Under the pieces are notes generated by a model, which did not search any database, had not been told where the DNA came from, and worked only from the letters and a program-made list of their open reading frames with translations. Below, piece by piece: positions 1-64,000 of a DNA stretch of 64,000 nucleotides. Location of the stretch: positions 3,320,001 through 3,384,000 of the forward strand of contig NZ_CP159996.1 of NCBI RefSeq assembly GCF_040703035.1. The letters run 5' to 3'. The stretch comes from Terribacillus aidingensis (lineage in GTDB: Bacteria > Bacillota > Bacilli > Bacillales > Amphibacillaceae). A program made the position numbers and the translations under genes. Within the stretch, counting starts at the first letter, position 1. Every line of letters starts with the position of its first letter.

Positions 1-773
1 CTTGCGAGCCAGCCTCCGTCAACAGCCAGAACATGGCCATTCATATAGTCAGATGCACGACTTGCCAGGAATACAACTACACCCATCAAATCAGACGGAT
101 CTGCCCAGCGGCCGCTCGGAATCCGGGACAAAATCTCTGCGTTACGTTTTTCATCGGCACGGATCGGTGCAGTATTGGCAGTCGCCACATACCCCGGTGC
201 AATCGCATTCGTTTGGATATTATAAGCGCCCAGCTCGTTGGCAAAGGCTTTCGTCAATCCTGCAACAGCATGCTTGCTTGCCGTATATGACGGTACGAAT
301 TTGCCGCCTTGGAACGACAGCATCGATGCGACATTGATGATTTTTCCGCCGCCTTGTTCTGCCATCACCTTAGCCGCTTCCTGCCCTAACAAATAGACAG
401 CATGCAGATTAACGTCCATGACCTTATCCCAGTCTTCTTCCTTGTACTCAAGCAAAGGTGTCCGGATAATTGTACCAGCGTTATTTACGAGAATATCAAC
501 CTTTCCGAAGACCTCCACACAACTCGTCACAACCTGCTTCACTTTTTCTCTATCTGTCAGATCAGCCTGATGAAAATGTGCCCTGCCACCAGCTTCTTCA
601 ATCAATGCTTTCGTTTCCTCCCAATCATCCCGGTGTGTCACGACGAAGACATCAGCCCCTGCCTTTGCCAGAGCGACTGCATAGCCCTGACCCAGTCCCT
701 TGCTGCCGCCTGTCACAATTGCAACCTTGCCAGTCAAATCGAAATAACTCATGGAAAAGTCCGTCAAACTCAT
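1..773 (-). CDS. kduD: KduD, 2-deoxy-D-gluconate 3-dehydrogenase (SDR), 3' end cut by the window
   Basis: Cytosolic NAD-dependent SDR that oxidises 2,5-diketo-3-deoxygluconate/2-keto-3-deoxygluconate intermediates in pectin and hexuronate breakdown. The translation begins MSLTDFSMSYFDLTGKVAIV and carries the cofactor glycine motif TGGSKGLG at residues 21-28, NNAG, and the catalytic YTASK. It reads to GGWLA at the left edge, so only the last residue or so is missing. The start is set by AAAGGGGGAT just upstream; an in-frame ATG at 752 is less well placed. It lies 12 bp after kduI in the same direction, so the two form an operon under the kduI promoter. Family identity is firm; the KduD subtype rests on similarity and on the kduI partner. 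Confidence 0.93.
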   Translation of the reverse strand, partial: MSLTDFSMSYFDLTGKVAIVTGGSKGLGQGYAVALAKAGADVFVVTHRDDWEETKALIEEAGGRAHFHQADLTDREKVKQVVTSCVEVFGKVDILVNNAGTIIRTPLLEYKEEDWDKVMDVNLHAVYLLGQEAAKVMAEQGGGKIINVASMLSFQGGKFVPSYTASKHAVAGLTKAFANELGAYNIQTNAIAPGYVATANTAPIRADEKRNAEILSRIPSGRWADPSDLMGVVVFLASRASDYMNGHVLAVDGGWLA

Positions 774-785
774 CTTTATCCCCCT

Positions 786-1616
786 TTAGCGAAGCTCATC
801 CATCGACACTTGATCCATGTCGGTGTACGTCTTGTTTTCTCCAGCCATTGCCCAAATGAATGCATAGTTGCTTGTTGCGCTTCCGCAATGGATGGACCAA
901 GGCGGAGAAATGACTGCTTGTTCATTTTTCATGACAAGATGACGTGTTTCTTGCGGTTCCCCCATCAAATGGAACATACGTGCATCTTCATCCAAATCGA
1001 TATACAGGTACGCTTCCATCCGGCGGTTATGAGTATGTGTCGGCATGCTATTCCAGACACTGCCGCTTTCCAAAATCGTGATACCCATGGCAATTTGACA
1101 GCTTTGAATACCTTCCAAATGAATGATGCGGCGGATCACGCGTTCATTCGCACTTTCCTTAGCACCCATCGCATCTCCCGGAACATCTTGGAATGAGACG
1201 TGCTTGGTCGGATAAGTGGTATGTGCAGGTGCAGAAAACAGATAATACTTAGCTGGATCTGTTTCATCATTGCTGGTAAACAGTAATTCCTGATTGCCTT
1301 TGCCAATATAAATGCAATCCTTGTTCGCCATTTCGTATGATTCTCCATCAACTGATATTTTTCCATTTCCGCCGATATTGAAAATCCCGACTTCCCGTCG
1401 TTCCAGGAAGTAATCCGCTTTGATTTCGTCATAGCCCTCTAAAGCAACCGAGCTGCCGGCTGGCTGAATACCTCCGATGATCGTCCGGTCCTCCATGCTG
1501 TATACAAGCTTGATTTCTCCAGGTACAAAAAGTTCCTCAACTAAGTAATGATTGCGTAATTCCTCGGTTGTGAATGTTTTTGCATGGTCTGGGTGAGTCG
1601 CGTATCGCAGTTCCAT
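786..1616 (-). CDS. kduI: KduI, 5-keto-4-deoxyuronate isomerase
   Basis: 4-deoxy-L-threo-5-hexosulose-uronate ketol-isomerase, a cupin-fold zinc enzyme converting the unsaturated uronate product of pectin lyases into the substrate of KduD. The 276-residue protein starting MELRYATHPDHAK has the usual family length. The metal site is visible as H194-x-H196 and E201 in the PTHTHNRRMEAY segment, with a further His in the SIHCGSAT segment near the C terminus. The reading frame is open 14 codons further upstream, but AAGGAG lies 9 nt before the ATG at 1616, which fixes that start. First gene of a kduI-kduD operon. Its promoter region has a -10 box, a cre-like site and a long palindrome. Confidence 0.95.
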   Translation of the reverse strand: MELRYATHPDHAKTFTTEELRNHYLVEELFVPGEIKLVYSMEDRTIIGGIQPAGSSVALEGYDEIKADYFLERREVGIFNIGGNGKISVDGESYEMANKDCIYIGKGNQELLFTSNDETDPAKYYLFSAPAHTTYPTKHVSFQDVPGDAMGAKESANERVIRRIIHLEGIQSCQIAMGITILESGSVWNSMPTHTHNRRMEAYLYIDLDEDARMFHLMGEPQETRHLVMKNEQAVISPPWSIHCGSATSNYAFIWAMAGENKTYTDMDQVSMDELR

Positions 1617-1690
1617 TTCTATCATCTCCTTACTTTTTTCAGTAGCTCCCGCTTCCATTGAAACCCCTTACATTTATATTAAGAAGTAAA

Positions 1691-1709
1691 GACATCAGAA
1701 TCTGATGTC
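1691..1709. repeat. Short perfect inverted repeat in the kdu leader
   Basis: GACATCAGA-A-TCTGATGTC is a perfect 9-bp inverted repeat with a 1-nt centre. It lies 5 nt from the longer palindrome, inside the predicted 5' leader of kduI. No T-run follows on the minus strand, so it does not look like a terminator. It could be a second regulator site or an RNA hairpin. Confidence 0.5.
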
Positions 1710-1713
1710 CTCA

Positions 1714-1740
1714 ACACCGTTCCACATTGTGGAACGGTGT
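1714..1740. promoter_or_regulatory. 27-bp perfect palindrome, candidate KdgR/IclR-type operator of kduID
   Basis: The 13-bp arms ACACCGTTCCACA and TGTGGAACGGTGT flank one central T. It lies just downstream of a minus-strand TATAAT (1749-1744), so it would cover the transcription start of kduI, a repressor position. Kdu genes are commonly controlled by IclR-family KdgR proteins that bind palindromes of this kind. The family assignment is inference and no regulator gene is in view. Confidence 0.6.
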
Positions 1741-1753
1741 TTCATTATATTAA

Positions 1754-1768
1754 TTATAGCGCTTTCAT
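1754..1768 (-). promoter_or_regulatory. cre-like CcpA site in the kduI promoter
   Basis: On the minus strand ATGAAAGCGCTATAA matches the cre consensus WTGNAARCGNWWWCA at all but the penultimate base. It lies directly upstream of the kduI -10 box (TATAAT, 1749-1744), where CcpA binding would repress. Glucose repression of kdu genes is expected in Bacillaceae. Confidence 0.6.
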
Positions 1769-1932
1769 TTTAATAAATCCAGCCTAATTATACAATATGA
1801 CATATTATTTCCATTCTGTCAGTTTAATCAAATGAATCTATCATTTGACAACCTAATCATTACAGCATCCATTCCCTTCCAGTCCAAATTTCTGATAAAC
1901 TGGTAGTAATACAGATGAAAGGGATTACAACT

Positions 1933-3597
1933 ATGCATTCAACCTTGGAAATGATCATATCGATATTCGAGCGTGCTGCCTTGCTGCTGATTATCCTTTT
2001 TTTCCTGACGAAAATTAAAGGGTTTAAGGAAATACTCCAAAAAGAAGATCACTCGGTCCGGGAACTCAGTGTGCTGACTGTCGTCTTTTGCAGTTTTGCT
2101 ATATTCGGGACATATTCAGGAATTGAAGTGGAAGGTAGCCTCGTCAATATAAGGACAGTGGCTATCTTTTCTGGCGGTATTTTATTCGGACCGTGGGTCG
2201 GCATCATTACGGGGATCGTATCAGGATTGCACCGTTATTTGATCGATATTGATGGTATCACTTCCTTACCTTGCTTGATCACTAGTGTGACTGCAGGTTT
2301 TGCCTCCGGTTTTATCAATAAAAAAGTCAAAAAGCATCGTTGGTGGTATGTCGGTATCGGTGCAGGTATTCTGAGCCAGGTATTGACCATGCTGCTGATC
2401 ATTGCACTCGGGGAGCCAAGGTCTCAAGGTATCTCTATCGTAGAACAAATAGCAGTTCCGATGATGATTGGAGAAATCAGCATCGGTTTACTCATCCTGC
2501 TCGTCCATAATATCGAGGGAGAAAAGAAACAAATTGCCGCCGCTCAGGCTAAGCTTGCATTGGATATTGCCAACAAGACACTACCGTATTTCCGGTCCAT
2601 CACACCCGCTTCCTTGCAGCGTATCTGCCAAATCATCAAAGAAGAGATTGATGCGGATGCTGTGGCCATAACGGATACCAAAACAGTGGTTGCTTATTAC
2701 GGACTCGGAGCGGAGCGCTATCAGGATACAACGTCGATTGTAAGCGAAATGACGAAGCAGGCAATCAATAGCGGCGAAATTGTCATCCGGAATGAAGTTG
2801 ATGATCATCATCTGCCGCAGATGCACTGTTTGCTCATCGTTCCTTTCCAGGAAGGCGACGAGGTGACAGGTGCTTTAAAGATATATTATGAAAAGGAAAA
2901 CCGGATAACAGACTCTTTACAGACGCTTGGAATTGGGTTGGCACAGATCATTTCAAATCTGATGGAGATTTCCCGAATTGAGCAGATCAAAGAAACAGCT
3001 AATAAGGCTGAGCTCAAGGCTCTGCAATCAAAGATCAATCCGCATTTCCTCTTTAACTCGCTGAATGCGATCGCATCAACAACGAGGCGCGATCCGAACC
3101 GGGCTCGTGAGCTGATCCATAATCTATCTGGCTACTTGCGTTATAACCTGGAGCTTCATGATGAAATGATAGCTATAGAAGAGGAGCTGAAGCAGGTGCG
3201 CGATTATGTGGAAATCGAGAAATCCCGCTTCGGTGACAAGCTCCAGATTGTGTATGATATTGATCCGGTACAGATAAAGGTTCCTAGTCTGCTGCTGCAG
3301 CCTTTGGTAGAGAATGCTATCCATCATGGCGTTCGCAAACGAAAATGGCAAGGTGCGGTCTATCTCTCTGTCAAAGCACGGGAGAATGATATCCGCATCA
3401 GTATACGAGACACAGGAGTTGGGATCGACCCAGAGATTGTTGAGAAACTATATAAGGATGAAGCAAGTGTGAAAAATATCGGACTAGCCAACGTGCATCA
3501 GCGGGTCCGTTTAATCTATGGAAAAGGTCTGACTATCAATCAGCTTGATCCCGGTACGGAGATTTACTTTGATATACCAGTGAAGGAAGGGAAATGA
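1933..3597 (+). CDS. LytS-family sensor histidine kinase
   Basis: Membrane sensor kinase of the 5TM-LYT type, 554 residues. An N-terminal hydrophobic region (about residues 1-200) holds the multi-helix 5TMR-LYT sensor, followed by a GAF-like segment (about 215-355), a LytS-type His_kinase domain with the phospho-acceptor His in NPHFLFNSLN, and an ATPase domain with DTGVGI. The frame is open from an ATG at 1915, but AAAGGGAT sits 9 nt before the ATG at 1933 and nothing precedes 1915, so 1933 is chosen. Its stop overlaps the start of the response regulator gene (ATGA). LytS-type kinases in other bacteria sense pyruvate or related metabolites; the ligand here is unknown. Confidence 0.93.
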   Translation: MHSTLEMIISIFERAALLLIILFFLTKIKGFKEILQKEDHSVRELSVLTVVFCSFAIFGTYSGIEVEGSLVNIRTVAIFSGGILFGPWVGIITGIVSGLHRYLIDIDGITSLPCLITSVTAGFASGFINKKVKKHRWWYVGIGAGILSQVLTMLLIIALGEPRSQGISIVEQIAVPMMIGEISIGLLILLVHNIEGEKKQIAAAQAKLALDIANKTLPYFRSITPASLQRICQIIKEEIDADAVAITDTKTVVAYYGLGAERYQDTTSIVSEMTKQAINSGEIVIRNEVDDHHLPQMHCLLIVPFQEGDEVTGALKIYYEKENRITDSLQTLGIGLAQIISNLMEISRIEQIKETANKAELKALQSKINPHFLFNSLNAIASTTRRDPNRARELIHNLSGYLRYNLELHDEMIAIEEELKQVRDYVEIEKSRFGDKLQIVYDIDPVQIKVPSLLLQPLVENAIHHGVRKRKWQGAVYLSVKARENDIRISIRDTGVGIDPEIVEKLYKDEASVKNIGLANVHQRVRLIYGKGLTINQLDPGTEIYFDIPVKEGK

Positions 3598-4331
3598 ACA
3601 TGTCATTACGGGCAATCATTGCGGAAGATGAATTACCGGCACAGGAGGAGCTGCAGTATTTGATTGAGACTTATAGCTCTATTGAAGTAACAAACTGCTT
3701 CGATGATGGATTGGATGTACTGAAATATTTTCAGGAGCACACCACAGATGTATTGTTCCTCGATATTAATCTGCCGTCGTTGGATGGCATGATGCTGGCG
3801 GGGAGCCTGGCTCAGTTCAAGCATAAACCGACCATCGTATTTACAACTGCCTATAAAGAACATGCAGCTAAGGCATTTGAGCTTGAAGCATTCGACTATA
3901 TATTAAAGCCATACAGCGAGGAACGTGTTGCGGCAATGCTTAAGAAACTAGAATCACAGAAAGCATCGGCAGATACAGAGCGAGTAGAATCAGCAGAGAC
4001 ACCAGCGCGGCTGAATGTTTGGAAGGACGAGAAGATCTATGTAATCAATTTAAAGGAAATTGCCTTCGCCGAGGCCGACGAGAAGCAGACAACTGTGCAC
4101 ACAAAGGATGCGGTTTATACTTACCCTGGTTCTATCAGTACTTTCGAGCAGCAGCTTCCAACAGATATGTTCTTCCGCTGTCATCGTTCTTATATCGTAA
4201 ATACAGAAAAAATACATGAGATTCTGCCTTGGTTCCATAATACGTATCTTGTGAAAATGAAAGGACTTAATGAGCAGATTCCAGTGAGCCGCAGTAAAGC
4301 AAAAGAGTTCAGACAGATTATGCGCCTTTAA
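3594..4331 (+). CDS. LytTR-family response regulator
   Basis: Cytosolic DNA-binding response regulator, 245 residues. The receiver domain (about 1-120) has the acidic pocket AEDE, the phospho-Asp in VLFLDINLPSLDG and a conserved FTTAYKEHA followed by the Lys in ILKPYSEER. The C-terminal LytTR domain (about 140-245) has FFRCHRSYIVN and IPVSRSKAKEF. It overlaps the kinase gene by 4 nt and so is translationally coupled. The next gene is an OFA-type MFS transporter, the kind of target known for the E. coli LytS/LytTR pair YpdAB. No clear tandem LytTR site was identified by eye. Confidence 0.93.
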   Translation: MNMSLRAIIAEDELPAQEELQYLIETYSSIEVTNCFDDGLDVLKYFQEHTTDVLFLDINLPSLDGMMLAGSLAQFKHKPTIVFTTAYKEHAAKAFELEAFDYILKPYSEERVAAMLKKLESQKASADTERVESAETPARLNVWKDEKIYVINLKEIAFAEADEKQTTVHTKDAVYTYPGSISTFEQQLPTDMFFRCHRSYIVNTEKIHEILPWFHNTYLVKMKGLNEQIPVSRSKAKEFRQIMRL

Positions 4332-4364
4332 GGACCATTCATTCCTCAAATAGAGCAACTCAAG

Positions 4365-4401
4365 AGAAAACGCTTTCAGATACATCTGCGGCGGATATGA
4401 T
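4365..4401 (+). promoter_or_regulatory. cre site overlapping a candidate promoter of the OFA transporter gene
   Basis: AGAAAACGCTTTCA (4365-4378) matches the 14-nt core of the cre consensus at 13 positions. A weak -35 TTTCAG (4374-4379) and a -10 TATGAT (4396-4401) with a 16-nt spacer lie on top of and after it. This suggests CcpA control of the transporter separately from, or in addition to, the response regulator. The promoter call is weaker than the cre call. Confidence 0.5.
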
Positions 4402-4441
4402 AAAACTATCAAAACAACGTAGATGAAATGAGGGACTTCTC

Positions 4442-5671
4442 ATGAAAACAGGAACGAATCGCTGGCTGATTGTACTTGGTACAATCATAACCCAAATTGG
4501 TCTAGGTACTATTTATACATGGAGTCTATTTAACCAGCCATTGGCTGAAGCATATGGGTGGAGCACCTCTTCTGTAGCTATCACGTTCTCGATTACGAGC
4601 TTTGCACTTGCAGTAGCCACTCTTTTCGGCGGAAAGCTGCAGGATAAACTCGGCATCAAGAAACTGGTCATCTTTGCCGGAATCCTGCTCGGTGCCGGGC
4701 TGATATTAAGCTCTCTAGCTACATCACTATGGCTCATCTATCTATTAGCAGGCGTTGTTGTCGGCTTCGCCAACGGTATTGCTTATATTACTACACTATC
4801 GAACGTCATTAAATGGTTCCCGGAAAAGAAAGGTCTGATATCTGGTATATCAGTAGGGGCATTCGGAACAGGAAGCTTAGTCTTCAAATATATTAACCAA
4901 GCACTGCTTTCATCAGCTGGTGTACAAGGTACATTCTTAATCTGGGGAATAGCAGCACTTATCTTAATCTGCGGAGGAGCCTTCTTCCTTAAGGATGCTA
5001 TCCTTCCACAGGAAACAACTACTGGGGCAGCAACCAAGAACTTCAGTACCAAGGAAATGCTTCATACGAAACAAGCATATATTCTGTTCATCATCTTCCT
5101 GACAGCCTGCATGAGCGGCTTGTATTTAATCGGGATCGTTAAAGATGCCGGCATGGAACTCGCGGGTCTTTCTGCTGCAACAGCAGCGAACGCCGTAGCT
5201 GTCGTTGCTATCTGTAATACGACTGGCAGAGTCGTACTAGGTGCCCTGTCCGATAAGGTGGAAAGGTTGTACTTGGTTGCTGCAGGACTTCTTGTCACTG
5301 CGGGAGCTGTCGCAGTACTAAGCATGGTAGAACTATCAACAACATTGTTCTTCATCTGTGTGGCGGCAATTGCTTTCTTCTTCGGCGGTAACATTACAGT
5401 CTTCCCGACTATCGTCGCTGATTATTTTGGATTGAAAAACCAAAGCAAAAACTATGGTGTCATTTATCAGGGGTTTGGTATCGGAGCTTTAGGAGGCTCA
5501 TTCATTGCGTCACTGCTTGGCGGATTCCAGCCAACATTCGTAGCTATCGCAGTACTTTGTGTCATTTCATTCTTCCTTGCGGTAACGGTCCGCAGTCCGC
5601 AGCAGCCAGCTGCTGCTAAGAAGAATAATGAACGCCGGCATTCACGCCCAGTCCCATCCCAGCAGCATTAA
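4442..5671 (+). CDS. OFA-family MFS transporter
   Basis: Integral membrane carrier of 409 residues with about 12 hydrophobic helices, of the oxalate:formate antiporter (OFA) branch of the major facilitator superfamily. It starts MKTGTNRWLIVLGTIITQIG with the family's early TIYTWSLFNQP stretch, has the GGKLQDKLG loop between helices 2 and 3 and GALSDK between helices 8 and 9. GAGGGA lies 6-7 nt before the ATG. It follows the LytS/LytTR genes by 110 bp with its own cre-bearing promoter. In E. coli the OFA protein YhjX is the regulated target of a pyruvate-responsive LytS/LytTR system, so a monocarboxylate such as pyruvate is a plausible substrate, by inference only. Confidence 0.88.
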   Translation: MKTGTNRWLIVLGTIITQIGLGTIYTWSLFNQPLAEAYGWSTSSVAITFSITSFALAVATLFGGKLQDKLGIKKLVIFAGILLGAGLILSSLATSLWLIYLLAGVVVGFANGIAYITTLSNVIKWFPEKKGLISGISVGAFGTGSLVFKYINQALLSSAGVQGTFLIWGIAALILICGGAFFLKDAILPQETTTGAATKNFSTKEMLHTKQAYILFIIFLTACMSGLYLIGIVKDAGMELAGLSAATAANAVAVVAICNTTGRVVLGALSDKVERLYLVAAGLLVTAGAVAVLSMVELSTTLFFICVAAIAFFFGGNITVFPTIVADYFGLKNQSKNYGVIYQGFGIGALGGSFIASLLGGFQPTFVAIAVLCVISFFLAVTVRSPQQPAAAKKNNERRHSRPVPSQQH

Positions 5672-5677
5672 ATGACT

Positions 5678-5708
5678 AACCCAGGAGCAGACATAGCTCC
5701 TGGGTTTT
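5678..5708 (+). terminator. Terminator of the OFA transporter gene
   Basis: AACCCAGGAGC and GCTCCTGGGTT form an 11-bp stem with a 7-nt loop, and the run of T continues from the stem. It overlaps the end of the convergent GNAT gene. Confidence 0.85.
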
Positions 5709-6258
5709 AGTTTGTGCGCGGATCAGTCGCCAGTATAGAGTATTTATAATGATCCTCGAACTTGCCGTCAATACGAAGCAGGTCGCGTTCCAAGCCTTCT
5801 CGTTGGAACCCGCATTTCTCCAGTACCGCAACCGACCCTAGATTTCGCGGCATTACCCCGGCTTCAACCCTGTGGAATTTTGCATCTCCGAAAGCAAAAT
5901 CCAATACAAGCTGTACAGCTTCTGTCATATAGCCTTTTCCATTATGTGCTTCATCCAGCGAATAACCGATCATGCATTTTTCTGCTGTAGTCCGCTCAAT
6001 AAAGAATAAAGAAGCAGTGCCAATCAAAACATTATCCTGTTTCAGGAATATTCCGAATTCATAGCGTTTATCATCCTGCCAATCCTTCTTTGCCGCTTCA
6101 ATATTCTTTTTGTATTTCTCCAGTGTATAGTCCGAATCACTGCGTTCTACCGGTGAGATAGACTCAAAAAGTTCTCTGTTGCGCAGGTTCAGATCAAGAA
6201 GCTCACTGGCATGCTTTTTCTCTAATGGTTTGATTTGCAATCTTTCACTTTCATACAT
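5707..6258 (-). CDS. RimJ/RimL-type GNAT N-acetyltransferase
   Basis: Cytosolic acyl-CoA-dependent acetyltransferase of 183 residues. It has the RimJ/L layout: an opening ERLQIKPLEKKHASELL, the acetyl-CoA region IGYSLDEAHNGKGYMTEAVQ (about residues 97-116) and the late GVMPRNLGSVAVLEKCGFQREG. This family acetylates protein N termini or small amines; the substrate here cannot be named. GGGAG precedes the ATG. It is convergent with the OFA transporter gene and shares its terminator region. The gene is 58 bp downstream of the AGE isomerase gene, but a terminator separates them. Confidence 0.9.
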   Translation of the reverse strand: MYESERLQIKPLEKKHASELLDLNLRNRELFESISPVERSDSDYTLEKYKKNIEAAKKDWQDDKRYEFGIFLKQDNVLIGTASLFFIERTTAEKCMIGYSLDEAHNGKGYMTEAVQLVLDFAFGDAKFHRVEAGVMPRNLGSVAVLEKCGFQREGLERDLLRIDGKFEDHYKYSILATDPRTN

Positions 6259-6297
6259 ACAAATCCGCTCCCTTCCTTTTCATTATAACAATAAGAA

Positions 6298-6329
6298 AGA
6301 GGATCTGCGCAAAGCGCTACAGATCCTCT
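6298..6329 (-). terminator. Terminator of the AGE isomerase gene
   Basis: AGAGGATCTG and CAGATCCTCT form a 10-bp stem around a GCG-containing loop. On the minus strand it is followed by TTTCTTATT. The left end of the isomerase gene runs into the stem. Confidence 0.75.
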
Positions 6330-7513
6330 CCACGGTAGGTCGCTATCAGGTAGCTTGCACTAATCGGATGATAATCCGTTTTCGGGGAAGGGCTTTTAAC
6401 CTTGTCCTCGACTTTATTATCGGCTGTGAGCCATTGATACCAGGCTCCATGTAGCGAATCGATGAAATGTTCCTGTACATATCGGAAAAGTTCCTCATAA
6501 TGCTCACTATATACATCATTCCCTGTCTGACCATGCAGCAATGCTGAGGCCGCCAGCGTTTCTGCTAAAACCCAATAAGACTTTCCTTTATCGATCAACT
6601 CTTTATCCGGGCTCATTACAAAGAATATACCGCCTTTTTCTTGATCATGGTAATGATTCCAGCCAGTTTGATAAAGCTCTTCTGCACGTTCAAGCAACCA
6701 GCTGTCCTGCTTGTGAATATACAGCCAAGCAAGGAGCTTGCTCCATTCAAATTGGTGACCTCCAACGAATCCATAGGCGCGAAATTCATCTCTTGTCTCG
6801 CCGTGATTGAATTGTTCATCCTTCATCCAAGCCTCATCGTAGTTTTCCCATATAAGGCCGTTACTTTGAGCAGCAAGTTTATTAGTTATTTGGTCTGCAA
6901 TACTTAAAGCCTGATCCAGGTATCTTTGCTGACCCGTTGTTGCATATGCAGTAATTGCTGACTCACATATGTGCATATTGCAATTTTGTCCGCGGTATTC
7001 CAAAAAGCTGGACCAATCTTGTGACGCTTCATCTTTATACAGTTTTACGGATGGCTCATAGAACCTTTCTTCCAGCACTTGATAGACATCAGCAAGCAGT
7101 TCCTCTGCTCCCTCTATATCTGCTTCCACCGCAGCAACCGCGGCCCGAAAGATGAATGCATGTCCATATGTCAGCTTCTTATCATCTGTCACACTTCCAT
7201 CCTGCATCTCTGTAAAATAACCGCCATACTCTTTATCCCTTAGTTTCTCCTGGAAAAAGGTTATGCCATGCTCTGCTGCCTCTTTGTATTCTGTTTGTCC
7301 TGTAAGTTTGAAGCCGACACTGAAATTATACAAGTGACGCGCCTGACCAACGATATGTTTGGTTCTATCCTCTGTGAGCGTGCCATCCATATAAAAGTCC
7401 TCGTTATACCCTCCGTATGTGCCGTCTATTGCCTCAGGATAATAGAATGCAAGTGTCTCTTCAATATGCTGATAGAGCCCTTGTCTTGTATGAAAATCAA
7501 ATGTATTTTTCAT
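6317..7513 (-). CDS. AGE-family epimerase/isomerase
   Basis: N-acylglucosamine 2-epimerase superfamily enzyme (398 residues), an (alpha/alpha)6-barrel that interconverts C2-epimeric or aldose/ketose sugars. Visible family signatures are GQARHLYNFSVG, the His-bearing QNCNMHICESAI, GGHQFEWSKLLAW and, near the end, DYHPISASYL, which carry the usual catalytic His residues. The frame opens at a GTG (7522), but AAAGGAG is correctly spaced for the ATG at 7513. Members include GlcNAc 2-epimerase, mannose or sulfoquinovose isomerase (YihS) and cellobiose 2-epimerase; the GHQFEW motif favours the first two groups. Monocistronic, divergent from the antiporter gene. Confidence 0.9.
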   Translation of the reverse strand: MKNTFDFHTRQGLYQHIEETLAFYYPEAIDGTYGGYNEDFYMDGTLTEDRTKHIVGQARHLYNFSVGFKLTGQTEYKEAAEHGITFFQEKLRDKEYGGYFTEMQDGSVTDDKKLTYGHAFIFRAAVAAVEADIEGAEELLADVYQVLEERFYEPSVKLYKDEASQDWSSFLEYRGQNCNMHICESAITAYATTGQQRYLDQALSIADQITNKLAAQSNGLIWENYDEAWMKDEQFNHGETRDEFRAYGFVGGHQFEWSKLLAWLYIHKQDSWLLERAEELYQTGWNHYHDQEKGGIFFVMSPDKELIDKGKSYWVLAETLAASALLHGQTGNDVYSEHYEELFRYVQEHFIDSLHGAWYQWLTADNKVEDKVKSPSPKTDYHPISASYLIATYRGEDL

Positions 7514-7586
7514 GACTGTCACTCCTTTGCATAGGTTACGTCACCTGTTTTCCCTTTTCTTCCAGCAGCAAACAGTTGAAAAGTGC

Positions 7587-7615
7587 TTGTTTTGGTTCTA
7601 TATCTACTTTATAAT
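7587..7615 (+). promoter_or_regulatory. Sigma-A promoter of the antiporter leader
   Basis: TTGTTT (7587-7592), a 17-nt spacer and TATAAT (7610-7615). Transcription would start near 7622, about 147 nt ahead of the antiporter start codon. Confidence 0.55.
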
Positions 7616-7650
7616 AAGTAACTATAAATTAATTACATATGCATTTTCCG

Positions 7651-7728
7651 GAGGAGCCTGCCACCCCAGGCTCCTCTGTGTCCTTTTTAGGCATATCCAC
7701 AGTGAAAACTGGCGGATATGCCTTTTTT
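7651..7728 (+). promoter_or_regulatory. Two-hairpin leader with intrinsic terminator before the antiporter gene
   Basis: Hairpin 1 pairs GAGGAGCCTG (7651-7660) with CAGGCTCCTC (7667-7676). Hairpin 2 pairs GGCATATCC (7690-7698) with GGATATGCC (7714-7722), contains an inner CAGT-GAAA-ACTG tetraloop helix, and is followed by TTTTTT (7723-7728). No plus-strand gene precedes it, so this terminator lies inside the antiporter leader or ends a roughly 105-nt small RNA. It resembles transcription attenuation. I recognise no known riboswitch class in it. Confidence 0.6.
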
Positions 7729-7768
7729 GCGGCCGGAACTGCATAAATACATTACAAAGGAGTAAGAT

Positions 7769-8935
7769 ATGGAATTCATTTTGCACTTAGCTTTAATTTT
7801 GTTGTTCACGAAAATTGCTGGTCAGCTAGCCCTAAAGATTGGGCAGCCATCTGTGCTGGGGGAACTGCTTGCTGGTGTCCTCCTTGGTCCTGCAGTACTC
7901 GGCTGGATACAACAAACTTCCTTCATCCATGAATTCTCCGAAATCGGTGTACTTGTCCTCATGTTCATCGCCGGACTGGAAACAGATTTGGAACAGCTGA
8001 AAGCAAACTGGAAATCCGCATTTACCGTTGCTGTTCTCGGTGTCCTTTTCCCGTTCATCGGTGGTTACAGCCTTGCACTTGCATTTGGGATGAGTCAGGG
8101 ACATGCACTTTTTCTAGCTTTGCTATTCTGTGCGACGAGTGTCAGCATTTCTGTCCAGGCATTAAAGGAAATGAACAAGCTGAATTCAAGGGAAGGTACG
8201 ACAATCCTTGGAGCTGCAGTCGTTGACGATATCCTCGTCGTTGTCTTGCTTGCTGTGCTTATGAGTGTGCTAGGCACAGGCGAATCAGTCAGTCTTGGTG
8301 CATTAATCGGGAAGAAAGTACTCTTCTTCGGGGTTATCATCGTCGCTTGCATTTGGCTGATTCCGCTAGTCATGAAACTGTTTGCCCGTCTCCAAGTAAG
8401 TGAAGCAATCGTCTCAGGCGGCATCATCCTAGCACTTGTGTTCAGCTACTTTGCTGAGTACATGGGTGTCGCAGGCATTATCGGGGCATTTGCAGCTGGG
8501 ATTGCCATTTCCCAAACCAAGCATAAAGAAGTCATTGAGCACAAATTAGAGCCAATAGCTTACGGAGTATTCGTTCCGGTTTTCTTTGTCAGCATAGGCT
8601 TGAACATCAGCTTTGAAGGGGTCGGATCACAGCTTCTGTTCATTGTGCTTATCAGCATTATGGCCATTGTGACGAAGCTTCTAGGCGGTGCGCTGGGCGC
8701 AAGGCTGACAGGCTTCAATGGCAGATCCTCCTTGGCAGTCGGAACTGGTATGGTTTCAAGAGGCGAAGTTGCCTTGATCATTGCCGGTACTGGCTTAAGC
8801 TCCGGTTTACTTGATCCGGAATATTACACAAGTATTATCATAATGGTTATTGTGACAACACTTGTAACGCCGTCCATGCTGAAATTTATCTTCTCCAAAA
8901 CAGGAGATACCTCACAGCAGCGGTCTGTATCTTAA
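7769..8935 (+). CDS. GerN/NapA-like CPA2 monovalent cation:proton antiporter
   Basis: Polytopic membrane protein of 388 residues with about 12 helices, the length of GerN/NapA antiporters (no TrkA-N or TrkA-C domain is attached). It starts MEFILHLALILLFTKIAGQL and has GQPSVLGELLAGVLLGP, the FIAGLETD segment and the paired aspartates of AVVDDILVVVLL that mark electrogenic CPA2 exchangers. Family members exchange Na+ or K+ for H+; in spore formers GerN acts in germination. AAAGGAG precedes the ATG. The gene sits behind an attenuator-like leader and ends at a strong terminator. Substrate ion is inference. Confidence 0.9.
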   Translation: MEFILHLALILLFTKIAGQLALKIGQPSVLGELLAGVLLGPAVLGWIQQTSFIHEFSEIGVLVLMFIAGLETDLEQLKANWKSAFTVAVLGVLFPFIGGYSLALAFGMSQGHALFLALLFCATSVSISVQALKEMNKLNSREGTTILGAAVVDDILVVVLLAVLMSVLGTGESVSLGALIGKKVLFFGVIIVACIWLIPLVMKLFARLQVSEAIVSGGIILALVFSYFAEYMGVAGIIGAFAAGIAISQTKHKEVIEHKLEPIAYGVFVPVFFVSIGLNISFEGVGSQLLFIVLISIMAIVTKLLGGALGARLTGFNGRSSLAVGTGMVSRGEVALIIAGTGLSSGLLDPEYYTSIIIMVIVTTLVTPSMLKFIFSKTGDTSQQRSVS

Positions 8936-8942
8936 AACAAAC

Positions 8943-8975
8943 GAAAGAGACTGTCAGTCAACGACAGTCTCTTTC
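8943..8975. terminator. Bidirectional terminator between the antiporter and CHY zinc-finger genes
   Basis: A perfect 13-bp stem, GAAAGAGACTGTC with GACAGTCTCTTTC, loop AGTCAAC. Convergent genes end on both sides. Confidence 0.8.
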
Positions 8976-9290
8976 TATTCGCTCAAAATATAGATGATAA
9001 TGCAGCTGACAACCAGGGTTGAATGCTGCATCACATGCCGGACAATGGTCTGTATCCATATACTGATCGATACGGAGCGTAGTTTTACACACACCGCATA
9101 GTATTGCTTTTTCCTCGAATTGATCTTTCGGCCAGACTACGGCCTCATGACCGGCTGTTTCTTCATGGCATTGGTGACAAGGGTAAAATTGATTACAGCA
9201 GGCAAACTTAATTGCTATGACATCCAATGGAGAGTGATAATGAACGCACCTTGTCTCCGCATCTACTGTCTTTCCATGTACATGACACAT
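8958..9290 (-). CDS. CHY-type zinc-finger protein
   Basis: Small cytosolic protein of 110 residues rich in Cys and His: CVHYHSPLDVIAIKFACC, YPCHQCHEE, LCGVC and CPACDAAFNPGC. This is the CHY zinc-finger layout (related to the mitochondrial Hot13 domain), expected to bind several zinc ions; its bacterial role is not established. The ATG follows the stop codon of the signal peptidase gene by one base, so it is translationally coupled to it. The 3' end lies inside the shared terminator. Confidence 0.88.
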   Translation of the reverse strand: MCHVHGKTVDAETRCVHYHSPLDVIAIKFACCNQFYPCHQCHEETAGHEAVVWPKDQFEEKAILCGVCKTTLRIDQYMDTDHCPACDAAFNPGCQLHYHLYFERIERDCR

Positions 9291-9291
9291 A

Positions 9292-9819
9292 TTAATTTCC
9301 TATGTGGAAATCAGAAAATGGATAGAAGGTCATCTTCACTTCTCCGATTACTTCTTTCTCTGAAATAAAACCGAACATGCGGCTGTCTTTACTGTTTGTA
9401 CGGTTATCACCCATGACAAACACTTTACCTTCAGGTACCTTTTCCTCGCCGGTCAATTCCTTCAGTTTGAAATCACCAGTAACCATATCATCCGGCAAAT
9501 AAGATTGATCCTGCGCTTCACCGTTCACATACAGCACATTATTTATAACCTCAATTGTATCCCCAGGCAGACCGATAACCCGCTTGATATAGTGGGCATC
9601 CGCATCGGGTGCGTTGAACACCACAATATCATTTCGCTCTATTTTCGAAACCTTGCTGACAATGACATGATCGCTATCCTGGTATGTCGGGAGCATTGAC
9701 TCTCCATGCACCGTTGACGGTGTAAACAGGAAATATCGGCAGCCAAAAGCAATAATGACTGCAATCCCGATTGCTCGCAACCAAGAAAATATCTCTTTTT
9801 TTGTATTATTTTCTGACAT
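9292..9819 (-). CDS. lepB: Type I signal peptidase
   Basis: Membrane-anchored serine protease that removes signal peptides from exported proteins. It has 175 residues, with one N-terminal transmembrane helix (about 14-30), the catalytic Ser41 in HGESMLPTY, the general base Lys79 in HYIKRVIGLPGD and the box E signature VFVMGDNRTNSKDSR. This is the short Bacillus SipS/SipT form. AGGAG lies before the ATG. It is followed directly by the CHY zinc-finger gene, an unusual partner. It is one of presumably several signal peptidases in the genome. Confidence 0.95.
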   Translation of the reverse strand: MSENNTKKEIFSWLRAIGIAVIIAFGCRYFLFTPSTVHGESMLPTYQDSDHVIVSKVSKIERNDIVVFNAPDADAHYIKRVIGLPGDTIEVINNVLYVNGEAQDQSYLPDDMVTGDFKLKELTGEEKVPEGKVFVMGDNRTNSKDSRMFGFISEKEVIGEVKMTFYPFSDFHIGN

Positions 9820-9931
9820 AATTCTTTCTCCTAACCTATCTTTTTGTGAAGTATAGGGTACATGCTAAGTTTAGCAGTGTCAGAGATAGAAGCAAAGCGG
9901 AACCCCTTGTATGCAACAGCCATTACTTTCG

Positions 9932-10417
9932 TTAGCTATTGTCAGCCCAGCTCTTGCAAACATCTACCCATTCTTTTCCCTTGCCGTATTCGGCAAGTTC
10001 TTCACAAGTCAGCTCTATTGCCGAGTTACTGCTGCCACAGGCCGGAAAAACCGTAGAAAAACGTTTTAACGAGATGTCCATATAAACAGGCAAATCATTT
10101 ATCAATCCAAACGGGCAAACCCCTCCGACAGCATGTCCTGTTTGTTCTAACGTTTCATCAGCAGAAAGCATCCGCGCCTTTAACCCGAATAGTTCTTTAA
10201 ACTTTTTATTATCGATTTTTGCATCACCTGCAGCAACAATCAGCACAGATTCCCCATCTTCCCTGCCTCTGAAAGCTAACGTCTTCGCGATGCGTGCAGG
10301 CTCCACTTCGAGTGCAGCAGCAGCTAGATCTACAGTGGCACTAGATAAGTCGAGCTCTATGATATCTTTGCTTCGATTGTAATTCGCTAAATAATCTTTT
10401 ACGTTTTCGATACTCAT
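9932..10417 (-). CDS. ybaK: YbaK/EbsC-type aminoacyl-tRNA deacylase
   Basis: Trans-editing protein of the YbaK/ProX family (161 residues) that hydrolyses mischarged Cys- or Ala-tRNA(Pro). It has the conserved Lys in RIAKTLAFRG, a GDAKIDNKKFKELFG segment and the GGVCPFG motif. The frame opens four codons earlier at a GTG, but AAAGGTGG is spaced for the ATG at 10417. It lies downstream of tmrB in the same direction with a 75-bp gap and may be read from the same transcript. The tRNA specificity cannot be told from the sequence. Confidence 0.9.
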   Translation of the reverse strand: MSIENVKDYLANYNRSKDIIELDLSSATVDLAAAALEVEPARIAKTLAFRGREDGESVLIVAAGDAKIDNKKFKELFGLKARMLSADETLEQTGHAVGGVCPFGLINDLPVYMDISLKRFSTVFPACGSSNSAIELTCEELAEYGKGKEWVDVCKSWADNS

Positions 10418-10492
10418 TTTATGTACCACCTTTTTTGAGGCATTATCGTATATGCATAGTTGGGCGCATATCTTTTGGGACAGCCATAAACT

Positions 10493-11071
10493 CTATCTCC
10501 ACCTTGAGGTTAATCGTGGCCAATGTGCCTTCCACCTGGAACGGTGATCCTTTTGCAGATGAAGACCTGTTTGGCTGCCGATTGCTTCGACTACCTCAGC
10601 TATCGACATATTATCTGTAACCAGCTTATTTTCGAAGATTGGGTTCGAGAGACCTTGTACGCACCGTGGTATCTGCTGCACAGCCCAGGAAATCTGCTTG
10701 TTGCCCCGTTTGGCAAGGCGTACACGTAAGGTCTCCTCAGAAGCAGTTAATACGAGATGATAGGTTTGGTGCCCTTCCAATCGCAAATTTCCAATGATCT
10801 CTTTGTAGTAAGTCGGGTCTGTGATTGTCATTGGAACAATAATGACATCTTCCGTATTTGCAGCCATATAAGCCAGATGCTCATATACGATGGAACGCCA
10901 GAGCTCATGCTCCTGGAATTCCGGTTTCTGCATCGATTTCGGTATATGCTTCCTTATGTAAAAACCTGCTTCTTCAGGGTCATAGATGAATGCATTCGGC
11001 AGCCGATGCCGTAAAGCTATCGCTGTTTGTGTCTTTCCTGCACCGAATGCTCCATTAATCCAAATAATCAT
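10493..11071 (-). CDS. tmrB: TmrB-like tunicamycin-resistance ATP-binding protein
   Basis: P-loop protein of 192 residues closely resembling B. subtilis TmrB: it opens MIIWINGAFGAGKTQTA with the Walker A motif at residues 8-16, and has IIVPMTITDPTYYKEIIGNL and NSIFEN-type SNPIFENKLVTDN motifs. TmrB binds tunicamycin and ATP at the membrane and gives resistance. Start and stop overlap the upstream VOC gene (ATGA), so the two are coupled. Resistance to tunicamycin is family knowledge; other small P-loop kinases look similar, but the match to TmrB is extended over the whole length. Confidence 0.88.
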   Translation of the reverse strand: MIIWINGAFGAGKTQTAIALRHRLPNAFIYDPEEAGFYIRKHIPKSMQKPEFQEHELWRSIVYEHLAYMAANTEDVIIVPMTITDPTYYKEIIGNLRLEGHQTYHLVLTASEETLRVRLAKRGNKQISWAVQQIPRCVQGLSNPIFENKLVTDNMSIAEVVEAIGSQTGLHLQKDHRSRWKAHWPRLTSRWR

Positions 11072-11421
11072 GTACGCCGTTCACACACCATGACGATATT
11101 GCCATCAGGATCCTCGAAATTGAAGAAAGCGACTGCTTCATCTTTCTCTAGTTCCCGGACAATCGTGCCTCCTTGTTCTCTGACCTTTTTATATGCCAGT
11201 CCAACATCTGTCGTCTCAAGCATGAAGGCAGGACGGATACCCGATGCATTATTCCGGTTATCATCGATAACGAGTCCTCTTCCATCAGCTGTTTCCATAA
11301 ACTGCACCGGTCCCGATGTTGGTTGCGGTTGGGGCTTACCTAAAAGATTTGCATACCAATTTGCCGCCTTATTCACATCTTTTACATGCACAAACACACT
11401 GCCAAACTGGAAATCTGACAC
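11068..11421 (-). CDS. VOC-fold (glyoxalase/bleomycin-resistance) protein
   Basis: Small metal-binding fold protein of 117 residues: SVFVHVKDVNKAANWYANLLG opens the first beta-alpha-beta module and the C terminus has FNFEDPDGNIVMVCE, both standard VOC signatures. The frame is open 30 codons upstream without a start that fits; AAGGGGAAG lies ahead of GTG 11421, so that start is taken. It is translationally coupled to tmrB. Function may be dioxygenase, isomerase or antibiotic sequestration; nothing in the sequence decides. Confidence 0.85.
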   Translation of the reverse strand: MSDFQFGSVFVHVKDVNKAANWYANLLGKPQPQPTSGPVQFMETADGRGLVIDDNRNNASGIRPAFMLETTDVGLAYKKVREQGGTIVRELEKDEAVAFFNFEDPDGNIVMVCERRT

Positions 11422-11501
11422 ACCGCAACACTTCCCCTTTTTGAATATTTTACCATAAGGAGTGAACTGGTAATATAGGCAATAGGTTAGAAGAGAACAT
11501 A

Positions 11502-11535
11502 AAAAGGACAAGCATATTAGGTATGCTGTCCTTTT
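11502..11535 (-). terminator. Terminator of the AraC-membrane protein operon
   Basis: AAAAGGACAAGCATA pairs with TATGCTGTCCTTTT (one bulged base), followed on the minus strand by TTTTT. The stem includes the last codons of the membrane protein gene. Confidence 0.75.
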
Positions 11536-12095
11536 AGACGGTACGTTGCTTGTTCATCTGTGTAATCCAAGTTAGGTATGACTACTGTCAGCACAAAGAA
11601 CAGCAGGCTTATTCCGATGCTTATTAGAATTGGTAACTCTATCGCCGCTTTCCATAGGTCTACACCCAACTGCAGAAGCACATGATAAAGGATGCTGAAA
11701 ATAAAAATATAGCTGTATCTTAGAATTCGCCCCTCAATTCTAATCCATATGACAGCCAAAGGAAGCAGGAACGCAGCAAGTCCAAGTGATACGCCGGCTA
11801 GTTGAACAGATACCTCTAATGACAATTCGTTGGATAGAATATGATACTGCCTTGCTACGTGCAGCAAGCCGGGAAATAGAGCCAGCCATGCTCCGCTCAA
11901 CAAAATACAATTACACAGGAGTCTCATGTAAGCTGCTATTCCTTGTACCGGCCGATGAATAACCTTGCGTGTAAACATTTCTGAAATCACGAGTAACAGT
12001 GGAATAGGAAGCCATATGAAAAGCACCTCATCAGGCACACCTTGCCCCCAATACAAAACGAAAAGCTGAATGATATTTATCAGTATATCAAGCAT
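11517..12095 (-). CDS. Hypothetical membrane protein downstream of an AraC regulator
   Basis: Protein of 192 residues with about five hydrophobic helices and a short hydrophilic C-terminal tail (DEQATYRLKGQHT). I do not recognise the family. The start ATG lies 1 nt after the stop of the AraC regulator gene, and its GGAGG sits within the end of that gene, so the pair is translationally coupled. It is probably controlled by, or works with, the regulator; no substrate is suggested by the sequence. Confidence 0.75.
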   Translation of the reverse strand: MLDILINIIQLFVLYWGQGVPDEVLFIWLPIPLLLVISEMFTRKVIHRPVQGIAAYMRLLCNCILLSGAWLALFPGLLHVARQYHILSNELSLEVSVQLAGVSLGLAAFLLPLAVIWIRIEGRILRYSYIFIFSILYHVLLQLGVDLWKAAIELPILISIGISLLFFVLTVVIPNLDYTDEQATYRLKGQHT

Positions 12096-12096
12096 A

Positions 12097-12984
12097 TCAA
12101 CTCAGTTCCTCCTCAAATGCCAGATTGACTGGCTCATCCTGCAGAGTATATGTCATATCTATATTCGTAGTCGGAACAGATTCATCCACTTTCTCAAATC
12201 GAAACCCATCTGCCCAAACCTTTCCTTTTCCGGATAAGATAACTCCAAAAGAAATGATGGCACTATTCTCCGGTACATCAAGCACAATACGATACCGAGT
12301 CCAATTTGTCGTTCCCAGGATTGGGCGGTTGCTCATGTTATCGAATTGGACAATATCATCAGATGTATTGTCTACTCGCATCCACATGCTGGCAAAGCTT
12401 TGTACATCTTCTGTCTTGATGAAGCAAGTCAGCTGCAGCCTTTTGCTTATATAGTTTGCTGCTTTGAATTGCTGCATCATCGTGGCAAATTCCTCCGCTC
12501 CCATGACCGTTTTCGATTTCAGATAACCTGATGCTTTCCCTTGATGTACATGTTTATAGTCAATCCCCATTTCATAATTGTGAGGATCGGAACCGCTTAG
12601 TATCCACCCTCGTACTTGTTTATCCTCCATCTTTTCCTCCTTCTGATGCAGAGCAGCTCGCATCATACGTCTGTATTTTCCTGGTGGAAGGCCGTAATGC
12701 TTTTTGAAAGCCCTGGTAAATGACTCTTGAGATTCAAAGTGAAACATGAATGCGATATCGAGTATTCCTAATTCAGTATGCAGCAGCGCAGCTGACGCTC
12801 CAGCCAGCCTCCTTCGGCGGATATAATCTGTGAACGACAATCCAACGGAAGACTGGAATAATCGATGAAAATGGAATTTGGAGAATCCGGCTTCACTTGC
12901 AACTTGGTCGGCCGTAAGAGGTTCATGTAAATTGTTTTCGATAAAAGAAATAGCTCTTTGTACAGTCGTTTCATTCCCCTGCAC
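12097..12984 (-). CDS. AraC-family regulator with a C-terminal beta-sandwich-like domain
   Basis: Transcription factor of 295 residues. Unusually the AraC-type DNA-binding domain is N-terminal (about 5-108; FSKFHFHRLFQSSVGLSF and the second helix-turn-helix with FESQESFTRAFKKHYG-LPPG). The rest (about 120-295) is a beta-rich region (YLKSKTVMGAEEF, NWTRYRIVLDVPENSAIISF) that looks like a carbohydrate-binding jelly-roll or similar sensor. The start is GTG with AAGGAGGTGAGCAA in front. It leads a two-gene operon with a membrane protein. A carbohydrate ligand is only a guess. Confidence 0.85.
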   Translation of the reverse strand: MQGNETTVQRAISFIENNLHEPLTADQVASEAGFSKFHFHRLFQSSVGLSFTDYIRRRRLAGASAALLHTELGILDIAFMFHFESQESFTRAFKKHYGLPPGKYRRMMRAALHQKEEKMEDKQVRGWILSGSDPHNYEMGIDYKHVHQGKASGYLKSKTVMGAEEFATMMQQFKAANYISKRLQLTCFIKTEDVQSFASMWMRVDNTSDDIVQFDNMSNRPILGTTNWTRYRIVLDVPENSAIISFGVILSGKGKVWADGFRFEKVDESVPTTNIDMTYTLQDEPVNLAFEEELS

Positions 12985-13130
12985 TTGCTCACCTCCTTAG
13001 TTAAAGCTTAACTTAAAAATATATTGCGCTTTTGATAATTTTTGCTGAGTTGTAAAAATATCCCGATATAACTAACAGCAAGCACTGGGGACGCGATGTC
13101 CAAGTAGCTGTGACACACGAAGGAGAAAAA

Positions 13131-13205
13131 GTGAAAGGTATATATTGTTATGGGAACTGCCGTCTCAATGGACTTATGCTTAATCGGAGGAAGAATTTTT
13201 GGTAA
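13131..13205 (+). CDS. Possible 24-codon small ORF
   Basis: In the 239-bp gap between two divergent minus-strand genes, AAGGAGAAAAA is followed by GTG and 24 codons (VKGIYCYGNCRLNGLM...) ending in TAA. The ribosome-binding site is near ideal, but no homologue or promoter is recognised. It may be chance. Confidence 0.2.
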   Translation: MKGIYCYGNCRLNGLMLNRRKNFW

Positions 13206-13212
13206 ATAAAAA

Positions 13213-13234
13213 AGCAGACGCTATCACGTCTGCT
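13213..13234 (-). terminator. Terminator of the alkC-LOG operon
   Basis: AGCAGACG and CGTCTGCT form an 8-bp stem with a 6-nt loop; TTTTTTATTT follows on the minus strand. The stem overlaps the last codons of the LOG gene. Confidence 0.8.
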
Positions 13235-13808
13235 CTGGTCGCCTGATATAGGTTTTTACTTCCGGTGCTTCATATTGACGGAACTTCTCCAGAAGACTTG
13301 CAGGCTCCGTATCTGAGATTGTCATTGTCCTGTATTTTTCATGCATGAACTGCTCATCTGCCATATGATCAAATAAGCTTACCAGCAGATCATAATAGCC
13401 CGCCACGTTCAAAATACCGATCGGTTTCTTATGGAGTCCGAGCTGCGCCCATGTGAAGATTTCAAAAAACTCTTCAAGCGTACCAGGTCCTCCAGGAAGT
13501 GCGATGAAGCCGTCTGCCAGCTCTGCCATTTTCGCTTTTCGTTCATGCATAGAAGAAACGACGATCAGCTCAGATACATGTGAGTGAGCGATTTCCCGCT
13601 TCTCCAGGAACTCAGGCATCACACCGATCACTGGACCGCCTGCTTGCATGGCTCCATTCGCTACTGCGCCCATCAATCCTACACTTGCCCCGCCATATAC
13701 AAGTGTCAAACCTTGGGCTGCCAGTGTCTTCCCTAACTCTTTAGCCGCGGCGATGTATGCTGGCGAAGCGCCAACGCTAGAGCCGCAGAATACTGCAATG
13801 CGTTTCAT
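13224..13808 (-). CDS. yvdD: LOG family protein (YvdD-like)
   Basis: Cytosolic Rossmann-fold phosphoribohydrolase of 194 residues. It starts MKRIAVFCGSSVGASPAYI and has GGASVGLMGAVANGA and the signature PGGPGTLEEFFE with the catalytic residues. LOG proteins cleave nucleoside 5'-monophosphates to free base and ribose 5-phosphate; bacterial Lysine-decarboxylase annotations of this family are wrong. AAGGAG precedes the ATG. It follows alkC by 12 bp, so the two genes are cotranscribed, a pairing compatible with handling of damaged or unusual nucleotides. Confidence 0.92.
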   Translation of the reverse strand: MKRIAVFCGSSVGASPAYIAAAKELGKTLAAQGLTLVYGGASVGLMGAVANGAMQAGGPVIGVMPEFLEKREIAHSHVSELIVVSSMHERKAKMAELADGFIALPGGPGTLEEFFEIFTWAQLGLHKKPIGILNVAGYYDLLVSLFDHMADEQFMHEKYRTMTISDTEPASLLEKFRQYEAPEVKTYIRRPEQT

Positions 13809-13820
13809 CTTTCCACTCCT

Positions 13821-14906
13821 TTACTTGATCAGTTCCAGATTTGTATGAGCTACTTCCACCCCATTGGCAAGCAGTACAATACGGTGTATACCCGGATAAT
13901 GAACCCTGGTGGTCAAGTCTTTCCAATTGTGGACTCGTTCTTTTGCGATACTCTCTCCCGCTGTGAATATCCGATCCGACAGGAGAAATTTTTTTCGGGA
14001 AATCCCGCGCTTTTTTATGAAGTCTATTGCATACTCTATACGCAGTTTCGCCTGCTTCTTCACATTAAAAGAATATGTCATCGTCACTGCATCACCGATG
14101 TTTATGCTATGACGATCCGTAACTATCCTGGCGTCAGCTAGCATTTCAGCCGCTTCCTCATAACCGAATAAAGCCATTACCTCTGGTTCCCCGCTTCGCA
14201 GCAGTGTACGACAGCCATGCCGGATGATCCAGTCCGTCTCTGATGAAAAACAGCTCCAGCGTTTCGCCGTCAAAATAACTTGTTTTGGATTATCCTTGGC
14301 AATATCATTCAAATTATTGGCAACACTTTTCCGTACATACAAAGAGGCGTCTGCTTTCAATAATTCCAGAACTTCAAATATAGGACTTGGATCTTCTTTG
14401 AACTGACGAATTGCCTGCCCCCATGGCAGCCTCGGACGGCAGCCTTCACTTGCCAGACGCCGCACATGATGATCATCAGATTGCGCCCATTCCACCATTC
14501 GTTTCATAATCCGATCAGGGGCCCTGATAAGAAACGGCCTGATGGCAAATTCTGCAGTCGAACGTTTTGTGAATTGCTCCAATGCTTTCAGCGATATTTC
14601 TTCATGCTCTGGTTCCACCCCGAAGACCTCGACAAAGTCTGGAAAAAACAAATAAGGAAACCCCTCACACTGGTCCTGAATAGCAAGCAGAATACCTAAT
14701 GCTTCTGGATAATTCTCCGGAAGAAAGGAACCGAGTACCATGCTGATCCGGCGTATTCGACCTTTTAATTCGAGTTCTTCCCATTTAGCATCCATCACTG
14801 CATCAACGAACTTTCTTTTATCGAAATTATGATGAGCTTGTTTCACCTTGGAAGCGAAACCTTTCAGAAAATCCTCCGTATACATTGCTTTCAAGGGTTC
14901 TGCCAC
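13821..14906 (-). CDS. alkC: AlkC-type DNA alkylation repair glycosylase
   Basis: HEAT-like-repeat DNA glycosylase of 361 residues that removes 3-methyl-type alkylated bases without base flipping. The helical repeats occupy about residues 1-265; HHVRRLASEGCRPRLPWG is the family signature. The C-terminal part (about 270-361, MTYSFNVKKQAKLRIEYAID to VHYPGIHRIVLLANGVEVA) is the immunoglobulin-like domain found in AlkC but not AlkD. GTG start with GGAGG 8 nt upstream. It is followed by the LOG gene in one operon. Confidence 0.88.
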   Translation of the reverse strand: MAEPLKAMYTEDFLKGFASKVKQAHHNFDKRKFVDAVMDAKWEELELKGRIRRISMVLGSFLPENYPEALGILLAIQDQCEGFPYLFFPDFVEVFGVEPEHEEISLKALEQFTKRSTAEFAIRPFLIRAPDRIMKRMVEWAQSDDHHVRRLASEGCRPRLPWGQAIRQFKEDPSPIFEVLELLKADASLYVRKSVANNLNDIAKDNPKQVILTAKRWSCFSSETDWIIRHGCRTLLRSGEPEVMALFGYEEAAEMLADARIVTDRHSINIGDAVTMTYSFNVKKQAKLRIEYAIDFIKKRGISRKKFLLSDRIFTAGESIAKERVHNWKDLTTRVHYPGIHRIVLLANGVEVAHTNLELIK

Positions 14907-14975
14907 AACTACCGCCTCCAGGAATTTATATCTATATTCTACAGGAAAAAAGCGGTAAACTACAAATAGCCCTCG

Positions 14976-15611
14976 TCAGAGGATACTTTTTAAAAATTGG
15001 GTGAAGAAAAGGATAGCAAAATAACTTAGAACTAATCCCGCTCCAATGGAAACCCATTTGACAAATGTTTCGTTTACGACCCTTCTTGTACCTGCGACGA
15101 TACTCATCAGACCGATATCATGCACTTGGATACCTGCCAGAATACCGAGTCCAGCGACAATGAAGGAAAGCTCGTTTCCTTCTGAAAAGCTGCTTGATAA
15201 AAAGGTACCAAAAACGCTTATCCAAAACACGAGGTTACTAGGTGAAATTGCTACAAGCAGTCCGTTTTTGTAAGAGGATAGCAGTTTTTTTGTCGATTTC
15301 TCACCGTTGATCATAATCTGCTTGTCCGCATTTTTGATACTGTCATAGGCAATATACAACAAGAAGAGAGCACCAAGCAGCCACATGCCTGTCTGAATTG
15401 CAGGGGTTGCCAAAATCGGGGCAAGACCAAGAAAAAGAGCGACCATCAACAGAAAATCAACCGTCATACCGCCTATTCCCACCATCCAGCCGTGTACAAA
15501 ACCATTCTTTAAGCCTTGTTTGGTCATCTCAATCGTAACTGTACCAACCGGGAGAGCGATAGACAGCCCTAAAAGCACATTTGTCAGAAACAAAGATAAC
15601 AAGAGTATCAC
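14976..15611 (-). CDS. LysE-family translocator
   Basis: Integral membrane exporter of 211 residues with about six helices; the LysE/RhtB signature LSIALPVGTVTIEMTKQGLKN is at the N terminus, and GISPSN-like AISPSNLVFWISVFG follows in the middle. The family exports amino acids or related small solutes. The start is uncertain: GTG 15611 opens the frame, and TTG 15602 is slightly better placed behind GGCGGTGAT. Divergent from the GNAT gene on the right; monocistronic. Confidence 0.87.
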   Translation of the reverse strand: MILLLSLFLTNVLLGLSIALPVGTVTIEMTKQGLKNGFVHGWMVGIGGMTVDFLLMVALFLGLAPILATPAIQTGMWLLGALFLLYIAYDSIKNADKQIMINGEKSTKKLLSSYKNGLLVAISPSNLVFWISVFGTFLSSSFSEGNELSFIVAGLGILAGIQVHDIGLMSIVAGTRRVVNETFVKWVSIGAGLVLSYFAILFFTQFLKSIL

Positions 15612-15676
15612 CGCCTATCACAATATACTAAATATACATAATATTGTTTAATCATACAATGAGAGGAGCATACAGA

Positions 15677-16186
15677 TTGTCCAAACAAGAACAAATTCAT
15701 CTGCGTCCCATATCCGTTTCCGATGCGCCGACCTTATTTCAATTCTGGTCCGATCCGGATGTGACTGCTTTTATGAATATCAACCCAATGCAGTCTGTAG
15801 AACAGGCAGAAGAGATGATTTTATACCTGACGCAGCTGGAACATGCTGGTCGCTATACAATCGTTCTGGAAGATGACACAATCGTTGGTACTTGCGGATT
15901 CAACTACATTGATGCCGAGAATCAACGCGGAGAAATTGGCTATGAAATAGGAAAGGAATATTGGAGAAAAGGTTATATGAGCCAAGCATTGCAAGCTTTA
16001 ATCGAGGAAGGCTTCCATACGTTAAAGTTGAACCGAATTGAAGCAAAGGTGGAGCCGGGTAATGCACCTTCGCGTCGCCTGCTCAAAAAAGCCGGCTTTC
16101 ATGAAGAAGGTATTCTACGTCAATATGAAAAATTGAATGGTGTTTTCCTGGATATGGTCATGTACAGCCTGCTTCACTCTGACTAA
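15677..16186 (+). CDS. RimJ/RimL-type GNAT N-acetyltransferase
   Basis: Cytosolic acetyltransferase of 169 residues with HLRPISVSDAPTLFQFWSDP at the N terminus, the acetyl-CoA loop GYEIGKEYWRKGYMSQALQAL and VEPGNAPSRRLLKKAGFHEEG. The frame is open from 15644, but GAGAGGAG is correctly spaced for the TTG at 15677. The substrate is unknown; this subgroup includes ribosomal protein and small-molecule acetyltransferases. It shares about 30% layout with, but is distinct from, the GNATs at 5.7 and 33.2 kb. Confidence 0.88.
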   Translation: MSKQEQIHLRPISVSDAPTLFQFWSDPDVTAFMNINPMQSVEQAEEMILYLTQLEHAGRYTIVLEDDTIVGTCGFNYIDAENQRGEIGYEIGKEYWRKGYMSQALQALIEEGFHTLKLNRIEAKVEPGNAPSRRLLKKAGFHEEGILRQYEKLNGVFLDMVMYSLLHSD

Positions 16187-16253
16187 TCATCTATATGAAA
16201 CTTTTAAATAGATTATTCGTATGAAGTGTCAGAGATTGCATGAGGTGATAGCA

Positions 16254-16718
16254 GTGACAATGTGGCAGCGCAAAGGTAAAAGAAACAGAGAATCCAAGAT
16301 TTCGGTAACAATAATCTTAACCATACTAGTTGGATTTTCCCTCGCTTTTGTAGCCGCCCTCTACTATTTTGGTTTTCTTGGTGCCTTCAGCATCCTTGGT
16401 GTTGCTTATGAATCACCCAAGCATTTGGCCGTATTCGTCGGTGTATATCTTGTTCTAAGTATTTTCGGTGAGTTATTTGCAAAAGCTTTCTATTATATTC
16501 TCACTAAGAAGCATAAGACACAGACCTTATATGAGTTTATGATTGCTTTTTCTTTGAATTTTTTAATGAATTGGATTGCAATCTCCATTGTGAATGGCTT
16601 ATATGAACCTGTACATTTAGTATGGTATACGGAGATTGTTGTCACAGCTTTCATTGCCCTGACAGAGGTAACCTTGGCTCATGAAAAGAAAAAAAGAAGA
16701 AGAAACCGCGGTACATAA
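16254..16718 (+). CDS. yrvL: YrvL-like regulatory membrane protein
   Basis: Membrane protein of 154 residues with about four helices (SKISVTIILTILVGFSLAFV onward) and a very basic C terminus (HEKKKRRRNRGT). It resembles YrvL, described in B. subtilis as a negative regulator of the sigma-O (YvrI) system. GAGG lies 8 nt before GTG 16254, which is preferred to the upstream ATG at 16221. No sigma-factor gene is next to it. The family call is moderate. Confidence 0.65.
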   Translation: MTMWQRKGKRNRESKISVTIILTILVGFSLAFVAALYYFGFLGAFSILGVAYESPKHLAVFVGVYLVLSIFGELFAKAFYYILTKKHKTQTLYEFMIAFSLNFLMNWIAISIVNGLYEPVHLVWYTEIVVTAFIALTEVTLAHEKKKRRRNRGT

Positions 16719-16730
16719 CCGCGGTTTCTT
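16700..16730. terminator. Bidirectional terminator between yrvL and the YjcZ peptide gene
   Basis: AAGAAACCGCGG and CCGCGGTTTCTT form a 12-bp perfect stem with a 7-nt loop containing the yrvL stop codon; pyrimidine-rich T tracts occur on both sides. Confidence 0.85.
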
Positions 16731-16740
16731 TTCCTATTGA

Positions 16741-16860
16741 TTAGTAACCGTAGCCGCCTCCAACGTAAGAAGCACCGATGATGATTAACAAAATGAAAAG
16801 TACTACTAGAAGCGCGAAACCGCTGCCGTATCCTTTTCCGCCGCCGTAACTTTCAGACAT
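16741..16860 (-). CDS. YjcZ-family sporulation peptide
   Basis: A 39-residue peptide, [20 protein letters not shown] then a run of hydrophobic residues ending GGGYGY. The Gly/Tyr-rich ends around a single membrane helix are the hallmark of YjcZ-type proteins, common in spore-forming Bacillaceae. GGAGGG lies 6 nt before the ATG. About 26-34 bp upstream (16894-16886) CATAGAATG resembles a sigma-K/E type -10, consistent with sporulation expression but not proof. It is too short for standard ORF length cut-offs. Confidence 0.85.
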
Positions 16861-16956
16861 GATATCCCTCCTTTTTGACTCAAGTCATTCTATGTATGTT
16901 CCCTTGGATGCGTACCGGTTATCATGGAATAAACAGCCCAATAAACAATAAAAAAA

Positions 16957-16988
16957 ATCGCTCCCGAATCAATGATTTCGGAAGCGAT
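16957..16988 (-). terminator. Terminator of the KGG stress protein gene
   Basis: ATCGCT pairs with AGCGAT and CCGAA with TTCGG inside, followed on the minus strand by TTTTTTTATTG. Confidence 0.75.
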
Positions 16989-17022
16989 CACATTTGTCTT
17001 TTCATTTGTTCACACTGCTTTC

Positions 17023-17223
17023 TTAATTACTGCTGTTTTTATAGGAATTTCCGCCCTTAGAGCCGATCTCCTGAAAATGCTTCTTATCATGGGCGTCTGC
17101 GTTAGCATTACCGCCTTTAGTACCAATCTCTCTATAGAAATCTTTATCATGGTTATTGGATGTTGCTTGTCCGCCTTTTCTGCCCGCTTCTTCATTACTC
17201 ATTTTGTTATTGTTCTGTGTCAT
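17023..17223 (-). CDS. KGG-repeat general stress protein (GsiB/YciG-like)
   Basis: Hydrophilic protein of 66 residues with three stress-induced KGG repeats: RKGGQATSNNHDKDFYREIG, TKGGNANADAHDKKHFQEIG and SKGGNS. GsiB of B. subtilis, a plant desiccation-protein-like general stress protein, is built from the same repeat in more copies. GGAGGAG precedes the ATG. Its promoter is a consensus sigma-B promoter 73-97 bp upstream, so expression in the general stress response is well supported. The molecular role (water-deficit protection) is family inference. Confidence 0.92.
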   Translation of the reverse strand: MTQNNNKMSNEEAGRKGGQATSNNHDKDFYREIGTKGGNANADAHDKKHFQEIGSKGGNSYKNSSN

Positions 17224-17295
17224 GATAGTCTCCTCCTCCAGATATGCGTCTCTTTCACATTAGTTTAACGAAGCGCAGCCACGCTTAATAAATGT

Positions 17296-17320
17296 ATTCC
17301 CGATAAACGGTTACTTAAAC
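17296..17320 (-). promoter_or_regulatory. Sigma-B promoter of the KGG stress gene
   Basis: On the minus strand GTTTAA (17320-17315), a 13-nt spacer and GGGAAT (17301-17296) match the sigma-B consensus GTTTAA-N12-14-GGGWAW closely. It is upstream of a GsiB-like gene, a classical sigma-B target. Confidence 0.85.
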
Positions 17321-17424
17321 AAAATCAGATACAGAGTCAGAAGGAGGCGTTCAGGGTTTTATCATGCCTTAGATTGTGATTAACAAACAGCCAAAACAGG
17401 AGGTTATGAAGAGGAATGAAAAAG

Positions 17425-17449
17425 GAAGCAGGGATGACTCCCCTGCTTC
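17425..17449 (-). terminator. Terminator of the large secreted protein gene
   Basis: GAAGCAGGG and CCCTGCTTC form a 9-bp stem with a 7-nt loop; CTTTTTC follows on the minus strand. Confidence 0.75.
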
Positions 17450-17458
17450 TCCATATTT

Positions 17459-19732
17459 TTATGCAGCACATTTCCAGCTTTTATCGTGACCTTTGCCTTT
17501 CCCATTTCCTTTGTCTGCACCTTTATGTTTTCCATTATCGGTTTTACATGAAACCGGCTCTTCCGCTTGAGCTGACTTGACGATATTATCCGTTGCAACA
17601 GGTTTTAGCTGATACGTATCATTGAAGATAGATGAAATACCTGTAATATCAACTTTTTCTCCTTCTTGGAACTGTGAAGTGAAGGCGTCATGATTCAATC
17701 CAATTCGATTGTCTACTCGCACACGCGTCACGTTTCCATCTGCTGCTTCTGCATCAAACTCAAACGTCCCATATGTGCCGACCGCTTCGATATTCTGGAT
17801 TGTCACTTCACTGAGTTTAACAAGCTGCCCTTGGTTCGTGTCATCAACCACAGAAACAGACTTAGGTGCTGGTACCTCTGCTTGGCCAATAATTTCGGAC
17901 TTGATGATATCCGTTACTTCCACTTCCCCGTTATAGGTAGTTTTTACAGCGCTGATTTGGACAAGGTCCCCTGCTTTAAAGCTGTCACTGTCTTGAAAAA
18001 CATAAATACCGGCAGTGTCGTCTTGTACATAGAAACCTTTCCCGCCAAAGCTGCCCGGGGTTGACGTTACAACGCCCTCTATCGTAACGACCTCTCCATC
18101 CTGTACATCGCGCGCTTCCTCAATAGCTACCTGCTGCGGAAGCTCCACCTCGTCTTCCGGCAGGGGTTCTGTTTCAACGTTTCCGACCTGTACAGACTTA
18201 GTCAGAAGATTGCTGCCATCCTTGCGAAGTCGCAAGCTTGCAGTACCATCCGCAGTCGACGGATTCAATTGGGCAGGTACATCTGCTACAGCTCTTCCTG
18301 TCGCATCTGCAGTGACGGAGAAACTGCTGCTATATCCATAGCTGCTCGGCCAAGACCCGGTCGTATTGAACTTCCCGATTTGCTGTCCACCCGGTAAGTA
18401 AGCACCTAGCTGCAAACCAGTCAGTGTTTCACCCGGCTCCAGATCTTCCACCACAACTCGCACGGTGAATTCCTGCTGAGTTGGTAATGTAGCAGGCGTC
18501 ACAACATCGTACGTTGGATTGGATGCTACTTCATCAGATCCGTAGGAACCAGCAGCAAACGTGCTCGGATCATACCAGCGATATCCGGCTGGCGGATTAG
18601 ACCATGGTTCTGCTTGTGTTTCAGTAGTTTGCTCTGGATTTTCATTGATTGTAGCTGTTTCAAGCAGGGGAGTCTCCTCACTCAAAGAAATAGATGTTTC
18701 CTCAAAGCTTGAATAGCTTTCCTTTTCACTCAACCACTCCATAACATTAAGCAGATACTGCCCGTTATTACCTTCTCCTGTAAAGCCATCATACGTACGT
18801 TTCGTTCTGCCGCTGTCCTCGCGAAGATACTTAGGTGTAGCATCTTCTACAGGCGATGAGTCGCCAATGAATGCAGCTTTACCTTGCTCGACTTTGGATA
18901 TTGCCGCAAAAGCACCTTCATCAATTCCACCGCCAGCGTAAACTCCCTGGTCGACAGCATTCGGCCAAGCTGGAATATTTTCCGGGAAATAAATTAAGCC
19001 TTTGGATTTCGTTGGGTCGAGAATTGTCAATGTAGCTCCTGCGTGTGATTCAACGACTTCAATACCTTCTGTAATCCCAAAGGAATCAGATGGCTCGACC
19101 ACAGTCTGTCCAGATTCAATATCTCCTACAGCATTGAATCGGAAGCGGATGCCGAAATTATCTCCAAGCCAGTCGGAGCTCTCTACACCTTGCATTCGAT
19201 CAGAATTTGCTTCATCAGCCGACATACCTTTAGCTGGATCTTCAAAAGCTCCTCGGCGATAACCATTAAAGATTTCTCCAGAGTCCCAGCGGTTGTAGTT
19301 GCGATCGGCATTATAATGATCTCCGATGAAGAAGATACTACCGCCCTCCTGCGTGTAGCGCAGCATCGCATCCTGCTCTGATGTCTTGAAAGGGATGTTC
19401 GGTTCCGGAATGACGAAAACATCGTACGCACTAATATCCTCATACGTGATAGCGGATGTTTTTCGTAATTCCTTCACGTAGTAGCCTTCCTCAGCCAAGG
19501 CATTACCAAAATCAGAAAAAGCACCATCAATAACCCAGTCTGCGGCACCAGCAGTCTGTCCATGTGTATTATCAAATAAGACCTTTTTCCCGTTCGCCTC
19601 CCCCTTTGGCTGTATTTCCGGTGCAGGGTCAGCTGCAGTTTCAGCTTGACTTTGTACTGCATAACCGAAGACTGTAAAAGGAATAAGCAAAACAGCCAAT
19701 ACGAAGAACTTCCAATCCATCGCTCTTTTCAC
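17459..19732 (-). CDS. Large secreted protein: GATase-like N-terminal domain and C-terminal OB-fold (YhcR-like) domain
   Basis: Exported protein of 757 residues. A signal peptide (about 1-30, ending near QSQAET) is followed by a class I glutamine-amidotransferase-like region (about 48-345: KKVLFDNTHGQTAGAADWVI, FFIGDHYNADRNYNRWDSGE), an acidic linker, a beta-sandwich segment (about 410-530) and a double OB-fold region (about 545-735: VVTIEGVVTSTPGSFGGKGF, GFYVQDDTAGIYVF) like that of the nuclease YhcR. The tail is Lys/Gly/His-rich (KGADKGNGKGKGHDK). No nuclease domain is present. GTG start behind GGAGG. A perfect cre lies upstream. Extracellular polymer or nucleic-acid binding is plausible, but function is unknown. 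Confidence 0.8.
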   Translation of the reverse strand: MKRAMDWKFFVLAVLLIPFTVFGYAVQSQAETAADPAPEIQPKGEANGKKVLFDNTHGQTAGAADWVIDGAFSDFGNALAEEGYYVKELRKTSAITYEDISAYDVFVIPEPNIPFKTSEQDAMLRYTQEGGSIFFIGDHYNADRNYNRWDSGEIFNGYRRGAFEDPAKGMSADEANSDRMQGVESSDWLGDNFGIRFRFNAVGDIESGQTVVEPSDSFGITEGIEVVESHAGATLTILDPTKSKGLIYFPENIPAWPNAVDQGVYAGGGIDEGAFAAISKVEQGKAAFIGDSSPVEDATPKYLREDSGRTKRTYDGFTGEGNNGQYLLNVMEWLSEKESYSSFEETSISLSEETPLLETATINENPEQTTETQAEPWSNPPAGYRWYDPSTFAAGSYGSDEVASNPTYDVVTPATLPTQQEFTVRVVVEDLEPGETLTGLQLGAYLPGGQQIGKFNTTGSWPSSYGYSSSFSVTADATGRAVADVPAQLNPSTADGTASLRLRKDGSNLLTKSVQVGNVETEPLPEDEVELPQQVAIEEARDVQDGEVVTIEGVVTSTPGSFGGKGFYVQDDTAGIYVFQDSDSFKAGDLVQISAVKTTYNGEVEVTDIIKSEIIGQAEVPAPKSVSVVDDTNQGQLVKLSEVTIQNIEAVGTYGTFEFDAEAADGNVTRVRVDNRIGLNHDAFTSQFQEGEKVDITGISSIFNDTYQLKPVATDNIVKSAQAEEPVSCKTDNGKHKGADKGNGKGKGHDKSWKCAA

Positions 19733-19788
19733 GAGCAGATTCCTCCCTTAATTTAATAGATAAAGCATAGCAAATACTCGTCTACATT

Positions 19789-19803
19789 TGTATTCGTTTA
19801 CAA
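19789..19803 (-). promoter_or_regulatory. Perfect cre site upstream of the large secreted protein gene
   Basis: TTGTAAACGAATACA on the minus strand matches WTGNAARCGNWWWCA at all 15 positions. It lies 57 bp upstream of the GTG start, a promoter-proximal position for CcpA. Confidence 0.75.
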
Positions 19804-19892
19804 AAATGCTACAAAGATAAGAGAATATTTACGCAGCTGTAATCCTATTATGTAAAAGGAAGATTTATTATCATCCCACAACCTTCATACAA

Positions 19893-19923
19893 AAAAACCT
19901 GCATGCTCAGCATGCAGGTTTTT
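19893..19923. terminator. Terminator of the beta-helix protein gene
   Basis: A perfect 14-bp stem (AAAAACCTGCATGC with its complement) around TCA, with T-runs on both strands. It follows the minus-strand beta-helix gene. Confidence 0.85.
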
Positions 19924-19925
19924 TT

Positions 19926-21335
19926 TCAGTCTATGACTGCTTGTGCTGTGGTTCCTTCTTTCAGGGTGAAATCCTTACTGGAGGCGTCCATGTAATGCAC
20001 TTCTATATAAGCCGAATCCTCTTCTTGTCCGGTTGCTTCCTTAAAACTGGCAAAATCGCTATATTCTTGCTGTCTCCACACCCAGCTGTTTTCTTTGTCT
20101 TTATCGTATACATTTCTAGTCATAGAAGTATTGCTGTTTGTTTGGAAGTCATTTGCGATAAATAGACCATTCTTGCCGGCTGTGAACACATTATATGAGA
20201 TTTCATTGCCGCTAATATCATGCTGCAGAAGCAGCTGACCGCCATAAAGGTCTTTTGTGTCATTTCTGAAAAGCACGTTATAGGTGATAGACGAATTTTT
20301 AGTTCCGCCTCGCTCCTCATCATAGCCTCCAATTGAAATGCCTGTATAGTTATTTTCATATACTTCGTTTTCAGTAATTTCAATGTTATCAGCGTACTGT
20401 CCTTTATGCTCAGAAGTTGCCTCAATACCTAGATCATTTCGGAAAACTGTATTCGCTTTTATTTTGATATTCTTAGCACCATCTACATAAATGCCGCCTG
20501 CAGAGTAATCTTCTCCATATGCTGGATTGCCATAAGAAGAGTTATCATGCACTACATTGCCCTGAACTGTTCCGTTCCTTACATAATCTGCATCAGGGTC
20601 TTCCGATGTACCCTCATATCCAATCAGATCAATTCCGATATTGTTGTTATGGCGAACGGTATTGCCTGTTACAGCAAATCCATCAATATTACCGTTCAGC
20701 ACAACTGCTTCACTAAGACCAAGGGTTAATTCCTCTACAATATTATCCATAACCCGTATTTGTTCCATTTTGCCGGTTCCATATACTGCAATACCGTGGG
20801 CATTGCCTTCATCTGAAGCGTTCCCTATATGGTGGATATGATTTTGAATGATAGTAATATGAGAGCTATTGCCCGTTATGAGGATACCCATCACAGCAAA
20901 GTCAGGAGAATCTACATTCAAATCCTGAATGGTTAGTCCTTGTATTGTGATGTATTCGTTGTCATCAACATTCACAACTGCTGTATCTTCTTCCATTACC
21001 TTTTCTTTTCCGCTGATGACCACTTCTTCATCTTCAAAATTCCGAATGATAACTGGTGCCTCTTCCGCTCCGCTATGGACTGATTCAAATCCATCCGTAT
21101 AAGTTCCTCCACGAATATAAACGGTTGTACCTGCGGTGGCTTGATCCACAGCTGCCTGTATCGTACGAAGGGGCTTTTCTTTCGTTCCTTCATTCTCATC
21201 GTTGCCATCAGTAGCAACGAATAGCTGTTTGGGAGCGGTTACTGCTTCCACTTCCTTCTTGTTGTTCGACGCAATCGAATAGATGCCCGCGCCAATCAAG
21301 CACAGTACGATTGCGACCAGGATCGTTATTCTCAT
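19926..21335 (-). CDS. Exported right-handed parallel beta-helix protein (DUF1565)
   Basis: Protein of 469 residues anchored or secreted by an N-terminal hydrophobic segment (MRITILVAIVLCLIGAGIYS). A DUF1565 start (LFVATDGNDENEGTKEKPLR) leads into many beta-helix coils with repeated TGNTV/NIEITENEV type turns, the fold of pectate lyases and other polysaccharide-active enzymes. The frame is open further upstream, but the hydrophobic segment and AAAGAG favour ATG 21335. No catalytic motif was recognised. It could bind or cleave a polysaccharide. It stands next to, but is not cotranscribed with, the other large secreted protein. Confidence 0.83.
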   Translation of the reverse strand: MRITILVAIVLCLIGAGIYSIASNNKKEVEAVTAPKQLFVATDGNDENEGTKEKPLRTIQAAVDQATAGTTVYIRGGTYTDGFESVHSGAEEAPVIIRNFEDEEVVISGKEKVMEEDTAVVNVDDNEYITIQGLTIQDLNVDSPDFAVMGILITGNSSHITIIQNHIHHIGNASDEGNAHGIAVYGTGKMEQIRVMDNIVEELTLGLSEAVVLNGNIDGFAVTGNTVRHNNNIGIDLIGYEGTSEDPDADYVRNGTVQGNVVHDNSSYGNPAYGEDYSAGGIYVDGAKNIKIKANTVFRNDLGIEATSEHKGQYADNIEITENEVYENNYTGISIGGYDEERGGTKNSSITYNVLFRNDTKDLYGGQLLLQHDISGNEISYNVFTAGKNGLFIANDFQTNSNTSMTRNVYDKDKENSWVWRQQEYSDFASFKEATGQEEDSAYIEVHYMDASSKDFTLKEGTTAQAVID

Positions 21336-21447
21336 TAGCTGACTCTTTTCTATGCAAAATTTGCCGTTCTTGGCTACTGCTAGTATGATACCGTTCATTA
21401 GGCAATTTGTATAGGAGCCCTGCTCAATCTTCACAATATCTTTATTC

Positions 21448-21843
21448 TCACAAAAATCGCTCTTTTAATTCGGGTGATGGCAGCATGCATTGATCTTGTT
21501 TGCCGAACCAGCGGTAACGATTTTTAGCCACATATCGGTAAACCATATCTCGAATTGGCCGCGGTATGATAAGAGCTGCAGCAGCCAATTTCCATACACC
21601 ATCCAGATTTCGAGCGATACGCAAAATCGCACTGGATTGCATATACACCTTGCCATTTTCCACAAGTATGATGCTGTCTACGTTATCCGGGATTTGCTTA
21701 GTCTCTTTCAGCTGTCCGCCAAAATCGCTTTGGAGGGAGGCGAAATTGAAGTAAGCAGCTTTGTCATGTTTTATGATAAATTGGACACTGCTATTACATA
21801 AGTTGCAAACACCATCAAAAAGAATGATTGCCTTGCTATCCAT
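21448..21843 (-). CDS. yuxK: DCC-family thiol-disulfide oxidoreductase-like protein (YuxK)
   Basis: Protein of 131 residues with the DCC signature DGVCNLCNSSVQFIIKHD at the N terminus, where the CxxC pair (C14, C17) sits. The family is annotated as predicted thiol-disulfide oxidoreductase with a thioredoxin-like region, without a firm substrate. The frame is open upstream of 21843, but AAGGAGGG is spaced for that ATG. It is downstream of a run of same-strand small genes and 16 bp after the next one, so may be part of that operon. Confidence 0.9.
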   Translation of the reverse strand: MDSKAIILFDGVCNLCNSSVQFIIKHDKAAYFNFASLQSDFGGQLKETKQIPDNVDSIILVENGKVYMQSSAILRIARNLDGVWKLAAAALIIPRPIRDMVYRYVAKNRYRWFGKQDQCMLPSPELKERFL

Positions 21844-21859
21844 TCTATCCCTCCTTCTG

Positions 21860-22231
21860 TTATTCACTCACTCTATTATGAAGCATCAATTCATTTTCAC
21901 TAGTAAGATATGTCGTCTTATAGACTTCCTGCCGGTCCAAATTCTTTTCCATCAATGTTACATAATATGTTTCCTTTTCCCCCGGAACGTTTTCAATAAC
22001 CGTTTCTCTCGTGAAACGCTCTCCGAATAGCTCCCACCGCTCTACTTTACCTGTTTCTGCAGGGAATCCTCCGTTTTCTTCCTGACCATGCCGCTGGGTA
22101 ACGAATTTAACTGCTTCTCTGGCAGAATAACCTGGATCGATGTCTCCCATCTCATCAATTGGAGGCGGTGCCGATTGCACCTGACCGATAAGGAAAACCG
22201 TCAAGTAAGCTAGGATTGGCACATACAGCAC
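21860..22231 (-). CDS. Hypothetical protein with an N-terminal membrane anchor
   Basis: Protein of 123 residues: one hydrophobic helix (LYVPILAYLTVFLIGQVQ) then a hydrophilic domain (VKFVTQRHGQEENGGFPAET, KETYYVTLMEKN) probably outside the membrane. Not recognised. The GTG start lies 3 nt after the stop of the preceding membrane protein gene, so it is part of a compact operon with it and the P-loop gene. Confidence 0.65.
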   Translation of the reverse strand: MLYVPILAYLTVFLIGQVQSAPPPIDEMGDIDPGYSAREAVKFVTQRHGQEENGGFPAETGKVERWELFGERFTRETVIENVPGEKETYYVTLMEKNLDRQEVYKTTYLTSENELMLHNRVSE

Positions 22232-22234
22232 CAG

Positions 22235-22627
22235 TCATCCGATACGCGCCTTTTTCGTTATATATATTAGACCGAGTTCAATCAAAGCGAACAGTATCGC
22301 CAAAAATGCACCTAGACCAGCAGCAAACAGAAAAGCAGCAGAACTTTGAGAAGAAAGACTCAAGACTGCAAACGGCAGTCCCCCTAATCCATGCAGTGCA
22401 ATATAAAGTCCTATCTTCCCCGGATCAACTGGTTTTACTTTCCTGCTGATCAGCCAGGAAATGCAGATGCCATAAATAAAAATAAAAGGACTCATATACA
22501 TAGCGAAGATAAGTGCTCCTCCAATGCTTATGTCCTGATCCATCTGTAAAAAGCCGTTTAAACCGACACATAAAGAAAACATACTAACAAGTAAAAAGCC
22601 TGCCCCAAATTTATGCCCGATGTTCAT
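22235..22627 (-). CDS. Hypothetical four-helix membrane protein
   Basis: Protein of 130 residues with about four hydrophobic helices and the basic end KKARIG. No family recognised. Its ATG overlaps the stop of the P-loop gene (ATGA), and its stop is 3 nt from the next start, which shows an operon of P-loop protein, membrane protein and anchored protein. Confidence 0.7.
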   Translation of the reverse strand: MNIGHKFGAGFLLVSMFSLCVGLNGFLQMDQDISIGGALIFAMYMSPFIFIYGICISWLISRKVKPVDPGKIGLYIALHGLGGLPFAVLSLSSQSSAAFLFAAGLGAFLAILFALIELGLIYITKKARIG

Positions 22628-23193
22628 TGCATATCCTCTAAACCAAGATGCTGAATGATCACCTCTGCTGTCTCAGAAGCCGAAAGATCATCGGTTTGAA
22701 GCCGTACATAATTTGTTTCCTTGATTTCTCCCTCTCTTGATTGAAGGCGGCTTGTTTCCATCGTGCGTAGAAGATCCGCTTTCGAAAAGGCAATATTCCT
22801 TTTTGTCGGCTTATGCTCCAAACGGTTCTCGGTTACGTTACGTTTTAATCTGATATCGACATCTGCTTGCAATTCGACGAAATAGACTGTTATACGCTGC
22901 TGTTTAAAGATTGCACACATTCTATCAACCGTTTCCCAATCTTCCTGACTTGAAAAATCCCATACAAAAGTGAATATAAAACCCGGAAGATTTGTCTTAG
23001 CTACTGATTGGAATATTTCTTCTCTAAAAAGCGTGGATAGACGCCACATTTCCTCACTAAATCCGAAGAAAGGTACTAGCAAATCAATTGTCATATGATT
23101 GTGCAGTAATCGATATCCCATCCGTTTCTCAAGCTCTTGCCCGACTGTCATTTTCCCGACAGCCTGCGGTCCAAATAATAAGATGACTTCCAC
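22624..23193 (-). CDS. AAA-type P-loop nucleotide kinase-like protein
   Basis: Cytosolic protein of 189 residues with the Walker A motif GPQAVGKMTVG at residues 8-18 (GxxxxGKMT rather than GKST), then HNHMTIDLLVPFF and a lid-like KRNVTENRLEHKP. This layout is seen in small shikimate-kinase-like or AAA_33 proteins annotated only as AAA family. Substrate unknown. It overlaps the membrane protein gene by 4 nt and leads the operon. The TmrB-like protein at 10.5 kb belongs to a similar superfamily but is clearly different. Confidence 0.8.
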   Translation of the reverse strand: MEVILLFGPQAVGKMTVGQELEKRMGYRLLHNHMTIDLLVPFFGFSEEMWRLSTLFREEIFQSVAKTNLPGFIFTFVWDFSSQEDWETVDRMCAIFKQQRITVYFVELQADVDIRLKRNVTENRLEHKPTKRNIAFSKADLLRTMETSRLQSREGEIKETNYVRLQTDDLSASETAEVIIQHLGLEDMQ

Positions 23194-23274
23194 AAAACCA
23201 CCCCTTTTCCTTTAAGTGTATCAATAATAAAGTAAGATTTGTAAATTTTTGTATAGATGAAAGATGCATGGAAA

Positions 23275-23303
23275 AAACCGCAGAGCACGCAGCCCTGCGG
23301 TTT
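23275..23303 (-). terminator. Terminator of the small peptide gene
   Basis: AAACCGCAG and CTGCGGTTT form a 9-bp stem; TTTTTCC follows on the minus strand. It begins 5 nt after the peptide's stop codon. Confidence 0.75.
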
Positions 23304-23307
23304 CGCC

Positions 23308-23442
23308 TTAGAAGAATAGTTTGATAAATTTATGAGCAGCATCCAGTAGTTGATTGCAGGCTGTAGGGATGACAGTGAAGAGTGCGAGCAGAAGAGCCAG
23401 ATTATCTTTTGGCTGTTTTGGATTGGTTGGGGAATCCTTCAT
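23308..23442 (-). CDS. Small 44-residue membrane-type peptide, unknown
   Basis: MKDSPTNPKQPKDNLALLLA then a hydrophobic stretch (LFTVIPTACNQLL) and a basic amphipathic end (DAAHKFIKLFF). GGGAGG is 10 nt before ATG 23442; ATG 23451 is an alternative but too near the ribosome site. The strong terminator directly after the stop supports a real gene. Not recognised; composition resembles small membrane-active peptides. It is divergent from the LCP gene across the palindromic operator. Confidence 0.55.
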   Translation of the reverse strand: MKDSPTNPKQPKDNLALLLALFTVIPTACNQLLDAAHKFIKLFF

Positions 23443-23552
23443 GGCAGACATTCCTCCCTTCAAAATCTCATCGGGCAGGTCTGTTGCTGGGAAGTAAAGT
23501 CCGATAACTGTTACGATACAGTTAGTATCCCTCACGTGCTGATAATTATGTA

Positions 23553-23586
23553 TGTTGTTGACAAAATGTCAACAACAGCGTATTTT
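23553..23586 (+). promoter_or_regulatory. LCP gene promoter with a palindromic operator over the -35
   Basis: -35 TTGACA (23558-23563), a 17-nt spacer and -10 TATTTT (23581-23586). The -35 lies inside a perfect palindrome of 11-bp arms (23553-23563 and 23567-23577) whose core is TTGACAAAATGTCAA. A 15-mer differing at one base (TTGACAAATTGTCAA) stands before the XRE gene at 25262. A regulator binding here would block sigma-A. Confidence 0.65.
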
Positions 23587-23609
23587 TTAATGGTTAGGGG
23601 GATACGCAA

Positions 23610-24542
23610 ATGGAAAAACAACGGCATACAAGACGTAAGAAGAAGCGACGAATAGGCAGGTATATCCTACTCATCCTCCTTGTGCTCCTAATTGGGGCTG
23701 GTTCCTTCCTTTTCCTTACTGCAAAAGATGTAAAGCAGACGGTGGACGGTATACAGAAGGAATCTGCAGCTATTGATGATGGCGTAACATCGGAAAAAGT
23801 GAAGAACAAAGAGCGCATCAATATCCTGCTGCTTGGTGTTGATGAACGTGATGGTGATGCAGGACGCTCTGATGCGCTTTTGATGATGTCCTTGGATCCT
23901 GCTTCAGAATCAATGGATTTAATCAGTATCCCACGGGATACGCGTACAGAAATTGTCGGTCACGGTACAGTAGATAAGATCAATCACGCCTACGCATTTG
24001 GCGGAGTGGATATGTCCATTAATACGGTTGAAAACCTTTTTGATACGGATATTGATTATTTCGTGGAGATAAATATGGAAGGATTATCCGATCTGGTTGA
24101 TGCTGTTGGCGGAATAACTGTACAGAATGAATTAGACTGGTATGATGAAGGATTCTATAAGAAGGACTATCATTATAAAAAAGGCGAAATCACGCTGGAT
24201 GGTCCGCAGGCTCTTGGTTATGCAAGAATGAGACATTTGGATCCGGAAGGTGATTTCGGGAGGAATGCCCGTCAGCGCCAAGTGATCGAAGCTGTGATCA
24301 ATAAAGGAGCAAGCATTAAATCGGTTAACAAAATTGACGACCTACTTAAAGTGATGGGCAATAATGTACAGACCAATCTTAATCTTTCTTCCATGCAGCA
24401 CTTGTTTACAGATTACCGGAATGTCCGGCAGTCTGTCCAAGAGCATGAGATGAAAGGACAAGGTACAACCATTGATGGTATTTACTATCTGCTCATCCCT
24501 GATGAAGAGATTCAAACCATACATGATAGCATCAGCAAATAA
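23610..24542 (+). CDS. LytR-CpsA-Psr (LCP) family cell-wall ligase
   Basis: Membrane-anchored enzyme of 310 residues that transfers undecaprenyl-pyrophosphate-linked wall teichoic acid or other glycopolymers to peptidoglycan. A basic N terminus precedes one transmembrane helix (about 18-37). The LCP domain shows NILLLGVDERDGDAGRSDAL, ISIPRDTRTEI, KINHAYAFGG and DFGRNARQRQVIEAV, containing the conserved Asp and Arg residues of the active site. AGGGGG precedes the ATG. Single gene ending at a terminator; promoter shared-motif with the XRE operon. Confidence 0.95.
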   Translation: MEKQRHTRRKKKRRIGRYILLILLVLLIGAGSFLFLTAKDVKQTVDGIQKESAAIDDGVTSEKVKNKERINILLLGVDERDGDAGRSDALLMMSLDPASESMDLISIPRDTRTEIVGHGTVDKINHAYAFGGVDMSINTVENLFDTDIDYFVEINMEGLSDLVDAVGGITVQNELDWYDEGFYKKDYHYKKGEITLDGPQALGYARMRHLDPEGDFGRNARQRQVIEAVINKGASIKSVNKIDDLLKVMGNNVQTNLNLSSMQHLFTDYRNVRQSVQEHEMKGQGTTIDGIYYLLIPDEEIQTIHDSISK

Positions 24543-24568
24543 AGCGATCCACAACGGATCGCTTTTTT
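24543..24568 (+). terminator. Terminator of the LCP gene
   Basis: AGCGATCC and GGATCGCT form an 8-bp stem with a 5-nt loop, then TTTTT. It begins at the base after the stop codon. Confidence 0.85.
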
Positions 24569-24575
24569 CTATTAG

Positions 24576-25247
24576 TCACGCAATAGAATTTTTCTTCTGT
24601 AATAAAAATGCGGCAAATAACAAAATCACGGCAACCCATAGACTGTGAAGACCAATTATTCGTTCACTAAAGCTGCCGAGTGCGGCACCGAGCAGATAGA
24701 GGAGAATTGCTGCTCCTCTAAGATAAGTATCAACCATGGATTGTGACCTACGAGTAACCCAGTCTGCGATTCCTTCAACAAAGGCAGCCAGCGTGCTAGT
24801 CAACACCGTGGAGGAAACCCCAGCGACCTTCATATTCCTGCCAGCAATGGTCTGCATCCCCATAGCTGCACTTAAAGACACCAATAACACAATAGACCAG
24901 ATAGAGGAAGCCGGTACGAAGAGTACGCACAATGCAATGGTTGTCAGCCACACAAACTCGGCAAACACGATTCTTCTTGGCTCTCCTTTTTCTTTTCCAA
25001 CTATTTTAGTTGCTAAGATTCCTATGACAAATCCAAGTAAAGCAAATAATGCGTTATTTATTACGACCTGCCTTGCATCTCCCAAACCAATTCCAAGGAG
25101 AACGATATTCCCTGTCATATTCGCAGTAAACACATGTGCTAATCCGATATATCCCAATACATCGACAAGTCCTGAAACGACACATAGAATCAAAACTGCC
25201 ACTTGAAAATTTCTATGCTGCACTTCCATCCCTTCTTTCTCTTTCAT
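24576..25247 (-). CDS. DUF1275 (YoaK-like) membrane protein
   Basis: Protein of 223 residues with about six helices, matching the DUF1275 layout: VAVLILCVVSGLVDVLGYIG, the NMTGNIVLLGIGLG motif and GMQTIAGRNMKVAGVSSTVL. The family function is unknown. Translation is placed at ATG 25247 behind TGAGGT; the frame continues to a TTG at 25268 that would lie in the operator. It is divergent from the XRE operon across the palindrome at 25262, so may share regulation with it. Confidence 0.85.
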   Translation of the reverse strand: MKEKEGMEVQHRNFQVAVLILCVVSGLVDVLGYIGLAHVFTANMTGNIVLLGIGLGDARQVVINNALFALLGFVIGILATKIVGKEKGEPRRIVFAEFVWLTTIALCVLFVPASSIWSIVLLVSLSAAMGMQTIAGRNMKVAGVSSTVLTSTLAAFVEGIADWVTRRSQSMVDTYLRGAAILLYLLGAALGSFSERIIGLHSLWVAVILLFAAFLLQKKNSIA

Positions 25248-25261
25248 TTCTACCTCATTGA

Positions 25262-25276
25262 TTGACAAATTGTCAA
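25262..25276. promoter_or_regulatory. Palindromic operator before the XRE-DedA-UppP operon
   Basis: TTGACAAATTGTCAA is a 7-bp-arm palindrome with one central base. It differs at one position from the core of the LCP promoter palindrome at 23558-23572. Here also a TTGACA is part of it, although the matching -10 (TACCTT, 25285-25290, 17-nt spacer) is weak. Autoregulation by the XRE protein is inferred. Confidence 0.55.
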
Positions 25277-25323
25277 CACTCTTGTACCTTTAACAGGTGA
25301 TTGAACAAAGGAGGCATCTTTTC

Positions 25324-25923
25324 ATGCAAATGAATGACAAGCTAATCACATTATTGAAGCATAAAACCAAAGAAAAAGGTTTATCGATGCGTGCTTTAAG
25401 CAGGCAAACTGGCATCGATCCAGCAATTGTATCCAAGATCATGAATGGAAAACGCAATGCAACGGTAAATCATTTACATAAATTGAGCGAATCATTGGAT
25501 GTGCCCCTTGAAGAATTAATGACTGCAGCCGGCTTTATTGAATCCGTACCGATTGATGGGCAGCAGCATCTACTAGCTCTTTGTCAGCAAGCTGATCCAG
25601 ATTTCAGTCAGGGACGCGTAGAAAAACAGCTTGCTTCATACGAGGAAGTCGCACTGACTGAAGGCGGAAAACAAATTATTGACGAGAAATTCGAAGAGAA
25701 GCTTAATGCAGTTGGAAGTGTCGGCAAGCTTGTCCAAGACTTGAAGCAGATGTACGTCAAATTTCAGACCGGCGCGGGATCTAAACGTGAATTGATCATT
25801 CTCGGAGCAGCATTGTTATATTTCATCAATCCAATTGATGCGCTTCCTGATTATATTTTTCCTTTTGGATATCTGGATGATACCTTGGCAGTGCATTCCG
25901 CTATGCAGGCTACCAATAAATAA
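25324..25923 (+). CDS. XRE-family regulator fused to a DUF1232 (YkvA-like) domain
   Basis: Protein of 199 residues. The helix-turn-helix (about 8-64: LSMRALSRQTGIDPAIVSKI) is followed by a charged linker and a C-terminal DUF1232 membrane-type segment (about 155-195: LIILGAALLYFINPIDALPD). The HTH-DUF1232 fusion suggests a membrane-associated regulator. AAAGGAGG lies 10 nt before ATG 25324; an upstream ATG at 25297 has none. First gene of an operon with DedA and UppP genes. It is the best candidate to bind the two TTGACA-N3-TGTCAA palindromes. Confidence 0.87.
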   Translation: MQMNDKLITLLKHKTKEKGLSMRALSRQTGIDPAIVSKIMNGKRNATVNHLHKLSESLDVPLEELMTAAGFIESVPIDGQQHLLALCQQADPDFSQGRVEKQLASYEEVALTEGGKQIIDEKFEEKLNAVGSVGKLVQDLKQMYVKFQTGAGSKRELIILGAALLYFINPIDALPDYIFPFGYLDDTLAVHSAMQATNK

Positions 25924-25937
25924 AAGGAGAAACGCTT

Positions 25938-26582
25938 GTGGAATCTTGGATGACTGACCTAATGGAAACCTACGGATACCCTGCCATTCTTTTTTTGATG
26001 GCTTTTGAGAATATCTTTCCGCCAATTCCTTCCGAAATCATACTTCTATTCGGGGGCTTTCTCGCTGCCACTACCAGCTTAAGTCCCGTAGGTGTAATTT
26101 TGTCCGCAACTGTTGGGGCTATGCTCGGAAGCGTTATATTGTATTGGGTCGGAAAGCTTTTCGATCTGGAACGGCTCGAGGTTTGGGTGGAACGCTGGGG
26201 TCGATATTTGAAATTAAAAAGCTCCCATTTACATAAAGCAGATAGCTGGTTTGATAAATATGGCGTATGGACAGTATTCCTATGCCGATTCATCCCTGTC
26301 GTACGAAGTCTCATATCGATTCCGGCAGGTATGGCGAATATGCATTTCGGCTTGTTTCTTCTCTATTCTACTTTTGGCACGTTAATTTGGAACGCTGTCA
26401 TGGTCATGCTTGGTGTATGGCTTGGCGCATCGTGGGAAAGTGTAGAAACATACCTTGGTTATTATCAATACGGCGTTCTTGCTTTAGCACTACTTGTTTT
26501 AGCAGGTGCTGGAATCTGGTTCCTGCGAAAGCTCCGGAAGAAGAATACAATTCAAACAGTAAGGAAGAAAACAAATGTATGA
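25938..26582 (+). CDS. DedA-family membrane protein, candidate undecaprenyl-phosphate flippase
   Basis: Polytopic protein of 214 residues with the DedA signatures FENIFPPIPSEIILLFGGFL (residues 22-41) and FLCRFIPVVRSLISIPAGMA, which form the re-entrant core. DedA proteins of the UptA group recycle undecaprenyl phosphate across the membrane; others act on phospholipids or PE. GTG start with AAGGAG 8 nt upstream. It overlaps the uppP gene by 8 nt. Coupling to a C55-PP phosphatase gene supports the UptA-like role, by inference. Confidence 0.9.
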   Translation: MESWMTDLMETYGYPAILFLMAFENIFPPIPSEIILLFGGFLAATTSLSPVGVILSATVGAMLGSVILYWVGKLFDLERLEVWVERWGRYLKLKSSHLHKADSWFDKYGVWTVFLCRFIPVVRSLISIPAGMANMHFGLFLLYSTFGTLIWNAVMVMLGVWLGASWESVETYLGYYQYGVLALALLVLAGAGIWFLRKLRKKNTIQTVRKKTNV

Positions 26583-27420
26583 AATTATTGTAGGGCTCAT
26601 CATGGGCTTAGTGGAAGGGTTGACGGAGTTTGCTCCTGTCTCCTCCACCGGGCATATGATTATCGTTGACGATTTATGGCTGAATATTGATCAGCTTTTC
26701 AATAAGGAAGTTAGCATCACATTCATGGTCGTGATTCAGCTAGGTTCCATACTGGCTGCCGTGATTGTGTTCAAGGACCGATTCATGGACATACTCGGAA
26801 TAAGAAAACTGGAGGGAAAGACGGAACAGCTTCCAGGCAAGCAAGGTAGATTCAGCCTGGGGATTGTCATTACAGGTCTTATCCCGGCAGCAGTGCTCGG
26901 TTTCTTCGTGCAGGATATGGTGGACAACTATCTGTTTTCAATTATCACAGTGATTGCAGCACTCATTGCAGGTGCTATCCTCATGTTATTTGCAGACCGC
27001 CACACCAAAAAACATTCACCTACAGTAGAATCTTTGGATGAACTAACGTATAAAAAGGCGTTCTTGATTGGCCTCTTCCAATGTATCGCTCTTTGGCCTG
27101 GGTTTTCCCGTTCTGGCTCGACCATTTCAGGCGGTGTCCTATTAGGACTGAATCACCGTGTAGCGTCTGACTTCACCTTTATCATGGCAGTTCCTGTTAT
27201 GGCAGGTGCAAGTGCACTTACGCTTATGAAGCACTTGGATGCTTTCACTCCTGATGTCATTCCGTTCTTTGTTGCTGGATTTATCAGTGCGTTTGTTTTT
27301 GCACTGCTTGCAATACGGACTTTCCTAAAAATAATATCCAAGTACAAGCTTGTTCCATTTGCTATTTACCGCATTGTACTTGCTGCTGTTTTGCTGGTTG
27401 TCGTACTTGCAGCAAGCTGA
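26575..27420 (+). CDS. uppP: UppP (BacA), undecaprenyl-diphosphatase
   Basis: Integral membrane phosphatase of 281 residues that converts C55-PP to C55-P for cell-wall lipid recycling and gives bacitracin tolerance. It contains the catalytic motifs VEGLTEFAPVSSTGHM (residues 12-27) and PGFSRSGSTISGGVLLGL. AAGGAAG precedes the ATG, which lies inside the end of the dedA gene. Third gene of the XRE-DedA-UppP operon; terminator follows. Confidence 0.96.
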   Translation: MYEIIVGLIMGLVEGLTEFAPVSSTGHMIIVDDLWLNIDQLFNKEVSITFMVVIQLGSILAAVIVFKDRFMDILGIRKLEGKTEQLPGKQGRFSLGIVITGLIPAAVLGFFVQDMVDNYLFSIITVIAALIAGAILMLFADRHTKKHSPTVESLDELTYKKAFLIGLFQCIALWPGFSRSGSTISGGVLLGLNHRVASDFTFIMAVPVMAGASALTLMKHLDAFTPDVIPFFVAGFISAFVFALLAIRTFLKIISKYKLVPFAIYRIVLAAVLLVVVLAAS

Positions 27421-27432
27421 AGAATTCATTGA

Positions 27433-27466
27433 AAAAGGCGATCTGATTAAAACCAGATCGCCTTTT
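27433..27466. terminator. Bidirectional terminator between uppP and the AAA ATPase gene
   Basis: A perfect 13-bp stem, AAAAGGCGATCTG with CAGATCGCCTTTT, loop of 8; T-rich on both strands. Confidence 0.85.
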
Positions 27467-27471
27467 CCCTT

Positions 27472-28740
27472 TTAGCGGAATCCTAGTTCATCCTGCTGTT
27501 CTTCCCACCATTTCCCAGACTTGCTTTTCTTGTATTCCCGCTTCATATTCTTAATGATGTCTTTAGCGGAAACCTCATCTCCTTGATGTTTAGCTGCTGC
27601 CAGGAAAACAAAGAGTTCCTTGAGCTGTGCAAACGAGAAACCTTCTGTCTTATCAACCACTTTATCCACTTCTTCTTGATTCAATAGATTCAGGAAGCCA
27701 ACTTTCTCAACATACTGGCTGCGCAAGGATGCATCCGGCAAAGTGATTTCATAGCCGCGATCAAATCTTCCTGCACGATTAATCAAGCCAGGATCGATTT
27801 CTTCCGGATAGTTGGTTGTTCCAATCAAGAAGATACCTTCCTTGGAAGTTGCTCCGTCCAATGTATTCAAGAAGTAGGAACGCACTTCATCCGGCATAGA
27901 GTCGATATCCTCGATGACCAGTACCATTGGTGCCAGTCGTGTAGCAGAACTGAATACTTCCTCTATCGATTCACTGGATGTATGCTCCGTAATCTGCCAG
28001 TAAGCCACAGGTGCTGCAACCGTATTGGCAATCGACTTCACAAGTGTTGTTTTTCCGTTTCCTGGCGGTCCATATAATAGGATCCCACGGCGATACGGAA
28101 TATCATAGGTTGTGAAAAAGGATCGATCTTCTGTAAAGAATTGATCCAGCATGCCATAAATTTCTTTTTTTACAGAATCATTGAGCACGACATCTTCGCG
28201 CTTCACCGTATTTGTGACTTGCTGCTGTTCCTGTGTGACACCCTCGCCATTATCCTTGAAGACAAGAACTTCATCTCTGCTTTTCTTCCAGACTCTATCT
28301 CGAAGCGTTTGCAGGAAGGAGGTGATATTTTCTTTTCCTGTAGCCAGCACACATTGCAAATACACGATGCTGGCATCACTGAAATACGGGATTCTCGCAA
28401 AAGCAACACCAGCAGCAGGATATGCATACAACTGGTTATTCAACGCGCGGTATACCTTATAAACTGGCACCTGTGCTTCTTCATCGTATTCAAATGTATA
28501 GCTTTCCAGCCGCTCAAAAAGCTGAGCAACATGCTCGATTTCCGGATTTTCTTTTCGGATATCTTCTTCTACGATAGTCCATAATTCAAAATGAACATCG
28601 TCTGTATTATACACAGCGTAAAATTCACCATACTTTTCCTGGAGTTCCTCTTGCATGCTTTTCATTAATCCCGCAAATGCAGGGTATCCAGGCATCTCTT
28701 TTCCTGTTTCCTTAACTGTTTCTTCATACAAGTAACGCAA
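27472..28740 (-). CDS. Single-domain AAA ATPase
   Basis: Cytosolic AAA+ protein of 422 residues. An N-terminal domain of unknown fold (about 1-190) is followed by one AAA module: Walker A YGPPGNGKTTLVKS, Walker B VLVIEDIDS, sensor 1 GTTNYPEEID and arginine-finger region NRAGRFDRGYEI. It resembles BCS1-like and FtsH-like ATPases but lacks a protease domain and transmembrane helix. TTG start behind GAGGGGGAAA. Monocistronic. A remodelling role is expected; the substrate is unknown. Confidence 0.88.
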   Translation of the reverse strand: MRYLYEETVKETGKEMPGYPAFAGLMKSMQEELQEKYGEFYAVYNTDDVHFELWTIVEEDIRKENPEIEHVAQLFERLESYTFEYDEEAQVPVYKVYRALNNQLYAYPAAGVAFARIPYFSDASIVYLQCVLATGKENITSFLQTLRDRVWKKSRDEVLVFKDNGEGVTQEQQQVTNTVKREDVVLNDSVKKEIYGMLDQFFTEDRSFFTTYDIPYRRGILLYGPPGNGKTTLVKSIANTVAAPVAYWQITEHTSSESIEEVFSSATRLAPMVLVIEDIDSMPDEVRSYFLNTLDGATSKEGIFLIGTTNYPEEIDPGLINRAGRFDRGYEITLPDASLRSQYVEKVGFLNLLNQEEVDKVVDKTEGFSFAQLKELFVFLAAAKHQGDEVSAKDIIKNMKREYKKSKSGKWWEEQQDELGFR

Positions 28741-28819
28741 TCAGTTTCCCCCTCGTACTTACTTCCCTTTCATCTTAACTGATAGCATGAACCATTAATA
28801 GATTTTTCTTCCATAAATG

Positions 28820-29566
28820 TCATCTGCGAAGGAAACCGCCTTCTGAATGAAGCTCCTGTCCCGTCACCCAGTAGCCATCTTCTCCGACTAGGAAACTGAT
28901 AAGTCTCGCTGCATCATCCGGCTCTCCGATTCTCCCCATTGGAAATTGAGGAAGCAGGTGCTGTCTTATATCGTCTGTCATCCATGTACTGTCTGTCGGA
29001 CCTGGATTGACTGCATTGACATTGATTCCAACCTGCGCCAAATCAGCAGCAAGAGATTGAGAGAATGCCGTAATGGCACCCTTGGTAGCAATGTATGCCA
29101 GTTCGTCAGGCATAGGCCCTTGGCTCTGACCAGAAGTGAGGTTTACGATACTTCCTTTGTCGGCTGGCCGATGCTTTTTGAAAAGTTTTGCGAATTCTGC
29201 GCAAAGCAGGAAGACACTTCTCATATTCACAGCATAATGACGATCAAGCTGAACCCTATCAAGTTCCTCATAGCTGCCATTCTGTGAAAAAGCAGCACAA
29301 TTGATTAATATAGCCGGAACTCCTAGCTGCTGCTGTACTTCTTGCAGAATAGTTTCGGCTGTCTCCGGTTGTTCTAGATCTGCTTCCATACCAAAGCTTT
29401 TGACTCCGGCTTCTTTCAACTCGCTCCTAAGCTGTTCAGGCCAAGTCTCACCTGCCCGCCAATATGTAAAAAAGATATCCACCCCTTGTTCTGCTAGCCG
29501 GCGGCATACTGCCGTACCAATGGAGCGGGGATACGAAACTCCAGTTACTATTGCTATCTTAGTCAT
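28820..29566 (-). CDS. Short-chain dehydrogenase/reductase (FabG-like)
   Basis: Classical SDR of 248 residues: cofactor motif TGVSYPRSIGTAVC at the N terminus, NCAAF in place of NNAG, and catalytic residues in LTSGQS and AYIATKGAITAF. The first motif TGxxxxxxIG has two extra residues compared with the TGxxxGxG form, as in some divergent (enoyl-ACP-type) SDRs. GGAGG precedes the ATG. Substrate unknown; monocistronic, next to a frameshifted small gene. Confidence 0.88.
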   Translation of the reverse strand: MTKIAIVTGVSYPRSIGTAVCRRLAEQGVDIFFTYWRAGETWPEQLRSELKEAGVKSFGMEADLEQPETAETILQEVQQQLGVPAILINCAAFSQNGSYEELDRVQLDRHYAVNMRSVFLLCAEFAKLFKKHRPADKGSIVNLTSGQSQGPMPDELAYIATKGAITAFSQSLAADLAQVGINVNAVNPGPTDSTWMTDDIRQHLLPQFPMGRIGEPDDAARLISFLVGEDGYWVTGQELHSEGGFLRR

Positions 29567-29649
29567 CTATAAGAACCTCCTGTTATTACTATCTCTTAAC
29601 ATCATTCGTTTACACTGAAAGGAAATCCTACTTACAAGGAAATATCACT

Positions 29650-29908
29650 TTGAAAATGCTTTGTTTTTTACCGTTTACAGTGTAGTCATTACGATACTGA
29701 TTTACAGCTGGCTTCTTTATAAAGCTATTTCCGTATCTGCATTTAATCATAACGATATGTGGGTATCAATCATTGTTCCTCTTTTTGTGATCGGCTGGAT
29801 TAACACCAGAGAAAAAGGTTTTCAGCGTACGATTTCTTTCTCCTGACAGCCTCGATCTGTACAGCTTTGGATATTTACTTCCATACATACCAAAGTATCT
29901 TTATTTGA
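29650..29908 (+). pseudogene. Frameshifted small membrane protein gene
   Basis: From TTG 29650 (AAGG 10 nt upstream) or ATG 29656 the frame closes after about ten codons, but the next frame continues as TVYSVVITILIYSWLLYKAI and FVIGWINTREK, and a third frame gives DFFLLTASICTALDIYFHTY to a stop at 29906. Adding one T to the T6 run at 29664-29669 and one A to the A5 run at 29813-29817 restores one reading frame of about 85 codons with three membrane helices. Either a decayed gene or two homopolymer sequencing errors. Confidence 0.45.
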
Positions 29909-29918
29909 TCAGCAAAAA

Positions 29919-29939
29919 AGCAGGAGTGATCCTCCTGCT
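29919..29939 (-). terminator. Minus-strand terminator
   Basis: AGCAGGAG and CTCCTGCT form an 8-bp stem with TTTTTT following on the minus strand. It lies 70 bp beyond the first terminator after the siderophore-binding protein gene, so would be a back-up stop. Confidence 0.6.
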
Positions 29940-29997
29940 CTATACTTATTCTCCTTAAATTTATCTGCATTCAATAAACAATTTATTTCATTACAAA

Positions 29998-30035
29998 AAA
30001 AACTTCTCCCCCATTTTCACAGGGAAAAAGTTTTT
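29998..30035 (-). terminator. Terminator of the siderophore-binding protein gene
   Basis: AAAAACTT and AAGTTTTT with a CCC/GGG inner pairing (some mismatches) form the stem; a T-run follows on the minus strand, directly after the stop codon. Confidence 0.65.
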
Positions 30036-30036
30036 C

Positions 30037-31005
30037 TTACTTCACTAAGCTCTCAACTGCATCGTCCACAATTTGCTCGTTCGCAATCGGGCCAGTGTAC
30101 AGCCAGCTTGTTTCTTTATCATATTTATAGACATTGCCGTCTTTGATAGCTGGTACATTTGCAAGTAATGGATCATCCAGGATTTCAGATCCATCACCTT
30201 CATCACTATTGATCAAGAAGAGGTGGTCAACATCCATTTCAGCCAATTGCTCAAGAGAAACTGGGTTCCAGTTTGCTGTTGCACCTTTGGAAATTTCCTT
30301 AACGCCTTCTGGCACTGTAAGACCTAGATCACCGTAAAGTACCGCACCGCTTGATAGGTTCTCACTTACGATGTAAAGCTGTCCGCCGACAAGCCAGATA
30401 GCAGCCGCAGATTCATCGCCAATTGCAGATTGGATTTGTTCTTTTGCATCTGCTGCTTTTGCATCATAATCATCAAGCACCTTTTGTGCTTCATCCTCTT
30501 TACCGAAGATTTCTCCGACTGTTTGCAGTTCTTTACGCCAGTCGCCGTTCTCTTCCGTACCCATTACATAAGTAGGGGCAATTTTATTGTACTGCTCGTA
30601 CTTATCGCCTTCTACCAAGGAAGCAGAATCCATGATGATTAAGTCTGGTTTAAAGCTTGCTACTGCCTCAAAAGGAAGTGTGGAATCAATTGTTGGTACA
30701 TCCTTCAAGCTATCCTGTAAGTAACCTTGTGGATCGCCATTATTTACAGACCATTGCGCTACTGGTGTAATATCAAGTGCTACAAGGTTATCCTCCAAAT
30801 AGGAAGCAAGTACATTTTTAGGATTTGCAGGAATCTCGACCTCATGGCCCATTGCGTCCGTAACTGTACGTGTTTCACTGCTCTCTTTATCGGAGGAATT
30901 ATTTTCAGCATTGTCACTTGAATCGTTATTGCCGCAACCTGTTATAATGAATACAACACTGGCGAAGACTGCCAGCAGTAAAAACATACTCTTTCTTTTG
31001 AACAA
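30037..31005 (-). CDS. Iron-siderophore ABC transporter substrate-binding lipoprotein
   Basis: Membrane-anchored lipoprotein of 322 residues with a lipobox FIITGCGNN (Cys about residue 24) and the class III binding fold of FecB/FhuD/FeuA proteins: VTDAMGHEVEIPANPKNVLA at the start of the domain and KPDLIIMDSA. It delivers ferric siderophore to the divergent FecCD-type permeases at 31.1-33.1 kb. TTG 31005 is chosen because GAGG lies 8 nt before it; a GTG three codons upstream overlaps that site. The Fur box is 42 bp upstream. Confidence 0.92.
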   Translation of the reverse strand: MFKRKSMFLLLAVFASVVFIITGCGNNDSSDNAENNSSDKESSETRTVTDAMGHEVEIPANPKNVLASYLEDNLVALDITPVAQWSVNNGDPQGYLQDSLKDVPTIDSTLPFEAVASFKPDLIIMDSASLVEGDKYEQYNKIAPTYVMGTEENGDWRKELQTVGEIFGKEDEAQKVLDDYDAKAADAKEQIQSAIGDESAAAIWLVGGQLYIVSENLSSGAVLYGDLGLTVPEGVKEISKGATANWNPVSLEQLAEMDVDHLFLINSDEGDGSEILDDPLLANVPAIKDGNVYKYDKETSWLYTGPIANEQIVDDAVESLVK

Positions 31006-31046
31006 GGGACTCACCTCTTGGTTTATGTTATAATCTCATATTAGAT

Positions 31047-31065
31047 GATAACAATTCTCATTATC
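31047..31065. promoter_or_regulatory. Fur box between the divergent siderophore transport genes
   Basis: GATAACAATTCTCATTATC matches the 19-bp Fur consensus GATAATGATAATCATTATC at about 16 positions. It lies between the binding-protein gene (left, minus) and the permease operon (right, plus), so can repress both when iron is sufficient. Confidence 0.8.
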
Positions 31066-31123
31066 AATTACAAGCATCATTTCATTCATTTGGTATACAT
31101 AGAGCGCAGAAAGCGGGATAACG

Positions 31124-32125
31124 ATGCAAGCACGAAAACTAATTGGCACAATCATACTTATCGCAGGTATCGCCCTGCTGATTCTTTCTATAGGACTATC
31201 AATCGTATTCGGTGTCGCGGATATCTCACTGGGCACTGTCTGGAATAGTATTTTCCATTATGATGCTGCAAATACATCCCATCAAATCATTCATCGGCTT
31301 CGAATGCCTCGTACTGTAGCGGCAGTTCTGATTGGCGCAATGCTTGCTGCTTCCGGAGCGATCATGCAAGGGATGACTCGCAACCCGCTTGCTTCTCCGC
31401 AAATCATGGGCGTAACTTCCGGTGCGACTTTCATGATCGCGATTGCACTTGTCTTCCTTCCTGGTATTTCCAACGTAAACCTGCTTTTATTCTCATTTCT
31501 TGGTGCAGGACTTGGCCTTGGACTTGTCTTCGGAATTGGCCTGTTGGCAAGAACCGGATTGACACCAGTGAAGCTGGCATTAGCAGGGACTGCTATCACT
31601 GCTTTACTTGGAGCCTTCTCCAACGCCATGGCAATTCATTTTGATGTTGCCAGGGACTTGAGCTTCTGGTACGCGGGGGGTGTCGCGAATGTGCAATGGG
31701 ATACGGTAAAGCTGTTATTCCCAGCTGCTGCGGTCGGCTTCGTACTGGCATTGTTCATCAGCGGATCGGTTACGACCCTAAGTCTCGGAGAAGATGTGGC
31801 GACCGGCCTTGGTTTAAAGACCGGTCTGGTGAAAGCAGCCGGAGTACTGGTTGTGCTGATTTTAACAGGAGCTGCCATTTCAGTCGGCGGTACAATCGGT
31901 TTTGTCGGATTGGTTATTCCACATATCACACGGTTCCTCGTCGGACCGGATTATCGCTGGATCATTCCATGTTCGGCTGTGTTGGGCGGTCTTTTACTTA
32001 ACTTTGCCGATATTGCATCACGTATGATCAATCCACCTTTCGAAACACCTGTTGGCGCTCTCACGGCTTTGATCGGCGTGCCATTCTTTATTTATCTAGC
32101 TCGCCGGGAGGGTAAGAACATATGA
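31124..32125 (+). CDS. FecCD-family siderophore ABC permease 1
   Basis: Integral membrane permease of 333 residues with about ten helices. Family signatures are RMPRTVAAVLIGAMLAASGA, MQGMTRNPLASPQIMGVTSG, GGTIGFVGLVIPHITRFLVG and TPVGALTALIGVPFFIYLAR. It pairs with the next permease to form the heterodimeric channel. AAGCGGGA precedes the ATG. It overlaps the second permease gene by 4 nt. Regulated by the Fur box upstream. Confidence 0.94.
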   Translation: MQARKLIGTIILIAGIALLILSIGLSIVFGVADISLGTVWNSIFHYDAANTSHQIIHRLRMPRTVAAVLIGAMLAASGAIMQGMTRNPLASPQIMGVTSGATFMIAIALVFLPGISNVNLLLFSFLGAGLGLGLVFGIGLLARTGLTPVKLALAGTAITALLGAFSNAMAIHFDVARDLSFWYAGGVANVQWDTVKLLFPAAAVGFVLALFISGSVTTLSLGEDVATGLGLKTGLVKAAGVLVVLILTGAAISVGGTIGFVGLVIPHITRFLVGPDYRWIIPCSAVLGGLLLNFADIASRMINPPFETPVGALTALIGVPFFIYLARREGKNI

Positions 32126-33129
32126 TACACCCTGCGAAAAAAACTAATCTGGTGGCAATCGGAATAATTACTGCTATTCTTATTGTATTTTTCATCAGCT
32201 TGAATACCGGAACAATCCCTATCGGACCGGCAGATGTTGTAAAGACTTTGCTTGGTACCGGGGATGGCTCATTTGATGTAATCTTATTCGATTTCCGTCT
32301 GCCGCGCATGGTAATTGCGCTATTGATAGGAATCGGAATGGGTATTGCAGGTGCGATTCTGCAGGGTGTATCCCAGAATGGACTTGCTGACCCAGGTATC
32401 TTAGGAATCAATGCAGGGGCAGGTTTTGCTGTCGTCCTTTATATTTTCTTCCTGCAGGATAAGCTGGCTGGTACCGGCAGCCTGCAAGTATTCATCATGC
32501 CACTATTCGCATTCGCTGGGGCGTTCCTCGCAGCATGCCTTATTTACGCATTAGCTTGGAAAAAAGGTGTTACGCCAGTCCGTCTAATTCTTGTCGGTAT
32601 TGGGATAAACGCTGCCTTCGGCGGTCTGATCATCGTCTTCCAGCTTATGATGGAACCGAAGGATTTCACGCAGGCGACAATCTGGCTGAACGGCAGCATC
32701 TGGCAGACGAGCTGGAATTATGTCCTTGCACTCTTGCCTTGGATTATACTGCTCGTCCCATATGCAATTTATAAAGCAAAAGCATTAAACGTTTTGACAC
32801 TAGGCGACCAAATCGCTGTCGGTGTCGGGGCTCCGGTGCAAAAAGAGCGCACAATCCTGCTGCTCCTTGCTGTTGCACTGGCGGGAGCTTGCGTAGCCGC
32901 TGGAGGAGCAATTACCTTCCTCGGACTTGTCGCACCGCACTTGGCAAGGCGTATCGTTGGACCGAATCACAAGCATCTGCTTCCGATTTGCGCACTGATC
33001 GGAGCTCTCATTATGCTTGTAGCCGATACTTTATCGCGAACGATTCTGGCGCCATCTGAAATTCCAATTGGTTTGGTAGTTTCGGCGATTGGCGCACCTT
33101 ATTTTATCTACTTGTTGATTAAAGAATGA
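32122..33129 (+). CDS. FecCD-family siderophore ABC permease 2
   Basis: Second permease (335 residues, about ten helices): RLPRMVIALLIGIGMGIAGA, LQGVSQNGLADPGILGINAG, GAITFLGLVAPHLARRIVGP and IPIGLVVSAIGAPYFIYLLI. Start overlaps the first permease stop (ATGA). No ATP-binding protein gene follows, so the ATPase must be encoded elsewhere, as with B. subtilis FeuBC, which uses the distant YusV. Confidence 0.94.
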   Translation: MIHPAKKTNLVAIGIITAILIVFFISLNTGTIPIGPADVVKTLLGTGDGSFDVILFDFRLPRMVIALLIGIGMGIAGAILQGVSQNGLADPGILGINAGAGFAVVLYIFFLQDKLAGTGSLQVFIMPLFAFAGAFLAACLIYALAWKKGVTPVRLILVGIGINAAFGGLIIVFQLMMEPKDFTQATIWLNGSIWQTSWNYVLALLPWIILLVPYAIYKAKALNVLTLGDQIAVGVGAPVQKERTILLLLAVALAGACVAAGGAITFLGLVAPHLARRIVGPNHKHLLPICALIGALIMLVADTLSRTILAPSEIPIGLVVSAIGAPYFIYLLIKE

Positions 33130-33155
33130 ACCCTCGCTAATGAGAGGGTTCATTT
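33126..33155 (+). terminator. Terminator of the siderophore permease operon
   Basis: ATGAACCCTC and GAGGGTTCAT form a 10-bp stem with an 8-nt loop. The T tract (TTTGC) is short. Confidence 0.65.
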
Positions 33156-33193
33156 GCTTACTATACTAAATATCAGTTCGTAGGATCTCCGGG

Positions 33194-33229
33194 TTAGATG
33201 GTACCATCCAAATCAAAAATGAAATTCAT
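33194..33229 (-). pseudogene. 12-codon remnant of a HAD-family hydrolase gene
   Basis: ATG overlapping the GNAT stop codon (ATGA) begins MNFIFDLDGTI and then TAA. FDLDGT is motif I (nucleophile Asp) of haloacid dehalogenase hydrolases, here at the very N terminus as normal for the family, with a ribosome site GGAGGAG. The rest of the gene is missing: about 60 bp later the terminator of the siderophore operon begins. Truncation by deletion is inferred. Confidence 0.6.
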
Positions 33230-33741
33230 TTGCTCTCCTCCAAAATCAAAGCCATATGTATCTCTGAAATATATGTATCTCCTATTTTCAATGCATGCTT
33301 TTCTACGCCAAATTGCCGGAAACCAGCTTGTTCGTAAACATGCTTGGCAACCGGATTTGTCGCAGCTACGACAAGGTTTACCTTTTCAATTCCTTCCCGT
33401 TCTTTTGCCACTTGGATCATATGCGCTATCAGCTTTTTTCCGTACCCTTTTCCTCTTGTTTCAGGAGCTAGATAAACTGCTACTAAATCTGCACGGTGGC
33501 GGAGCTTTACAGGCTTTTCATATCTTAATGTTGCATTGCCGGCGAGATTCCGATCCAGAAATATCCCATACGTCTCAGCATCCGGACTCTCAAAATTTCC
33601 CCTTATCCGTTCTATTGGATTTTCCTGTTTCACTGCATCCTCATAGGAGGTGCCAAATGCATCCGGATGTGCCTGCAAGGCTTGTAGTCTTAGTTCCCAG
33701 TAAGCTTCTGCATCAGCTGCTGTCAATTTTCTTATTTTCAT
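33226..33741 (-). CDS. GNAT N-acetyltransferase
   Basis: Acetyltransferase of 171 residues starting MKIRKLTAADAEAYWELRLQ; the acetyl-CoA loop is VYLAPETRGKGYGKKLIAHM, followed by NLVVAATNPVAKHVYEQAGF. The frame continues 33 codons upstream into the end of the nucleotidyltransferase gene, but GAGGGGG is spaced for ATG 33741. It is 13 bp after that gene and overlaps the HAD remnant, making an operon of nucleotidyltransferase, GNAT and the broken HAD gene. Substrate unknown. Confidence 0.9.
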   Translation of the reverse strand: MKIRKLTAADAEAYWELRLQALQAHPDAFGTSYEDAVKQENPIERIRGNFESPDAETYGIFLDRNLAGNATLRYEKPVKLRHRADLVAVYLAPETRGKGYGKKLIAHMIQVAKEREGIEKVNLVVAATNPVAKHVYEQAGFRQFGVEKHALKIGDTYISEIHMALILEESK

Positions 33742-33754
33742 AGATTTTTCCCCC

Positions 33755-34453
33755 TCAACCCAAGTAATATCCTTCGAATAGGCGTCCACCGTACGGCTCC
33801 AAGCAATCATCTGCCAGCTGTACAATAGCTTGCTTATCATGTTGCTTATAAAATGCTTCTAAGCTTTGTTCAAATTGAATTGCAAGATCTGAGTCCATGC
33901 TCTTCAATTCCCGGAACATCCATTTACCTGAACCAATCCAATGCCGGCTGGTGCGAAGCGTAAATATCGCCAGATCATTGACGATTGCATTAACCAGGAA
34001 ATACGCTTCCCCGCCTACCTCTTTATCAAGGAAATCATCAATTAGATTCGTAATCATATACCGATTATGATCGATTTTTTGTTTGTCCCAAGGCGAAGGT
34101 CCAGCAGCAAATATAATGCTTGCTTCGGATTTCATTTTGGTAACAACTGGCGCTTCTTTCAGTACAATCGCTTCACTCACCATCCTTGGCATGGAAGGGA
34201 TTCCTCGTTCTGCGTCACTGGCAAAGAAATTCTTGTAGGCCTCTCCTGTGTAAACAAACACCTCTATCGGCCACCCATCAAAATGCAAAGATTCTCTGTA
34301 CGCCCTATTTTCTCCCGCATACAGAATAATGATATCCAGGTCAGAAGTGGCTGTTGCTTCCCCTCTGGCACAGCTTCCTGCCAGCATTGCTCCTGTGCAG
34401 TCCGGATGGTGGATTTCGATGAATCTTTTGGCAGTATCTTTTGGGTCTCTCAA
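33755..34453 (-). CDS. Nucleotidyltransferase-fold protein
   Basis: Cytosolic protein of 232 residues with the pol-beta type NTP transferase motif: GSCARGEATATSDLDIIILY at residues 26-45 (GS followed by DxD). The C-terminal half is helical (SSRHWIGSGK-like TSRHWIGSGKWMFREL). Members include aminoglycoside adenylyltransferases and MNT-type proteins; no drug substrate can be assigned. TTG start with GAGGG upstream. It is divergent from the thrS T-box leader. Confidence 0.85.
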   Translation of the reverse strand: MRDPKDTAKRFIEIHHPDCTGAMLAGSCARGEATATSDLDIIILYAGENRAYRESLHFDGWPIEVFVYTGEAYKNFFASDAERGIPSMPRMVSEAIVLKEAPVVTKMKSEASIIFAAGPSPWDKQKIDHNRYMITNLIDDFLDKEVGGEAYFLVNAIVNDLAIFTLRTSRHWIGSGKWMFRELKSMDSDLAIQFEQSLEAFYKQHDKQAIVQLADDCLEPYGGRLFEGYYLG

Positions 34454-34473
34454 AAAAAATCCCTCATTTTCAT

Positions 34474-34502
34474 TTGACGTCTATATCCAGTATCTGTATA
34501 AT
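34474..34502 (+). promoter_or_regulatory. Sigma-A promoter of the thrS T-box leader
   Basis: TTGACG (34474-34479), a 17-nt spacer and TATAAT (34497-34502). Transcription would start near 34509, giving a leader of about 520 nt with two T-boxes. Confidence 0.85.
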
Positions 34503-34520
34503 GAGCATACAACAAAACAG

Positions 34521-34754
34521 AAGCGTTGATAAGGACAAGATGCACACGCCTCTATCTTTCAGAGAGCGAAGGAATTGCTGGAACCTTCGCAGATAAGCAT
34601 ATGCATTACCGCCTTGGAGCTATTACGGGGAAACACAAGTATCCGTAATCGGGAAGACCGTTATCGTATTTTGAAGCATCAGCTATATGCTGATGGAATT
34701 AGGGTGGAACCACGACCGCAATCGTCCCTTTAGAGAGATGAGTGCGGTCTTTTT
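34521..34754 (+). promoter_or_regulatory. T-box riboswitch 1 (threonine, specifier ACC)
   Basis: The T-box sequence AGGGTGGAACCACG is at 34701-34714. The specifier-loop codon is ACC at 34608-34610, in ATTACCGCC. The terminator pairs GACCGCA (34714-34720) with TGCGGTC (34743-34749) and is followed by TTTTT. Uncharged tRNA(Thr) would pair at the specifier and T-box and favour antitermination. Leader start near 34521 is approximate. Confidence 0.9.
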
Positions 34755-34776
34755 GTTTACAATTTTATATCTTAAA

Positions 34777-35010
34777 AAGCAATGCGAAGGACATGATTCA
34801 GATCATCCTTCTCCTGACAGAAAGCAGGGTCACCGGCTGAGAGCCCTGCAGGAGAACGATTTGGATTACCACCTTCAAGCTATAGCGGGGAACTAGCAGT
34901 ATCCGCTATCGGGAAATCCGTTATCACGAATGAAGCGCCAGTATTGGCGAAATTTTGGGTGGAACCACGACCACAATCGTCCCGATCACGGGAGGATTGT
35001 GGTCTTTTTT
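34777..35010 (+). promoter_or_regulatory. T-box riboswitch 2 (threonine, specifier ACC)
   Basis: Second complete T-box in tandem: T-box TGGGTGGAACCACG at 34956-34969, specifier ACC at 34868-34870 in the same ATTACCACC setting as the first, and a terminator with a 10-bp stem GACCACAATC/GATTGTGGTC (34969-35004) followed by TTTTTT. Both must be antiterminated to express thrS. Confidence 0.9.
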
Positions 35011-35031
35011 ATATCTAAAGGAGGAATTATC

Positions 35032-36225
35032 ATGAATAAACAAGCAGAAGCAGAAAAACGAAACCATCGCAAACTCGGACAGCAACTCGAGCTTTTCCTA
35101 AGCATGGAGGAAGCACCTGGCATGCCTTTCTTCTTGCCAAAGGGAATGGTATTGCGCAATAAATTGGAGGAGCTGTGGAAAGAAAAACATGCCCAAGCTG
35201 GATATGATGAAATCAAAACTCCAATCATGATGAAGCAGCAGCTCTGGGAGCAGTCCGGTCACTGGGATCATTATCACGAAAACATGTATTTCTCAGAAGT
35301 GGATGATCAGCGCTATGCTATTAAACCAATGAGCTGTCCGGGCGCCGTACTGATTTACAACAGCAAGCTCCGCAGCTATCGCGATCTTCCAATGCGTTAT
35401 GCAGAATTAGGGCTTGTTCACCGGCACGAACTGTCTGGTTCCCTGAATGGATTGCTGCGTGTTCGGTCATTCACACAGGATGATGCGCATCTGTTCGTCC
35501 GTGAAGATCAGATTGAACAAGAAGTGGAAAAAGTACTGCAGCTGATCGATGACTTTTACAGTCTATTTGGCTTTTCTTATGAAGTAGAGCTATCCACTCG
35601 CCCAGAAGACTTCATGGGTTCACCCGCTGTTTGGGATAAGGCGGAGGCAGCATTGGAGAATGTTTTGAAACGCCAAGGTATTGTGTATAAAGTAAACGCT
35701 GGAGACGGTGCATTTTATGGCCCGAAAATCGATTTTCATATTCTCGACAGCCTTGGGCGCAGCTGGCAATGCGGGACTGTTCAGCTTGATTTCCAGATGC
35801 CGGAGAAATTCGATTGCAGCTATGTGGATCAAGAAAACAGCCGCAGACAGCCGATTATGATTCACCGGGCTATCTACGGATCAATCGAGCGCTTTATGGC
35901 CATTCTCATCGAGCATTACGCAGGAGACTTCCCATTCTGGTTGGCACCTGTTCAAGCAAGTGTTCTCCCGATAAGTGATGCACATGCGGATTATGCTCAT
36001 GCAGTTTGTGCGGAATTGCGTAAGGGGGGGTACCGTGTATCAGTGGATGATCGTTCAGAAAAGATCGGATTGAAGATACGAGAGGGATCGCAGCAAAAAG
36101 TGCCTTATCTGCTTATTGTAGGCGATAATGAAATGCAAAATAAGACAGTTGCTGTCCGGAAACGCCCGGAAGGCAATCTTGGGGAAATGCCTTTGTTGGA
36201 TCTTATGAAACAGTTTGAGGGATAA
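35032..36225 (+). CDS. thrS: Short threonyl-tRNA synthetase lacking TGS and editing domains
   Basis: Class II synthetase of 397 residues that charges tRNA(Thr). It starts at the catalytic core: NHRKLGQQLELFLSMEEAPG is the usual core opening. Zinc/threonine ligands C102 (MSCPG), H153 (DDAHLF) and H278 (MIHRAIYG) have the same spacing as C334, H385 and H511 of E. coli ThrRS, showing that about 230 N-terminal residues (TGS and the Ser-tRNA editing domain) are absent. The anticodon-binding domain (about 300-397) is present. AAAGGAGG lies before ATG 35032. The frame upstream is the T-box. A second, full-length thrS elsewhere is expected. Confidence 0.95.
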   Translation: MNKQAEAEKRNHRKLGQQLELFLSMEEAPGMPFFLPKGMVLRNKLEELWKEKHAQAGYDEIKTPIMMKQQLWEQSGHWDHYHENMYFSEVDDQRYAIKPMSCPGAVLIYNSKLRSYRDLPMRYAELGLVHRHELSGSLNGLLRVRSFTQDDAHLFVREDQIEQEVEKVLQLIDDFYSLFGFSYEVELSTRPEDFMGSPAVWDKAEAALENVLKRQGIVYKVNAGDGAFYGPKIDFHILDSLGRSWQCGTVQLDFQMPEKFDCSYVDQENSRRQPIMIHRAIYGSIERFMAILIEHYAGDFPFWLAPVQASVLPISDAHADYAHAVCAELRKGGYRVSVDDRSEKIGLKIREGSQQKVPYLLIVGDNEMQNKTVAVRKRPEGNLGEMPLLDLMKQFEG

Positions 36226-36230
36226 GAAAA

Positions 36231-36257
36231 AAGCGGGTGCTCTTGGAGCATCCGCTT
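36231..36257. terminator. Terminator between thrS and the Nik/Opp-type operon
   Basis: AAGCGGGTGCTC pairs with GAGCATCCGCTT (one mismatch), loop TTG; on the minus strand TTTTTTC follows. Plus-strand T tract is absent, so it mainly ends the ABC operon. Confidence 0.7.
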
Positions 36258-37017
36258 AAAATATACGAATCAATTCTTTCGTGTAAGCATGACGGCTATT
36301 ATCGTAAATTTCTTCCTTCTGAAATATATCAAGCAGTTCCCCATCTTTCATGACAGCGATGCGCTGACACAGCTGATAAACTGCGGCTAAATCATGTGAA
36401 ATGAACAGATAGGACATGCCTAATGTCTTTTGCAGGGAAGCAAGCAGCTCGAGAATGGCTCCTTGGGAAAGCACATCAAGACTTGCTGTCGGTTCATCCA
36501 GGACAATGAGTTTTGGCTCGATACTGATGGCGCGCGCAATGGTAACGCGCTGCTTTTGCCCGCCGCTCAGCTCATGCGGATAACGGTCGCCAAGTTCTTC
36601 CGGCAGTTCAACTGCTTCAAGCAGTTGTTCTACAAAACTTTGTTTTGAATGGAATGTAAAATGCTCCAGTTGGAGTTCCTGCTGAAACTGCATGTAAGGA
36701 TCAAGCAAAGAATCCTTGATTTTCAGCTTTGGATTCAATGCAGCTGTTGGATTTTGAAAGACTGTCTGAACGTTTCGGCGATAGTCTCGAAGCTCCTTGC
36801 GATTTGCATTGGCTAGCGGTGTACCATCAAAACTGATGGATCCATCATCAATCTTTTCGACACCTAGCAGGCAGCGAGCCAGTGTACTTTTGCCGCAGCC
36901 GCTTTCGCCTACCAACCCCAAGCTCTCCCCTTGATGTATGGAAAGAGACAAATCATTCACAGCCAGCTTACCGGGATTATAGCTCTTCTTCAGATTACTT
37001 ATTTCCATAACAGTCAT
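36256..37017 (-). CDS. Nik/Opp-type ABC transporter ATPase 2
   Basis: ATP-binding protein of 253 residues: Walker A GESGCGKST in LVGESGCGKSTLARC, Q-loop QNPTAALNP, signature LSGGQKQRVTIAR, Walker B LIVLDEPTASLD and H-loop ISHDLAAVYQLC. It is the OppF/NikE/CntF-type partner. It overlaps the preceding ATPase gene (ATGA), the last gene of the five-gene operon under the two Zur boxes. It drives import by the two permeases. Its substrate follows from the binding protein and is not determined. Confidence 0.93.
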   Translation of the reverse strand: MTVMEISNLKKSYNPGKLAVNDLSLSIHQGESLGLVGESGCGKSTLARCLLGVEKIDDGSISFDGTPLANANRKELRDYRRNVQTVFQNPTAALNPKLKIKDSLLDPYMQFQQELQLEHFTFHSKQSFVEQLLEAVELPEELGDRYPHELSGGQKQRVTIARAISIEPKLIVLDEPTASLDVLSQGAILELLASLQKTLGMSYLFISHDLAAVYQLCQRIAVMKDGELLDIFQKEEIYDNSRHAYTKELIRIF

Positions 37018-37802
37018 GATTTGCTTACCTCCTTGATACGCATTGGAAGCGTAGGTGCAGCATGGATCAGCTGTTTGGTATACGCATGTTCCGGCTGATG
37101 GATGAGCTTTTGTTTTGATCCAGCTTCAATGATTTTCCCATCTTTCATAACAGCAATTTTATCTGCATAACGAGCAACATGCCGCCAATCATGGGTGATG
37201 AAAAGAATCGCACAGCCCTTTTTTTGCTGGAGCTCTTGAAGCAGTGAAAGAATTCGATGCGCAGATACACTATCAAGTGCAGTTGTTGCTTCATCTGCAA
37301 TCAAAATATCAGGTTCTAAAAGAAGTGCAAGTGCTATAGATGCACGCTGCAGCTGGCCTCCGCTCAGCTGAAATGGGTATCTCTTAATAAAAGCTGCATC
37401 CAGACCAACCGATTCAAATGCTTCATTTATCATATTTTTACGCTTTTTCTTTTCTTGCACTCCATGTGTTAGCAAATACTCTTCCATATGCTGCTGAATC
37501 GTCAGAAAGGGGGTAAAAGAACCGTTATAGTCTTGGAAAATGTAACTGATCGCCTTTCCTCGCAATTGGTTCATTTCTGTTTTTGGGCGTTCAAGGATAT
37601 TGCTGCCTTGGTAAATTACACTGCCAGAGGCTCTTAGATTAGGTCCAAGCAACTGGCCGATTGCTTGTGACAGCATCGTTTTCCCGCTGCCACTTTGACC
37701 TACGAGGGCAAACCACTCTCCTTTATCGATAGTTAGACTGACATGATCCACAATCGTTTTCTCACCATGTGATACGGTTAGATCTTTAATCGATAAAATC
37801 AT
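37014..37802 (-). CDS. Nik/Opp-type ABC transporter ATPase 1
   Basis: ATP-binding protein of 262 residues (OppD/NikD/CntD type): Walker A GQSGSGKTM, Q-loop FQDYNGSFTPF, signature LSGGQLQRASIA, Walker B ILIADEATTALD and H-loop FITHDWRHVARYA. It shares start/stop overlap with the permease gene (ATGA). It lacks the long C-terminal OppD extension but ends RIKEVSKS. Cytosolic partner of the second ATPase; these transporters normally use such a heterodimer. Confidence 0.93.
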   Translation of the reverse strand: MILSIKDLTVSHGEKTIVDHVSLTIDKGEWFALVGQSGSGKTMLSQAIGQLLGPNLRASGSVIYQGSNILERPKTEMNQLRGKAISYIFQDYNGSFTPFLTIQQHMEEYLLTHGVQEKKKRKNMINEAFESVGLDAAFIKRYPFQLSGGQLQRASIALALLLEPDILIADEATTALDSVSAHRILSLLQELQQKKGCAILFITHDWRHVARYADKIAVMKDGKIIEAGSKQKLIHQPEHAYTKQLIHAAPTLPMRIKEVSKS

Positions 37803-38638
37803 GGCTGCACCTCCTTTTTCACATCGAATTTATCTCGTAAATAGTCACCAAGGATATTTGCCACCAACACTACCACCACTATTGCAAGTCCAGGATATAT
37901 CATCATTTCCGGGTTCGCTTGGAAATAAGGTCTGGACTCGTTCAGCATAGCGCCCCACTCTGGCGTCGGAGGCTGTGCTCCGAGTCCGATATAGGAAAGC
38001 GAGGAGATCAGCAAGATGATCTTACCAAAATCTAAACTGGCTAAAACGAGTACGTTCCCAATAATATGTGGCATCAGATGTTTGCGCATAATTGTAAATG
38101 TGGAAAGACCATTAATTCGGGCAATGGTGATGTAGTCTTTTTGCACTTCTGTCAGCACTGTACTGCGCACCATCCTGGCATAGTTGACCCACTTCACGAG
38201 AACAATTGCAAAAAGCAAATTTCCAATACCGGGCCCCAGCAAACCGCTAAGTACAATGGCTATCACTGTATCCGGAAAGGCAAGGAAGCCATCGGCAATT
38301 CGCATGAATAGGCGATCAACCCAACCTCCCTTTAATCCAGCAAGCAAACCGAATGGAACACCAATGATGACTGCTGCTGCCAAAGCAATCACACTGTAGC
38401 CGACAGTCAGGCGGAAGCCGAGTAAGAGCCTCGTAAGTACATCACGCCCTAAATGGTCAGTTCCCATCGGATGTTCCCAGGACGGTGACGCCAGTCGGTT
38501 CCCAACATCTGTCATATTAGCATCGTGCTTCAAATAAAGAAACGTATATGCCACTGCCGATAACAACAGAAGCAATAGCGCACTAATCAGCCAGACTCTG
38601 GCTTTCTTTATTCTTTTCGGGGAAAGAGCCATAACACT
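37799..38638 (-). CDS. Nik/Opp-type ABC transporter permease 2 (NikC/DppC-like)
   Basis: Membrane permease of 279-280 residues with an N-terminal helix (ARVWLISALLLLLLSAVAY), GTDHLGRDVLTRLLLGFRLT and the EAA loop region RMVRSTVLTEVQKDYITIAR. Start codons GTG-like/ATG are tightly packed; ATG 38641 is in frame one codon upstream and equally possible. It overlaps the NikB-like permease gene, so translational coupling is likely. It and permease 1 form the channel. Confidence 0.9.
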   Translation of the reverse strand, partial: SVMALSPKRIKKARVWLISALLLLLLSAVAYTFLYLKHDANMTDVGNRLASPSWEHPMGTDHLGRDVLTRLLLGFRLTVGYSVIALAAAVIIGVPFGLLAGLKGGWVDRLFMRIADGFLAFPDTVIAIVLSGLLGPGIGNLLFAIVLVKWVNYARMVRSTVLTEVQKDYITIARINGLSTFTIMRKHLMPHIIGNVLVLASLDFGKIILLISSLSYIGLGAQPPTPEWGAMLNESRPYFQANPEMMIYPGLAIVVVVLVANILGDYLRDKFDVKKEVQP

Positions 38639-39585
38639 CATCTAGCTGATGTTCCTTTCTTTAGACGAAGTTCAGGATTTACATATCGATAAGATAGATC
38701 CACTAATGTATTCACGACAAACACGATAGCCGCCATCAGAACAATATAGCCTTGAATCAGCGGGTAATCACGTTGACGTATAGAGTCAACGACTAGCTTT
38801 CCTACACCGGGGTAAGCGAATAATACTTCCACCACGACAACGCCTCCAATCAAGCTGCCCAGACTGACACCGAATACTGTGATGACAGGCGGCAAACTGT
38901 ATCGGAAAGCATGTGAGAAGAAGATGCGACTTTCTGAAATACCTCGTGCTCTCGCCGCGCGGACAAACTCCTGCCCTAAGGAGTCTAACAGACTGGAACG
39001 AAGCAGCCGCACGTAAACACCTGCAATAGCAAGTCCTAATGTCACTGATGGCAGGATAAGGGATAACAAACTGTCACGTCCCATTGTTGGGAACCAGCTA
39101 AGCCTCACAGCGAACATATCTATCAAGATAAGTCCGAGCCAGAAACTAGGAACAGCTGCTCCGATAATGGAAAAATATCTGCTGATATGGTCAATCCAGC
39201 TATCCTTATATAGAGCTGACAGCGAGCCTAACGGAATAGCAACCAAGAGCATAACGATCAAGGAACCGATCGTCAGCTCCAGTGTAGCTGGAAGTCCCGT
39301 CAGCAGCATCTCTGCAACCGGCTGACTAGTTATATATGAATTTCCAAAATCAAGTTGAATAAACTCCAACAGCCACTTTCCATATTGAACAAGCAAAGGA
39401 TCGTTGAAGCCCATATCTTCCCTAAGTGCTTCTACTTGCTCTTGGCTTACATTCAGCTCATCCACATTCAGGATTGTGAGCGCTGGATCTCCTGGTGCAA
39501 GGCGAAGGAAAAGAAAACTGAAGAAGGTGACAAATAAAATGAATAGCACAACCTCCAGCAGCCGTCTCCCGATAATACGAAACAT
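38638..39585 (-). CDS. Nik/Opp-type ABC transporter permease 1 (NikB/DppB-like)
   Basis: Membrane permease of about 315 residues opening MFRIIGRRLLEVVLFILFVT, with FLFLRLAPGDPA, GLPATLELTIGSLIVMLLVA and EFVRAARARGISESRIFF (the EAA loop). The ATG at 39585 overlaps the stop of the binding-protein gene as TGATG; a GTG one codon upstream is possible. DppB/NikB proteins have about six helices and one large loop. Part of the Zur-boxed operon. Confidence 0.92.
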   Translation of the reverse strand: MFRIIGRRLLEVVLFILFVTFFSFLFLRLAPGDPALTILNVDELNVSQEQVEALREDMGFNDPLLVQYGKWLLEFIQLDFGNSYITSQPVAEMLLTGLPATLELTIGSLIVMLLVAIPLGSLSALYKDSWIDHISRYFSIIGAAVPSFWLGLILIDMFAVRLSWFPTMGRDSLLSLILPSVTLGLAIAGVYVRLLRSSLLDSLGQEFVRAARARGISESRIFFSHAFRYSLPPVITVFGVSLGSLIGGVVVVEVLFAYPGVGKLVVDSIRQRDYPLIQGYIVLMAAIVFVVNTLVDLSYRYVNPELRLKKGTSAR

Positions 39586-41114
39586 CACTTCACATCCAAT
39601 TGATTTGTAATCATATAATACTCACTTCTTGTTGTTACCCAGTTCTTTACTTTTGTTTCATCATAAGCTACGAGCGTGTCTGGATAAATCACAAACGAAT
39701 TGATTTGGTTTTCATCCACATAGTTAGCAGCAGCTTCCGCTAGTTCTGCACGCTTGTCTGTATCAACTGTTACATTTAATTCATCGATGATTTTCGTCAG
39801 CTCTGGTTCATCTGCCCCGCTGAAATTCAAAGCTCCATCTGGATGATACGTCGCATTCAAGTAGTACCCTGCATCCCCACGAGGTGCTGTCAGATTACTG
39901 TATGTGGCCAGATCCCAATCCCGATTTGCTGCCATATATTCTTCCGGAATCTCGATTTGACGCAGTTCTACTTCAATACCAAGTTTCTTCGCATCAGATT
40001 GGAATATTTGAGCAATCAATGGAAGATCAGCCCTGGCAGAGTATGTCAGCATTGTGAGCTCAAGAGGTTCCCCGTCTTTCTGCATCTTGCCATCCACTAG
40101 CGAATAGCCAGCCTTCTCCAGATAGTCCTTTGCCACATCTTCTCCTGTTTCATGGTCACTATAGCTTGGTGCGAATGGCAGGGAATCGGGGAATGGGCCT
40201 TTAGCCGGCTGTGCATACCCAAGCAATACAGAATCAGCGATTTCATCTCGATTAATCAAGGCGTCTAATGCCTTACGAACATTTACATCCTTTAGTTCTT
40301 CCCGCTCCATATTCATCGTCATCTGGTGAACGCGGAAGGTCTCTGTCGATTCAACCTTAATGCCATCCTTTGCTTCCAAGCTCTCGATGCTTTCTGTTTC
40401 TGGACGAAATACAACATCCGCATCACCCGATTCTAATGCTAAGGAGCGTGCATTCGCATCTTCATTGAAGGAGAACGTCACAGAATCCAGCTTTGCTTTT
40501 TCATCCCAATAATCCTCGTTCCGAACCAGCTCCAATTTGCTGCCTGGTGTGAAGGATTCCAGTTTGAAAGGGCCTGTCCCAATCGGATTATTTACAAAGT
40601 CTCCTGCTTCCACATCAATGATGGATACGTTGGGGTTTACAAGTTCTGAAACGAATTCCGGAAATGCCTGTGTATTCGTAACCTGCAATGTCCTGTCATC
40701 TATTGCTTCGATAGTATCAATTTTCAATGCATTTTGGATGGCTACGTTATCCTTTAAAGATCTCTCCAATGATGCTTTTACCGCAGCTGCATCCATCGGT
40801 TCTCCGTTTTGGAATTTGATACCTTCACGAAGCTTGATTGTCCATTCTCTACCTTCGTTTGTACCTTCCCAGCTCTCTGCAAGCCACGGTTCAATCTTCA
40901 GTGTTTCTTCATTCAATCGAACCAACGTTTCTGTCATACCTGCACGCAAAGGTACGTAGCTGGAGTCTACATTCGGATCCAAGGAATTCGTCGCGAAATT
41001 ATAAACGAAGGTCAGATGCTTTTTATCACCCTCCGAATCTGCATTATTCGTACAAGCTGCAAGCAGTACTATCAATCCTGCTACTCCTAAAACCTTCATC
41101 CATAATTTCTTCAT
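39585..41114 (-). CDS. Nik/Opp-type substrate-binding lipoprotein (metal-chelate or peptide)
   Basis: Lipoprotein of 509 residues of the DppA/NikA/CntA cluster: signal with lipobox LIVLLAACTN (Cys about 20), NSLDPNVDSSYVPLRAGMTE near the N terminus and WTIKLREGIKFQNGEPMDAA. NikA/CntA family members bind nickel or opine-metallophore complexes, DppA members bind dipeptides. AGGAGG lies 7 nt before ATG 41114, preferred to a start 16 codons upstream. First gene of the operon, 38 bp from the first Zur box. Zinc-related cargo is inferred from the boxes. Confidence 0.9.
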   Translation of the reverse strand: MKKLWMKVLGVAGLIVLLAACTNNADSEGDKKHLTFVYNFATNSLDPNVDSSYVPLRAGMTETLVRLNEETLKIEPWLAESWEGTNEGREWTIKLREGIKFQNGEPMDAAAVKASLERSLKDNVAIQNALKIDTIEAIDDRTLQVTNTQAFPEFVSELVNPNVSIIDVEAGDFVNNPIGTGPFKLESFTPGSKLELVRNEDYWDEKAKLDSVTFSFNEDANARSLALESGDADVVFRPETESIESLEAKDGIKVESTETFRVHQMTMNMEREELKDVNVRKALDALINRDEIADSVLLGYAQPAKGPFPDSLPFAPSYSDHETGEDVAKDYLEKAGYSLVDGKMQKDGEPLELTMLTYSARADLPLIAQIFQSDAKKLGIEVELRQIEIPEEYMAANRDWDLATYSNLTAPRGDAGYYLNATYHPDGALNFSGADEPELTKIIDELNVTVDTDKRAELAEAAANYVDENQINSFVIYPDTLVAYDETKVKNWVTTRSEYYMITNQLDVK

Positions 41115-41151
41115 CCTGTTTCCTCCTCTAAATCTATATGTATGAGATAAT

Positions 41152-41168
41152 TTCGTAATCATTACGTT
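41152..41168. promoter_or_regulatory. Zur box A before the Nik/Opp-type operon
   Basis: TTCGTAATCATTACGTT contains the perfect 13-bp palindrome CGTAATCATTACG (41154-41166), the core of the B. subtilis Zur box (TCGTAATNATTACGA). Confidence 0.75.
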
Positions 41169-41178
41169 TTGTATGTTA

Positions 41179-41193
41179 TCGTAATGATTACTA
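41179..41193. promoter_or_regulatory. Zur box B before the Nik/Opp-type operon
   Basis: TCGTAATGATTACTA has the perfect arms GTAAT-G-ATTAC. Its centre is 26 bp from that of box A. Two boxes in tandem make zinc control more convincing than one. Confidence 0.7.
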
Positions 41194-41219
41194 TTTGTAA
41201 AGATAAATTTCCATAAAAA

Positions 41220-41242
41220 AATAGCCCCGCTATGGAGCTATT
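41220..41242 (-). terminator. Terminator of the ydhK gene
   Basis: AATAGCCCC and GGAGCTATT pair with one mismatch; TTTTTTT follows on the minus strand. It overlaps the last codons of ydhK and separates it from the Zur-boxed operon. Confidence 0.75.
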
Positions 41243-41783
41243 CTTTTAATGGTGACAATTCTTCTTCCGTCAGCCACTTATGGTTTTTCACTTCTTCCCC
41301 TGTTGCTGTCGAAGTGTAGTCGACCATATATACTGTTGTATCCTCTACTTTTTCCACAATCGCAGTTGCGCCCTTCATCCCTTCCATATGGTCAGCCTCA
41401 AGCGTAGCCTCGATTCCCGGTTCTAGCGGATGCTCATTCGCCTCCTTCAGCTCTTCCTGGATCACCCAGCGATGGTGATCCACGTGCTTGCCGCCATCCG
41501 TTGGTGTATATGTAATTTCATATGCATATGTATCAAATGCACCGACAATGGTCGCTTCGGCACCTTGCATCCCTTCCATATGGTCAGCCTGGATAATCAC
41601 TTTGCTGCCTAGCTGAAATTTAGGATCATCTGCTTCCTCCAGGCCCTCTGGCAATTTTCCGGATTCATCATGCTGCATATGTTTCATTTCCTCGGCACCT
41701 TGGCTATCTTGTGTTTGCATTTCATCATTGCCGCATGCACTTAACATGAACACTGCCAAAAGCAGAATCATTAGTATCCTCAT
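41238..41783 (-). CDS. ydhK: YdhK-like lipoprotein with two DUF1541 repeats
   Basis: Lipoprotein of 181 residues with lipobox FMLSACGN (Cys about residue 17). Two DUF1541 repeats follow (about 57-115 and 118-178), each with a DHMEGM(Q/K)GA core and HRW or HKW: LGSKVIIQADHMEGMQGAEA and EATLEADHMEGMKGATAIVE. A His/Met-rich stretch (MKHMQHDESG) precedes them. The family is called YdhK; its function is not established though the HxM motifs suggest copper or metal handling. GGAGGAG precedes the ATG. Confidence 0.88.
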   Translation of the reverse strand: MRILMILLLAVFMLSACGNDEMQTQDSQGAEEMKHMQHDESGKLPEGLEEADDPKFQLGSKVIIQADHMEGMQGAEATIVGAFDTYAYEITYTPTDGGKHVDHHRWVIQEELKEANEHPLEPGIEATLEADHMEGMKGATAIVEKVEDTTVYMVDYTSTATGEEVKNHKWLTEEELSPLKE

Positions 41784-41881
41784 TTGATTCTCCTCCTTTT
41801 CTAGCATTAGTATGTATCATACTCTCCTACCCCTATACCCTTCCATCTTTATCGTTAACATAAGAATGCTGACACACAAAA

Positions 41882-41903
41882 AGGACAGTCTGTTGACTGT
41901 CCT
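41882..41903 (-). terminator. Terminator of the Bce-like operon
   Basis: AGGACAGTC and GACTGTCCT form a 9-bp stem with loop TGTT; TTTTTG follows on the minus strand. Confidence 0.8.
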
Positions 41904-43809
41904 AGAGGGTTTTTGCTATAACCTGTTTGTAATACATCACAGATAGAGCACCAAATATGGAATATAGCAGCGTATAAACAACCATAACAGCCAGCATAGG
42001 AATCCATAAGGATGAGCCGAACCAAAACCAACCGGATTGCACAGCAAAATAGCTATGAGACAAGCCAATCAGTAATGGGATACCGAAGTTGAACAGCTGT
42101 TTATGTACGATACCTTTTCTTAAATCCTTTTTGGTATAGCCTATCTTACGGAGAATAGTGTAGGTTTGCTGTTCACTGTCACCTTCATCCATCTGCTTGA
42201 TATACAATATGCTCCCGGAAGTGATGAGAAATGCAAGTCCAAGGAAGCCGACAATGAATAAATACAGACCCATTTGCATCTTCTGCTGATCCGCTGCCAG
42301 CTCTTTAGAAACAGCGTTGTCTTCAAATTGCTGCTCCTGGAATAATTGAGCAGCAACCTCTTTGTCCTTATCATCCTGCACAACTAGTTTAAAGAAGGAT
42401 TGAGATTTGATAGAAGGAAGGTCTTCCAGCTCCCTATAATCCGCTTCATCCAAAACGCCTATCGGAGCACCATACGAAAGAAATGAAGGTACTTGATACA
42501 TGTCATGGATAGCTACTAACTCAAGAGTACGGTCAGCTTCTCCTAAAAACCTTACCTCTCCAGGCTGGAATTTCATCGAGCGCTTTAACCGATCACTCTG
42601 ACCCGTTAGTACCATCTGTCCATCCGATACATCAACATCTGCTTGAGTATCTGGTATAACTAAGAATTGCTGTTCTGATGTAATACCTGCGCCTTCGGCA
42701 AGTATATCCGTCAAATCTGCACGCAGCTCCAGTGTTGACGTTTCCTTTGTCTGTTCCTGTATACCTGACACTTTAAGTACGTGTTCAAAATCAGCGGCGT
42801 CTTCCTTTGCCAGAAAGACAAAATCTGCTTTGGCAGTCAGCGCATCCCCATCTTTGCCTACAGAATAATACGTAATATATGCCAGCGACAGAAAGCCGAT
42901 TGCCAATGCCGATAATGTGGTAATGACCGTAAGCAAAAATGCATTCGTTCGCATTCGGAACATGATGGTACTTAAAGAAAGTACTTGCTTGATAGAAAGA
43001 TATCCGCCCTTACGTTTACGAAACAGCATCAGCAGGAACGTAACGGAACCCTTAAAGAATAGGTATGTACCGGCAATACAGGATGTCAATATGATCATCA
43101 TTAGCATCATCATCTTGTTTGTAGCATCAAAGTCACCGCTGAAAAGTCTTGTAGACAAATAATAGCCGAATAAAATAAAGAGTATACCTGCTATGCCAAT
43201 TATCATCTGCCACCAAGTAACACGTTTCCCTGCTGTTTCAGACATTTCACGTACAAGGAAAAGAGAAAGCAAGGTTTGTCTTTTTATCTGGAAAGCCATC
43301 ATGATCATCAATAGCAGATAGAGTAAAGAGAATACGATGATGGTCCACTTTAGAGCAGAAGCGGAAAAATTCAGTTCTGTAATATTTTGAAGCCCTGTCA
43401 TTTTGTAGAGAATCATAGTGAGTAATTTGGATCCCAAATAACCCGTGAAGACCCCTATAATTAAACTACTCAAATATAGAATCGCATTTTCTACAGCAAG
43501 CATAAAAGCTATCCGATGTTTTGTCATTCCCACTAACTGGTACAAACCGATTTCCTTTGATCTGCGTTTAATTAAGAGCCTATTGGTGTAGATAAGAAAA
43601 ACAGCTACAATCCACAATAACATCATGGAAGCTACCTTTATAGCTGCACTAACTTTCATGGAATCTTCGATTGAGCCCATAGAAGCATCAAACTGCAATG
43701 TCAAAAATGCGAAATACAATCCGACACTGAATACAAGAGCAAAAAAATAAAGTCCATAGTGGCGTATATTGCGTTTTGTATTACGATAGATCAATTGGTA
43801 GATTGACAT
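41902..43809 (-). CDS. Bce-type ABC transporter permease 2
   Basis: Membrane protein of 635 residues of the BceB/FtsX-like family: about ten helices, with the large extracellular domain between helices 7 and 8 (about 330-505) that binds peptide antibiotics. It begins MSIYQLIYRNTKRNIRHYGL and ends in YKQVIAKTL. GGAGG is well spaced before ATG 43809. It is the second of two tandem permease genes, paralogous to the first along the whole length ([32 protein letters not shown]). One ATPase gene serves both, which is unusual for this family. Confidence 0.9.
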   Translation of the reverse strand: MSIYQLIYRNTKRNIRHYGLYFFALVFSVGLYFAFLTLQFDASMGSIEDSMKVSAAIKVASMMLLWIVAVFLIYTNRLLIKRRSKEIGLYQLVGMTKHRIAFMLAVENAILYLSSLIIGVFTGYLGSKLLTMILYKMTGLQNITELNFSASALKWTIIVFSLLYLLLMIMMAFQIKRQTLLSLFLVREMSETAGKRVTWWQMIIGIAGILFILFGYYLSTRLFSGDFDATNKMMMLMMIILTSCIAGTYLFFKGSVTFLLMLFRKRKGGYLSIKQVLSLSTIMFRMRTNAFLLTVITTLSALAIGFLSLAYITYYSVGKDGDALTAKADFVFLAKEDAADFEHVLKVSGIQEQTKETSTLELRADLTDILAEGAGITSEQQFLVIPDTQADVDVSDGQMVLTGQSDRLKRSMKFQPGEVRFLGEADRTLELVAIHDMYQVPSFLSYGAPIGVLDEADYRELEDLPSIKSQSFFKLVVQDDKDKEVAAQLFQEQQFEDNAVSKELAADQQKMQMGLYLFIVGFLGLAFLITSGSILYIKQMDEGDSEQQTYTILRKIGYTKKDLRKGIVHKQLFNFGIPLLIGLSHSYFAVQSGWFWFGSSLWIPMLAVMVVYTLLYSIFGALSVMYYKQVIAKTL

Positions 43810-43831
43810 ATTACTTGCCTCCAAGTAATAA

Positions 43832-43848
43832 GGGCTGCCGAGCAGCCC
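43832..43848 (-). repeat. Hairpin between the two Bce-type permease genes
   Basis: GGGCTGC and GCAGCCC form a 7-bp stem with a 3-nt loop between the stop of permease 1 and the ribosome site of permease 2. On the minus strand CTTATTACTT follows, so it is at most a weak terminator. It may set the ratio of the two permeases. Confidence 0.45.
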
Positions 43849-43854
43849 CATAAT

Positions 43855-45798
43855 TTAAAGCGATTGTTTGATTACCTTGTTATAGTGGACTACCGAAAGA
43901 ATGCCGAAGATTGAATACAATAGTGTATAGATGACCATCACGACTATCATCGGTGTCAGCATGACTGAGCCAAACAGGAACCAGCCAGATTGGACAGCAA
44001 AGTAGCTGTGCAAAAGTCCGATGACGAGCGGAATTCCGAAGTTGAATAGCTGCTTGTGCTGGATACCGCGGCGAAGATCGGTTGTTGTGAATCCAAGCTT
44101 GCGGAGGATCGTGTAATTCGGTTTCTCACTTTCTGCTTCATCCATCTGCTTGAAGTAGAGGATACAGCCGGACGTAATCAGGAAAGTCAGACCAAGGAAG
44201 CCGACGATGAATAGCGTTAAACCAATTGTTGATTTCTGATCTTCGAGTATATCGATTCTAGATTCACTGTTATCCTTTGCTTCTAAATCCAAACCGTTGA
44301 ATATATCATTTGCCTTTTGCAGCTGATCATTATTTTCGATTGTATAGCCGAAATACCAATGATAGCCTTGATTCAAATCTGGATTAATATCCTGCTTCAA
44401 TTCCTGGAACAAAGCATCATCGACAATCATTGTCGGCAAGCCGCCCATGGTGTAATAGTTGGAAATTGGATATTCGTCCTCAAGCCCCGTGTATTGCAGT
44501 GTCGTTTCGGTCTCTTTCCCATGGACAACAACATCGCCTTCGTCTTTTAGAGACATGAAACGCTGCAGCAGCTCATTATATCCGGTTAGTTTCAATTCAT
44601 CTGGAGCTACATCCAAACCCGCTGCCTTCTCGCTTATGACAGCTGTATCCATCATAGACGCATTAAAGTTCAGCTCCAGCTCTGTTTGCAGAATGTCGTC
44701 TATATTGAGTTGTACTGTGTACACTTCGGCTTTATCTTCCGTATAAGCAATCTTGTTGTCTTCCATAGCCTGACGAAAGGCTTCAGCATCGCTCTCTGTC
44801 AGCAAGGAGAAATCTTCTCCTCCTGTATAGTTATAAGCCGTTTCTTCAGCAGAATAAAAGGTAATATAACTTAGGGAGAGCAACCCAATCGCCAGCGCAG
44901 ATACAGTGGTGATGATGGTAAGCAGCATCGCATTGGACTTCATGCGGAACATGATGGATGAAAGGGACAACACTTCTTTGATATTCAAGTAGCCGCCTTT
45001 TTGCTTCCTAATAAGGCTTACCAGGAACGCGACAGATCCTTTATAGAACAAGTAAGTACCAAGAATGACACAGAACAAGATAAAGAACATAGCTCCGAAC
45101 AATTCCACCATGGAGGAGAAATCACCATCAAACAGCTTGCCCGAGACAACGTATCCCACCGCAATCAGTGCAATCCCTAAAATTCCGATGATAACTTGGA
45201 AAACAGACAGCTTCCTTGCTGTCATTTCTGTTTTTGATTTCACGTGAAACAATGATAGGATCGTCTGGCGTTTGATAAAGAGTATGTTCATCAGCATGAT
45301 AAGTACGTAAATACAAAGGAATACTAGCAGCGTTTGAAGTAATGCTCTTGATGAAAAGGACAGTGATGCGATTCCTTCGACACCTGTAACTTTAAACAAG
45401 ATCATGATTAAAAGCTTGGAACCGGCAAATCCCAATAGGATACCAATTAAGAGACTGCCAAAATAAAGAATGGCATTTTCTGCACTTAACAATCTGAAAA
45501 TCTTATTTTTCGTCATACCAATCAACTGAAACAGACCGATTTCCTTGCTGCGCTGTTTGATAAAAATCGTATTTGCATAAAGTAAGAATACTGCAACGAT
45601 AAAGATAAGAAGCACCGAAGCGGTGGCTATACCTGCTCCGCCTTTTACAGAACCTTCTATAGAATCCATCGACTTGTCATACTGCAGCGTCACAAATGCA
45701 AAATATAGACCAGCACTGAAAATCAAAGCAAATACATAAAGATAATAGTTACGCAGGTTTTTCTTCAGATTACGGAGTATCAGACTATTAATGCTCAT
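43855..45798 (-). CDS. Bce-type ABC transporter permease 1
   Basis: Membrane protein of 647 residues of the BceB family, opening [20 protein letters not shown], with about ten helices and a large extracellular loop (about 325-515). ATG 45798 overlaps the ATPase stop codon, so translation is coupled. Homologous to permease 2 over its whole length but with different extracellular domains, suggesting different ligands or a heteromeric sensor. Confidence 0.9.
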
Positions 45799-46549
45799 TT
45801 TGCACCCCGCTGAGCACACCTTGTGTGGACATGATGTCTTTGAAGAAAGCTTGGCGCTCTTGCTGGCCCTTGTTCAGCTGTGTATAAATCTGACCGTCTT
45901 TGATGAAGATGACGCGGCTGCAATAGCTGGCTGCTGCTGGATCGTGGGTTACCATGACAATGGTTGCTTTTCGATTTGCATTCAATGAACTAAGCTTGTT
46001 TAACAAATCAGATGCTGATTTTGAATCCAGTGCACCTGTCGGTTCATCTGCGAAGATGATGCTTGGTTCATGGATGAATGCACGCGCAGCAGATGTCCGT
46101 TGCTTTTGCCCTCCGGAAATCTCGCTTGGATATTTATTTTGCAGTTCCAAGATACCGAGTTGATTAGCTACTTCCTCAAATTTGCGATCCGCCTCTTTTT
46201 TGGGCACTTTTTTGATAGATAAAGGAAGCAGTATGTTCTCCTTCACTGTCAGCGTATCAAGCAAGTTATAGTCCTGGAATACGAAGCCAAGATGGTTCTT
46301 GCGAAATTCAGCCAACTGCTTCTCTTTCATGTTTGTGATTTCGTTGTTTTGGATCAGGATAGTTCCGCCGCTCGCACGGTCGATGGAAGAAAGCACGTTC
46401 AGCAACGTTGTTTTACCAGATCCGGAAGAACCCATGATGCCAACGAACTCCCCCTCCTCGATACTAAGGTCGACACCTCGCAGCACTTCCTGTTTATTGA
46501 ATTTATTTCCGTAATTCTTCTGGACTCTTGTCGCTTCTAGAATTCCCAT
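45788..46549 (-). CDS. Bce-type ABC transporter ATPase
   Basis: ATP-binding protein of 253 residues (BceA/LolD class): Walker [11 protein letters not shown]-loop [10 protein letters not shown], signature [14 protein letters not shown], Walker [13 protein letters not shown], then [13 protein letters not shown]. The family exports or releases peptide antibiotics from lipid II-cycle targets. GAGGTGC precedes the ATG. A possible BceR-type box lies 95-108 bp upstream, in the terminator of the kinase gene. It is the only ATPase for both permeases. Confidence 0.94.
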
Positions 46550-46638
46550 TGTTTCGCACCTCTTTGTCTGATTTGTTACCTCAAGTATACGGATGCGCCA
46601 GAATATGCTCCTGCTTTTCAGCTAACAAACGAACAAAA

Positions 46639-46662
46639 GCGTGTGACAATCCTGTCACACGC
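46639..46662 (-). terminator. Terminator of the kinase gene, also a candidate operator
   Basis: GCGTGTGACA and TGTCACACGC form a perfect 10-bp stem with a 4-nt loop and TTTTG on the minus strand. The kinase stop codon lies inside it. The inner part is also a BceR-type inverted repeat. Confidence 0.7.
46644..46657. promoter_or_regulatory. Candidate BceR-type box
   Basis: TGACA-N4-TGTCA fits the TNACA-N4-TGTNA inverted repeat described for BceR-like regulators. It is upstream of the ATPase gene and its -10 (TATACT, 46589-46584). The overlap with the kinase terminator makes either function, or both, possible. Confidence 0.4.
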
Positions 46663-47656
46663 CAGTCATGCCGACCATATCATTTCGTTTTGGGAAAGTG
46701 AGTGTAAAGCATGTACCCTTCCCAAGCTCGGAATTTACATCCACTTTAATTTTCAGCGGTATCGCCGCCTTCTTGGTCAAATAAAGCCCCATACCGGTGG
46801 CAGCTTTATTATGCTGGATAGTGGACGTGAAGCCCTGATCAAATATACGCGGCAAGTCTTTTGCATCAATCCCTATACCATGATCCTGAATACGGATCTG
46901 TACATGACCGTCGATTTTTTCACTAGAAATATGAATATCACTGTTCTCACTGTACTTTACTGCATTAGACAATAGCTGGCGCAGGATGAATGTGAGCCAT
47001 TTCGTATCGCTCAACACTACTTCTGTCTGCAAATCCATTTCGAATCCGATTCCCTTCTGCATACACCAAGAACGCAAGGAACGGATTTCCTGACTGATGA
47101 CAGTATGTAACTCAATTTCCTCTATATATAAGTCATTCTCAATGAATGTGATACGTTTCTGATGGATTTGTGTGTCCAGCAGCATATGTACACGCAGCCA
47201 TTCATAGGTCAGCTGCTGCTTCAGAGTATCATCCTCAATGCGCTCAATGATCAGCTGCATAGCTGTCAGCGGTGTCTTTACTTCATGAATCCAGGAAAGA
47301 AGTTCATCCTTCTCCCGCTCTAACGACTCCCGGCGATCAGAAGATGTTCGATTCAGGAAATTGACCTGCTCTTGGAGACTTTCATGAACGATATATTCGT
47401 ATGGCCGATCTGGTTCCGGCAATGTCGAAGCGTCCAGACTCTTCTCCCAATCATTCAAACTACGATAAAAACGCGTTTCCCGGTGATAACGGAAAAAAAA
47501 GAATACGACTAGCAGCAGCCAAAACAGCAAAAGTACGTAGAGGATGGAATCAAATGGAATCGTCGTATCCACATACGCCACTAATAGCAGTAAACAAGAG
47601 AGCAGGAAGAACATACCTATCCAGCTTGCCTTATCCCGAAGATACTTTCGGATCAT
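46655..47656 (-). CDS. BceS-like intramembrane-sensing histidine kinase
   Basis: Membrane kinase of 333 residues: two transmembrane helices (about 12-28 and 37-56) with almost no extracellular part, then a HisKA motif with His124 in SWIHEVKTPLTAM and HATPase boxes (NAVKYS, DHGIGI, TGMGLYL). Such kinases do not see the peptide themselves but respond to the flux through the BceAB transporter. The stop of the response regulator overlaps its start (ATGA). Forms an operon with the regulator; the ATPase-permease operon follows after the terminator. Confidence 0.93.
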   Translation of the reverse strand: MIRKYLRDKASWIGMFFLLSCLLLLVAYVDTTIPFDSILYVLLLFWLLLVVFFFFRYHRETRFYRSLNDWEKSLDASTLPEPDRPYEYIVHESLQEQVNFLNRTSSDRRESLEREKDELLSWIHEVKTPLTAMQLIIERIEDDTLKQQLTYEWLRVHMLLDTQIHQKRITFIENDLYIEEIELHTVISQEIRSLRSWCMQKGIGFEMDLQTEVVLSDTKWLTFILRQLLSNAVKYSENSDIHISSEKIDGHVQIRIQDHGIGIDAKDLPRIFDQGFTSTIQHNKAATGMGLYLTKKAAIPLKIKVDVNSELGKGTCFTLTFPKRNDMVGMTGV

Positions 47657-48342
47657 GGCTGGTCTACCTCCAACGCACAGTACCCTTGTCCTACTTTCGT
47701 TTCAATCTGCTGACCAAGCCCGATATCGTCTAGCTTCTTCCGCAGTCTATTCACATTGACAGTCAATGTATTATCACTAATGAAACGCTCATCATCCCAA
47801 AGACTTGTTATCAATTTCTCCCGAGAGACAATCTTGTTTTTCTGTTCTACCAAAAGCTTCAGGATGTACATTTCATTCTTCGTCAATTCTACTTTGCCCG
47901 TCTCATTCTCTACTTCATTTTTCTCATAATCAACTGTCGCACCATTCCACGTTTTCAATGTAACGTTATCAGTATTGTAGTTATAAACACGCCGAAGAAT
48001 AGCTTGTATCTTCGCTATCAGCACTTCAAAATGGAACGGCTTTTGAACAAAATCATCTCCGCCCAACTGCATCGCCATGACCATATCCATTGGATGATCC
48101 CGGGAAGACAGGAAGATGATCGGAACATTGGAATGTGCCCGTATCATCCGACACCAATGGAACCCGTCGAAGCTTGGGAGCTGTATATCGATCAGAACAA
48201 GCTCCGGCTGCACGGAAGAGAATCCTTCCATCACCTTTCCAAAGTCTTCTATCCCGTGCACTTCATAAGACCATTGCGTCAATCGCGTCTTGATTTCTTC
48301 GAACAGACTTTTGTCATCCTCGATTAATAATATCTTAAACAC
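47653..48342 (-). CDS. BceR-like OmpR-family response regulator
   Basis: DNA-binding response regulator of 229 residues. The receiver domain has LIEDDKSLFEE, the phospho-Asp in LVLIDIQLPSFDG, and the Lys in DFVQKPFHFEV; the C-terminal winged helix (about 130-225) has VELTKNEMYILKLLVEQ and LTVNVNRLRKKL. GTG 48342 is chosen because GAGG lies 8 nt upstream; the frame opens three codons earlier. It is expected to activate the ABC operon when the paired kinase signals. Confidence 0.93.
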   Translation of the reverse strand: MFKILLIEDDKSLFEEIKTRLTQWSYEVHGIEDFGKVMEGFSSVQPELVLIDIQLPSFDGFHWCRMIRAHSNVPIIFLSSRDHPMDMVMAMQLGGDDFVQKPFHFEVLIAKIQAILRRVYNYNTDNVTLKTWNGATVDYEKNEVENETGKVELTKNEMYILKLLVEQKNKIVSREKLITSLWDDERFISDNTLTVNVNRLRKKLDDIGLGQQIETKVGQGYCALEVDQP

Positions 48343-48477
48343 GCTCGTCACCTCATTTATCTTCCATAAAATTGTAACGAATACTCACCGTTTTTACTAG
48401 CATCTCAGGGTAAAGATTGTTTCTATATCAGGCTTATGCTAGAGTTTTCTCATATAGATAAAGCGAGGTCCTGCACG

Positions 48478-48993
48478 ATGTTCGATCCTACTGTATTCGA
48501 TAATTTGAAAGTGGCTTTTGAGAATCAGCTTTATGATTTGGATAACTTAGACAAGGATATTACCATTGTATCCCGTCATGACCGCATGGAGATGGCTACA
48601 ATGTCGCGAGAATTCCGCCTCGGTTTCACTTTGCGGGAAAATGCGGAAGTGACCGCTGAAATATGTCTGGAGGCTTCGCTGCGTGATTTGGCAGATGAGA
48701 TTTTGGAAGAGCCAGAAAAGAATCCTGGATGCACGTTGCGACTCTTCTTTTATATGACCGTTGAGGAGCCGGAAATGGAATGTCCTGTAATTGAATCGAT
48801 CCTGACTCAGATTTGGACACCACCAAGCAGACCGGAACAAACCTTGCAATATACGTACGATAAACAGCAGACGCATTACCAAAATACAGTCGAGGTGCGT
48901 TTTGATCGGAAAGTGAACGAAAATCAGATGGAGGATCTTCCGAATTTGATTGATCATATTCTGGACTCTCTCGAAGCACTTACAACAGAATAA
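48478..48993 (+). CDS. Conserved hypothetical protein, 171 residues
   Basis: Cytosolic, acidic protein (MFDPTVFDNLKVAFENQLYD, then alternating beta strands such as EFRLGFTLRENAEVTAEICL and EVRFDRKVNENQMEDLPNLI). No signal or membrane helix, no recognisable motif. GAGGT is 8 nt before ATG 48478; the frame is open 14 codons further upstream without a site. Monocistronic and divergent from the response regulator gene. I do not recognise the family. Confidence 0.75.
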   Translation: MFDPTVFDNLKVAFENQLYDLDNLDKDITIVSRHDRMEMATMSREFRLGFTLRENAEVTAEICLEASLRDLADEILEEPEKNPGCTLRLFFYMTVEEPEMECPVIESILTQIWTPPSRPEQTLQYTYDKQQTHYQNTVEVRFDRKVNENQMEDLPNLIDHILDSLEALTTE

Positions 48994-48997
48994 GAAA

Positions 48998-49020
48998 AGC
49001 CCGCAGTATAGCTGCGGGCT
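48998..49020. terminator. Terminator between the hypothetical gene and ganB
   Basis: AGCCCGCAG and CTGCGGGCT form a 9-bp stem with loop TATAG; ATTTTC follows on the plus strand and TTTTC on the minus strand. Confidence 0.8.
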
Positions 49021-49026
49021 ATTTTC

Positions 49027-50664
49027 TTATTTTTTCTGAAGCTTTATATGATCGACATTCAGCCAAGCGTTTGCTTGGGCTTTGTTGTAAATGCCGATCT
49101 CTATTTTACCGTCTGTAACTTTGACATTATCAAGCGTTACTTTTGTCCAATCTGCAGCAGCGCCGGGTATTGTCTGTTTCACCTGTGTACTTCCATTTTT
49201 TGCATATATCTCAGAAGTTGTATGTGTACCGCCAGACTTTACCCAAGCAGATAGTTTATACGTACCATTCGGCAAACCAGTCAGCTGCTGGTAGACAGAA
49301 GCTTCATATGCTTTTGCATCCCAGAACGATAACTTGTAATTCCCATCAAGTGCATCAGCTTCTGTTTTGACAGCTGTGCTTGTTGTTCCAGAAGCAGTCC
49401 ATTTTGTCCAATCCGCCGGAGTTCCAAAGGATCCGCCTGATTCAAAGCTGGGATTCTTCGCATAATTCGTCTGTGCGCCCGCATTTGGAGTACCAAAAAT
49501 CTTCACAGTATCCAATGCATTTCCATTGAAATCAAAGATTGCTTGGTTATCCCACTCATTACCCGGTTCATCTGTAACGCCAAGATAATTCATACCGGCG
49601 GTCGTTGCCCAGGATACTTTTCCATTATTCCATAGCGGCTCCCAGTAGAAGAATCCGGTTCCCTTCTTATTCGGCACCTGCTGGATAGATGTTACCAAAT
49701 CCTGCATGAAGTTATGTTGTCCTTTTGGAGTTGCTGCATAACCAGCAGTTGCAGCTTCTTCCTGACCAAATGCATTTTCCTTTGCATCAGCGTTACCCGT
49801 CGTATGGCCATAGGCCGTTTCAACAACAATGACTTCTTTTCCATAACGCTTGGATATATTGTTCATATTTGTTTCCAAGTCATCCAGTGTACCGTGCCAA
49901 TAAGGATAATAAGAAACACCAATTGTATCGTATTCCACATTGCGGGCTGTAATTTCGTCGAACCACCATTTAAAGGTTTCATAATTACCGCCCTCTGCCA
50001 AATGCAGCATCAAAGCAGTATCTTTCGGCTCTGTATCCCTCACCGCTTTGATACCGGACTTGAGGAAAGCTGCCAGCCTGTCGAATTCACCGCCGCCTTC
50101 CCCCCAGCTCTTGCCATGAGGCCACAGCATGCCGCTATTTAATTCATTTCCTATCTGAACCATATCTGGGTAGACATTTTGTTTCTTCATCTCGGCAAGT
50201 ACGCTGAACGTATAATCATATACCTTCGTGTTTAACTGTTCGAAGGATAATCCCTGCCAGCTTTTCGGCAGATTTTGCTTGCCAGGATCAACCCAAAAAT
50301 CGCTGTAATGGAAATCAAGCAATACCTTCATACCTTTTGCTTTAGCGCGCTTGGCCAAATCGATTGTCGTTTTCAAATCATTTGTACCTGCACCATACGT
50401 ATTGCCAGCAGCATCTCTCGGATCGTTCCAAATGCGCAGTCGGACATAGTTAGCTCCGTTATCCTTCAAGATTTGCAAGGGATCCTTCTGCATTCCGTTC
50501 TCATAATACTTCGCTCCAGCCTTCTCCATATCCGCCAACGTGGATATATCTGCACCTCGGATGAAGGAGCTGTCATAGCCAGCTGCCTCAGCCGGCTGAA
50601 CTCCTGCAAATGCACCCGCGAAACTTAACAGTAAAACAAACAGCAATATGAAATTTTTTTTCAA
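49027..50664 (-). CDS. ganB: GanB, secreted GH53 endo-beta-1,4-galactanase with a C-terminal binding module
   Basis: Exported enzyme of 545 residues that cuts beta-1,4-galactan side chains of pectin. Signal peptide to VQPAEAAGYDS; GH53 domain (about 30-380) with FIRGADISTLADMEKAGAKY, the acid/base Glu in VQIGNELNSGMLW and the nucleophile Glu in VIVVETAYGHT. The last 150 residues (NYAKNPSFESGGSFG onward) form a carbohydrate-binding-like beta sandwich. TTG start behind AGGAGGAG. Last gene of the lac-type PTS operon, 16 bp after the PTS gene. Confidence 0.94.
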   Translation of the reverse strand: MKKNFILLFVLLLSFAGAFAGVQPAEAAGYDSSFIRGADISTLADMEKAGAKYYENGMQKDPLQILKDNGANYVRLRIWNDPRDAAGNTYGAGTNDLKTTIDLAKRAKAKGMKVLLDFHYSDFWVDPGKQNLPKSWQGLSFEQLNTKVYDYTFSVLAEMKKQNVYPDMVQIGNELNSGMLWPHGKSWGEGGGEFDRLAAFLKSGIKAVRDTEPKDTALMLHLAEGGNYETFKWWFDEITARNVEYDTIGVSYYPYWHGTLDDLETNMNNISKRYGKEVIVVETAYGHTTGNADAKENAFGQEEAATAGYAATPKGQHNFMQDLVTSIQQVPNKKGTGFFYWEPLWNNGKVSWATTAGMNYLGVTDEPGNEWDNQAIFDFNGNALDTVKIFGTPNAGAQTNYAKNPSFESGGSFGTPADWTKWTASGTTSTAVKTEADALDGNYKLSFWDAKAYEASVYQQLTGLPNGTYKLSAWVKSGGTHTTSEIYAKNGSTQVKQTIPGAAADWTKVTLDNVKVTDGKIEIGIYNKAQANAWLNVDHIKLQKK

Positions 50665-50680
50665 AGGTTTCTCCTCCTGT

Positions 50681-52384
50681 TTATTTAAGCTGATTGATAA
50701 TATAATCCACCGCTTTCTTTGGATCACGTGTCAAACTGATATATTCTGCGCCTTTTGTTGCAGCTAATTTAATACCGAGACGATCAGTATCTTCTTTTAT
50801 ATCTTCAAAATACGATCCTACCTGAGGTGCCAGGATGACCATATCGTAGTCTTGCATGATTTCATAATGCGAGCCGTACGCTCCAGCAGACGCAGAGATC
50901 GGTACGCTGAATTGTTCGGCTCCTTCCGTTAAAGCATTTGCTAGCATGGCACTTGTACCTGCACCAGCACAAAGGACGAGGACGTTTGTTGGTTTTAGTT
51001 CATTCGAAACAGATTCTCTTTGTTCCAATTCTACTGATGCTTGCGTTGCTGCAATGCCGCTTACCGCGGAAGCCATTGCTGGCTGCGTTCTTGCCGCAGC
51101 TGCTTCCAGCTGCGCGTTGCGCGCTTCCTGCATGACGAGCTCTTTGTCGTAGACTTTACAGAACGGCAGATAAATCAAGAAGTCAACTACGATTAAGGTC
51201 AACACTAGCACGAACGACCATAATCCCATTCCAGTTCCCAGTACAAGACCAATCGGTGCTGGTGTGGCCCAAGGCAGAACATACATGAAACTATTCATGC
51301 CGATGACATCAACGAAAAATTTAAAAATACAAACGTTGATCATCGGTGTCAGCAAGAATGGAATAAAGAAATACGGATTCAGGATGATCGGTGCTGAGAA
51401 TAGTAATGGCTCGTTAACCGCAAAACTGACTGGTATGAAGGACGCCTTACCAACTGCCTTCAGCTGCTTCGACTTTGCCAAGAGCATGAAGATGAATGGC
51501 ACTACAAGTGTGGCTCCTGTACCGCCCATCGTACCTACAAAGTTACCAAGACCTACTGTTAAGACATTGGTTGCCTGCTCCCCTGCATTATACAGCTGCA
51601 GATTGGCTTCTACATTGACATAAATGATGGCTGCAATGGCAGGTTCCACGATAGACGGTCCATGTACACCGACAAACCAGAAGAATGCCATCATACCCCA
51701 GATGATCATGATCCCTAGATAGCCATCGGCCGCAGTGAATAATGGGGAAAGCAGTTTGACTAATGCTTCCGCGAATGGCACATTCAACGAAGTACGAACT
51801 ATTAAGTCGATAATGACCATACCAAGGACAGAGAATGCGAACGGGAAAATATCCTTGAATGTCTGGGAGATCGTTCCTGGCACTTCCTTTGGCATTTTGA
51901 TCGTGATATTTTTCAATACACAGAAACGATAGACATTAACCGTTATGAAAGCGGATACAAATGATGCCAGTAAACCTTTGGTTCCCATGTATTCAGCAGA
52001 GAATCCGCCGTCAATCTGCGAAACGCTCAACAGCATGAACCCAACAATGGATGCAAGCATTGCTGATGTTGAGTTGATAACTTTATTCTTTGGCATTTTC
52101 CGGTTCACTGATTCACTTAGACTTCTGGCTGTAGTAGCGGAAACCAGCAAGCCTACCACACCCATGGAATAGTTATATACTTTCCACAGCCATGTCGAAA
52201 CACTTTCCGGCCAGGCAAATCCCAGTACTTCAGGCAAAGCTGCCAGAAGGATGAAAATACTTGCGAACAGAATTGCAGGCATTGCCGTCAGGAAACCATC
52301 ACGAACTGCCCCAAGGTAAATATTTCGGGAAATCTTCTCGAAGAACGGTTTCCCTTTCTCAATTTGTCCAATAATCCCTTTCAT
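50681..52384 (-). CDS. lacE: LacE-like PTS enzyme IICB (lactose/cellobiose family)
   Basis: Membrane transporter of 567 residues. The IIC domain (about 1-430, roughly ten helices, TMGGTGATLVVPFIFMLL) imports the galactoside. The IIB domain follows (about 465-567) with the phospho-Cys in VLVLCAGAGTSAMLANAL. This IIC-IIB fusion is typical of LacE. GAGGAGG precedes the ATG. It lies between lacF and ganB in the operon, so galactobiose or galacto-oligosaccharides from GanB are likely cargoes. Lactose is an alternative. Confidence 0.93.
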   Translation of the reverse strand: MKGIIGQIEKGKPFFEKISRNIYLGAVRDGFLTAMPAILFASIFILLAALPEVLGFAWPESVSTWLWKVYNYSMGVVGLLVSATTARSLSESVNRKMPKNKVINSTSAMLASIVGFMLLSVSQIDGGFSAEYMGTKGLLASFVSAFITVNVYRFCVLKNITIKMPKEVPGTISQTFKDIFPFAFSVLGMVIIDLIVRTSLNVPFAEALVKLLSPLFTAADGYLGIMIIWGMMAFFWFVGVHGPSIVEPAIAAIIYVNVEANLQLYNAGEQATNVLTVGLGNFVGTMGGTGATLVVPFIFMLLAKSKQLKAVGKASFIPVSFAVNEPLLFSAPIILNPYFFIPFLLTPMINVCIFKFFVDVIGMNSFMYVLPWATPAPIGLVLGTGMGLWSFVLVLTLIVVDFLIYLPFCKVYDKELVMQEARNAQLEAAAARTQPAMASAVSGIAATQASVELEQRESVSNELKPTNVLVLCAGAGTSAMLANALTEGAEQFSVPISASAGAYGSHYEIMQDYDMVILAPQVGSYFEDIKEDTDRLGIKLAATKGAEYISLTRDPKKAVDYIINQLK

Positions 52385-52399
52385 CCTACTTCCTCCTCT

Positions 52400-52714
52400 T
52401 TAACTCGTTTTGCGGTAGAGCTCGACGAAGTCCTGTACAAGCTCCCGAAGAAGCAATGTTGTCATCAGATGATCCTGACCATGGATGAAGATGAAACCGA
52501 TATCCATATCCTTGCCGGCTGCCTCATCTGCCAGTATCTGTGTTTGTGCATTGTGAGCCATTTTTAGGTTTTCATCCGCATTCTTAAGCTCTTCCTCTAC
52601 ATTCTCGAAGTTACCTGTCCGCACTTCCCGCAGCAATTTCATGAGCGAGCTGCGCGCATCCCCGGCATATGCAACAATCTCAAAACCTAGCATTTGCAAT
52701 GATTCTTTAGTCAT
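52400..52714 (-). CDS. lacF: LacF-like PTS enzyme IIA (lactose/cellobiose family)
   Basis: Cytosolic helical protein of 104 residues that carries phosphate from HPr to LacE. It has the family layout: SLQMLGFEIVAYAGDARSSL and the phospho-His in IFIHGQDHLMTTLLLRELV. GGAGGG precedes the ATG. It follows lacG after a 75-bp gap containing a hairpin, and precedes lacE by 15 bp. Confidence 0.94.
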   Translation of the reverse strand: MTKESLQMLGFEIVAYAGDARSSLMKLLREVRTGNFENVEEELKNADENLKMAHNAQTQILADEAAGKDMDIGFIFIHGQDHLMTTLLLRELVQDFVELYRKTS

Positions 52715-52758
52715 AATAACCCTCCTAAAATGCTTGCTTTCATATTATTTTTGGAAAA

Positions 52759-52783
52759 GCACGGCGAGCAGGACCCACCGTGC
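52759..52783 (-). repeat. Hairpin between lacG and lacF
   Basis: GCACGG and CCGTGC form a 6-bp stem after the lacG stop; TTTTCC follows on the minus strand. It is probably a weak terminator or mRNA-processing/stability hairpin in the operon. Confidence 0.4.
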
Positions 52784-52789
52784 AGAAGA

Positions 52790-54205
<1,416 letters not shown>

Positions 54206-54211
54206 TCAAAA

Positions 54212-54240
54212 TGTTTGTTTAAGTAGTGGTATATTGTTTG
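54212..54240. repeat. Direct TGTTTG repeats in the lac leader
   Basis: TGTTTG at 54212-54217 and 54235-54240, 23 bp apart (about two helical turns), both followed by TTT. The same hexamer recurs in the palindrome at 54325-54348. They are candidate sites for the DeoR-family regulator. Confidence 0.4.
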
Positions 54241-54259
54241 TTTTTGTTATCTTTCGTTC

Positions 54260-54288
54260 ATTGTAAACGGATACAATCAACCTGTCAA
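54260..54288 (-). promoter_or_regulatory. lacG operon promoter covered by a perfect cre site
   Basis: -35 TTGACA (54288-54283), a 17-nt spacer and -10 TACAAT (54265-54260). The plus-strand sequence TTGTAAACGGATACA (54261-54275) matches the 15-nt cre consensus at every position and covers the -10 and much of the spacer, so CcpA would block initiation. Confidence 0.85.
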
Positions 54289-54324
54289 CGATGTATTTTC
54301 TAAAATTAGGCAAATTACAGTGCA

Positions 54325-54348
54325 ATACAAACATCTTATTGTTTGTAT
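54325..54348. promoter_or_regulatory. TGTTTG palindrome, candidate operator of the DeoR-family regulator
   Basis: ATACAAACA and TGTTTGTAT are perfect 9-bp arms around TCTTAT. It lies between the divergent lac operon and deoR-family gene, 69 bp before the latter, suitable for autoregulation and lac control. Confidence 0.6.
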
Positions 54349-54416
54349 TTGTTTATTTATATTGACTGTATAAACTTGCATATGATAAGTTATGTTTAAA
54401 GTTTTGAGGTGAAAAT

Positions 54417-55190
54417 ATGTTGAAAAGAGAGCGTTTATTGAAAATAGTGGACATCGTCAACAAACAGGGAATCATAACAGTCAACGATATCATCCACGAA
54501 TTGAACGTTTCAGATATGACAATCCGCAGAGATTTGGATGAATTAGAGAAGGCAGGTAAGCTTGTAAGGATACATGGCGGGGCACAAAGTATCACCCATG
54601 CAATGGATCAGGAGTTGTCCCACGTGGAAAAGCTAGATGTCCAGGTAGAGGAAAAAACACAGATTGCTGCACTAGCTGCTTCGGTCGTAAGCGATCGAGA
54701 TACGGTTTTTCTTGGGCCAGGAACGACGATTGAACTGCTTGCCCGCCACTTACTTCATAAGAAAATCAGAATTATCACGAACAGCTATCCGGTATTCGAA
54801 ATCCTAACCCAAAGCGACACAGCCGAGATTATGTTGATTGGCGGGGATTTTCGGAAGAATACCGGTACTTTCGTCGGACCGCTTGTAAATAGCAGCCTGC
54901 AAAAGCTCAATTTCACGAAAGCTTTCATCAGTGCAAACGGAGTTCATAATGAAGAGATATCTACCTACAGCATTGAAGAGGGTGAGGCTCATCAGATTGC
55001 GCTGAACAATTCCCGCAGCAAATACTTGCTTGTCGATCACACGAAATTCAATAGGGAAGATTTCTATGTATTCTACAACCTGCATGATATGGATTATTTG
55101 CTGACGGATGATAAGATACGTACTGACGTTCAGGCACATTACGAGCAATATGTAGAGATGCAATTACATAAAAGGCATAAGGAGGAATAG
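54417..55190 (+). CDS. DeoR-family regulator of the lac/galactan operon
   Basis: Transcription factor of 257 residues: N-terminal HTH (about 18-41, GIITVNDIIHELNVSDMTIR then RDLDELEKAGKLVRIHGGA) and a C-terminal sugar-phosphate-binding DeoRC domain (about 73-235, with FLGPGTTIELLARHL). This is the LacR/GatR type that responds to tagatose 6-phosphate or related inducers. GAGGTG precedes the ATG. It is divergent from lacG, 226 bp apart, with repeated TGTTTG sites between. A HAD phosphatase gene follows by 2 bp. Confidence 0.92.
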   Translation: MLKRERLLKIVDIVNKQGIITVNDIIHELNVSDMTIRRDLDELEKAGKLVRIHGGAQSITHAMDQELSHVEKLDVQVEEKTQIAALAASVVSDRDTVFLGPGTTIELLARHLLHKKIRIITNSYPVFEILTQSDTAEIMLIGGDFRKNTGTFVGPLVNSSLQKLNFTKAFISANGVHNEEISTYSIEEGEAHQIALNNSRSKYLLVDHTKFNREDFYVFYNLHDMDYLLTDDKIRTDVQAHYEQYVEMQLHKRHKEE

Positions 55191-55192
55191 AA

Positions 55193-55870
55193 ATGAAGGG
55201 TGTCATTTTCGATTTCAACGGCACTATGTTTTTGGATTCCCATTTACATGAGCAGGCTTGGTTCCATATGATTCGCAAATATGCTGCAGCAACCATAACA
55301 GATAAAGAAATTTTTACAAATATTCACGGTCGAACGAACAGCGAAATTTTAGGACATTTCATCAATAAAGAGCTCACAAAGGAAGATATCCAGAAACTAT
55401 CCGATGAAAAGGAAAGTCTTTACCGAGAGCTATGTTTGCAAAATGAGAAAGATCTTGTACTGACTAAGGGCTTGGCGGAGGCTTTGGATCACCTGAAAGC
55501 ACAGGATCTTCCTCGTACAATAGCGACAGCCACAGTGAAAGAAAATGTTTCCTTCTACTTCGATGTATTCAACCTGAACAGGTGGTTCGATTTCGAAACT
55601 GTTACTTTCGATGATGGCAGTTTCCCGGGAAAACCCGCTCCTGATATCTTCCTGATAGCAGCGAAAAAGCTAGGTCTCCAGCCAAACGAGTGCCTTGTAA
55701 TCGAGGACGCCTTTTCAGGTCTTACTGCCGCGAAAAAAGCTGGAATCGGTACAGTTATTGCAATCGATCCTTTTGGTAAAAATCGTGATATCTTTGAACA
55801 GAACAAGCTTGGTTCTGGTGGCATTATTCAGGATTTTACAAATTTCCAAGAACTATTACTCGTTAAATAA
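55193..55870 (+). CDS. HAD-family phosphatase / beta-phosphoglucomutase-like protein
   Basis: Cytosolic HAD enzyme of 225 residues: motif I FDFNGTMF (DxN in place of DxD, residues 6-11), a helical cap, motif II TIATATV and the Lys in PGKPAPDIFLIAAKKLG, and the acidic motif IEDAFSGLTAAKKAG. The change DFNGT suggests a phosphatase or mutase with altered chemistry. AAGGAGGA precedes the ATG. It is cotranscribed with the DeoR-family gene (2 bp gap), so probably serves sugar phosphate balance in galactoside use. Confidence 0.9.
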   Translation: MKGVIFDFNGTMFLDSHLHEQAWFHMIRKYAAATITDKEIFTNIHGRTNSEILGHFINKELTKEDIQKLSDEKESLYRELCLQNEKDLVLTKGLAEALDHLKAQDLPRTIATATVKENVSFYFDVFNLNRWFDFETVTFDDGSFPGKPAPDIFLIAAKKLGLQPNECLVIEDAFSGLTAAKKAGIGTVIAIDPFGKNRDIFEQNKLGSGGIIQDFTNFQELLLVK

Positions 55871-55905
55871 AAGAACCCCCTCATCTAACTGACGAGGGGG
55901 TTCTT
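55871..55905. terminator. Bidirectional terminator between the HAD and flavin reductase genes
   Basis: AAGAACCCCCTC and GAGGGGGTTCTT form a 12-bp perfect stem with an 11-nt loop; T tracts lie at both ends of the stem. Confidence 0.85.
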
Positions 55906-55908
55906 CCA

Positions 55909-56505
55909 TCATGCTCGTGCTGTCTTGCCTAATTCTTCCCCAAGGCCAAAGTAATGACGGAAGTTGTAAATGAGCGGACTCCACTTACTCGGATCTATAT
56001 GCTTACCCTCTTTTATAATGCCTTCCTGTGCATGGATGGCTGCAGCTTCCAGCTCTATAATCGCTATACTTTCCATATAATCTGGTTCTCTAATATGTCG
56101 TACTTCTGCTTCAATCTGCAGCGGGCATTCCGCAATAGCCTCTGCACTCACAACCGAGGAGGCTTTTCTCGTCAAACCAGCAGTGTGGAATTTATCTTTT
56201 ACGTAGACGTATCCATACGCTGCTTTATCTGAAGGAACGGTCTCTTTACCGGTGCAAGCAGCAAGCCTTTCAACGTGCTGCCATAAATCAGGACTAGGAA
56301 TATTCAGCACACATTCTCCTCTTCGCTGCAGATTCTCATACGCCTTTCCCGTTGTACCAAGGCCGATAACAAGAAAATGATCCAATGCCCAGGAAGAGGA
56401 AATTGGACTGATATTCGTCGTTCCATCCTCATTCACTGTCGTTAGCAGGACAACAGGGTTGCCATAATATAAAATTTTAGGATTAATTGTTTTGGTTTCC
56501 ATCAT
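55909..56505 (-). CDS. Flavin reductase-like FMN-binding protein
   Basis: Protein of 198 residues with a split-barrel FMN-binding fold: NPKILYYGNPVVLLTTVNED, then NISPISSSWALD and a GECVLNIPSPDLWQHVERLA segment. The family contains NADH:FMN oxidoreductases and flavoproteins of unknown function. AAGGAG precedes tandem ATGs. It is divergent from the ArsR-type regulator across an 86-bp gap, the usual arrangement of regulator and target. Redox or stress role is inferred. Confidence 0.88.
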   Translation of the reverse strand: MMETKTINPKILYYGNPVVLLTTVNEDGTTNISPISSSWALDHFLVIGLGTTGKAYENLQRRGECVLNIPSPDLWQHVERLAACTGKETVPSDKAAYGYVYVKDKFHTAGLTRKASSVVSAEAIAECPLQIEAEVRHIREPDYMESIAIIELEAAAIHAQEGIIKEGKHIDPSKWSPLIYNFRHYFGLGEELGKTARA

Positions 56506-56591
56506 CTTGCTTCTCTCCTTTCCATCTTTAGCTTAAAATAAAAATATTACGAGCGTCATCGAAATATGGATGTCAGGAAAGGAGAATGACT

Positions 56592-57317
56592 TTGCATCCT
56601 CAACATGTTGCAGCTGCTGCTAGCCTGCTTAGTGAACCGTCCCGAAGTATCATGCTCACTTACATGCTTGACGGCCGATTCCATACTTCAGGTGAACTGG
56701 CCCGTGCTGCCGGTATCACGCCGCAAACAGCCAGTTTTCACCTGAAAAAGCTAGAAGAAGCCGGTTTCCTTGGTCAGACCAAGCAGGGCCGCCACCGTTA
56801 TTACGGACTAAAAGATCCTGCCATTGCAAAAGTAATCGAATCTCTGCTGACGATCACCCCGACAGCTCAAGTTTCCTCCTTAAAGCAGGCAACAGAAGAC
56901 CAAGCTATCCGCTACGCAAGGACTTGCTATGACCATTTAGCTGGCTCACTTGGCATACTGGTTGCGAACGCTCTAGTTGATAGCGGCTATGTAATTCAAG
57001 ATTGCGATCAATTCAACCTGACGGCTAACGGAGAAATCTTCTTTTCAAGCTTTGGTATCGACGTGGAAACAGCCCGAAGAAAAAGACGTTCATTCAGTCA
57101 TTGCTGCTTGGACTGGAGCGAGCGCAAGCATCATGTCGCTGGCGCATTAGGAAGTGCCATGCTGGAACGCTTTCTGGAATTGGACTGGCTAAGAAGAAAG
57201 CCTGAATCGCGAGCACTCCTGCTTACTGAGACAGGGAGAACTGGGTTTGCTGAGGTATTCGGTTTGGACATTTCAAGCATACATAAAACACATGACAACA
57301 AGGTTTATTTACGATAG
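56592..57317 (+). CDS. ArsR-type winged-helix regulator with a C-terminal extension
   Basis: Protein of 241 residues: winged helix (about 5-85) with ARAAGITPQTASFHLKKLEE and a wing GRHRYYGL, then a long helical region (about 100-235, SSFGIDVETARRKRRSFSHC, with CC in SHCCLDW) that may be the sensor domain. TTG 56592 is preferred because GGAG is 7 nt upstream; ATG 56586 is too near the ribosome site. Likely regulates the divergent flavin reductase gene. No metal-binding motif typical of SmtB/CzrA is complete. Confidence 0.85.
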   Translation: MHPQHVAAAASLLSEPSRSIMLTYMLDGRFHTSGELARAAGITPQTASFHLKKLEEAGFLGQTKQGRHRYYGLKDPAIAKVIESLLTITPTAQVSSLKQATEDQAIRYARTCYDHLAGSLGILVANALVDSGYVIQDCDQFNLTANGEIFFSSFGIDVETARRKRRSFSHCCLDWSERKHHVAGALGSAMLERFLELDWLRRKPESRALLLTETGRTGFAEVFGLDISSIHKTHDNKVYLR

Positions 57318-57345
57318 AATGTGCATAAGATAATAACGAAAAAAA

Positions 57346-57376
57346 GACCGTCTGGTGCTGGTAACACCAAACGGTC
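57346..57376 (-). terminator. Minus-strand terminator downstream of the toxin locus
   Basis: GACCGT pairs with ACGGTC and TGGTG with CACCA; on the minus strand TTTTTTT (57345-57339) follows at once. On the plus strand there is no T tract, so it does not serve the ArsR gene. It would end a longer toxin transcript or another minus-strand RNA. Confidence 0.65.
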
Positions 57377-57424
57377 AAGCAATAGCAAGGATTCCTCAAA
57401 GGAATCGACCCACAGAAGAGCGAA

Positions 57425-57472
57425 AAAATAACCTACCCATCATGAGCTGTCACTCAAGGGTGGTTATTTTTT
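57425..57472. terminator. Bidirectional terminator at the toxin 3' end
   Basis: AAATAACC with CCC inside pairs with GGG and GGTTATTT across a 20-nt loop; T-runs lie on both sides (TTTTTTTT plus, TTTTTTC minus). It is the convergence point expected for a toxin mRNA and its antisense RNA. Confidence 0.7.
57452..57464 (+). repeat. Inverted repeat 1 of the toxin locus
   Basis: ACTCAAGGGTGGT is the reverse complement of ACCACCCTTGAGT at 57588-57600. In the minus-strand toxin mRNA the two copies are complementary, so the 3' and 5' ends can pair over 13 bp. Confidence 0.75.
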
Positions 57473-57556
57473 TTGGTTTTTATCAGACATAATCGCAACA
57501 ACCAGCGTACCGAAAGAAATCATCAGCGTCAGCGTCTCGAATACTGTCAGAGGCAT
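57464..57556 (-). CDS. Putative holin-like type I toxin, 30 residues
   Basis: MPLTVFETLTLMISFGTLVV then AIMSDKNQKK: one membrane helix, a short acidic N terminus and basic end, the pattern of the holin-like toxin family (TVxETLxLMIxFG) found in Bacillus type I toxin-antitoxin systems. GGGAGGTGATG overlaps the ATG and GTG; CTG 57550 (MTVFE reading) has the best spacing, so the start is uncertain. The mRNA would carry a 5' UTR that can pair with its 3' UTR, as in BsrG-like toxins. An antisense antitoxin is expected but not identified. Confidence 0.75.
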   Translation of the reverse strand: MPLTVFETLTLMISFGTLVVAIMSDKNQKK

Positions 57557-57587
57557 CACCTCCCTCCCTGGAGGGATAAGTGAGCCG

Positions 57588-57600
57588 ACCACCCTTGAGT
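57588..57600 (-). repeat. Inverted repeat 2 of the toxin locus
   Basis: ACCACCCTTGAGT, complementary to 57452-57464. It is in the 5' leader of the toxin mRNA, 32 nt before the ATG, next to a CCCTCC/GGAGGG stem that can hide the ribosome site. Confidence 0.75.
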
Positions 57601-57621
57601 CCTCTATGCTATTGTCTGTCC

Positions 57622-57630
57622 ATTATATCA
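57622..57630 (-). promoter_or_regulatory. Extended -10 promoter of the toxin gene
   Basis: TGATATAAT on the minus strand is TGN-TATAAT, an extended -10 motif. It gives a start near 57615, about 60 nt before the toxin start codon. No convincing -35 is seen. Confidence 0.6.
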
Positions 57631-57728
57631 AAGTAGGTATCAGGCTACATCTGTCTTTGGGTGCATAAGTATATTCGCTCAATCACTCAATAGGCAGTTC
57701 TAACTATTTTGGAAATTTTAACCTCAAC

Positions 57729-57785
57729 ATCTCCATATCGAATTTCTAAATGATATGATAATACATGTTTTTCCAATATGGAGAT
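57729..57785. repeat. Spaced inverted repeat around the DUF975 promoter
   Basis: ATCTCCATAT (57729-57738) and ATATGGAGAT (57776-57785) are perfect 10-bp arms 37 bp apart. The interval holds a candidate -10 (TATGAT/GATAAT near 57753). The right arm is just before the ribosome site of the DUF975 gene. It may be a looping operator or a leader stem. The rest of 57631-57728 shows nothing else. Confidence 0.45.
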
Positions 57786-57807
57786 AAAAACGTGGAGGTT
57801 TTGTTAG

Positions 57808-58476
57808 ATGATCAGCAATCAAGACTTGAAGAAAAAAGCATTGGATGGACTGGCAAATAACTGGGGAAAAGGTGTTGGGTCTGGAATACTATTATACGTA
57901 ATCATTATTTTTATAGCCTTGGTGTTAAATGTATTCATTCTCCTTCTAACTTATCCTAGAGAAGAAGATTTAGCTCTGCTAATTACTATGGGTATAGTAT
58001 ACATAATTTGTTATACATTCTTTATGCCATTGTTTGTCGGAACGAGCTGGATGTACCTTCATCTTGTTCGCAAGGAACATGCACCGTTCTCTTTGATGTT
58101 CACGACCTTTAGGTACTTCCCTAAGCTATTTACAACTGGATTACTGAAAATGATCTTAGTAGCTCTTTGGTCCCTTCTGCTTATCATTCCTGGTATTTTA
58201 AGATATTACAGCTATTCTCAAACTATTTATATCTTAAAAGACGAACCTGATCTCAGTGCGATGGAAGCCATAAATGAAAGTAAGCGCCGCATGGAAGGTA
58301 AAAGAGGGAAATTATTCCTGATGCAGTTAAGCTTCATCGGCTGGTATCTGTTAGGCAGTTTTACAACAATTAGTCACCTTTGGTCATATCCATATTATAA
58401 AACGACTCGCGCTGGCTTTTACGAATCGTATATTAAACGAGAAAACCTAATCAAAGCAGAGGTTCAAAGCCGCTGA
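57808..58476 (+). CDS. DUF975-family membrane protein 1
   Basis: Membrane protein of 222 residues with about six helices, family DUF975: opens MISNQDLKKKALDGLANNWG, with PLFVGTSWMYLHLVRKEHAP, LWSLLLIIPGILRYYSYSQT and NESKRRMEGKRGKLFLMQLS. GGAGG precedes the ATG. Function unknown. A paralogue of similar length lies at 62.6 kb, sharing LLLVVPGIIKYLSYSQTLYI-like signatures. It is followed 21 bp later by the peptidase gene, so may be cotranscribed. Confidence 0.88.
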   Translation: MISNQDLKKKALDGLANNWGKGVGSGILLYVIIIFIALVLNVFILLLTYPREEDLALLITMGIVYIICYTFFMPLFVGTSWMYLHLVRKEHAPFSLMFTTFRYFPKLFTTGLLKMILVALWSLLLIIPGILRYYSYSQTIYILKDEPDLSAMEAINESKRRMEGKRGKLFLMQLSFIGWYLLGSFTTISHLWSYPYYKTTRAGFYESYIKRENLIKAEVQSR

Positions 58477-58497
58477 GATACGATTTGGAGGATGCTT

Positions 58498-59091
58498 ATG
58501 AAACTTTTGACTGTTCCTTATATCAAACAGCGACCTGAACTGCCTTCCGGATGCGAAGTAACGGCGTTGGCAATGGCTCTGTCTTATTATGGAGAAGCTG
58601 TCGATAAACTATCATTAGCCCGGGAAATGCCCTTTGATAACACATCGGTAGAACGCAATGAAGATGGCACGATCCGCATATGGGGCGATCCGGAGGATGG
58701 TTTTGTCGGCGACCCGTTCGATAATGGTATTACAATCAATCCTAATCCGCTGAAACAAGCAGCCGATACGTATCGGTCCGGCAGTTTGGCATTGTATGGA
58801 GAGACATTCGACGTAATTGAAACCCATGTGTCAAATGCATGCCCTGTATTAGTCTGGTTCACCATTCATCATGACATGCCCACTCCCCGCATCTGGCACA
58901 CTCCGGCTGGGAAGGTTGTTCAAGCACCCCGACCGCTGCATTGCATCGTTGTCACCGGTACGGATGACGACTACGTTTATTTCCATGACTGTGAATCAAC
59001 AGAAAAAAGCGGCGAACATATAAAAGTAGAGAAAGCCCACTTTATACGTGTTTATGATGCAATGGGTAGACGGGCTCTCGTTATCACATGA
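58498..59091 (+). CDS. C39-like papain-fold peptidase
   Basis: Protein of 197 residues with a C39-like cysteine peptidase fold: VPYIKQRPELPSGCEVTALA with catalytic Cys in SGCEVTA, the active-site His in RPLHCIVVTGTDDDYVYFHD with the Asp that completes the triad. No signal peptide is seen, so it would be cytosolic or need another route. GGAGG is 6 nt before ATG 58498; ATG 58492 overlaps it. Downstream of DUF975 gene 1. Substrate unknown; related YvpB-type proteins are uncharacterised. Confidence 0.85.
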   Translation: MKLLTVPYIKQRPELPSGCEVTALAMALSYYGEAVDKLSLAREMPFDNTSVERNEDGTIRIWGDPEDGFVGDPFDNGITINPNPLKQAADTYRSGSLALYGETFDVIETHVSNACPVLVWFTIHHDMPTPRIWHTPAGKVVQAPRPLHCIVVTGTDDDYVYFHDCESTEKSGEHIKVEKAHFIRVYDAMGRRALVIT

Positions 59092-59092
59092 A

Positions 59093-59117
59093 AAGACACG
59101 GTCTATGACCGTGTCTT
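59093..59117. terminator. Terminator between the peptidase and serine hydrolase genes
   Basis: AAGACACGGTC and GACCGTGTCTT form an 11-bp stem with loop TAT; TATT follows on the plus strand and TTTCATG on the minus strand. Confidence 0.75.
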
Positions 59118-60447
59118 ATTCCATCGCCTCATATATTGCCTGGACTACTGGTCCATAATCGCCTGTAGCATATTCGTCACCTGCAAACAGATTACTGTTT
59201 GCTGCCGGATCAAGCACAGGCGTGTGCTTCTTATTCGTCAGCAGCACAATCCCTAGGTCATATTCCGGGTCGAGGATCGTTACTGTACCAGTCCAGCCCG
59301 TATGCCCATAAGCTGCATCACTTGCTAACGAACCGAACATCCAATCCATGGTCCCCTCATCCCCGTTCCTGCGCCAGCCAAGTCCATACGTTTCATTTGT
59401 AGGAGAAGCTGCCGTAAACGCCTCGATCACATCTTCATCAAAAAATCCCTGTTTGCCATACCCTCCGCCGTTCAGCATGACTTGCAGCAAAACAGCCATA
59501 TCGTTCGTCGTCGAGAAGAGTCCCGCGTGACCGGATATACCATCCATTGCATAATAGCTCTTCTCATCATGCACTTCTCCGATTATCGTTTCCGTCCTGA
59601 TATTCGGGAAAGAGAAATACCCATCTCTTGTGTTACCGAGCCGTTCTGTCGCAGCCACATCTTTTACCTTCACACCATTTTCCAATGGATTGAACAATGT
59701 ATTTTTCAAACGAAGCGGCTCATAAAAGGTTTCTTCTACATACTTATCCAGTCGTTCTCCTGTCACGCGTTCCACTATGGCACCAAGGAGCATATAATCA
59801 ATGTCGCTATACAGATGGTTTGTTCTTGGTTCATATTGGAGCGGAACTTTTGGCAGAAGTTCGATTGTTCGCTCTCGATCCTGTGAGTAAAAAGCTCCTG
59901 CTCTATCGGGATTATGAAACTCGATACTCGCCGGGAAACCTGCCTGGTGCTGCAGCAGATCTTGTATTAGGATTGTATCCTTCCCTTTTATCGCTGCATT
60001 TGCCTCATCCTTGAATTCCGGAATGTAATCACTGACCTTATCCGTCAACCTGATTTCTCCCTCACTGACCAGATGCTGCAGTGCAAAGTTGGTGGCGTAC
60101 ATTTTCGTATTGGAAGCCAGATCGTATAACGTATCCTTTTTGACTTTCTTTGGATGCGTAAGCTCTTCCAGTCCGTCGTACACTTGGCGGTAGCCGTAAC
60201 GAGAATCCTTCACAATCTTTCCGTCTTTTATAATGATCAATGATGCACCCGGGAACCCATTTTGAATATCAGTTTCAATTAATTCATCCACTTTCGCTAA
60301 ACCTTCCTTAGAGAATCCCGCTTCTTCAGCTCTCTTCGCCTTTTCCAAAGTTGGGTACTCATTGATGTTTGCCAATGCTTCCGTAGGGACAAATAATAGC
60401 AAGAACATAAGTGAGAAAATAGTCAACTGCTGACCAATACGTATCAT
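59116..60447 (-). CDS. Secreted serine hydrolase, beta-lactamase fold (AmiE/YbbE-like)
   Basis: Exported class C beta-lactamase-like hydrolase of 443 residues. Signal peptide (MIRIGQQLTIFSLMFLLLFV, cleavage near ALANINE), then the SxxK catalytic motif in LASNTKMYATNFALQ, the YSD in HLYSDIDYMLLGAIV and the HTG in AYGHTGWTGT. Layout resembles YbbE/AmiE, which removes the peptide from N-acetylmuramoyl residues. GGAGGAG is before ATG 60447; an upstream frame extension has no site. The mur operon partners are not next to it, so the specific role is uncertain. Confidence 0.87.
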   Translation of the reverse strand: MIRIGQQLTIFSLMFLLLFVPTEALANINEYPTLEKAKRAEEAGFSKEGLAKVDELIETDIQNGFPGASLIIIKDGKIVKDSRYGYRQVYDGLEELTHPKKVKKDTLYDLASNTKMYATNFALQHLVSEGEIRLTDKVSDYIPEFKDEANAAIKGKDTILIQDLLQHQAGFPASIEFHNPDRAGAFYSQDRERTIELLPKVPLQYEPRTNHLYSDIDYMLLGAIVERVTGERLDKYVEETFYEPLRLKNTLFNPLENGVKVKDVAATERLGNTRDGYFSFPNIRTETIIGEVHDEKSYYAMDGISGHAGLFSTTNDMAVLLQVMLNGGGYGKQGFFDEDVIEAFTAASPTNETYGLGWRRNGDEGTMDWMFGSLASDAAYGHTGWTGTVTILDPEYDLGIVLLTNKKHTPVLDPAANSNLFAGDEYATGDYGPVVQAIYEAME

Positions 60448-60525
60448 CCGCGCTCCTCCTTCGTCTTGTCTACTGTTTCCCTTAAGTAAAAACAAATTCC
60501 TTCCTCTGTCCAAAAAACACGAAAA

Positions 60526-60548
60526 AAGCACTGCGGGATGCAGTGCTT
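60526..60548 (-). terminator. Terminator of the XRE-DUF3278 operon
   Basis: AAGCACTG and CAGTGCTT form an 8-bp stem with a 7-nt loop; TTTTTTC follows on the minus strand. Confidence 0.75.
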
Positions 60549-60567
60549 AGACAGGTAAATGATCTGG

Positions 60568-61035
60568 TTATTCAATCAGTTCTTTGTTTTTCTGATAGGA
60601 CCTTTTTAGTGATACATAATTAGTTAGGAATAGCAGTAATGCTGCAATGAAGGTTACCATCAGACCTTCTATCAAAGGAACTGACATCATGCCAAAGATA
60701 TAAAGTGACGAAATGCCCGCACACATAATAAGGAGAAATGACGTTGATTTAATTACGATTACTTTCCTCTCTCGTCGATAAGCTTTTTCAGTCATGATTT
60801 CAGCGAACTCCATACCAGACAGTATATAACGAATCCAGATGTAAGCTATTGTCCCGAACAGCATCCATAGTAATACAAGAACACTATCTATAGGGAATGG
60901 ATCAAAGCGGGATATGACTAGTAAGACAATCATCACCACTAGCTGCAGAATAGCTGCTTCCGCAAAGTAAACAAGCATATTCCTCCGCTTATATTCATCA
61001 TCCGGCAGCAAAAAACGAACCCAAGTTTTCTCCAT
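60568..61035 (-). CDS. DUF3278-like membrane protein
   Basis: Membrane protein of 155 residues with about four helices (VYFAEAAILQLVVMIVLLVI, VLLWMLFGTIAYIWIRYIL) and a charged middle (EKAYRRERKVIVIK). It resembles DUF3278 proteins, which occur next to small XRE regulators. The ATG lies 1 nt after the XRE stop codon and shares its ribosome-site region. The regulator probably controls it. Function unknown. Confidence 0.75.
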   Translation of the reverse strand: MEKTWVRFLLPDDEYKRRNMLVYFAEAAILQLVVMIVLLVISRFDPFPIDSVLVLLWMLFGTIAYIWIRYILSGMEFAEIMTEKAYRRERKVIVIKSTSFLLIMCAGISSLYIFGMMSVPLIEGLMVTFIAALLLFLTNYVSLKRSYQKNKELIE

Positions 61036-61036
61036 T

Positions 61037-61231
61037 TCACCTTACCTCCCAAAATAGATCATCCAGAGTCTTACCTAACGCTTTTGCAATCGCAATACAA
61101 AGCTGTAGTGTTGGATTATACTCTCCTTTTTCGATCAAACCGATTGTCTGCCTGGTGACCCGCACTTGCCTGGCCAGCTGTTCCTGTGTCATTTTCTGTT
61201 CCATTCTTGTAAACTTTACTTTGTTTTTCAT
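61037..61231 (-). CDS. Small XRE-family regulator
   Basis: DNA-binding protein of 64 residues, all helix-turn-helix: MKNKVKFTRMEQKMTQEQLA, RQVRVTRQTIGLIEKGEYNP and LQLCIAIAKALGKTLDDLFW. This short form regulates adjacent membrane protein genes in many Firmicutes. AGGAG lies 10 nt before ATG 61231; the frame is open 10 codons upstream. Operon with the DUF3278-like gene. Confidence 0.9.
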   Translation of the reverse strand: MKNKVKFTRMEQKMTQEQLARQVRVTRQTIGLIEKGEYNPTLQLCIAIAKALGKTLDDLFWEVR

Positions 61232-61312
61232 AAATAAGATTCTCCTATGTAATATAAACATTACATTTGCAAGGTATATATTACATGTAAATCATCTTCC
61301 AGTCAATATAAA

Positions 61313-61334
61313 AACGCATGCCACAGCATGCGTT
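61313..61334 (-). terminator. Terminator of the PadR-HAAS operon
   Basis: AACGCATGC and GCATGCGTT form a 9-bp stem with loop CACA; TTTTTATATTG follows on the minus strand. Confidence 0.75.
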
Positions 61335-62082
61335 AATTGTCTTTCTTATTTTGAATAAGTTGCCAGATTATCAGTGAAAGGGAGAAAACAATAATAATCG
61401 AGAGTATGATGATAAGCTTACTTTCCTCGGCTATATCAATATACCGCAATATTACCTGTGGAATATAGAGAACTGATGGTACGATGACGGAAATCCAGGC
61501 TTTCCAATATAGTGCTGCTGCAATAAAAACAAAGCAAGCTGCAATGATTACTACTGTATTCATAAGCGGACTGATTGTTATCGCTGGTGTCTCAATAAAA
61601 AGATCTGTTAACATTATTCCCATGAACATCACTGCAGGAGCTATTCCCATTAGGAGATATAATGTTATAGTTACTTTCTTTGATACTTTATTGGCAGCTG
61701 TAAAACGATACAAACTAAACAATAAGAAGATGGTAACAATAAATACGATAGGATTTCCAATTAGCGCTAGAAGCGAATAACTTCTGTCATCTGCTATCGC
61801 TTTATTCATAATGAGATATGCGAAGGCATTCAACATAATAAGCGGTACAAATATAAGCCAAAATCGTCCATCCTTCTCCACTTCTGCTTCTATTTCTCTC
61901 ATATATGCTTTTGGAGATTTCCCGATGATATGCACGATACTCTTTCCGTTCTGCTCCGCTTCATACAAATGATCTTCAAGCTCTTCCAGTAACTCACTTA
62001 CTTCTTCTTCCTTTTTATTGCTAGCGAATAAATAAATCCGTAAATTTTCGAGAAACGCCTGACTTTCCTTGGATAATGTCAC
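61333..62082 (-). CDS. HAAS-domain (DUF1700-like) membrane protein
   Basis: Protein of 249 residues: a helical HAAS signalling domain at the N terminus (about 1-70; FLENLRIYLFASNKKEEEVS, EELEDHLYEAEQNGKS) and about seven membrane helices. HAAS proteins are encoded next to PadR regulators, which here overlap it by 4 nt (GTGA). GTG 62082 with GAGGAGG in front. Role in membrane stress or drug response is family inference. Confidence 0.85.
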   Translation of the reverse strand: MTLSKESQAFLENLRIYLFASNKKEEEVSELLEELEDHLYEAEQNGKSIVHIIGKSPKAYMREIEAEVEKDGRFWLIFVPLIMLNAFAYLIMNKAIADDRSYSLLALIGNPIVFIVTIFLLFSLYRFTAANKVSKKVTITLYLLMGIAPAVMFMGIMLTDLFIETPAITISPLMNTVVIIAACFVFIAAALYWKAWISVIVPSVLYIPQVILRYIDIAEESKLIIILSIIIVFSLSLIIWQLIQNKKDN

Positions 62083-62408
62083 GATTGATTCCTCCTCAGA
62101 ATGTTATCTACACTGGACGAGACCGCCGCCCATCTTTCCTTGAATTCATCTAGTTCTTCCTGACCCTCTGCTGTTAATTGATAATATTTCCGCTTTGGTC
62201 CACCTGACGGCAGTACCTTACTCGTCGTCGAGACAAGACCTTCTTTCTTCATGCGGAGCAATAGTGGATAAATACTGCCCTCACTAACCATTGTGAAGCC
62301 ATATGAAGCTAGTTTTTCTACCATCTCATATCCGTACGTTTCACGCTCAGCAATGATGGCAAGCAGACAACCTTCCAGGATGCCTTTTAATAATTGACTG
62401 GATGACAA
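62079..62408 (-). CDS. PadR-family regulator
   Basis: Winged-helix repressor of 109 residues: SSSQLLKGILEGCLLAIIAE, then YGYEMVEKLASYGFTMVSEG and IYPLLLRMKKEGLVST, the PadR signature, with a short C-terminal dimerisation helix. TTG 62408 is preferred because GGAGG is 9 nt before it and the protein then has the standard start; the open frame continues into the operator. Two palindromes of PadR type lie just upstream, implying autoregulation. Coupled to the HAAS gene. Confidence 0.92.
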   Translation of the reverse strand: MSSSQLLKGILEGCLLAIIAERETYGYEMVEKLASYGFTMVSEGSIYPLLLRMKKEGLVSTTSKVLPSGGPKRKYYQLTAEGQEELDEFKERWAAVSSSVDNILRRNQS

Positions 62409-62424
62409 TATTCGCTTCCTCCTC

Positions 62425-62449
62425 AACTATATTGTTTTACAAGATAGTT
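62425..62449. promoter_or_regulatory. PadR-type operator 1
   Basis: AACTATATTGT and ACAAGATAGTT are arms (one mismatch) around TTT, the ACTAT-N-ATAGT type of palindrome bound by PadR regulators. It lies directly upstream of the padR-like gene. Confidence 0.6.
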
Positions 62450-62466
62450 GGACTAAAAAAGAACCC

Positions 62467-62489
62467 ACTACTTTGTTTTGCAAGGTAGT
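62467..62489. promoter_or_regulatory. PadR-type operator 2
   Basis: ACTACTTTG and CAAGGTAGT flank a 5-nt centre, a close variant of operator 1. The two centres are 41 bp apart. Confidence 0.5.
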
Positions 62490-62600
62490 TAAATATTAAC
62501 ATAACACAACTGCCAAATCAACCATACTTTCCCATAAATGTGTGGTATGCTCAATAAAAATATAACGTATACATATTAAAAAGGCCGGGGGACAACTTAT

Positions 62601-63251
62601 ATGATTACTAATCAAATTCTGAAGCAGGATGCTTTGGACAGCCTAAGGGGCAACTGGGGGAAAAGTGTACTTGCAGTCTTCCTCTTCTCCGTGATTTCAT
62701 TTACCATAAAGTTAATATCAAACTCTTGGTTTGGCTTTTCTATTGTGGTTGAAGAAGAAATTACTATTAAGGAAGAGACGCTCCGTTTTGTAAGAGATAC
62801 TCTATTAGATTATGTGTTGCTTATGCCACTTTTTGCAGGAACAACTTGGCTATTCCAAAGCTTCGTCCAAGGAGATCGGCCTACCTTCGGCTTCATCTTT
62901 TCACCTTTCAAACGTTTCTGGCGGTATATGCTGACAGGACTGATTCTAACTGTCCTGCTGACTTTTTGGACCCTATTGTTGGTTGTACCGGGCATCATCA
63001 AATATCTAAGTTATTCCCAGACACTATATATTTTGCGGGAGAATCCACATTATTCTATTTTCGAGGCTATTCGGGAAAGTAAAGAAAAAATGCGCGGCAA
63101 TAAGGGCAGGTTATTTTTGTTACAGCTCAGCTTTATCGGTTGGGCCCTATTGACAATACTAACCTTAGGCATCGGTGCGTTTTGGCTGGAACCATACTTC
63201 CGGACCACTATGGCAAGCTTCTATGAATTAAAAATAAAGCAGGCATCCTGA
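62601..63251 (+). CDS. DUF975-family membrane protein 2
   Basis: Membrane protein of 216 residues, paralogue of the gene at 57.8 kb: MITNQILKQDALDSLRGNWG, then PLFAGTTWLFQSFVQGDRPT, LLLVVPGIIKYLSYSQTLYI and RESKEKMRGNKGRLFLLQLS. About six helices. GGGGGA precedes the ATG. Monocistronic with its own terminator. Function unknown. Lies divergent from the PadR operon and may share that operator region. Confidence 0.88.
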   Translation: MITNQILKQDALDSLRGNWGKSVLAVFLFSVISFTIKLISNSWFGFSIVVEEEITIKEETLRFVRDTLLDYVLLMPLFAGTTWLFQSFVQGDRPTFGFIFSPFKRFWRYMLTGLILTVLLTFWTLLLVVPGIIKYLSYSQTLYILRENPHYSIFEAIRESKEKMRGNKGRLFLLQLSFIGWALLTILTLGIGAFWLEPYFRTTMASFYELKIKQAS

Positions 63252-63266
63252 GGATGCCTGCTTTTT
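63239..63266 (+). terminator. Terminator of DUF975 gene 2
   Basis: GCAGGCATCC and GGATGCCTGC form a perfect 10-bp stem around the stop codon TGA; TTTTT follows. Confidence 0.85.
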
Positions 63267-63271
63267 ATTTA

Positions 63272-64000
63272 TCACTCAAAATCAAATTCTATTTCCCACT
63301 GTTTCCGAAGCTGATCCATAATCTTCATGACATCTCTCGTATACGGTAATGTTACATGTGGAACATCCTTCTCGATAAGTTCCTTCATTGCTCTTACTTC
63401 ATACTGCAACGCCTTCTCCGTCTCCCCTGCTTCTATTGTTTCTGTTTTGCCTTGCTCTATATAACAAACGGTAGCCTGTTGGGCTCGGGAGAATTTCTCC
63501 ATATCAATGAATCCTTTTGTACCCATGACTGTAGCACGTTCTGGTGATTCCACCATAAAGGATAAAGTGATTGTAGCAAGCTGCCCTTTTTTATTCTTCA
63601 GTATAATTCCAGCCTGCTGGTCCACACCTGTCTCATGCTTCGTAACCGTGCTGATGACTTCATTTGGCTCATCCTGGATAAACATGCGAACAAATGACAA
63701 GGCATAGACTCCGATATCGAGGAGTGCTCCGCCTGCTAAATCGGGGTTGAAGAAACGATTTTTGGGATTATTTTCTTTTATACTATTGAAGTTCACACTC
63801 AGCGTCTGGATATCCCCAATTTTACCAGCACCGATCAATTGATGTAGTTCTTTATAGATCGGCATATGATAAATTGTCATTGCTTCTGCCACAATCAGTT
63901 GCTTCTCTGCTGCCAACGTAGTGATTTCATCAAGTTGATTGCCGTTCACTGTAATCGCTTTCTCAGCCAGCACATGTTTTCCATGCTTTAAGGCTTCTAT
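63272..64000 (-). CDS. Gfo/Idh/MocA-family oxidoreductase (5' end outside the window)
   Basis: Partial protein, C-terminal 243 residues visible. The frame stays open to the right edge, where IEALKHGKHVLAEKAITVN, the KHVLxEK signature at the end of the NAD(P)-binding Rossmann domain, is visible. The rest is the substrate domain with LAGGALLDIGVYALSFVRMF, the GGALLDIG motif. These enzymes oxidise or reduce sugars and inositols; the substrate is unknown. It is convergent with DUF975 gene 2. Confidence 0.92.
   Translation of the reverse strand: MEALKHGKHVLAEKAITVNGNQLDEITTLAAEKQLIVAEAMTIYHMPIYKELHQLIGAGKIGDIQTLSVNFNSIKENNPKNRFFNPDLAGGALLDIGVYALSFVRMFIQDEPNEVISTVTKHETGVDQQAGIILKNKKGQLATITLSFMVESPERATVMGTKGFIDMEKFSRAQQATVCYIEQGKTETIEAGETEKALQYEVRAMKELIEKDVPHVTLPYTRDVMKIMDQLRKQWEIEFDFE

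Follow-up and report, generated by a model that had tools for sequence, protein, structure and literature searches.

A putative XRE-DUF1232 repressor and its proposed 19-bp palindromic operator at lipid-carrier and cell-wall genes of Terribacillus and other Bacillales

Undecaprenyl phosphate is a scarce carrier common to wall polymers, and its sensing and rationing are only beginning to be understood (PMC11081497; PMC11898649). In Bacillus subtilis, rodA, bcrC, uptA, tagT, and tagU are described as governed by SigM (PMC11081497), and the SigM/YhdLK response is reported to follow the free undecaprenyl-phosphate pool (PMC11081497; PMC11898649). In Listeria, a non-canonical FtsW/RodA gene is repressed by LstR, a PadR-type protein whose family is assumed to respond to envelope-acting compounds (PMC6624303). 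The XRE-DUF1232 regulator of Terribacillus analyzed here stands beside genes of the same classes as those under SigM: SEDS proteins (rodA), undecaprenyl-diphosphate phosphatases (bcrC), DedA-type flippases (uptA), and LCP ligases (tagT and tagU). However, SigM is described as a sigma factor kept under restraint by an anti-sigma complex in the membrane, whereas XRE-DUF1232 appears to act alone, through an operator, on promoters of the sigma-A type. It resembles LstR in being a small dedicated protein that would mainly repress its own operon, which for LstR includes an FtsW/RodA homologue; LstR, in contrast, is a PadR and not an XRE protein, and the same source describes the Listeria homologue as lacking RodA/FtsW function (PMC6624303).

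SinR, SlrR, and other XRE (Cro/CI-type) regulators share with XRE-DUF1232 the HTH domain, by sequence and by fold, and SlrR is its best NCBIfam match (28 bits, far under the cut-off of 250). They differ from it in that XRE-DUF1232 carries a C-terminal DUF1232 domain and accompanies another gene set, and the SinR/SlrR operator differs from the palindrome described below. The C-terminal motif is shared with YkvA and other DUF1232 proteins. To our knowledge YkvA-type proteins lack an HTH, and the shorter homologue matches listed that covered the C-terminal part only fit such proteins. No paper on an XRE-DUF1232 regulator and no functional study of DUF1232 were found in the open PMC literature, where the three papers dealing with DUF1232 are plant RING-gene surveys, and one that mentions YkvA does so in a passage that just names a neighbouring gene.

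The features of the locus within the window (the whole 64,000-nt stretch of Terribacillus aidingensis DNA that was analyzed) are collected in Table 1. Domain profiles agreed with the gene identities given in a preliminary description of this DNA: LCP (PF03816), DUF1275, HTH_3 plus DUF1232, VTT/DedA, and BacA/UppP. UppP scored above both equivalog cut-offs (NF001390, 330 versus 260; TIGR00753, 286 versus 217.5). The LCP protein exceeded its domain cut-off (159 versus 62) and reached 362 bits with the TagU equivalog, below the cut-off of 441, and DedA stayed below both UptA cut-offs (172 bits versus 300 and 139 versus 250), UptA models still being its best named matches. The DUF1275 gene probably starts further downstream than the listed TTG.

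Table 1. Coordinates of genes and putative promoter elements at the XRE-DUF1232 locus (positions in the window).
Feature	Position	Strand	Remarks
Operator 1 (putative)	23558..23572	none	TTGACAAAATGTCAA within dyad TGTTGACA-AAA-TGTCAACA, over LCP-gene -35
-10 box TATTTT, LCP promoter	23581..23586	+	17 bp from TTGACA
LCP-family wall-polymer ligase	23610..24542	+	best named match TagU
DUF1275 membrane protein	24576..25268	-	divergent from XRE gene, operator 2 common to both
Possible -10 TAGAAA for DUF1275 (weak)	25247..25252	-	18 bp from opposite-strand TTGACA
Operator 2 (putative)	25262..25276	none	TTGACAAATTGTCAA, over XRE-operon -35, faces DUF1275
-10 box TACCTT, XRE operon (weak)	25285..25290	+	17 bp from TTGACA
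XRE-DUF1232 regulator (predicted)	25324..25923	+	HTH_3 and DUF1232 domains
DedA (VTT) protein	25938..26582	+	UptA-like
UppP/BacA undecaprenyl-diphosphatase	26575..27420	+	overlaps dedA end

In the regulator, the HTH occupies approximately residues 14-70, with Arg44 directly after the helix 33-40, and DUF1232 spans residues 158-189. Both domains scored above the curated cut-off of 23 (HTH_3, PF01381, 42.7 bits; DUF1232, PF06803, 42.4 bits). Asp172, Pro175, Asp176, Tyr177, Gly182, Asp185, and Asp186 were invariant in an alignment of 26 sequences, and the top sampled 19-residue hydrophobic stretch of the C-terminal part had a Kyte-Doolittle mean of only 1.22. A full-length structure model matched chiefly HTH structures, and comparison of a model of the C-terminal domain with solved structures yielded no match below E 1.4. 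Since no solved structure resembles this domain, its ligand and membrane contact are guesses, and a membrane role of DUF1232 in this protein is unproven.

Both palindromes were located where the preliminary description had placed them, each as an exact copy and one indeed over the -35 box of the LCP gene, and they are the sole exact matches to TTGACA-N3-TGTCAA in the window. The pattern has three exact sites in the Terribacillus genome of 3,576,432 bases, against one for the reversed control pattern. The third lies approximately 65 kb off, between a tandem pair of FtsW/RodA-type (SEDS) genes and a second uppP gene (uppP2), and all three sites adjoin carrier or wall genes. With two mismatches allowed, the window held five sites versus a shuffle mean of 4.29, which is no excess; the significance of the sites therefore rests on exact matches, position, and conservation. 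Both distant SEDS genes scored above the PF01098 (FTSW_RODA_SPOVE) domain cut-off. The first reached 365 as FtsW (cut-off 337.5), and the second 277 with the RodA equivalog (cut-off 337) and 161 with the RodA subfamily NF037961 (cut-off 150). In a phylogeny, the pair clustered with the XRE-adjacent SEDS genes of other genomes (SH-aLRT 94 and 100, the former below the threshold of 95 set for the tree program). The regulon first outlined was too narrow: its window genes were retained, and the distant SEDS pair and uppP2 appear to belong to it too.

Conservation was then compared in 10 Terribacillus genomes. The XRE site was exact in all of them, and the LCP site was found in all 10, exactly in two and with one mismatch to the 15-bp pattern in eight. 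Among the 23 exact sites, 10 were at XRE genes, eight at SEDS/uppP2, two at LCP genes, and three within a lon-like reading frame. With the 19-bp pattern defined below and at most one mismatch, 23 of the 25 sites listed for eight of the genomes (G001-G008) belonged to these XRE, LCP, and SEDS/uppP2 positions. One further genome (G009) lacked uppP2, the SEDS pair, and the site, and in G002 uppP2 was present with neither a SEDS gene beside it nor the site. A wider regulon in the genus was considered but is not claimed: at two mismatches the 10 genomes contained 101 sites, whereas the reversed pattern gave 75, an excess accounted for by the three known sites. DUF1275 adjoined the XRE gene in 10/10 genomes, DedA followed it in 8/10, and a copy of uppP was in the XRE operon in only 2/10, both of the window species. 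The XRE-DedA-UppP order, which had been expected to be conserved, is therefore local, and outside Terribacillus the partners of XRE are mostly LCP or SEDS genes.

A set of 125 homologue loci was assembled, in which two (L085 and L100) had no long XRE frame; filtering the remaining 123 at 90% identity left 98, and named loci come from the best 80 of 234 relatives. An exact site was present in the own promoter of 59/98 homologues, and a site with at most one mismatch in 78/98. Windows tiled across the same loci gave 3/2728 and 17/2728, respectively, and since these windows are largely coding, a second control was drawn from the promoters of the remaining genes at these loci, which gave 2/767 exact matches (both the LCP site of the window species) and 8/767 with at most one mismatch. 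A chance origin of the sites was discarded on these figures. The homologue consensus is a 19-bp dyad, TGTTGACA-WWW-TGTCAACA, whose left arm is the -35 box and which spans that hexamer and part of the spacer. Its outer positions, which a -35 box does not need, were G in 82% and C in 90% of cases. A TAnnnT motif was found at a 17-bp spacer in 57 of the 78 promoters, so that with TTGACA they look sigma-A-like. The putative operator thus overlaps the core promoter of the regulator's own gene, a placement as for an autoregulated repressor.

Genes for LCP, SEDS, UppP, BcrC-like, PopT-like, or DedA proteins occurred in 86/98 loci, and none of these six classes in 12/98. The first recognised downstream gene was LCP or SEDS in 74/98, and the genomes examined hold only 2-5 LCP and 4-6 SEDS genes each. 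The search of the genome and its relatives for the motif near C55 genes, suggested in the preliminary description, accordingly revealed enrichment at XRE promoters, in addition to the third site. These frequencies support its central proposal, that XRE-DUF1232 would control carrier recycling and wall-polymer attachment through a common palindrome. Outside the genus, at least 21 exact matches did not lie at XRE genes, and 11 of them were examined as distant targets; seven were inside reading frames and four intergenic beside unrelated kinds of genes, none of them convincing. A regulon acting in trans is suggested in one genus only, Terribacillus.

Residue 44 was compared with the operator in 145 distinct frames, five of which fell outside the residue pattern. 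The core TTGAC-N5-GTCAA was present in 90/120 promoters of Arg44 proteins versus 0/19 of Gln44 proteins, this C:G-flanked core being absent from 30/120 Arg44 promoters. Of the 12 outer bases in TGTTGA-N7-TCAACA, 11 or all 12 were kept in 11/19 Gln44 promoters, versus 19/767 control promoters, and the sites of the Gln clade are of the TGTTGAT/TGTTGAA type. The Gln44 proteins form a sister clade of single origin (support 100), which ruled out many independent Arg/Gln switches, and because the switch is one evolutionary event, a p-value overstates the significance of the contrast. Arg44 is a candidate recognition residue.

Taken together, it is quite likely that XRE-DUF1232 is an autoregulated repressor of carrier and wall genes that works through the 19-bp dyad and has an envelope-reading tail. 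The sequences themselves show the sites, how they are conserved, the gene classes, the geometry of the promoters, and a single paired change at residue 44 and in the operator; binding, dimerisation, repression, and the signal are inferred. A dimer would bind the dyad and, since this contains a sigma-A-type -35 box, is proposed to block RNA polymerase. As a one-component repressor, it would act on its own operon (XRE, DedA, and UppP) and the divergent DUF1275 gene, on the TagU-like LCP gene as a second target region in Terribacillus, and on the distant divergent promoters of the tandem FtsW-like/RodA-like pair and uppP2 as a third. In other Bacillales, regulator and site lie at operons with LCP, SEDS, UppP, BcrC-like, or PopT-like genes. 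Relief of repression would raise wall polymerisation, polymer release from the carrier, and carrier dephosphorylation and flipping all together, like SigM in B. subtilis, and the condition of the envelope, or that of the carrier pool, would be sensed through the DUF1232 tail. It is a tentative possibility that DUF1232 senses the carrier lipid directly, its hydrophobic helix and invariant residues docking on the inner leaflet and binding undecaprenyl phosphate, its diphosphate, or a lipid-linked precursor.

Another transcription factor might act on the palindrome, the XRE gene being merely one of its targets, and the 20/98 homologue promoters with no site within one mismatch, together with the fact that binding by XRE is predicted only, would fit this. 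Nevertheless, the site tracks the XRE gene regardless of the genes downstream, 31 of the 52 exact matches listed outside the genus (own count) are at XRE genes and most of the others examined lie within reading frames, and residue 44 and a base pair of the site change together. We consider a different factor quite improbable, and XRE-DUF1232 is very probably the cognate one. Activation rather than repression by this protein is improbable too: several -10 boxes are weak and some XRE proteins act as activators, but a dyad that covers the -35 box and extends into the spacer is in the usual position of a repressor.

It is barely credible that the palindromes act in RNA, as hairpins or terminators, or that they copy a -35 hexamer by chance. 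Much longer dyads, with at least four further pairs, do occur at 16/88 sites; at most sites, however, the dyad is short, its position at the -35 precedes the transcript to be served, and the counts in the two controls exclude chance. A wider envelope or developmental programme, e.g., sporulation, of which the carrier-lipid genes would be one part, is rather unlikely. It draws on YtaF, a sporulation membrane protein in NCBIfam, which was found near 24/98 loci (TatC near five) and whose gene is divergent at four Gln44 loci, and with these neighbours the XRE-DUF1232 theme may be broader than carrier and wall genes. The predominance of LCP or SEDS as the first recognised downstream gene, the concentration of the near-perfect Terribacillus sites listed at carrier or wall genes, and the sigma-A-like appearance of the promoters argue against it.

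Going by the open PMC literature, the XRE-DUF1232 loci offer a first functional setting for DUF1232. If this domain senses the carrier, XRE-DUF1232 would parallel SigM/YhdLK within a single protein, gauging the free carrier pool and directly adjusting the cycle genes. The regulator, which B. spizizenii TU-B-10 also carries, occurs in many genera of Bacillales beside the same carrier steps, with a defined putative operator and a candidate recognition residue, which makes the question of carrier sensing directly testable.

Both palindromes and the genes that the preliminary description had assigned to them were found at the positions it gave. The exact operator pattern, TTGACA-N3-TGTCAA, has two copies in the window out of three in the whole 3,576,432-base genome, in which the reversed control pattern occurs once. 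The third exact site (locus L001) is flanked by an FtsW/RodA/SpoVE-family frame on one strand and by a second UppP gene (uppP2) on the other. This frame is the first gene of a tandem SEDS pair and passes the FtsW cut-off, and the second gene of the pair passes the RodA subfamily model and does not pass the RodA equivalog model. Inspection by eye showed that the palindrome provides the SEDS gene with its -35, TATSAT-like -10 boxes lying at a distance of 18 bp, and revealed a half-degenerate copy at the -35 of uppP2. Two of the three UppP-type genes of the genome sit in operator-bearing regions; the third has counterparts of similar identity in the other nine Terribacillus genomes compared, one distinguished solely by identity and place.

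Locations of the SEDS pair, the UppP-type genes and the operators with long dyads
Feature	Location	Remark
First SEDS gene of tandem pair	3278481-3279542	pair about 65 kb from regulator
Second SEDS gene of tandem pair	3277300-3278403	pair about 65 kb from regulator
UppP-type gene	G000:C1:2409305-2410159	
UppP-type gene	G000:C1:3279764-3280618	
UppP-type gene	G000:C1:3346596-3347402	
Operator with long dyad	L001, about 1490-1525	
Operators with long dyads	L186, L097, L201, L162, L079, L053, L046	

The ten Terribacillus genomes contain 23 exact sites: ten in the XRE/DUF1275 intergenic region, eight between SEDS and UppP2, two at the LCP gene and three inside a frame read as a Lon-type protease. 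Since the LCP promoters of the other eight genomes carry one mismatch (TTGACAAATCGTCAA or TTGACAAATAGTCAA, within a longer dyad), the core is better written TTGAC-N5-GTCAA. When TGTTGAC-N5-GTCAACA was searched in G001-G008 with at most one mismatch, 23 of the 25 places listed belonged to these three kinds of site (XRE, SEDS/UppP2 and LCP), the other two lying in G005 and G006. With two mismatches allowed, the ten genomes gave 101 sites versus 75 for the reversed control, and no excess beyond the known sites. In G009, UppP2, the SEDS pair and the site between them are all absent; G002 has UppP2, with neither a SEDS match within 7 kb around it nor a site there.

For the statistics, 125 loci were reduced to 98 non-redundant regulators, whose own promoters contained the exact site in 59 cases, TTGAC-N5-GTCAA in 68 and a copy with at most one mismatch in 78. 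The corresponding numbers were 3, 9 and 17 of 2728 windows of 400 bases tiled along these loci, and 2, 5 and 8 of 767 promoters of other genes in them, both exact matches among the latter being one site, the LCP operator of the window's species. The consensus of the 78 promoters, T(72%) G(82%) TTGACA-WWW-TGTCAA C(90%) A(71%), is a symmetric 19-bp dyad, in which the outer G, the outer C and the right arm go beyond what a -35 box requires. TAnnnT follows at spacer 17 in 57 of the 78; from this consensus and geometry, the putative operator overlies the -35 and spacer, a position that favours repression with autoregulation. Some operators lie within longer perfect dyads, extending up to 17 bp past the core on each side; at least four further pairs were found in 16 of 88 operators (mean 0.9, maximum 6, with shuffled right arms). 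In Terribacillus the dyad flanks vary in sequence between species, complementarity being mostly kept.

Across genera the site tracks the regulator and the neighbours vary. At least one LCP, SEDS, BcrC-like, DedA, UppP or PopT-like gene was present at 86 of the 98 loci, and at least two at 29 (LCP 50, SEDS 50, BcrC-like 10, DedA 4, UppP 3, PopT-like 3); LCP and SEDS genes each came first among the recognised downstream genes in 37 cases, and 12 loci had no recognised gene downstream. Because the genomes examined hold just 2-5 LCP and 4-6 SEDS genes, these neighbours are far from chance. The BcrC-like and UptA-like proteins score under the equivalog cut-offs, yet these models are their best matches, as is PopT for the PopT-like protein of L197 (258 bits versus a cut-off of 400). 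Of the XRE-DedA-UppP arrangement first proposed, the carrier and wall gene theme holds but the literal gene order fails beyond the species. YtaF was found near 24 of the 98 loci, and an extra TatC-like gene near five (L136, L151, L152, L178 and L190), the protein of L178 scoring 180 bits against a TatC cut-off of 133.

Residue 44, directly after helix 33-40, is a candidate recognition residue. Arginine occupies it in all 78 site-bearing members, and among 19 members with at least three mismatches it is Arg in 12 and Gln in seven. In a wider set of 140, the core was present in 90 of 120 Arg44 and 0 of 19 Gln44 members and absent in one Ser44 member; Fisher's p for this association is uncorrected for kinship. 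Of the 12 outer bases of TGTTGA-N7-TCAACA, 11 or more were conserved in 11 of 19 Gln44 promoters, with a different base pair at the C:G position, versus 19 of 767 control promoters. As the Gln44 sister clade is monophyletic with a single origin (support 100), the covariation amounts to one joint change, not nineteen. This joint change still favours the XRE protein as the factor that recognises the site. Among Arg44 promoters lacking the core, some have variant half-sites and others have no recognisable site. Four SEDS-linked regulators (L091, L092, L184 and L074) combine half-changed sites with His33 and Val, Ile or Ala at position 46, possibly a second specificity change. A divergent ytaF was seen at four Gln44 loci (L285, L289, L290 and L296).

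In a SEDS tree of 46 rows, the second Terribacillus gene of the pair clustered with six others (SH-aLRT 100), all of them adjacent to XRE in records of Neobacillus, Rossellomorea and Bacillus. Support for placing the first gene with second SEDS genes from XRE operons was lower (SH-aLRT 94, under the program's mark of 95), and inner resolution there was poor. Both were separate from the other FtsW/SpoVE-type genes of the genome. Therefore, genes that adjoin the regulator elsewhere are distant from it here, with the operator retained. This operator-bearing pair is the strongest sign of control in trans, candidate targets of which were seen in one genus.

A protein search of 159 family genomes yielded at least 44 full-length homologues (34-47% identity), spread over at least 38 genomes from other genera. 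Across the same 159 genomes the exact pattern occurs in at least 52 places outside the genus; among those listed, XRE-DUF1232 genes account for 31, and the other 21 lie elsewhere. The reversed control gave about 64 matches in total there, so the sites not located at the regulator show no enrichment. In named genomes 234 relatives were found, the best 80 of which were retained; these include Bacillus spizizenii, B. paralicheniformis, B. altitudinis and one strain labelled B. subtilis, as well as members of Neobacillus, Lysinibacillus, Sporosarcina, Paenibacillus and Sporolactobacillus. Full-length matches were present in at least 24 of 299 genomes drawn evenly from the order and at least 5 of 398 drawn from the phylum, lower bounds as the best few candidates per genome were scored.

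The C-terminal domain has an invariant Asp-rich motif and a moderately hydrophobic helix; its predicted model is helical (pLDDT 81), and a structure search returned no PDB match for it. No published account of an XRE-DUF1232 regulator was found in the open-access literature searched. In B. subtilis, SigM controls rodA, bcrC, uptA, tagT and tagU among others (PMC11081497), and a response of SigM to the pool of free undecaprenyl phosphate has been reported (PMC11081497; PMC11898649). Like those SigM targets, the neighbours of XRE-DUF1232 comprise a SEDS polymerase, a UppP/BcrC-like phosphatase, a DedA/PopT-like flippase and an LCP ligase. By this analogy, we infer that XRE-DUF1232 may act as a parallel regulator of carrier-lipid use.
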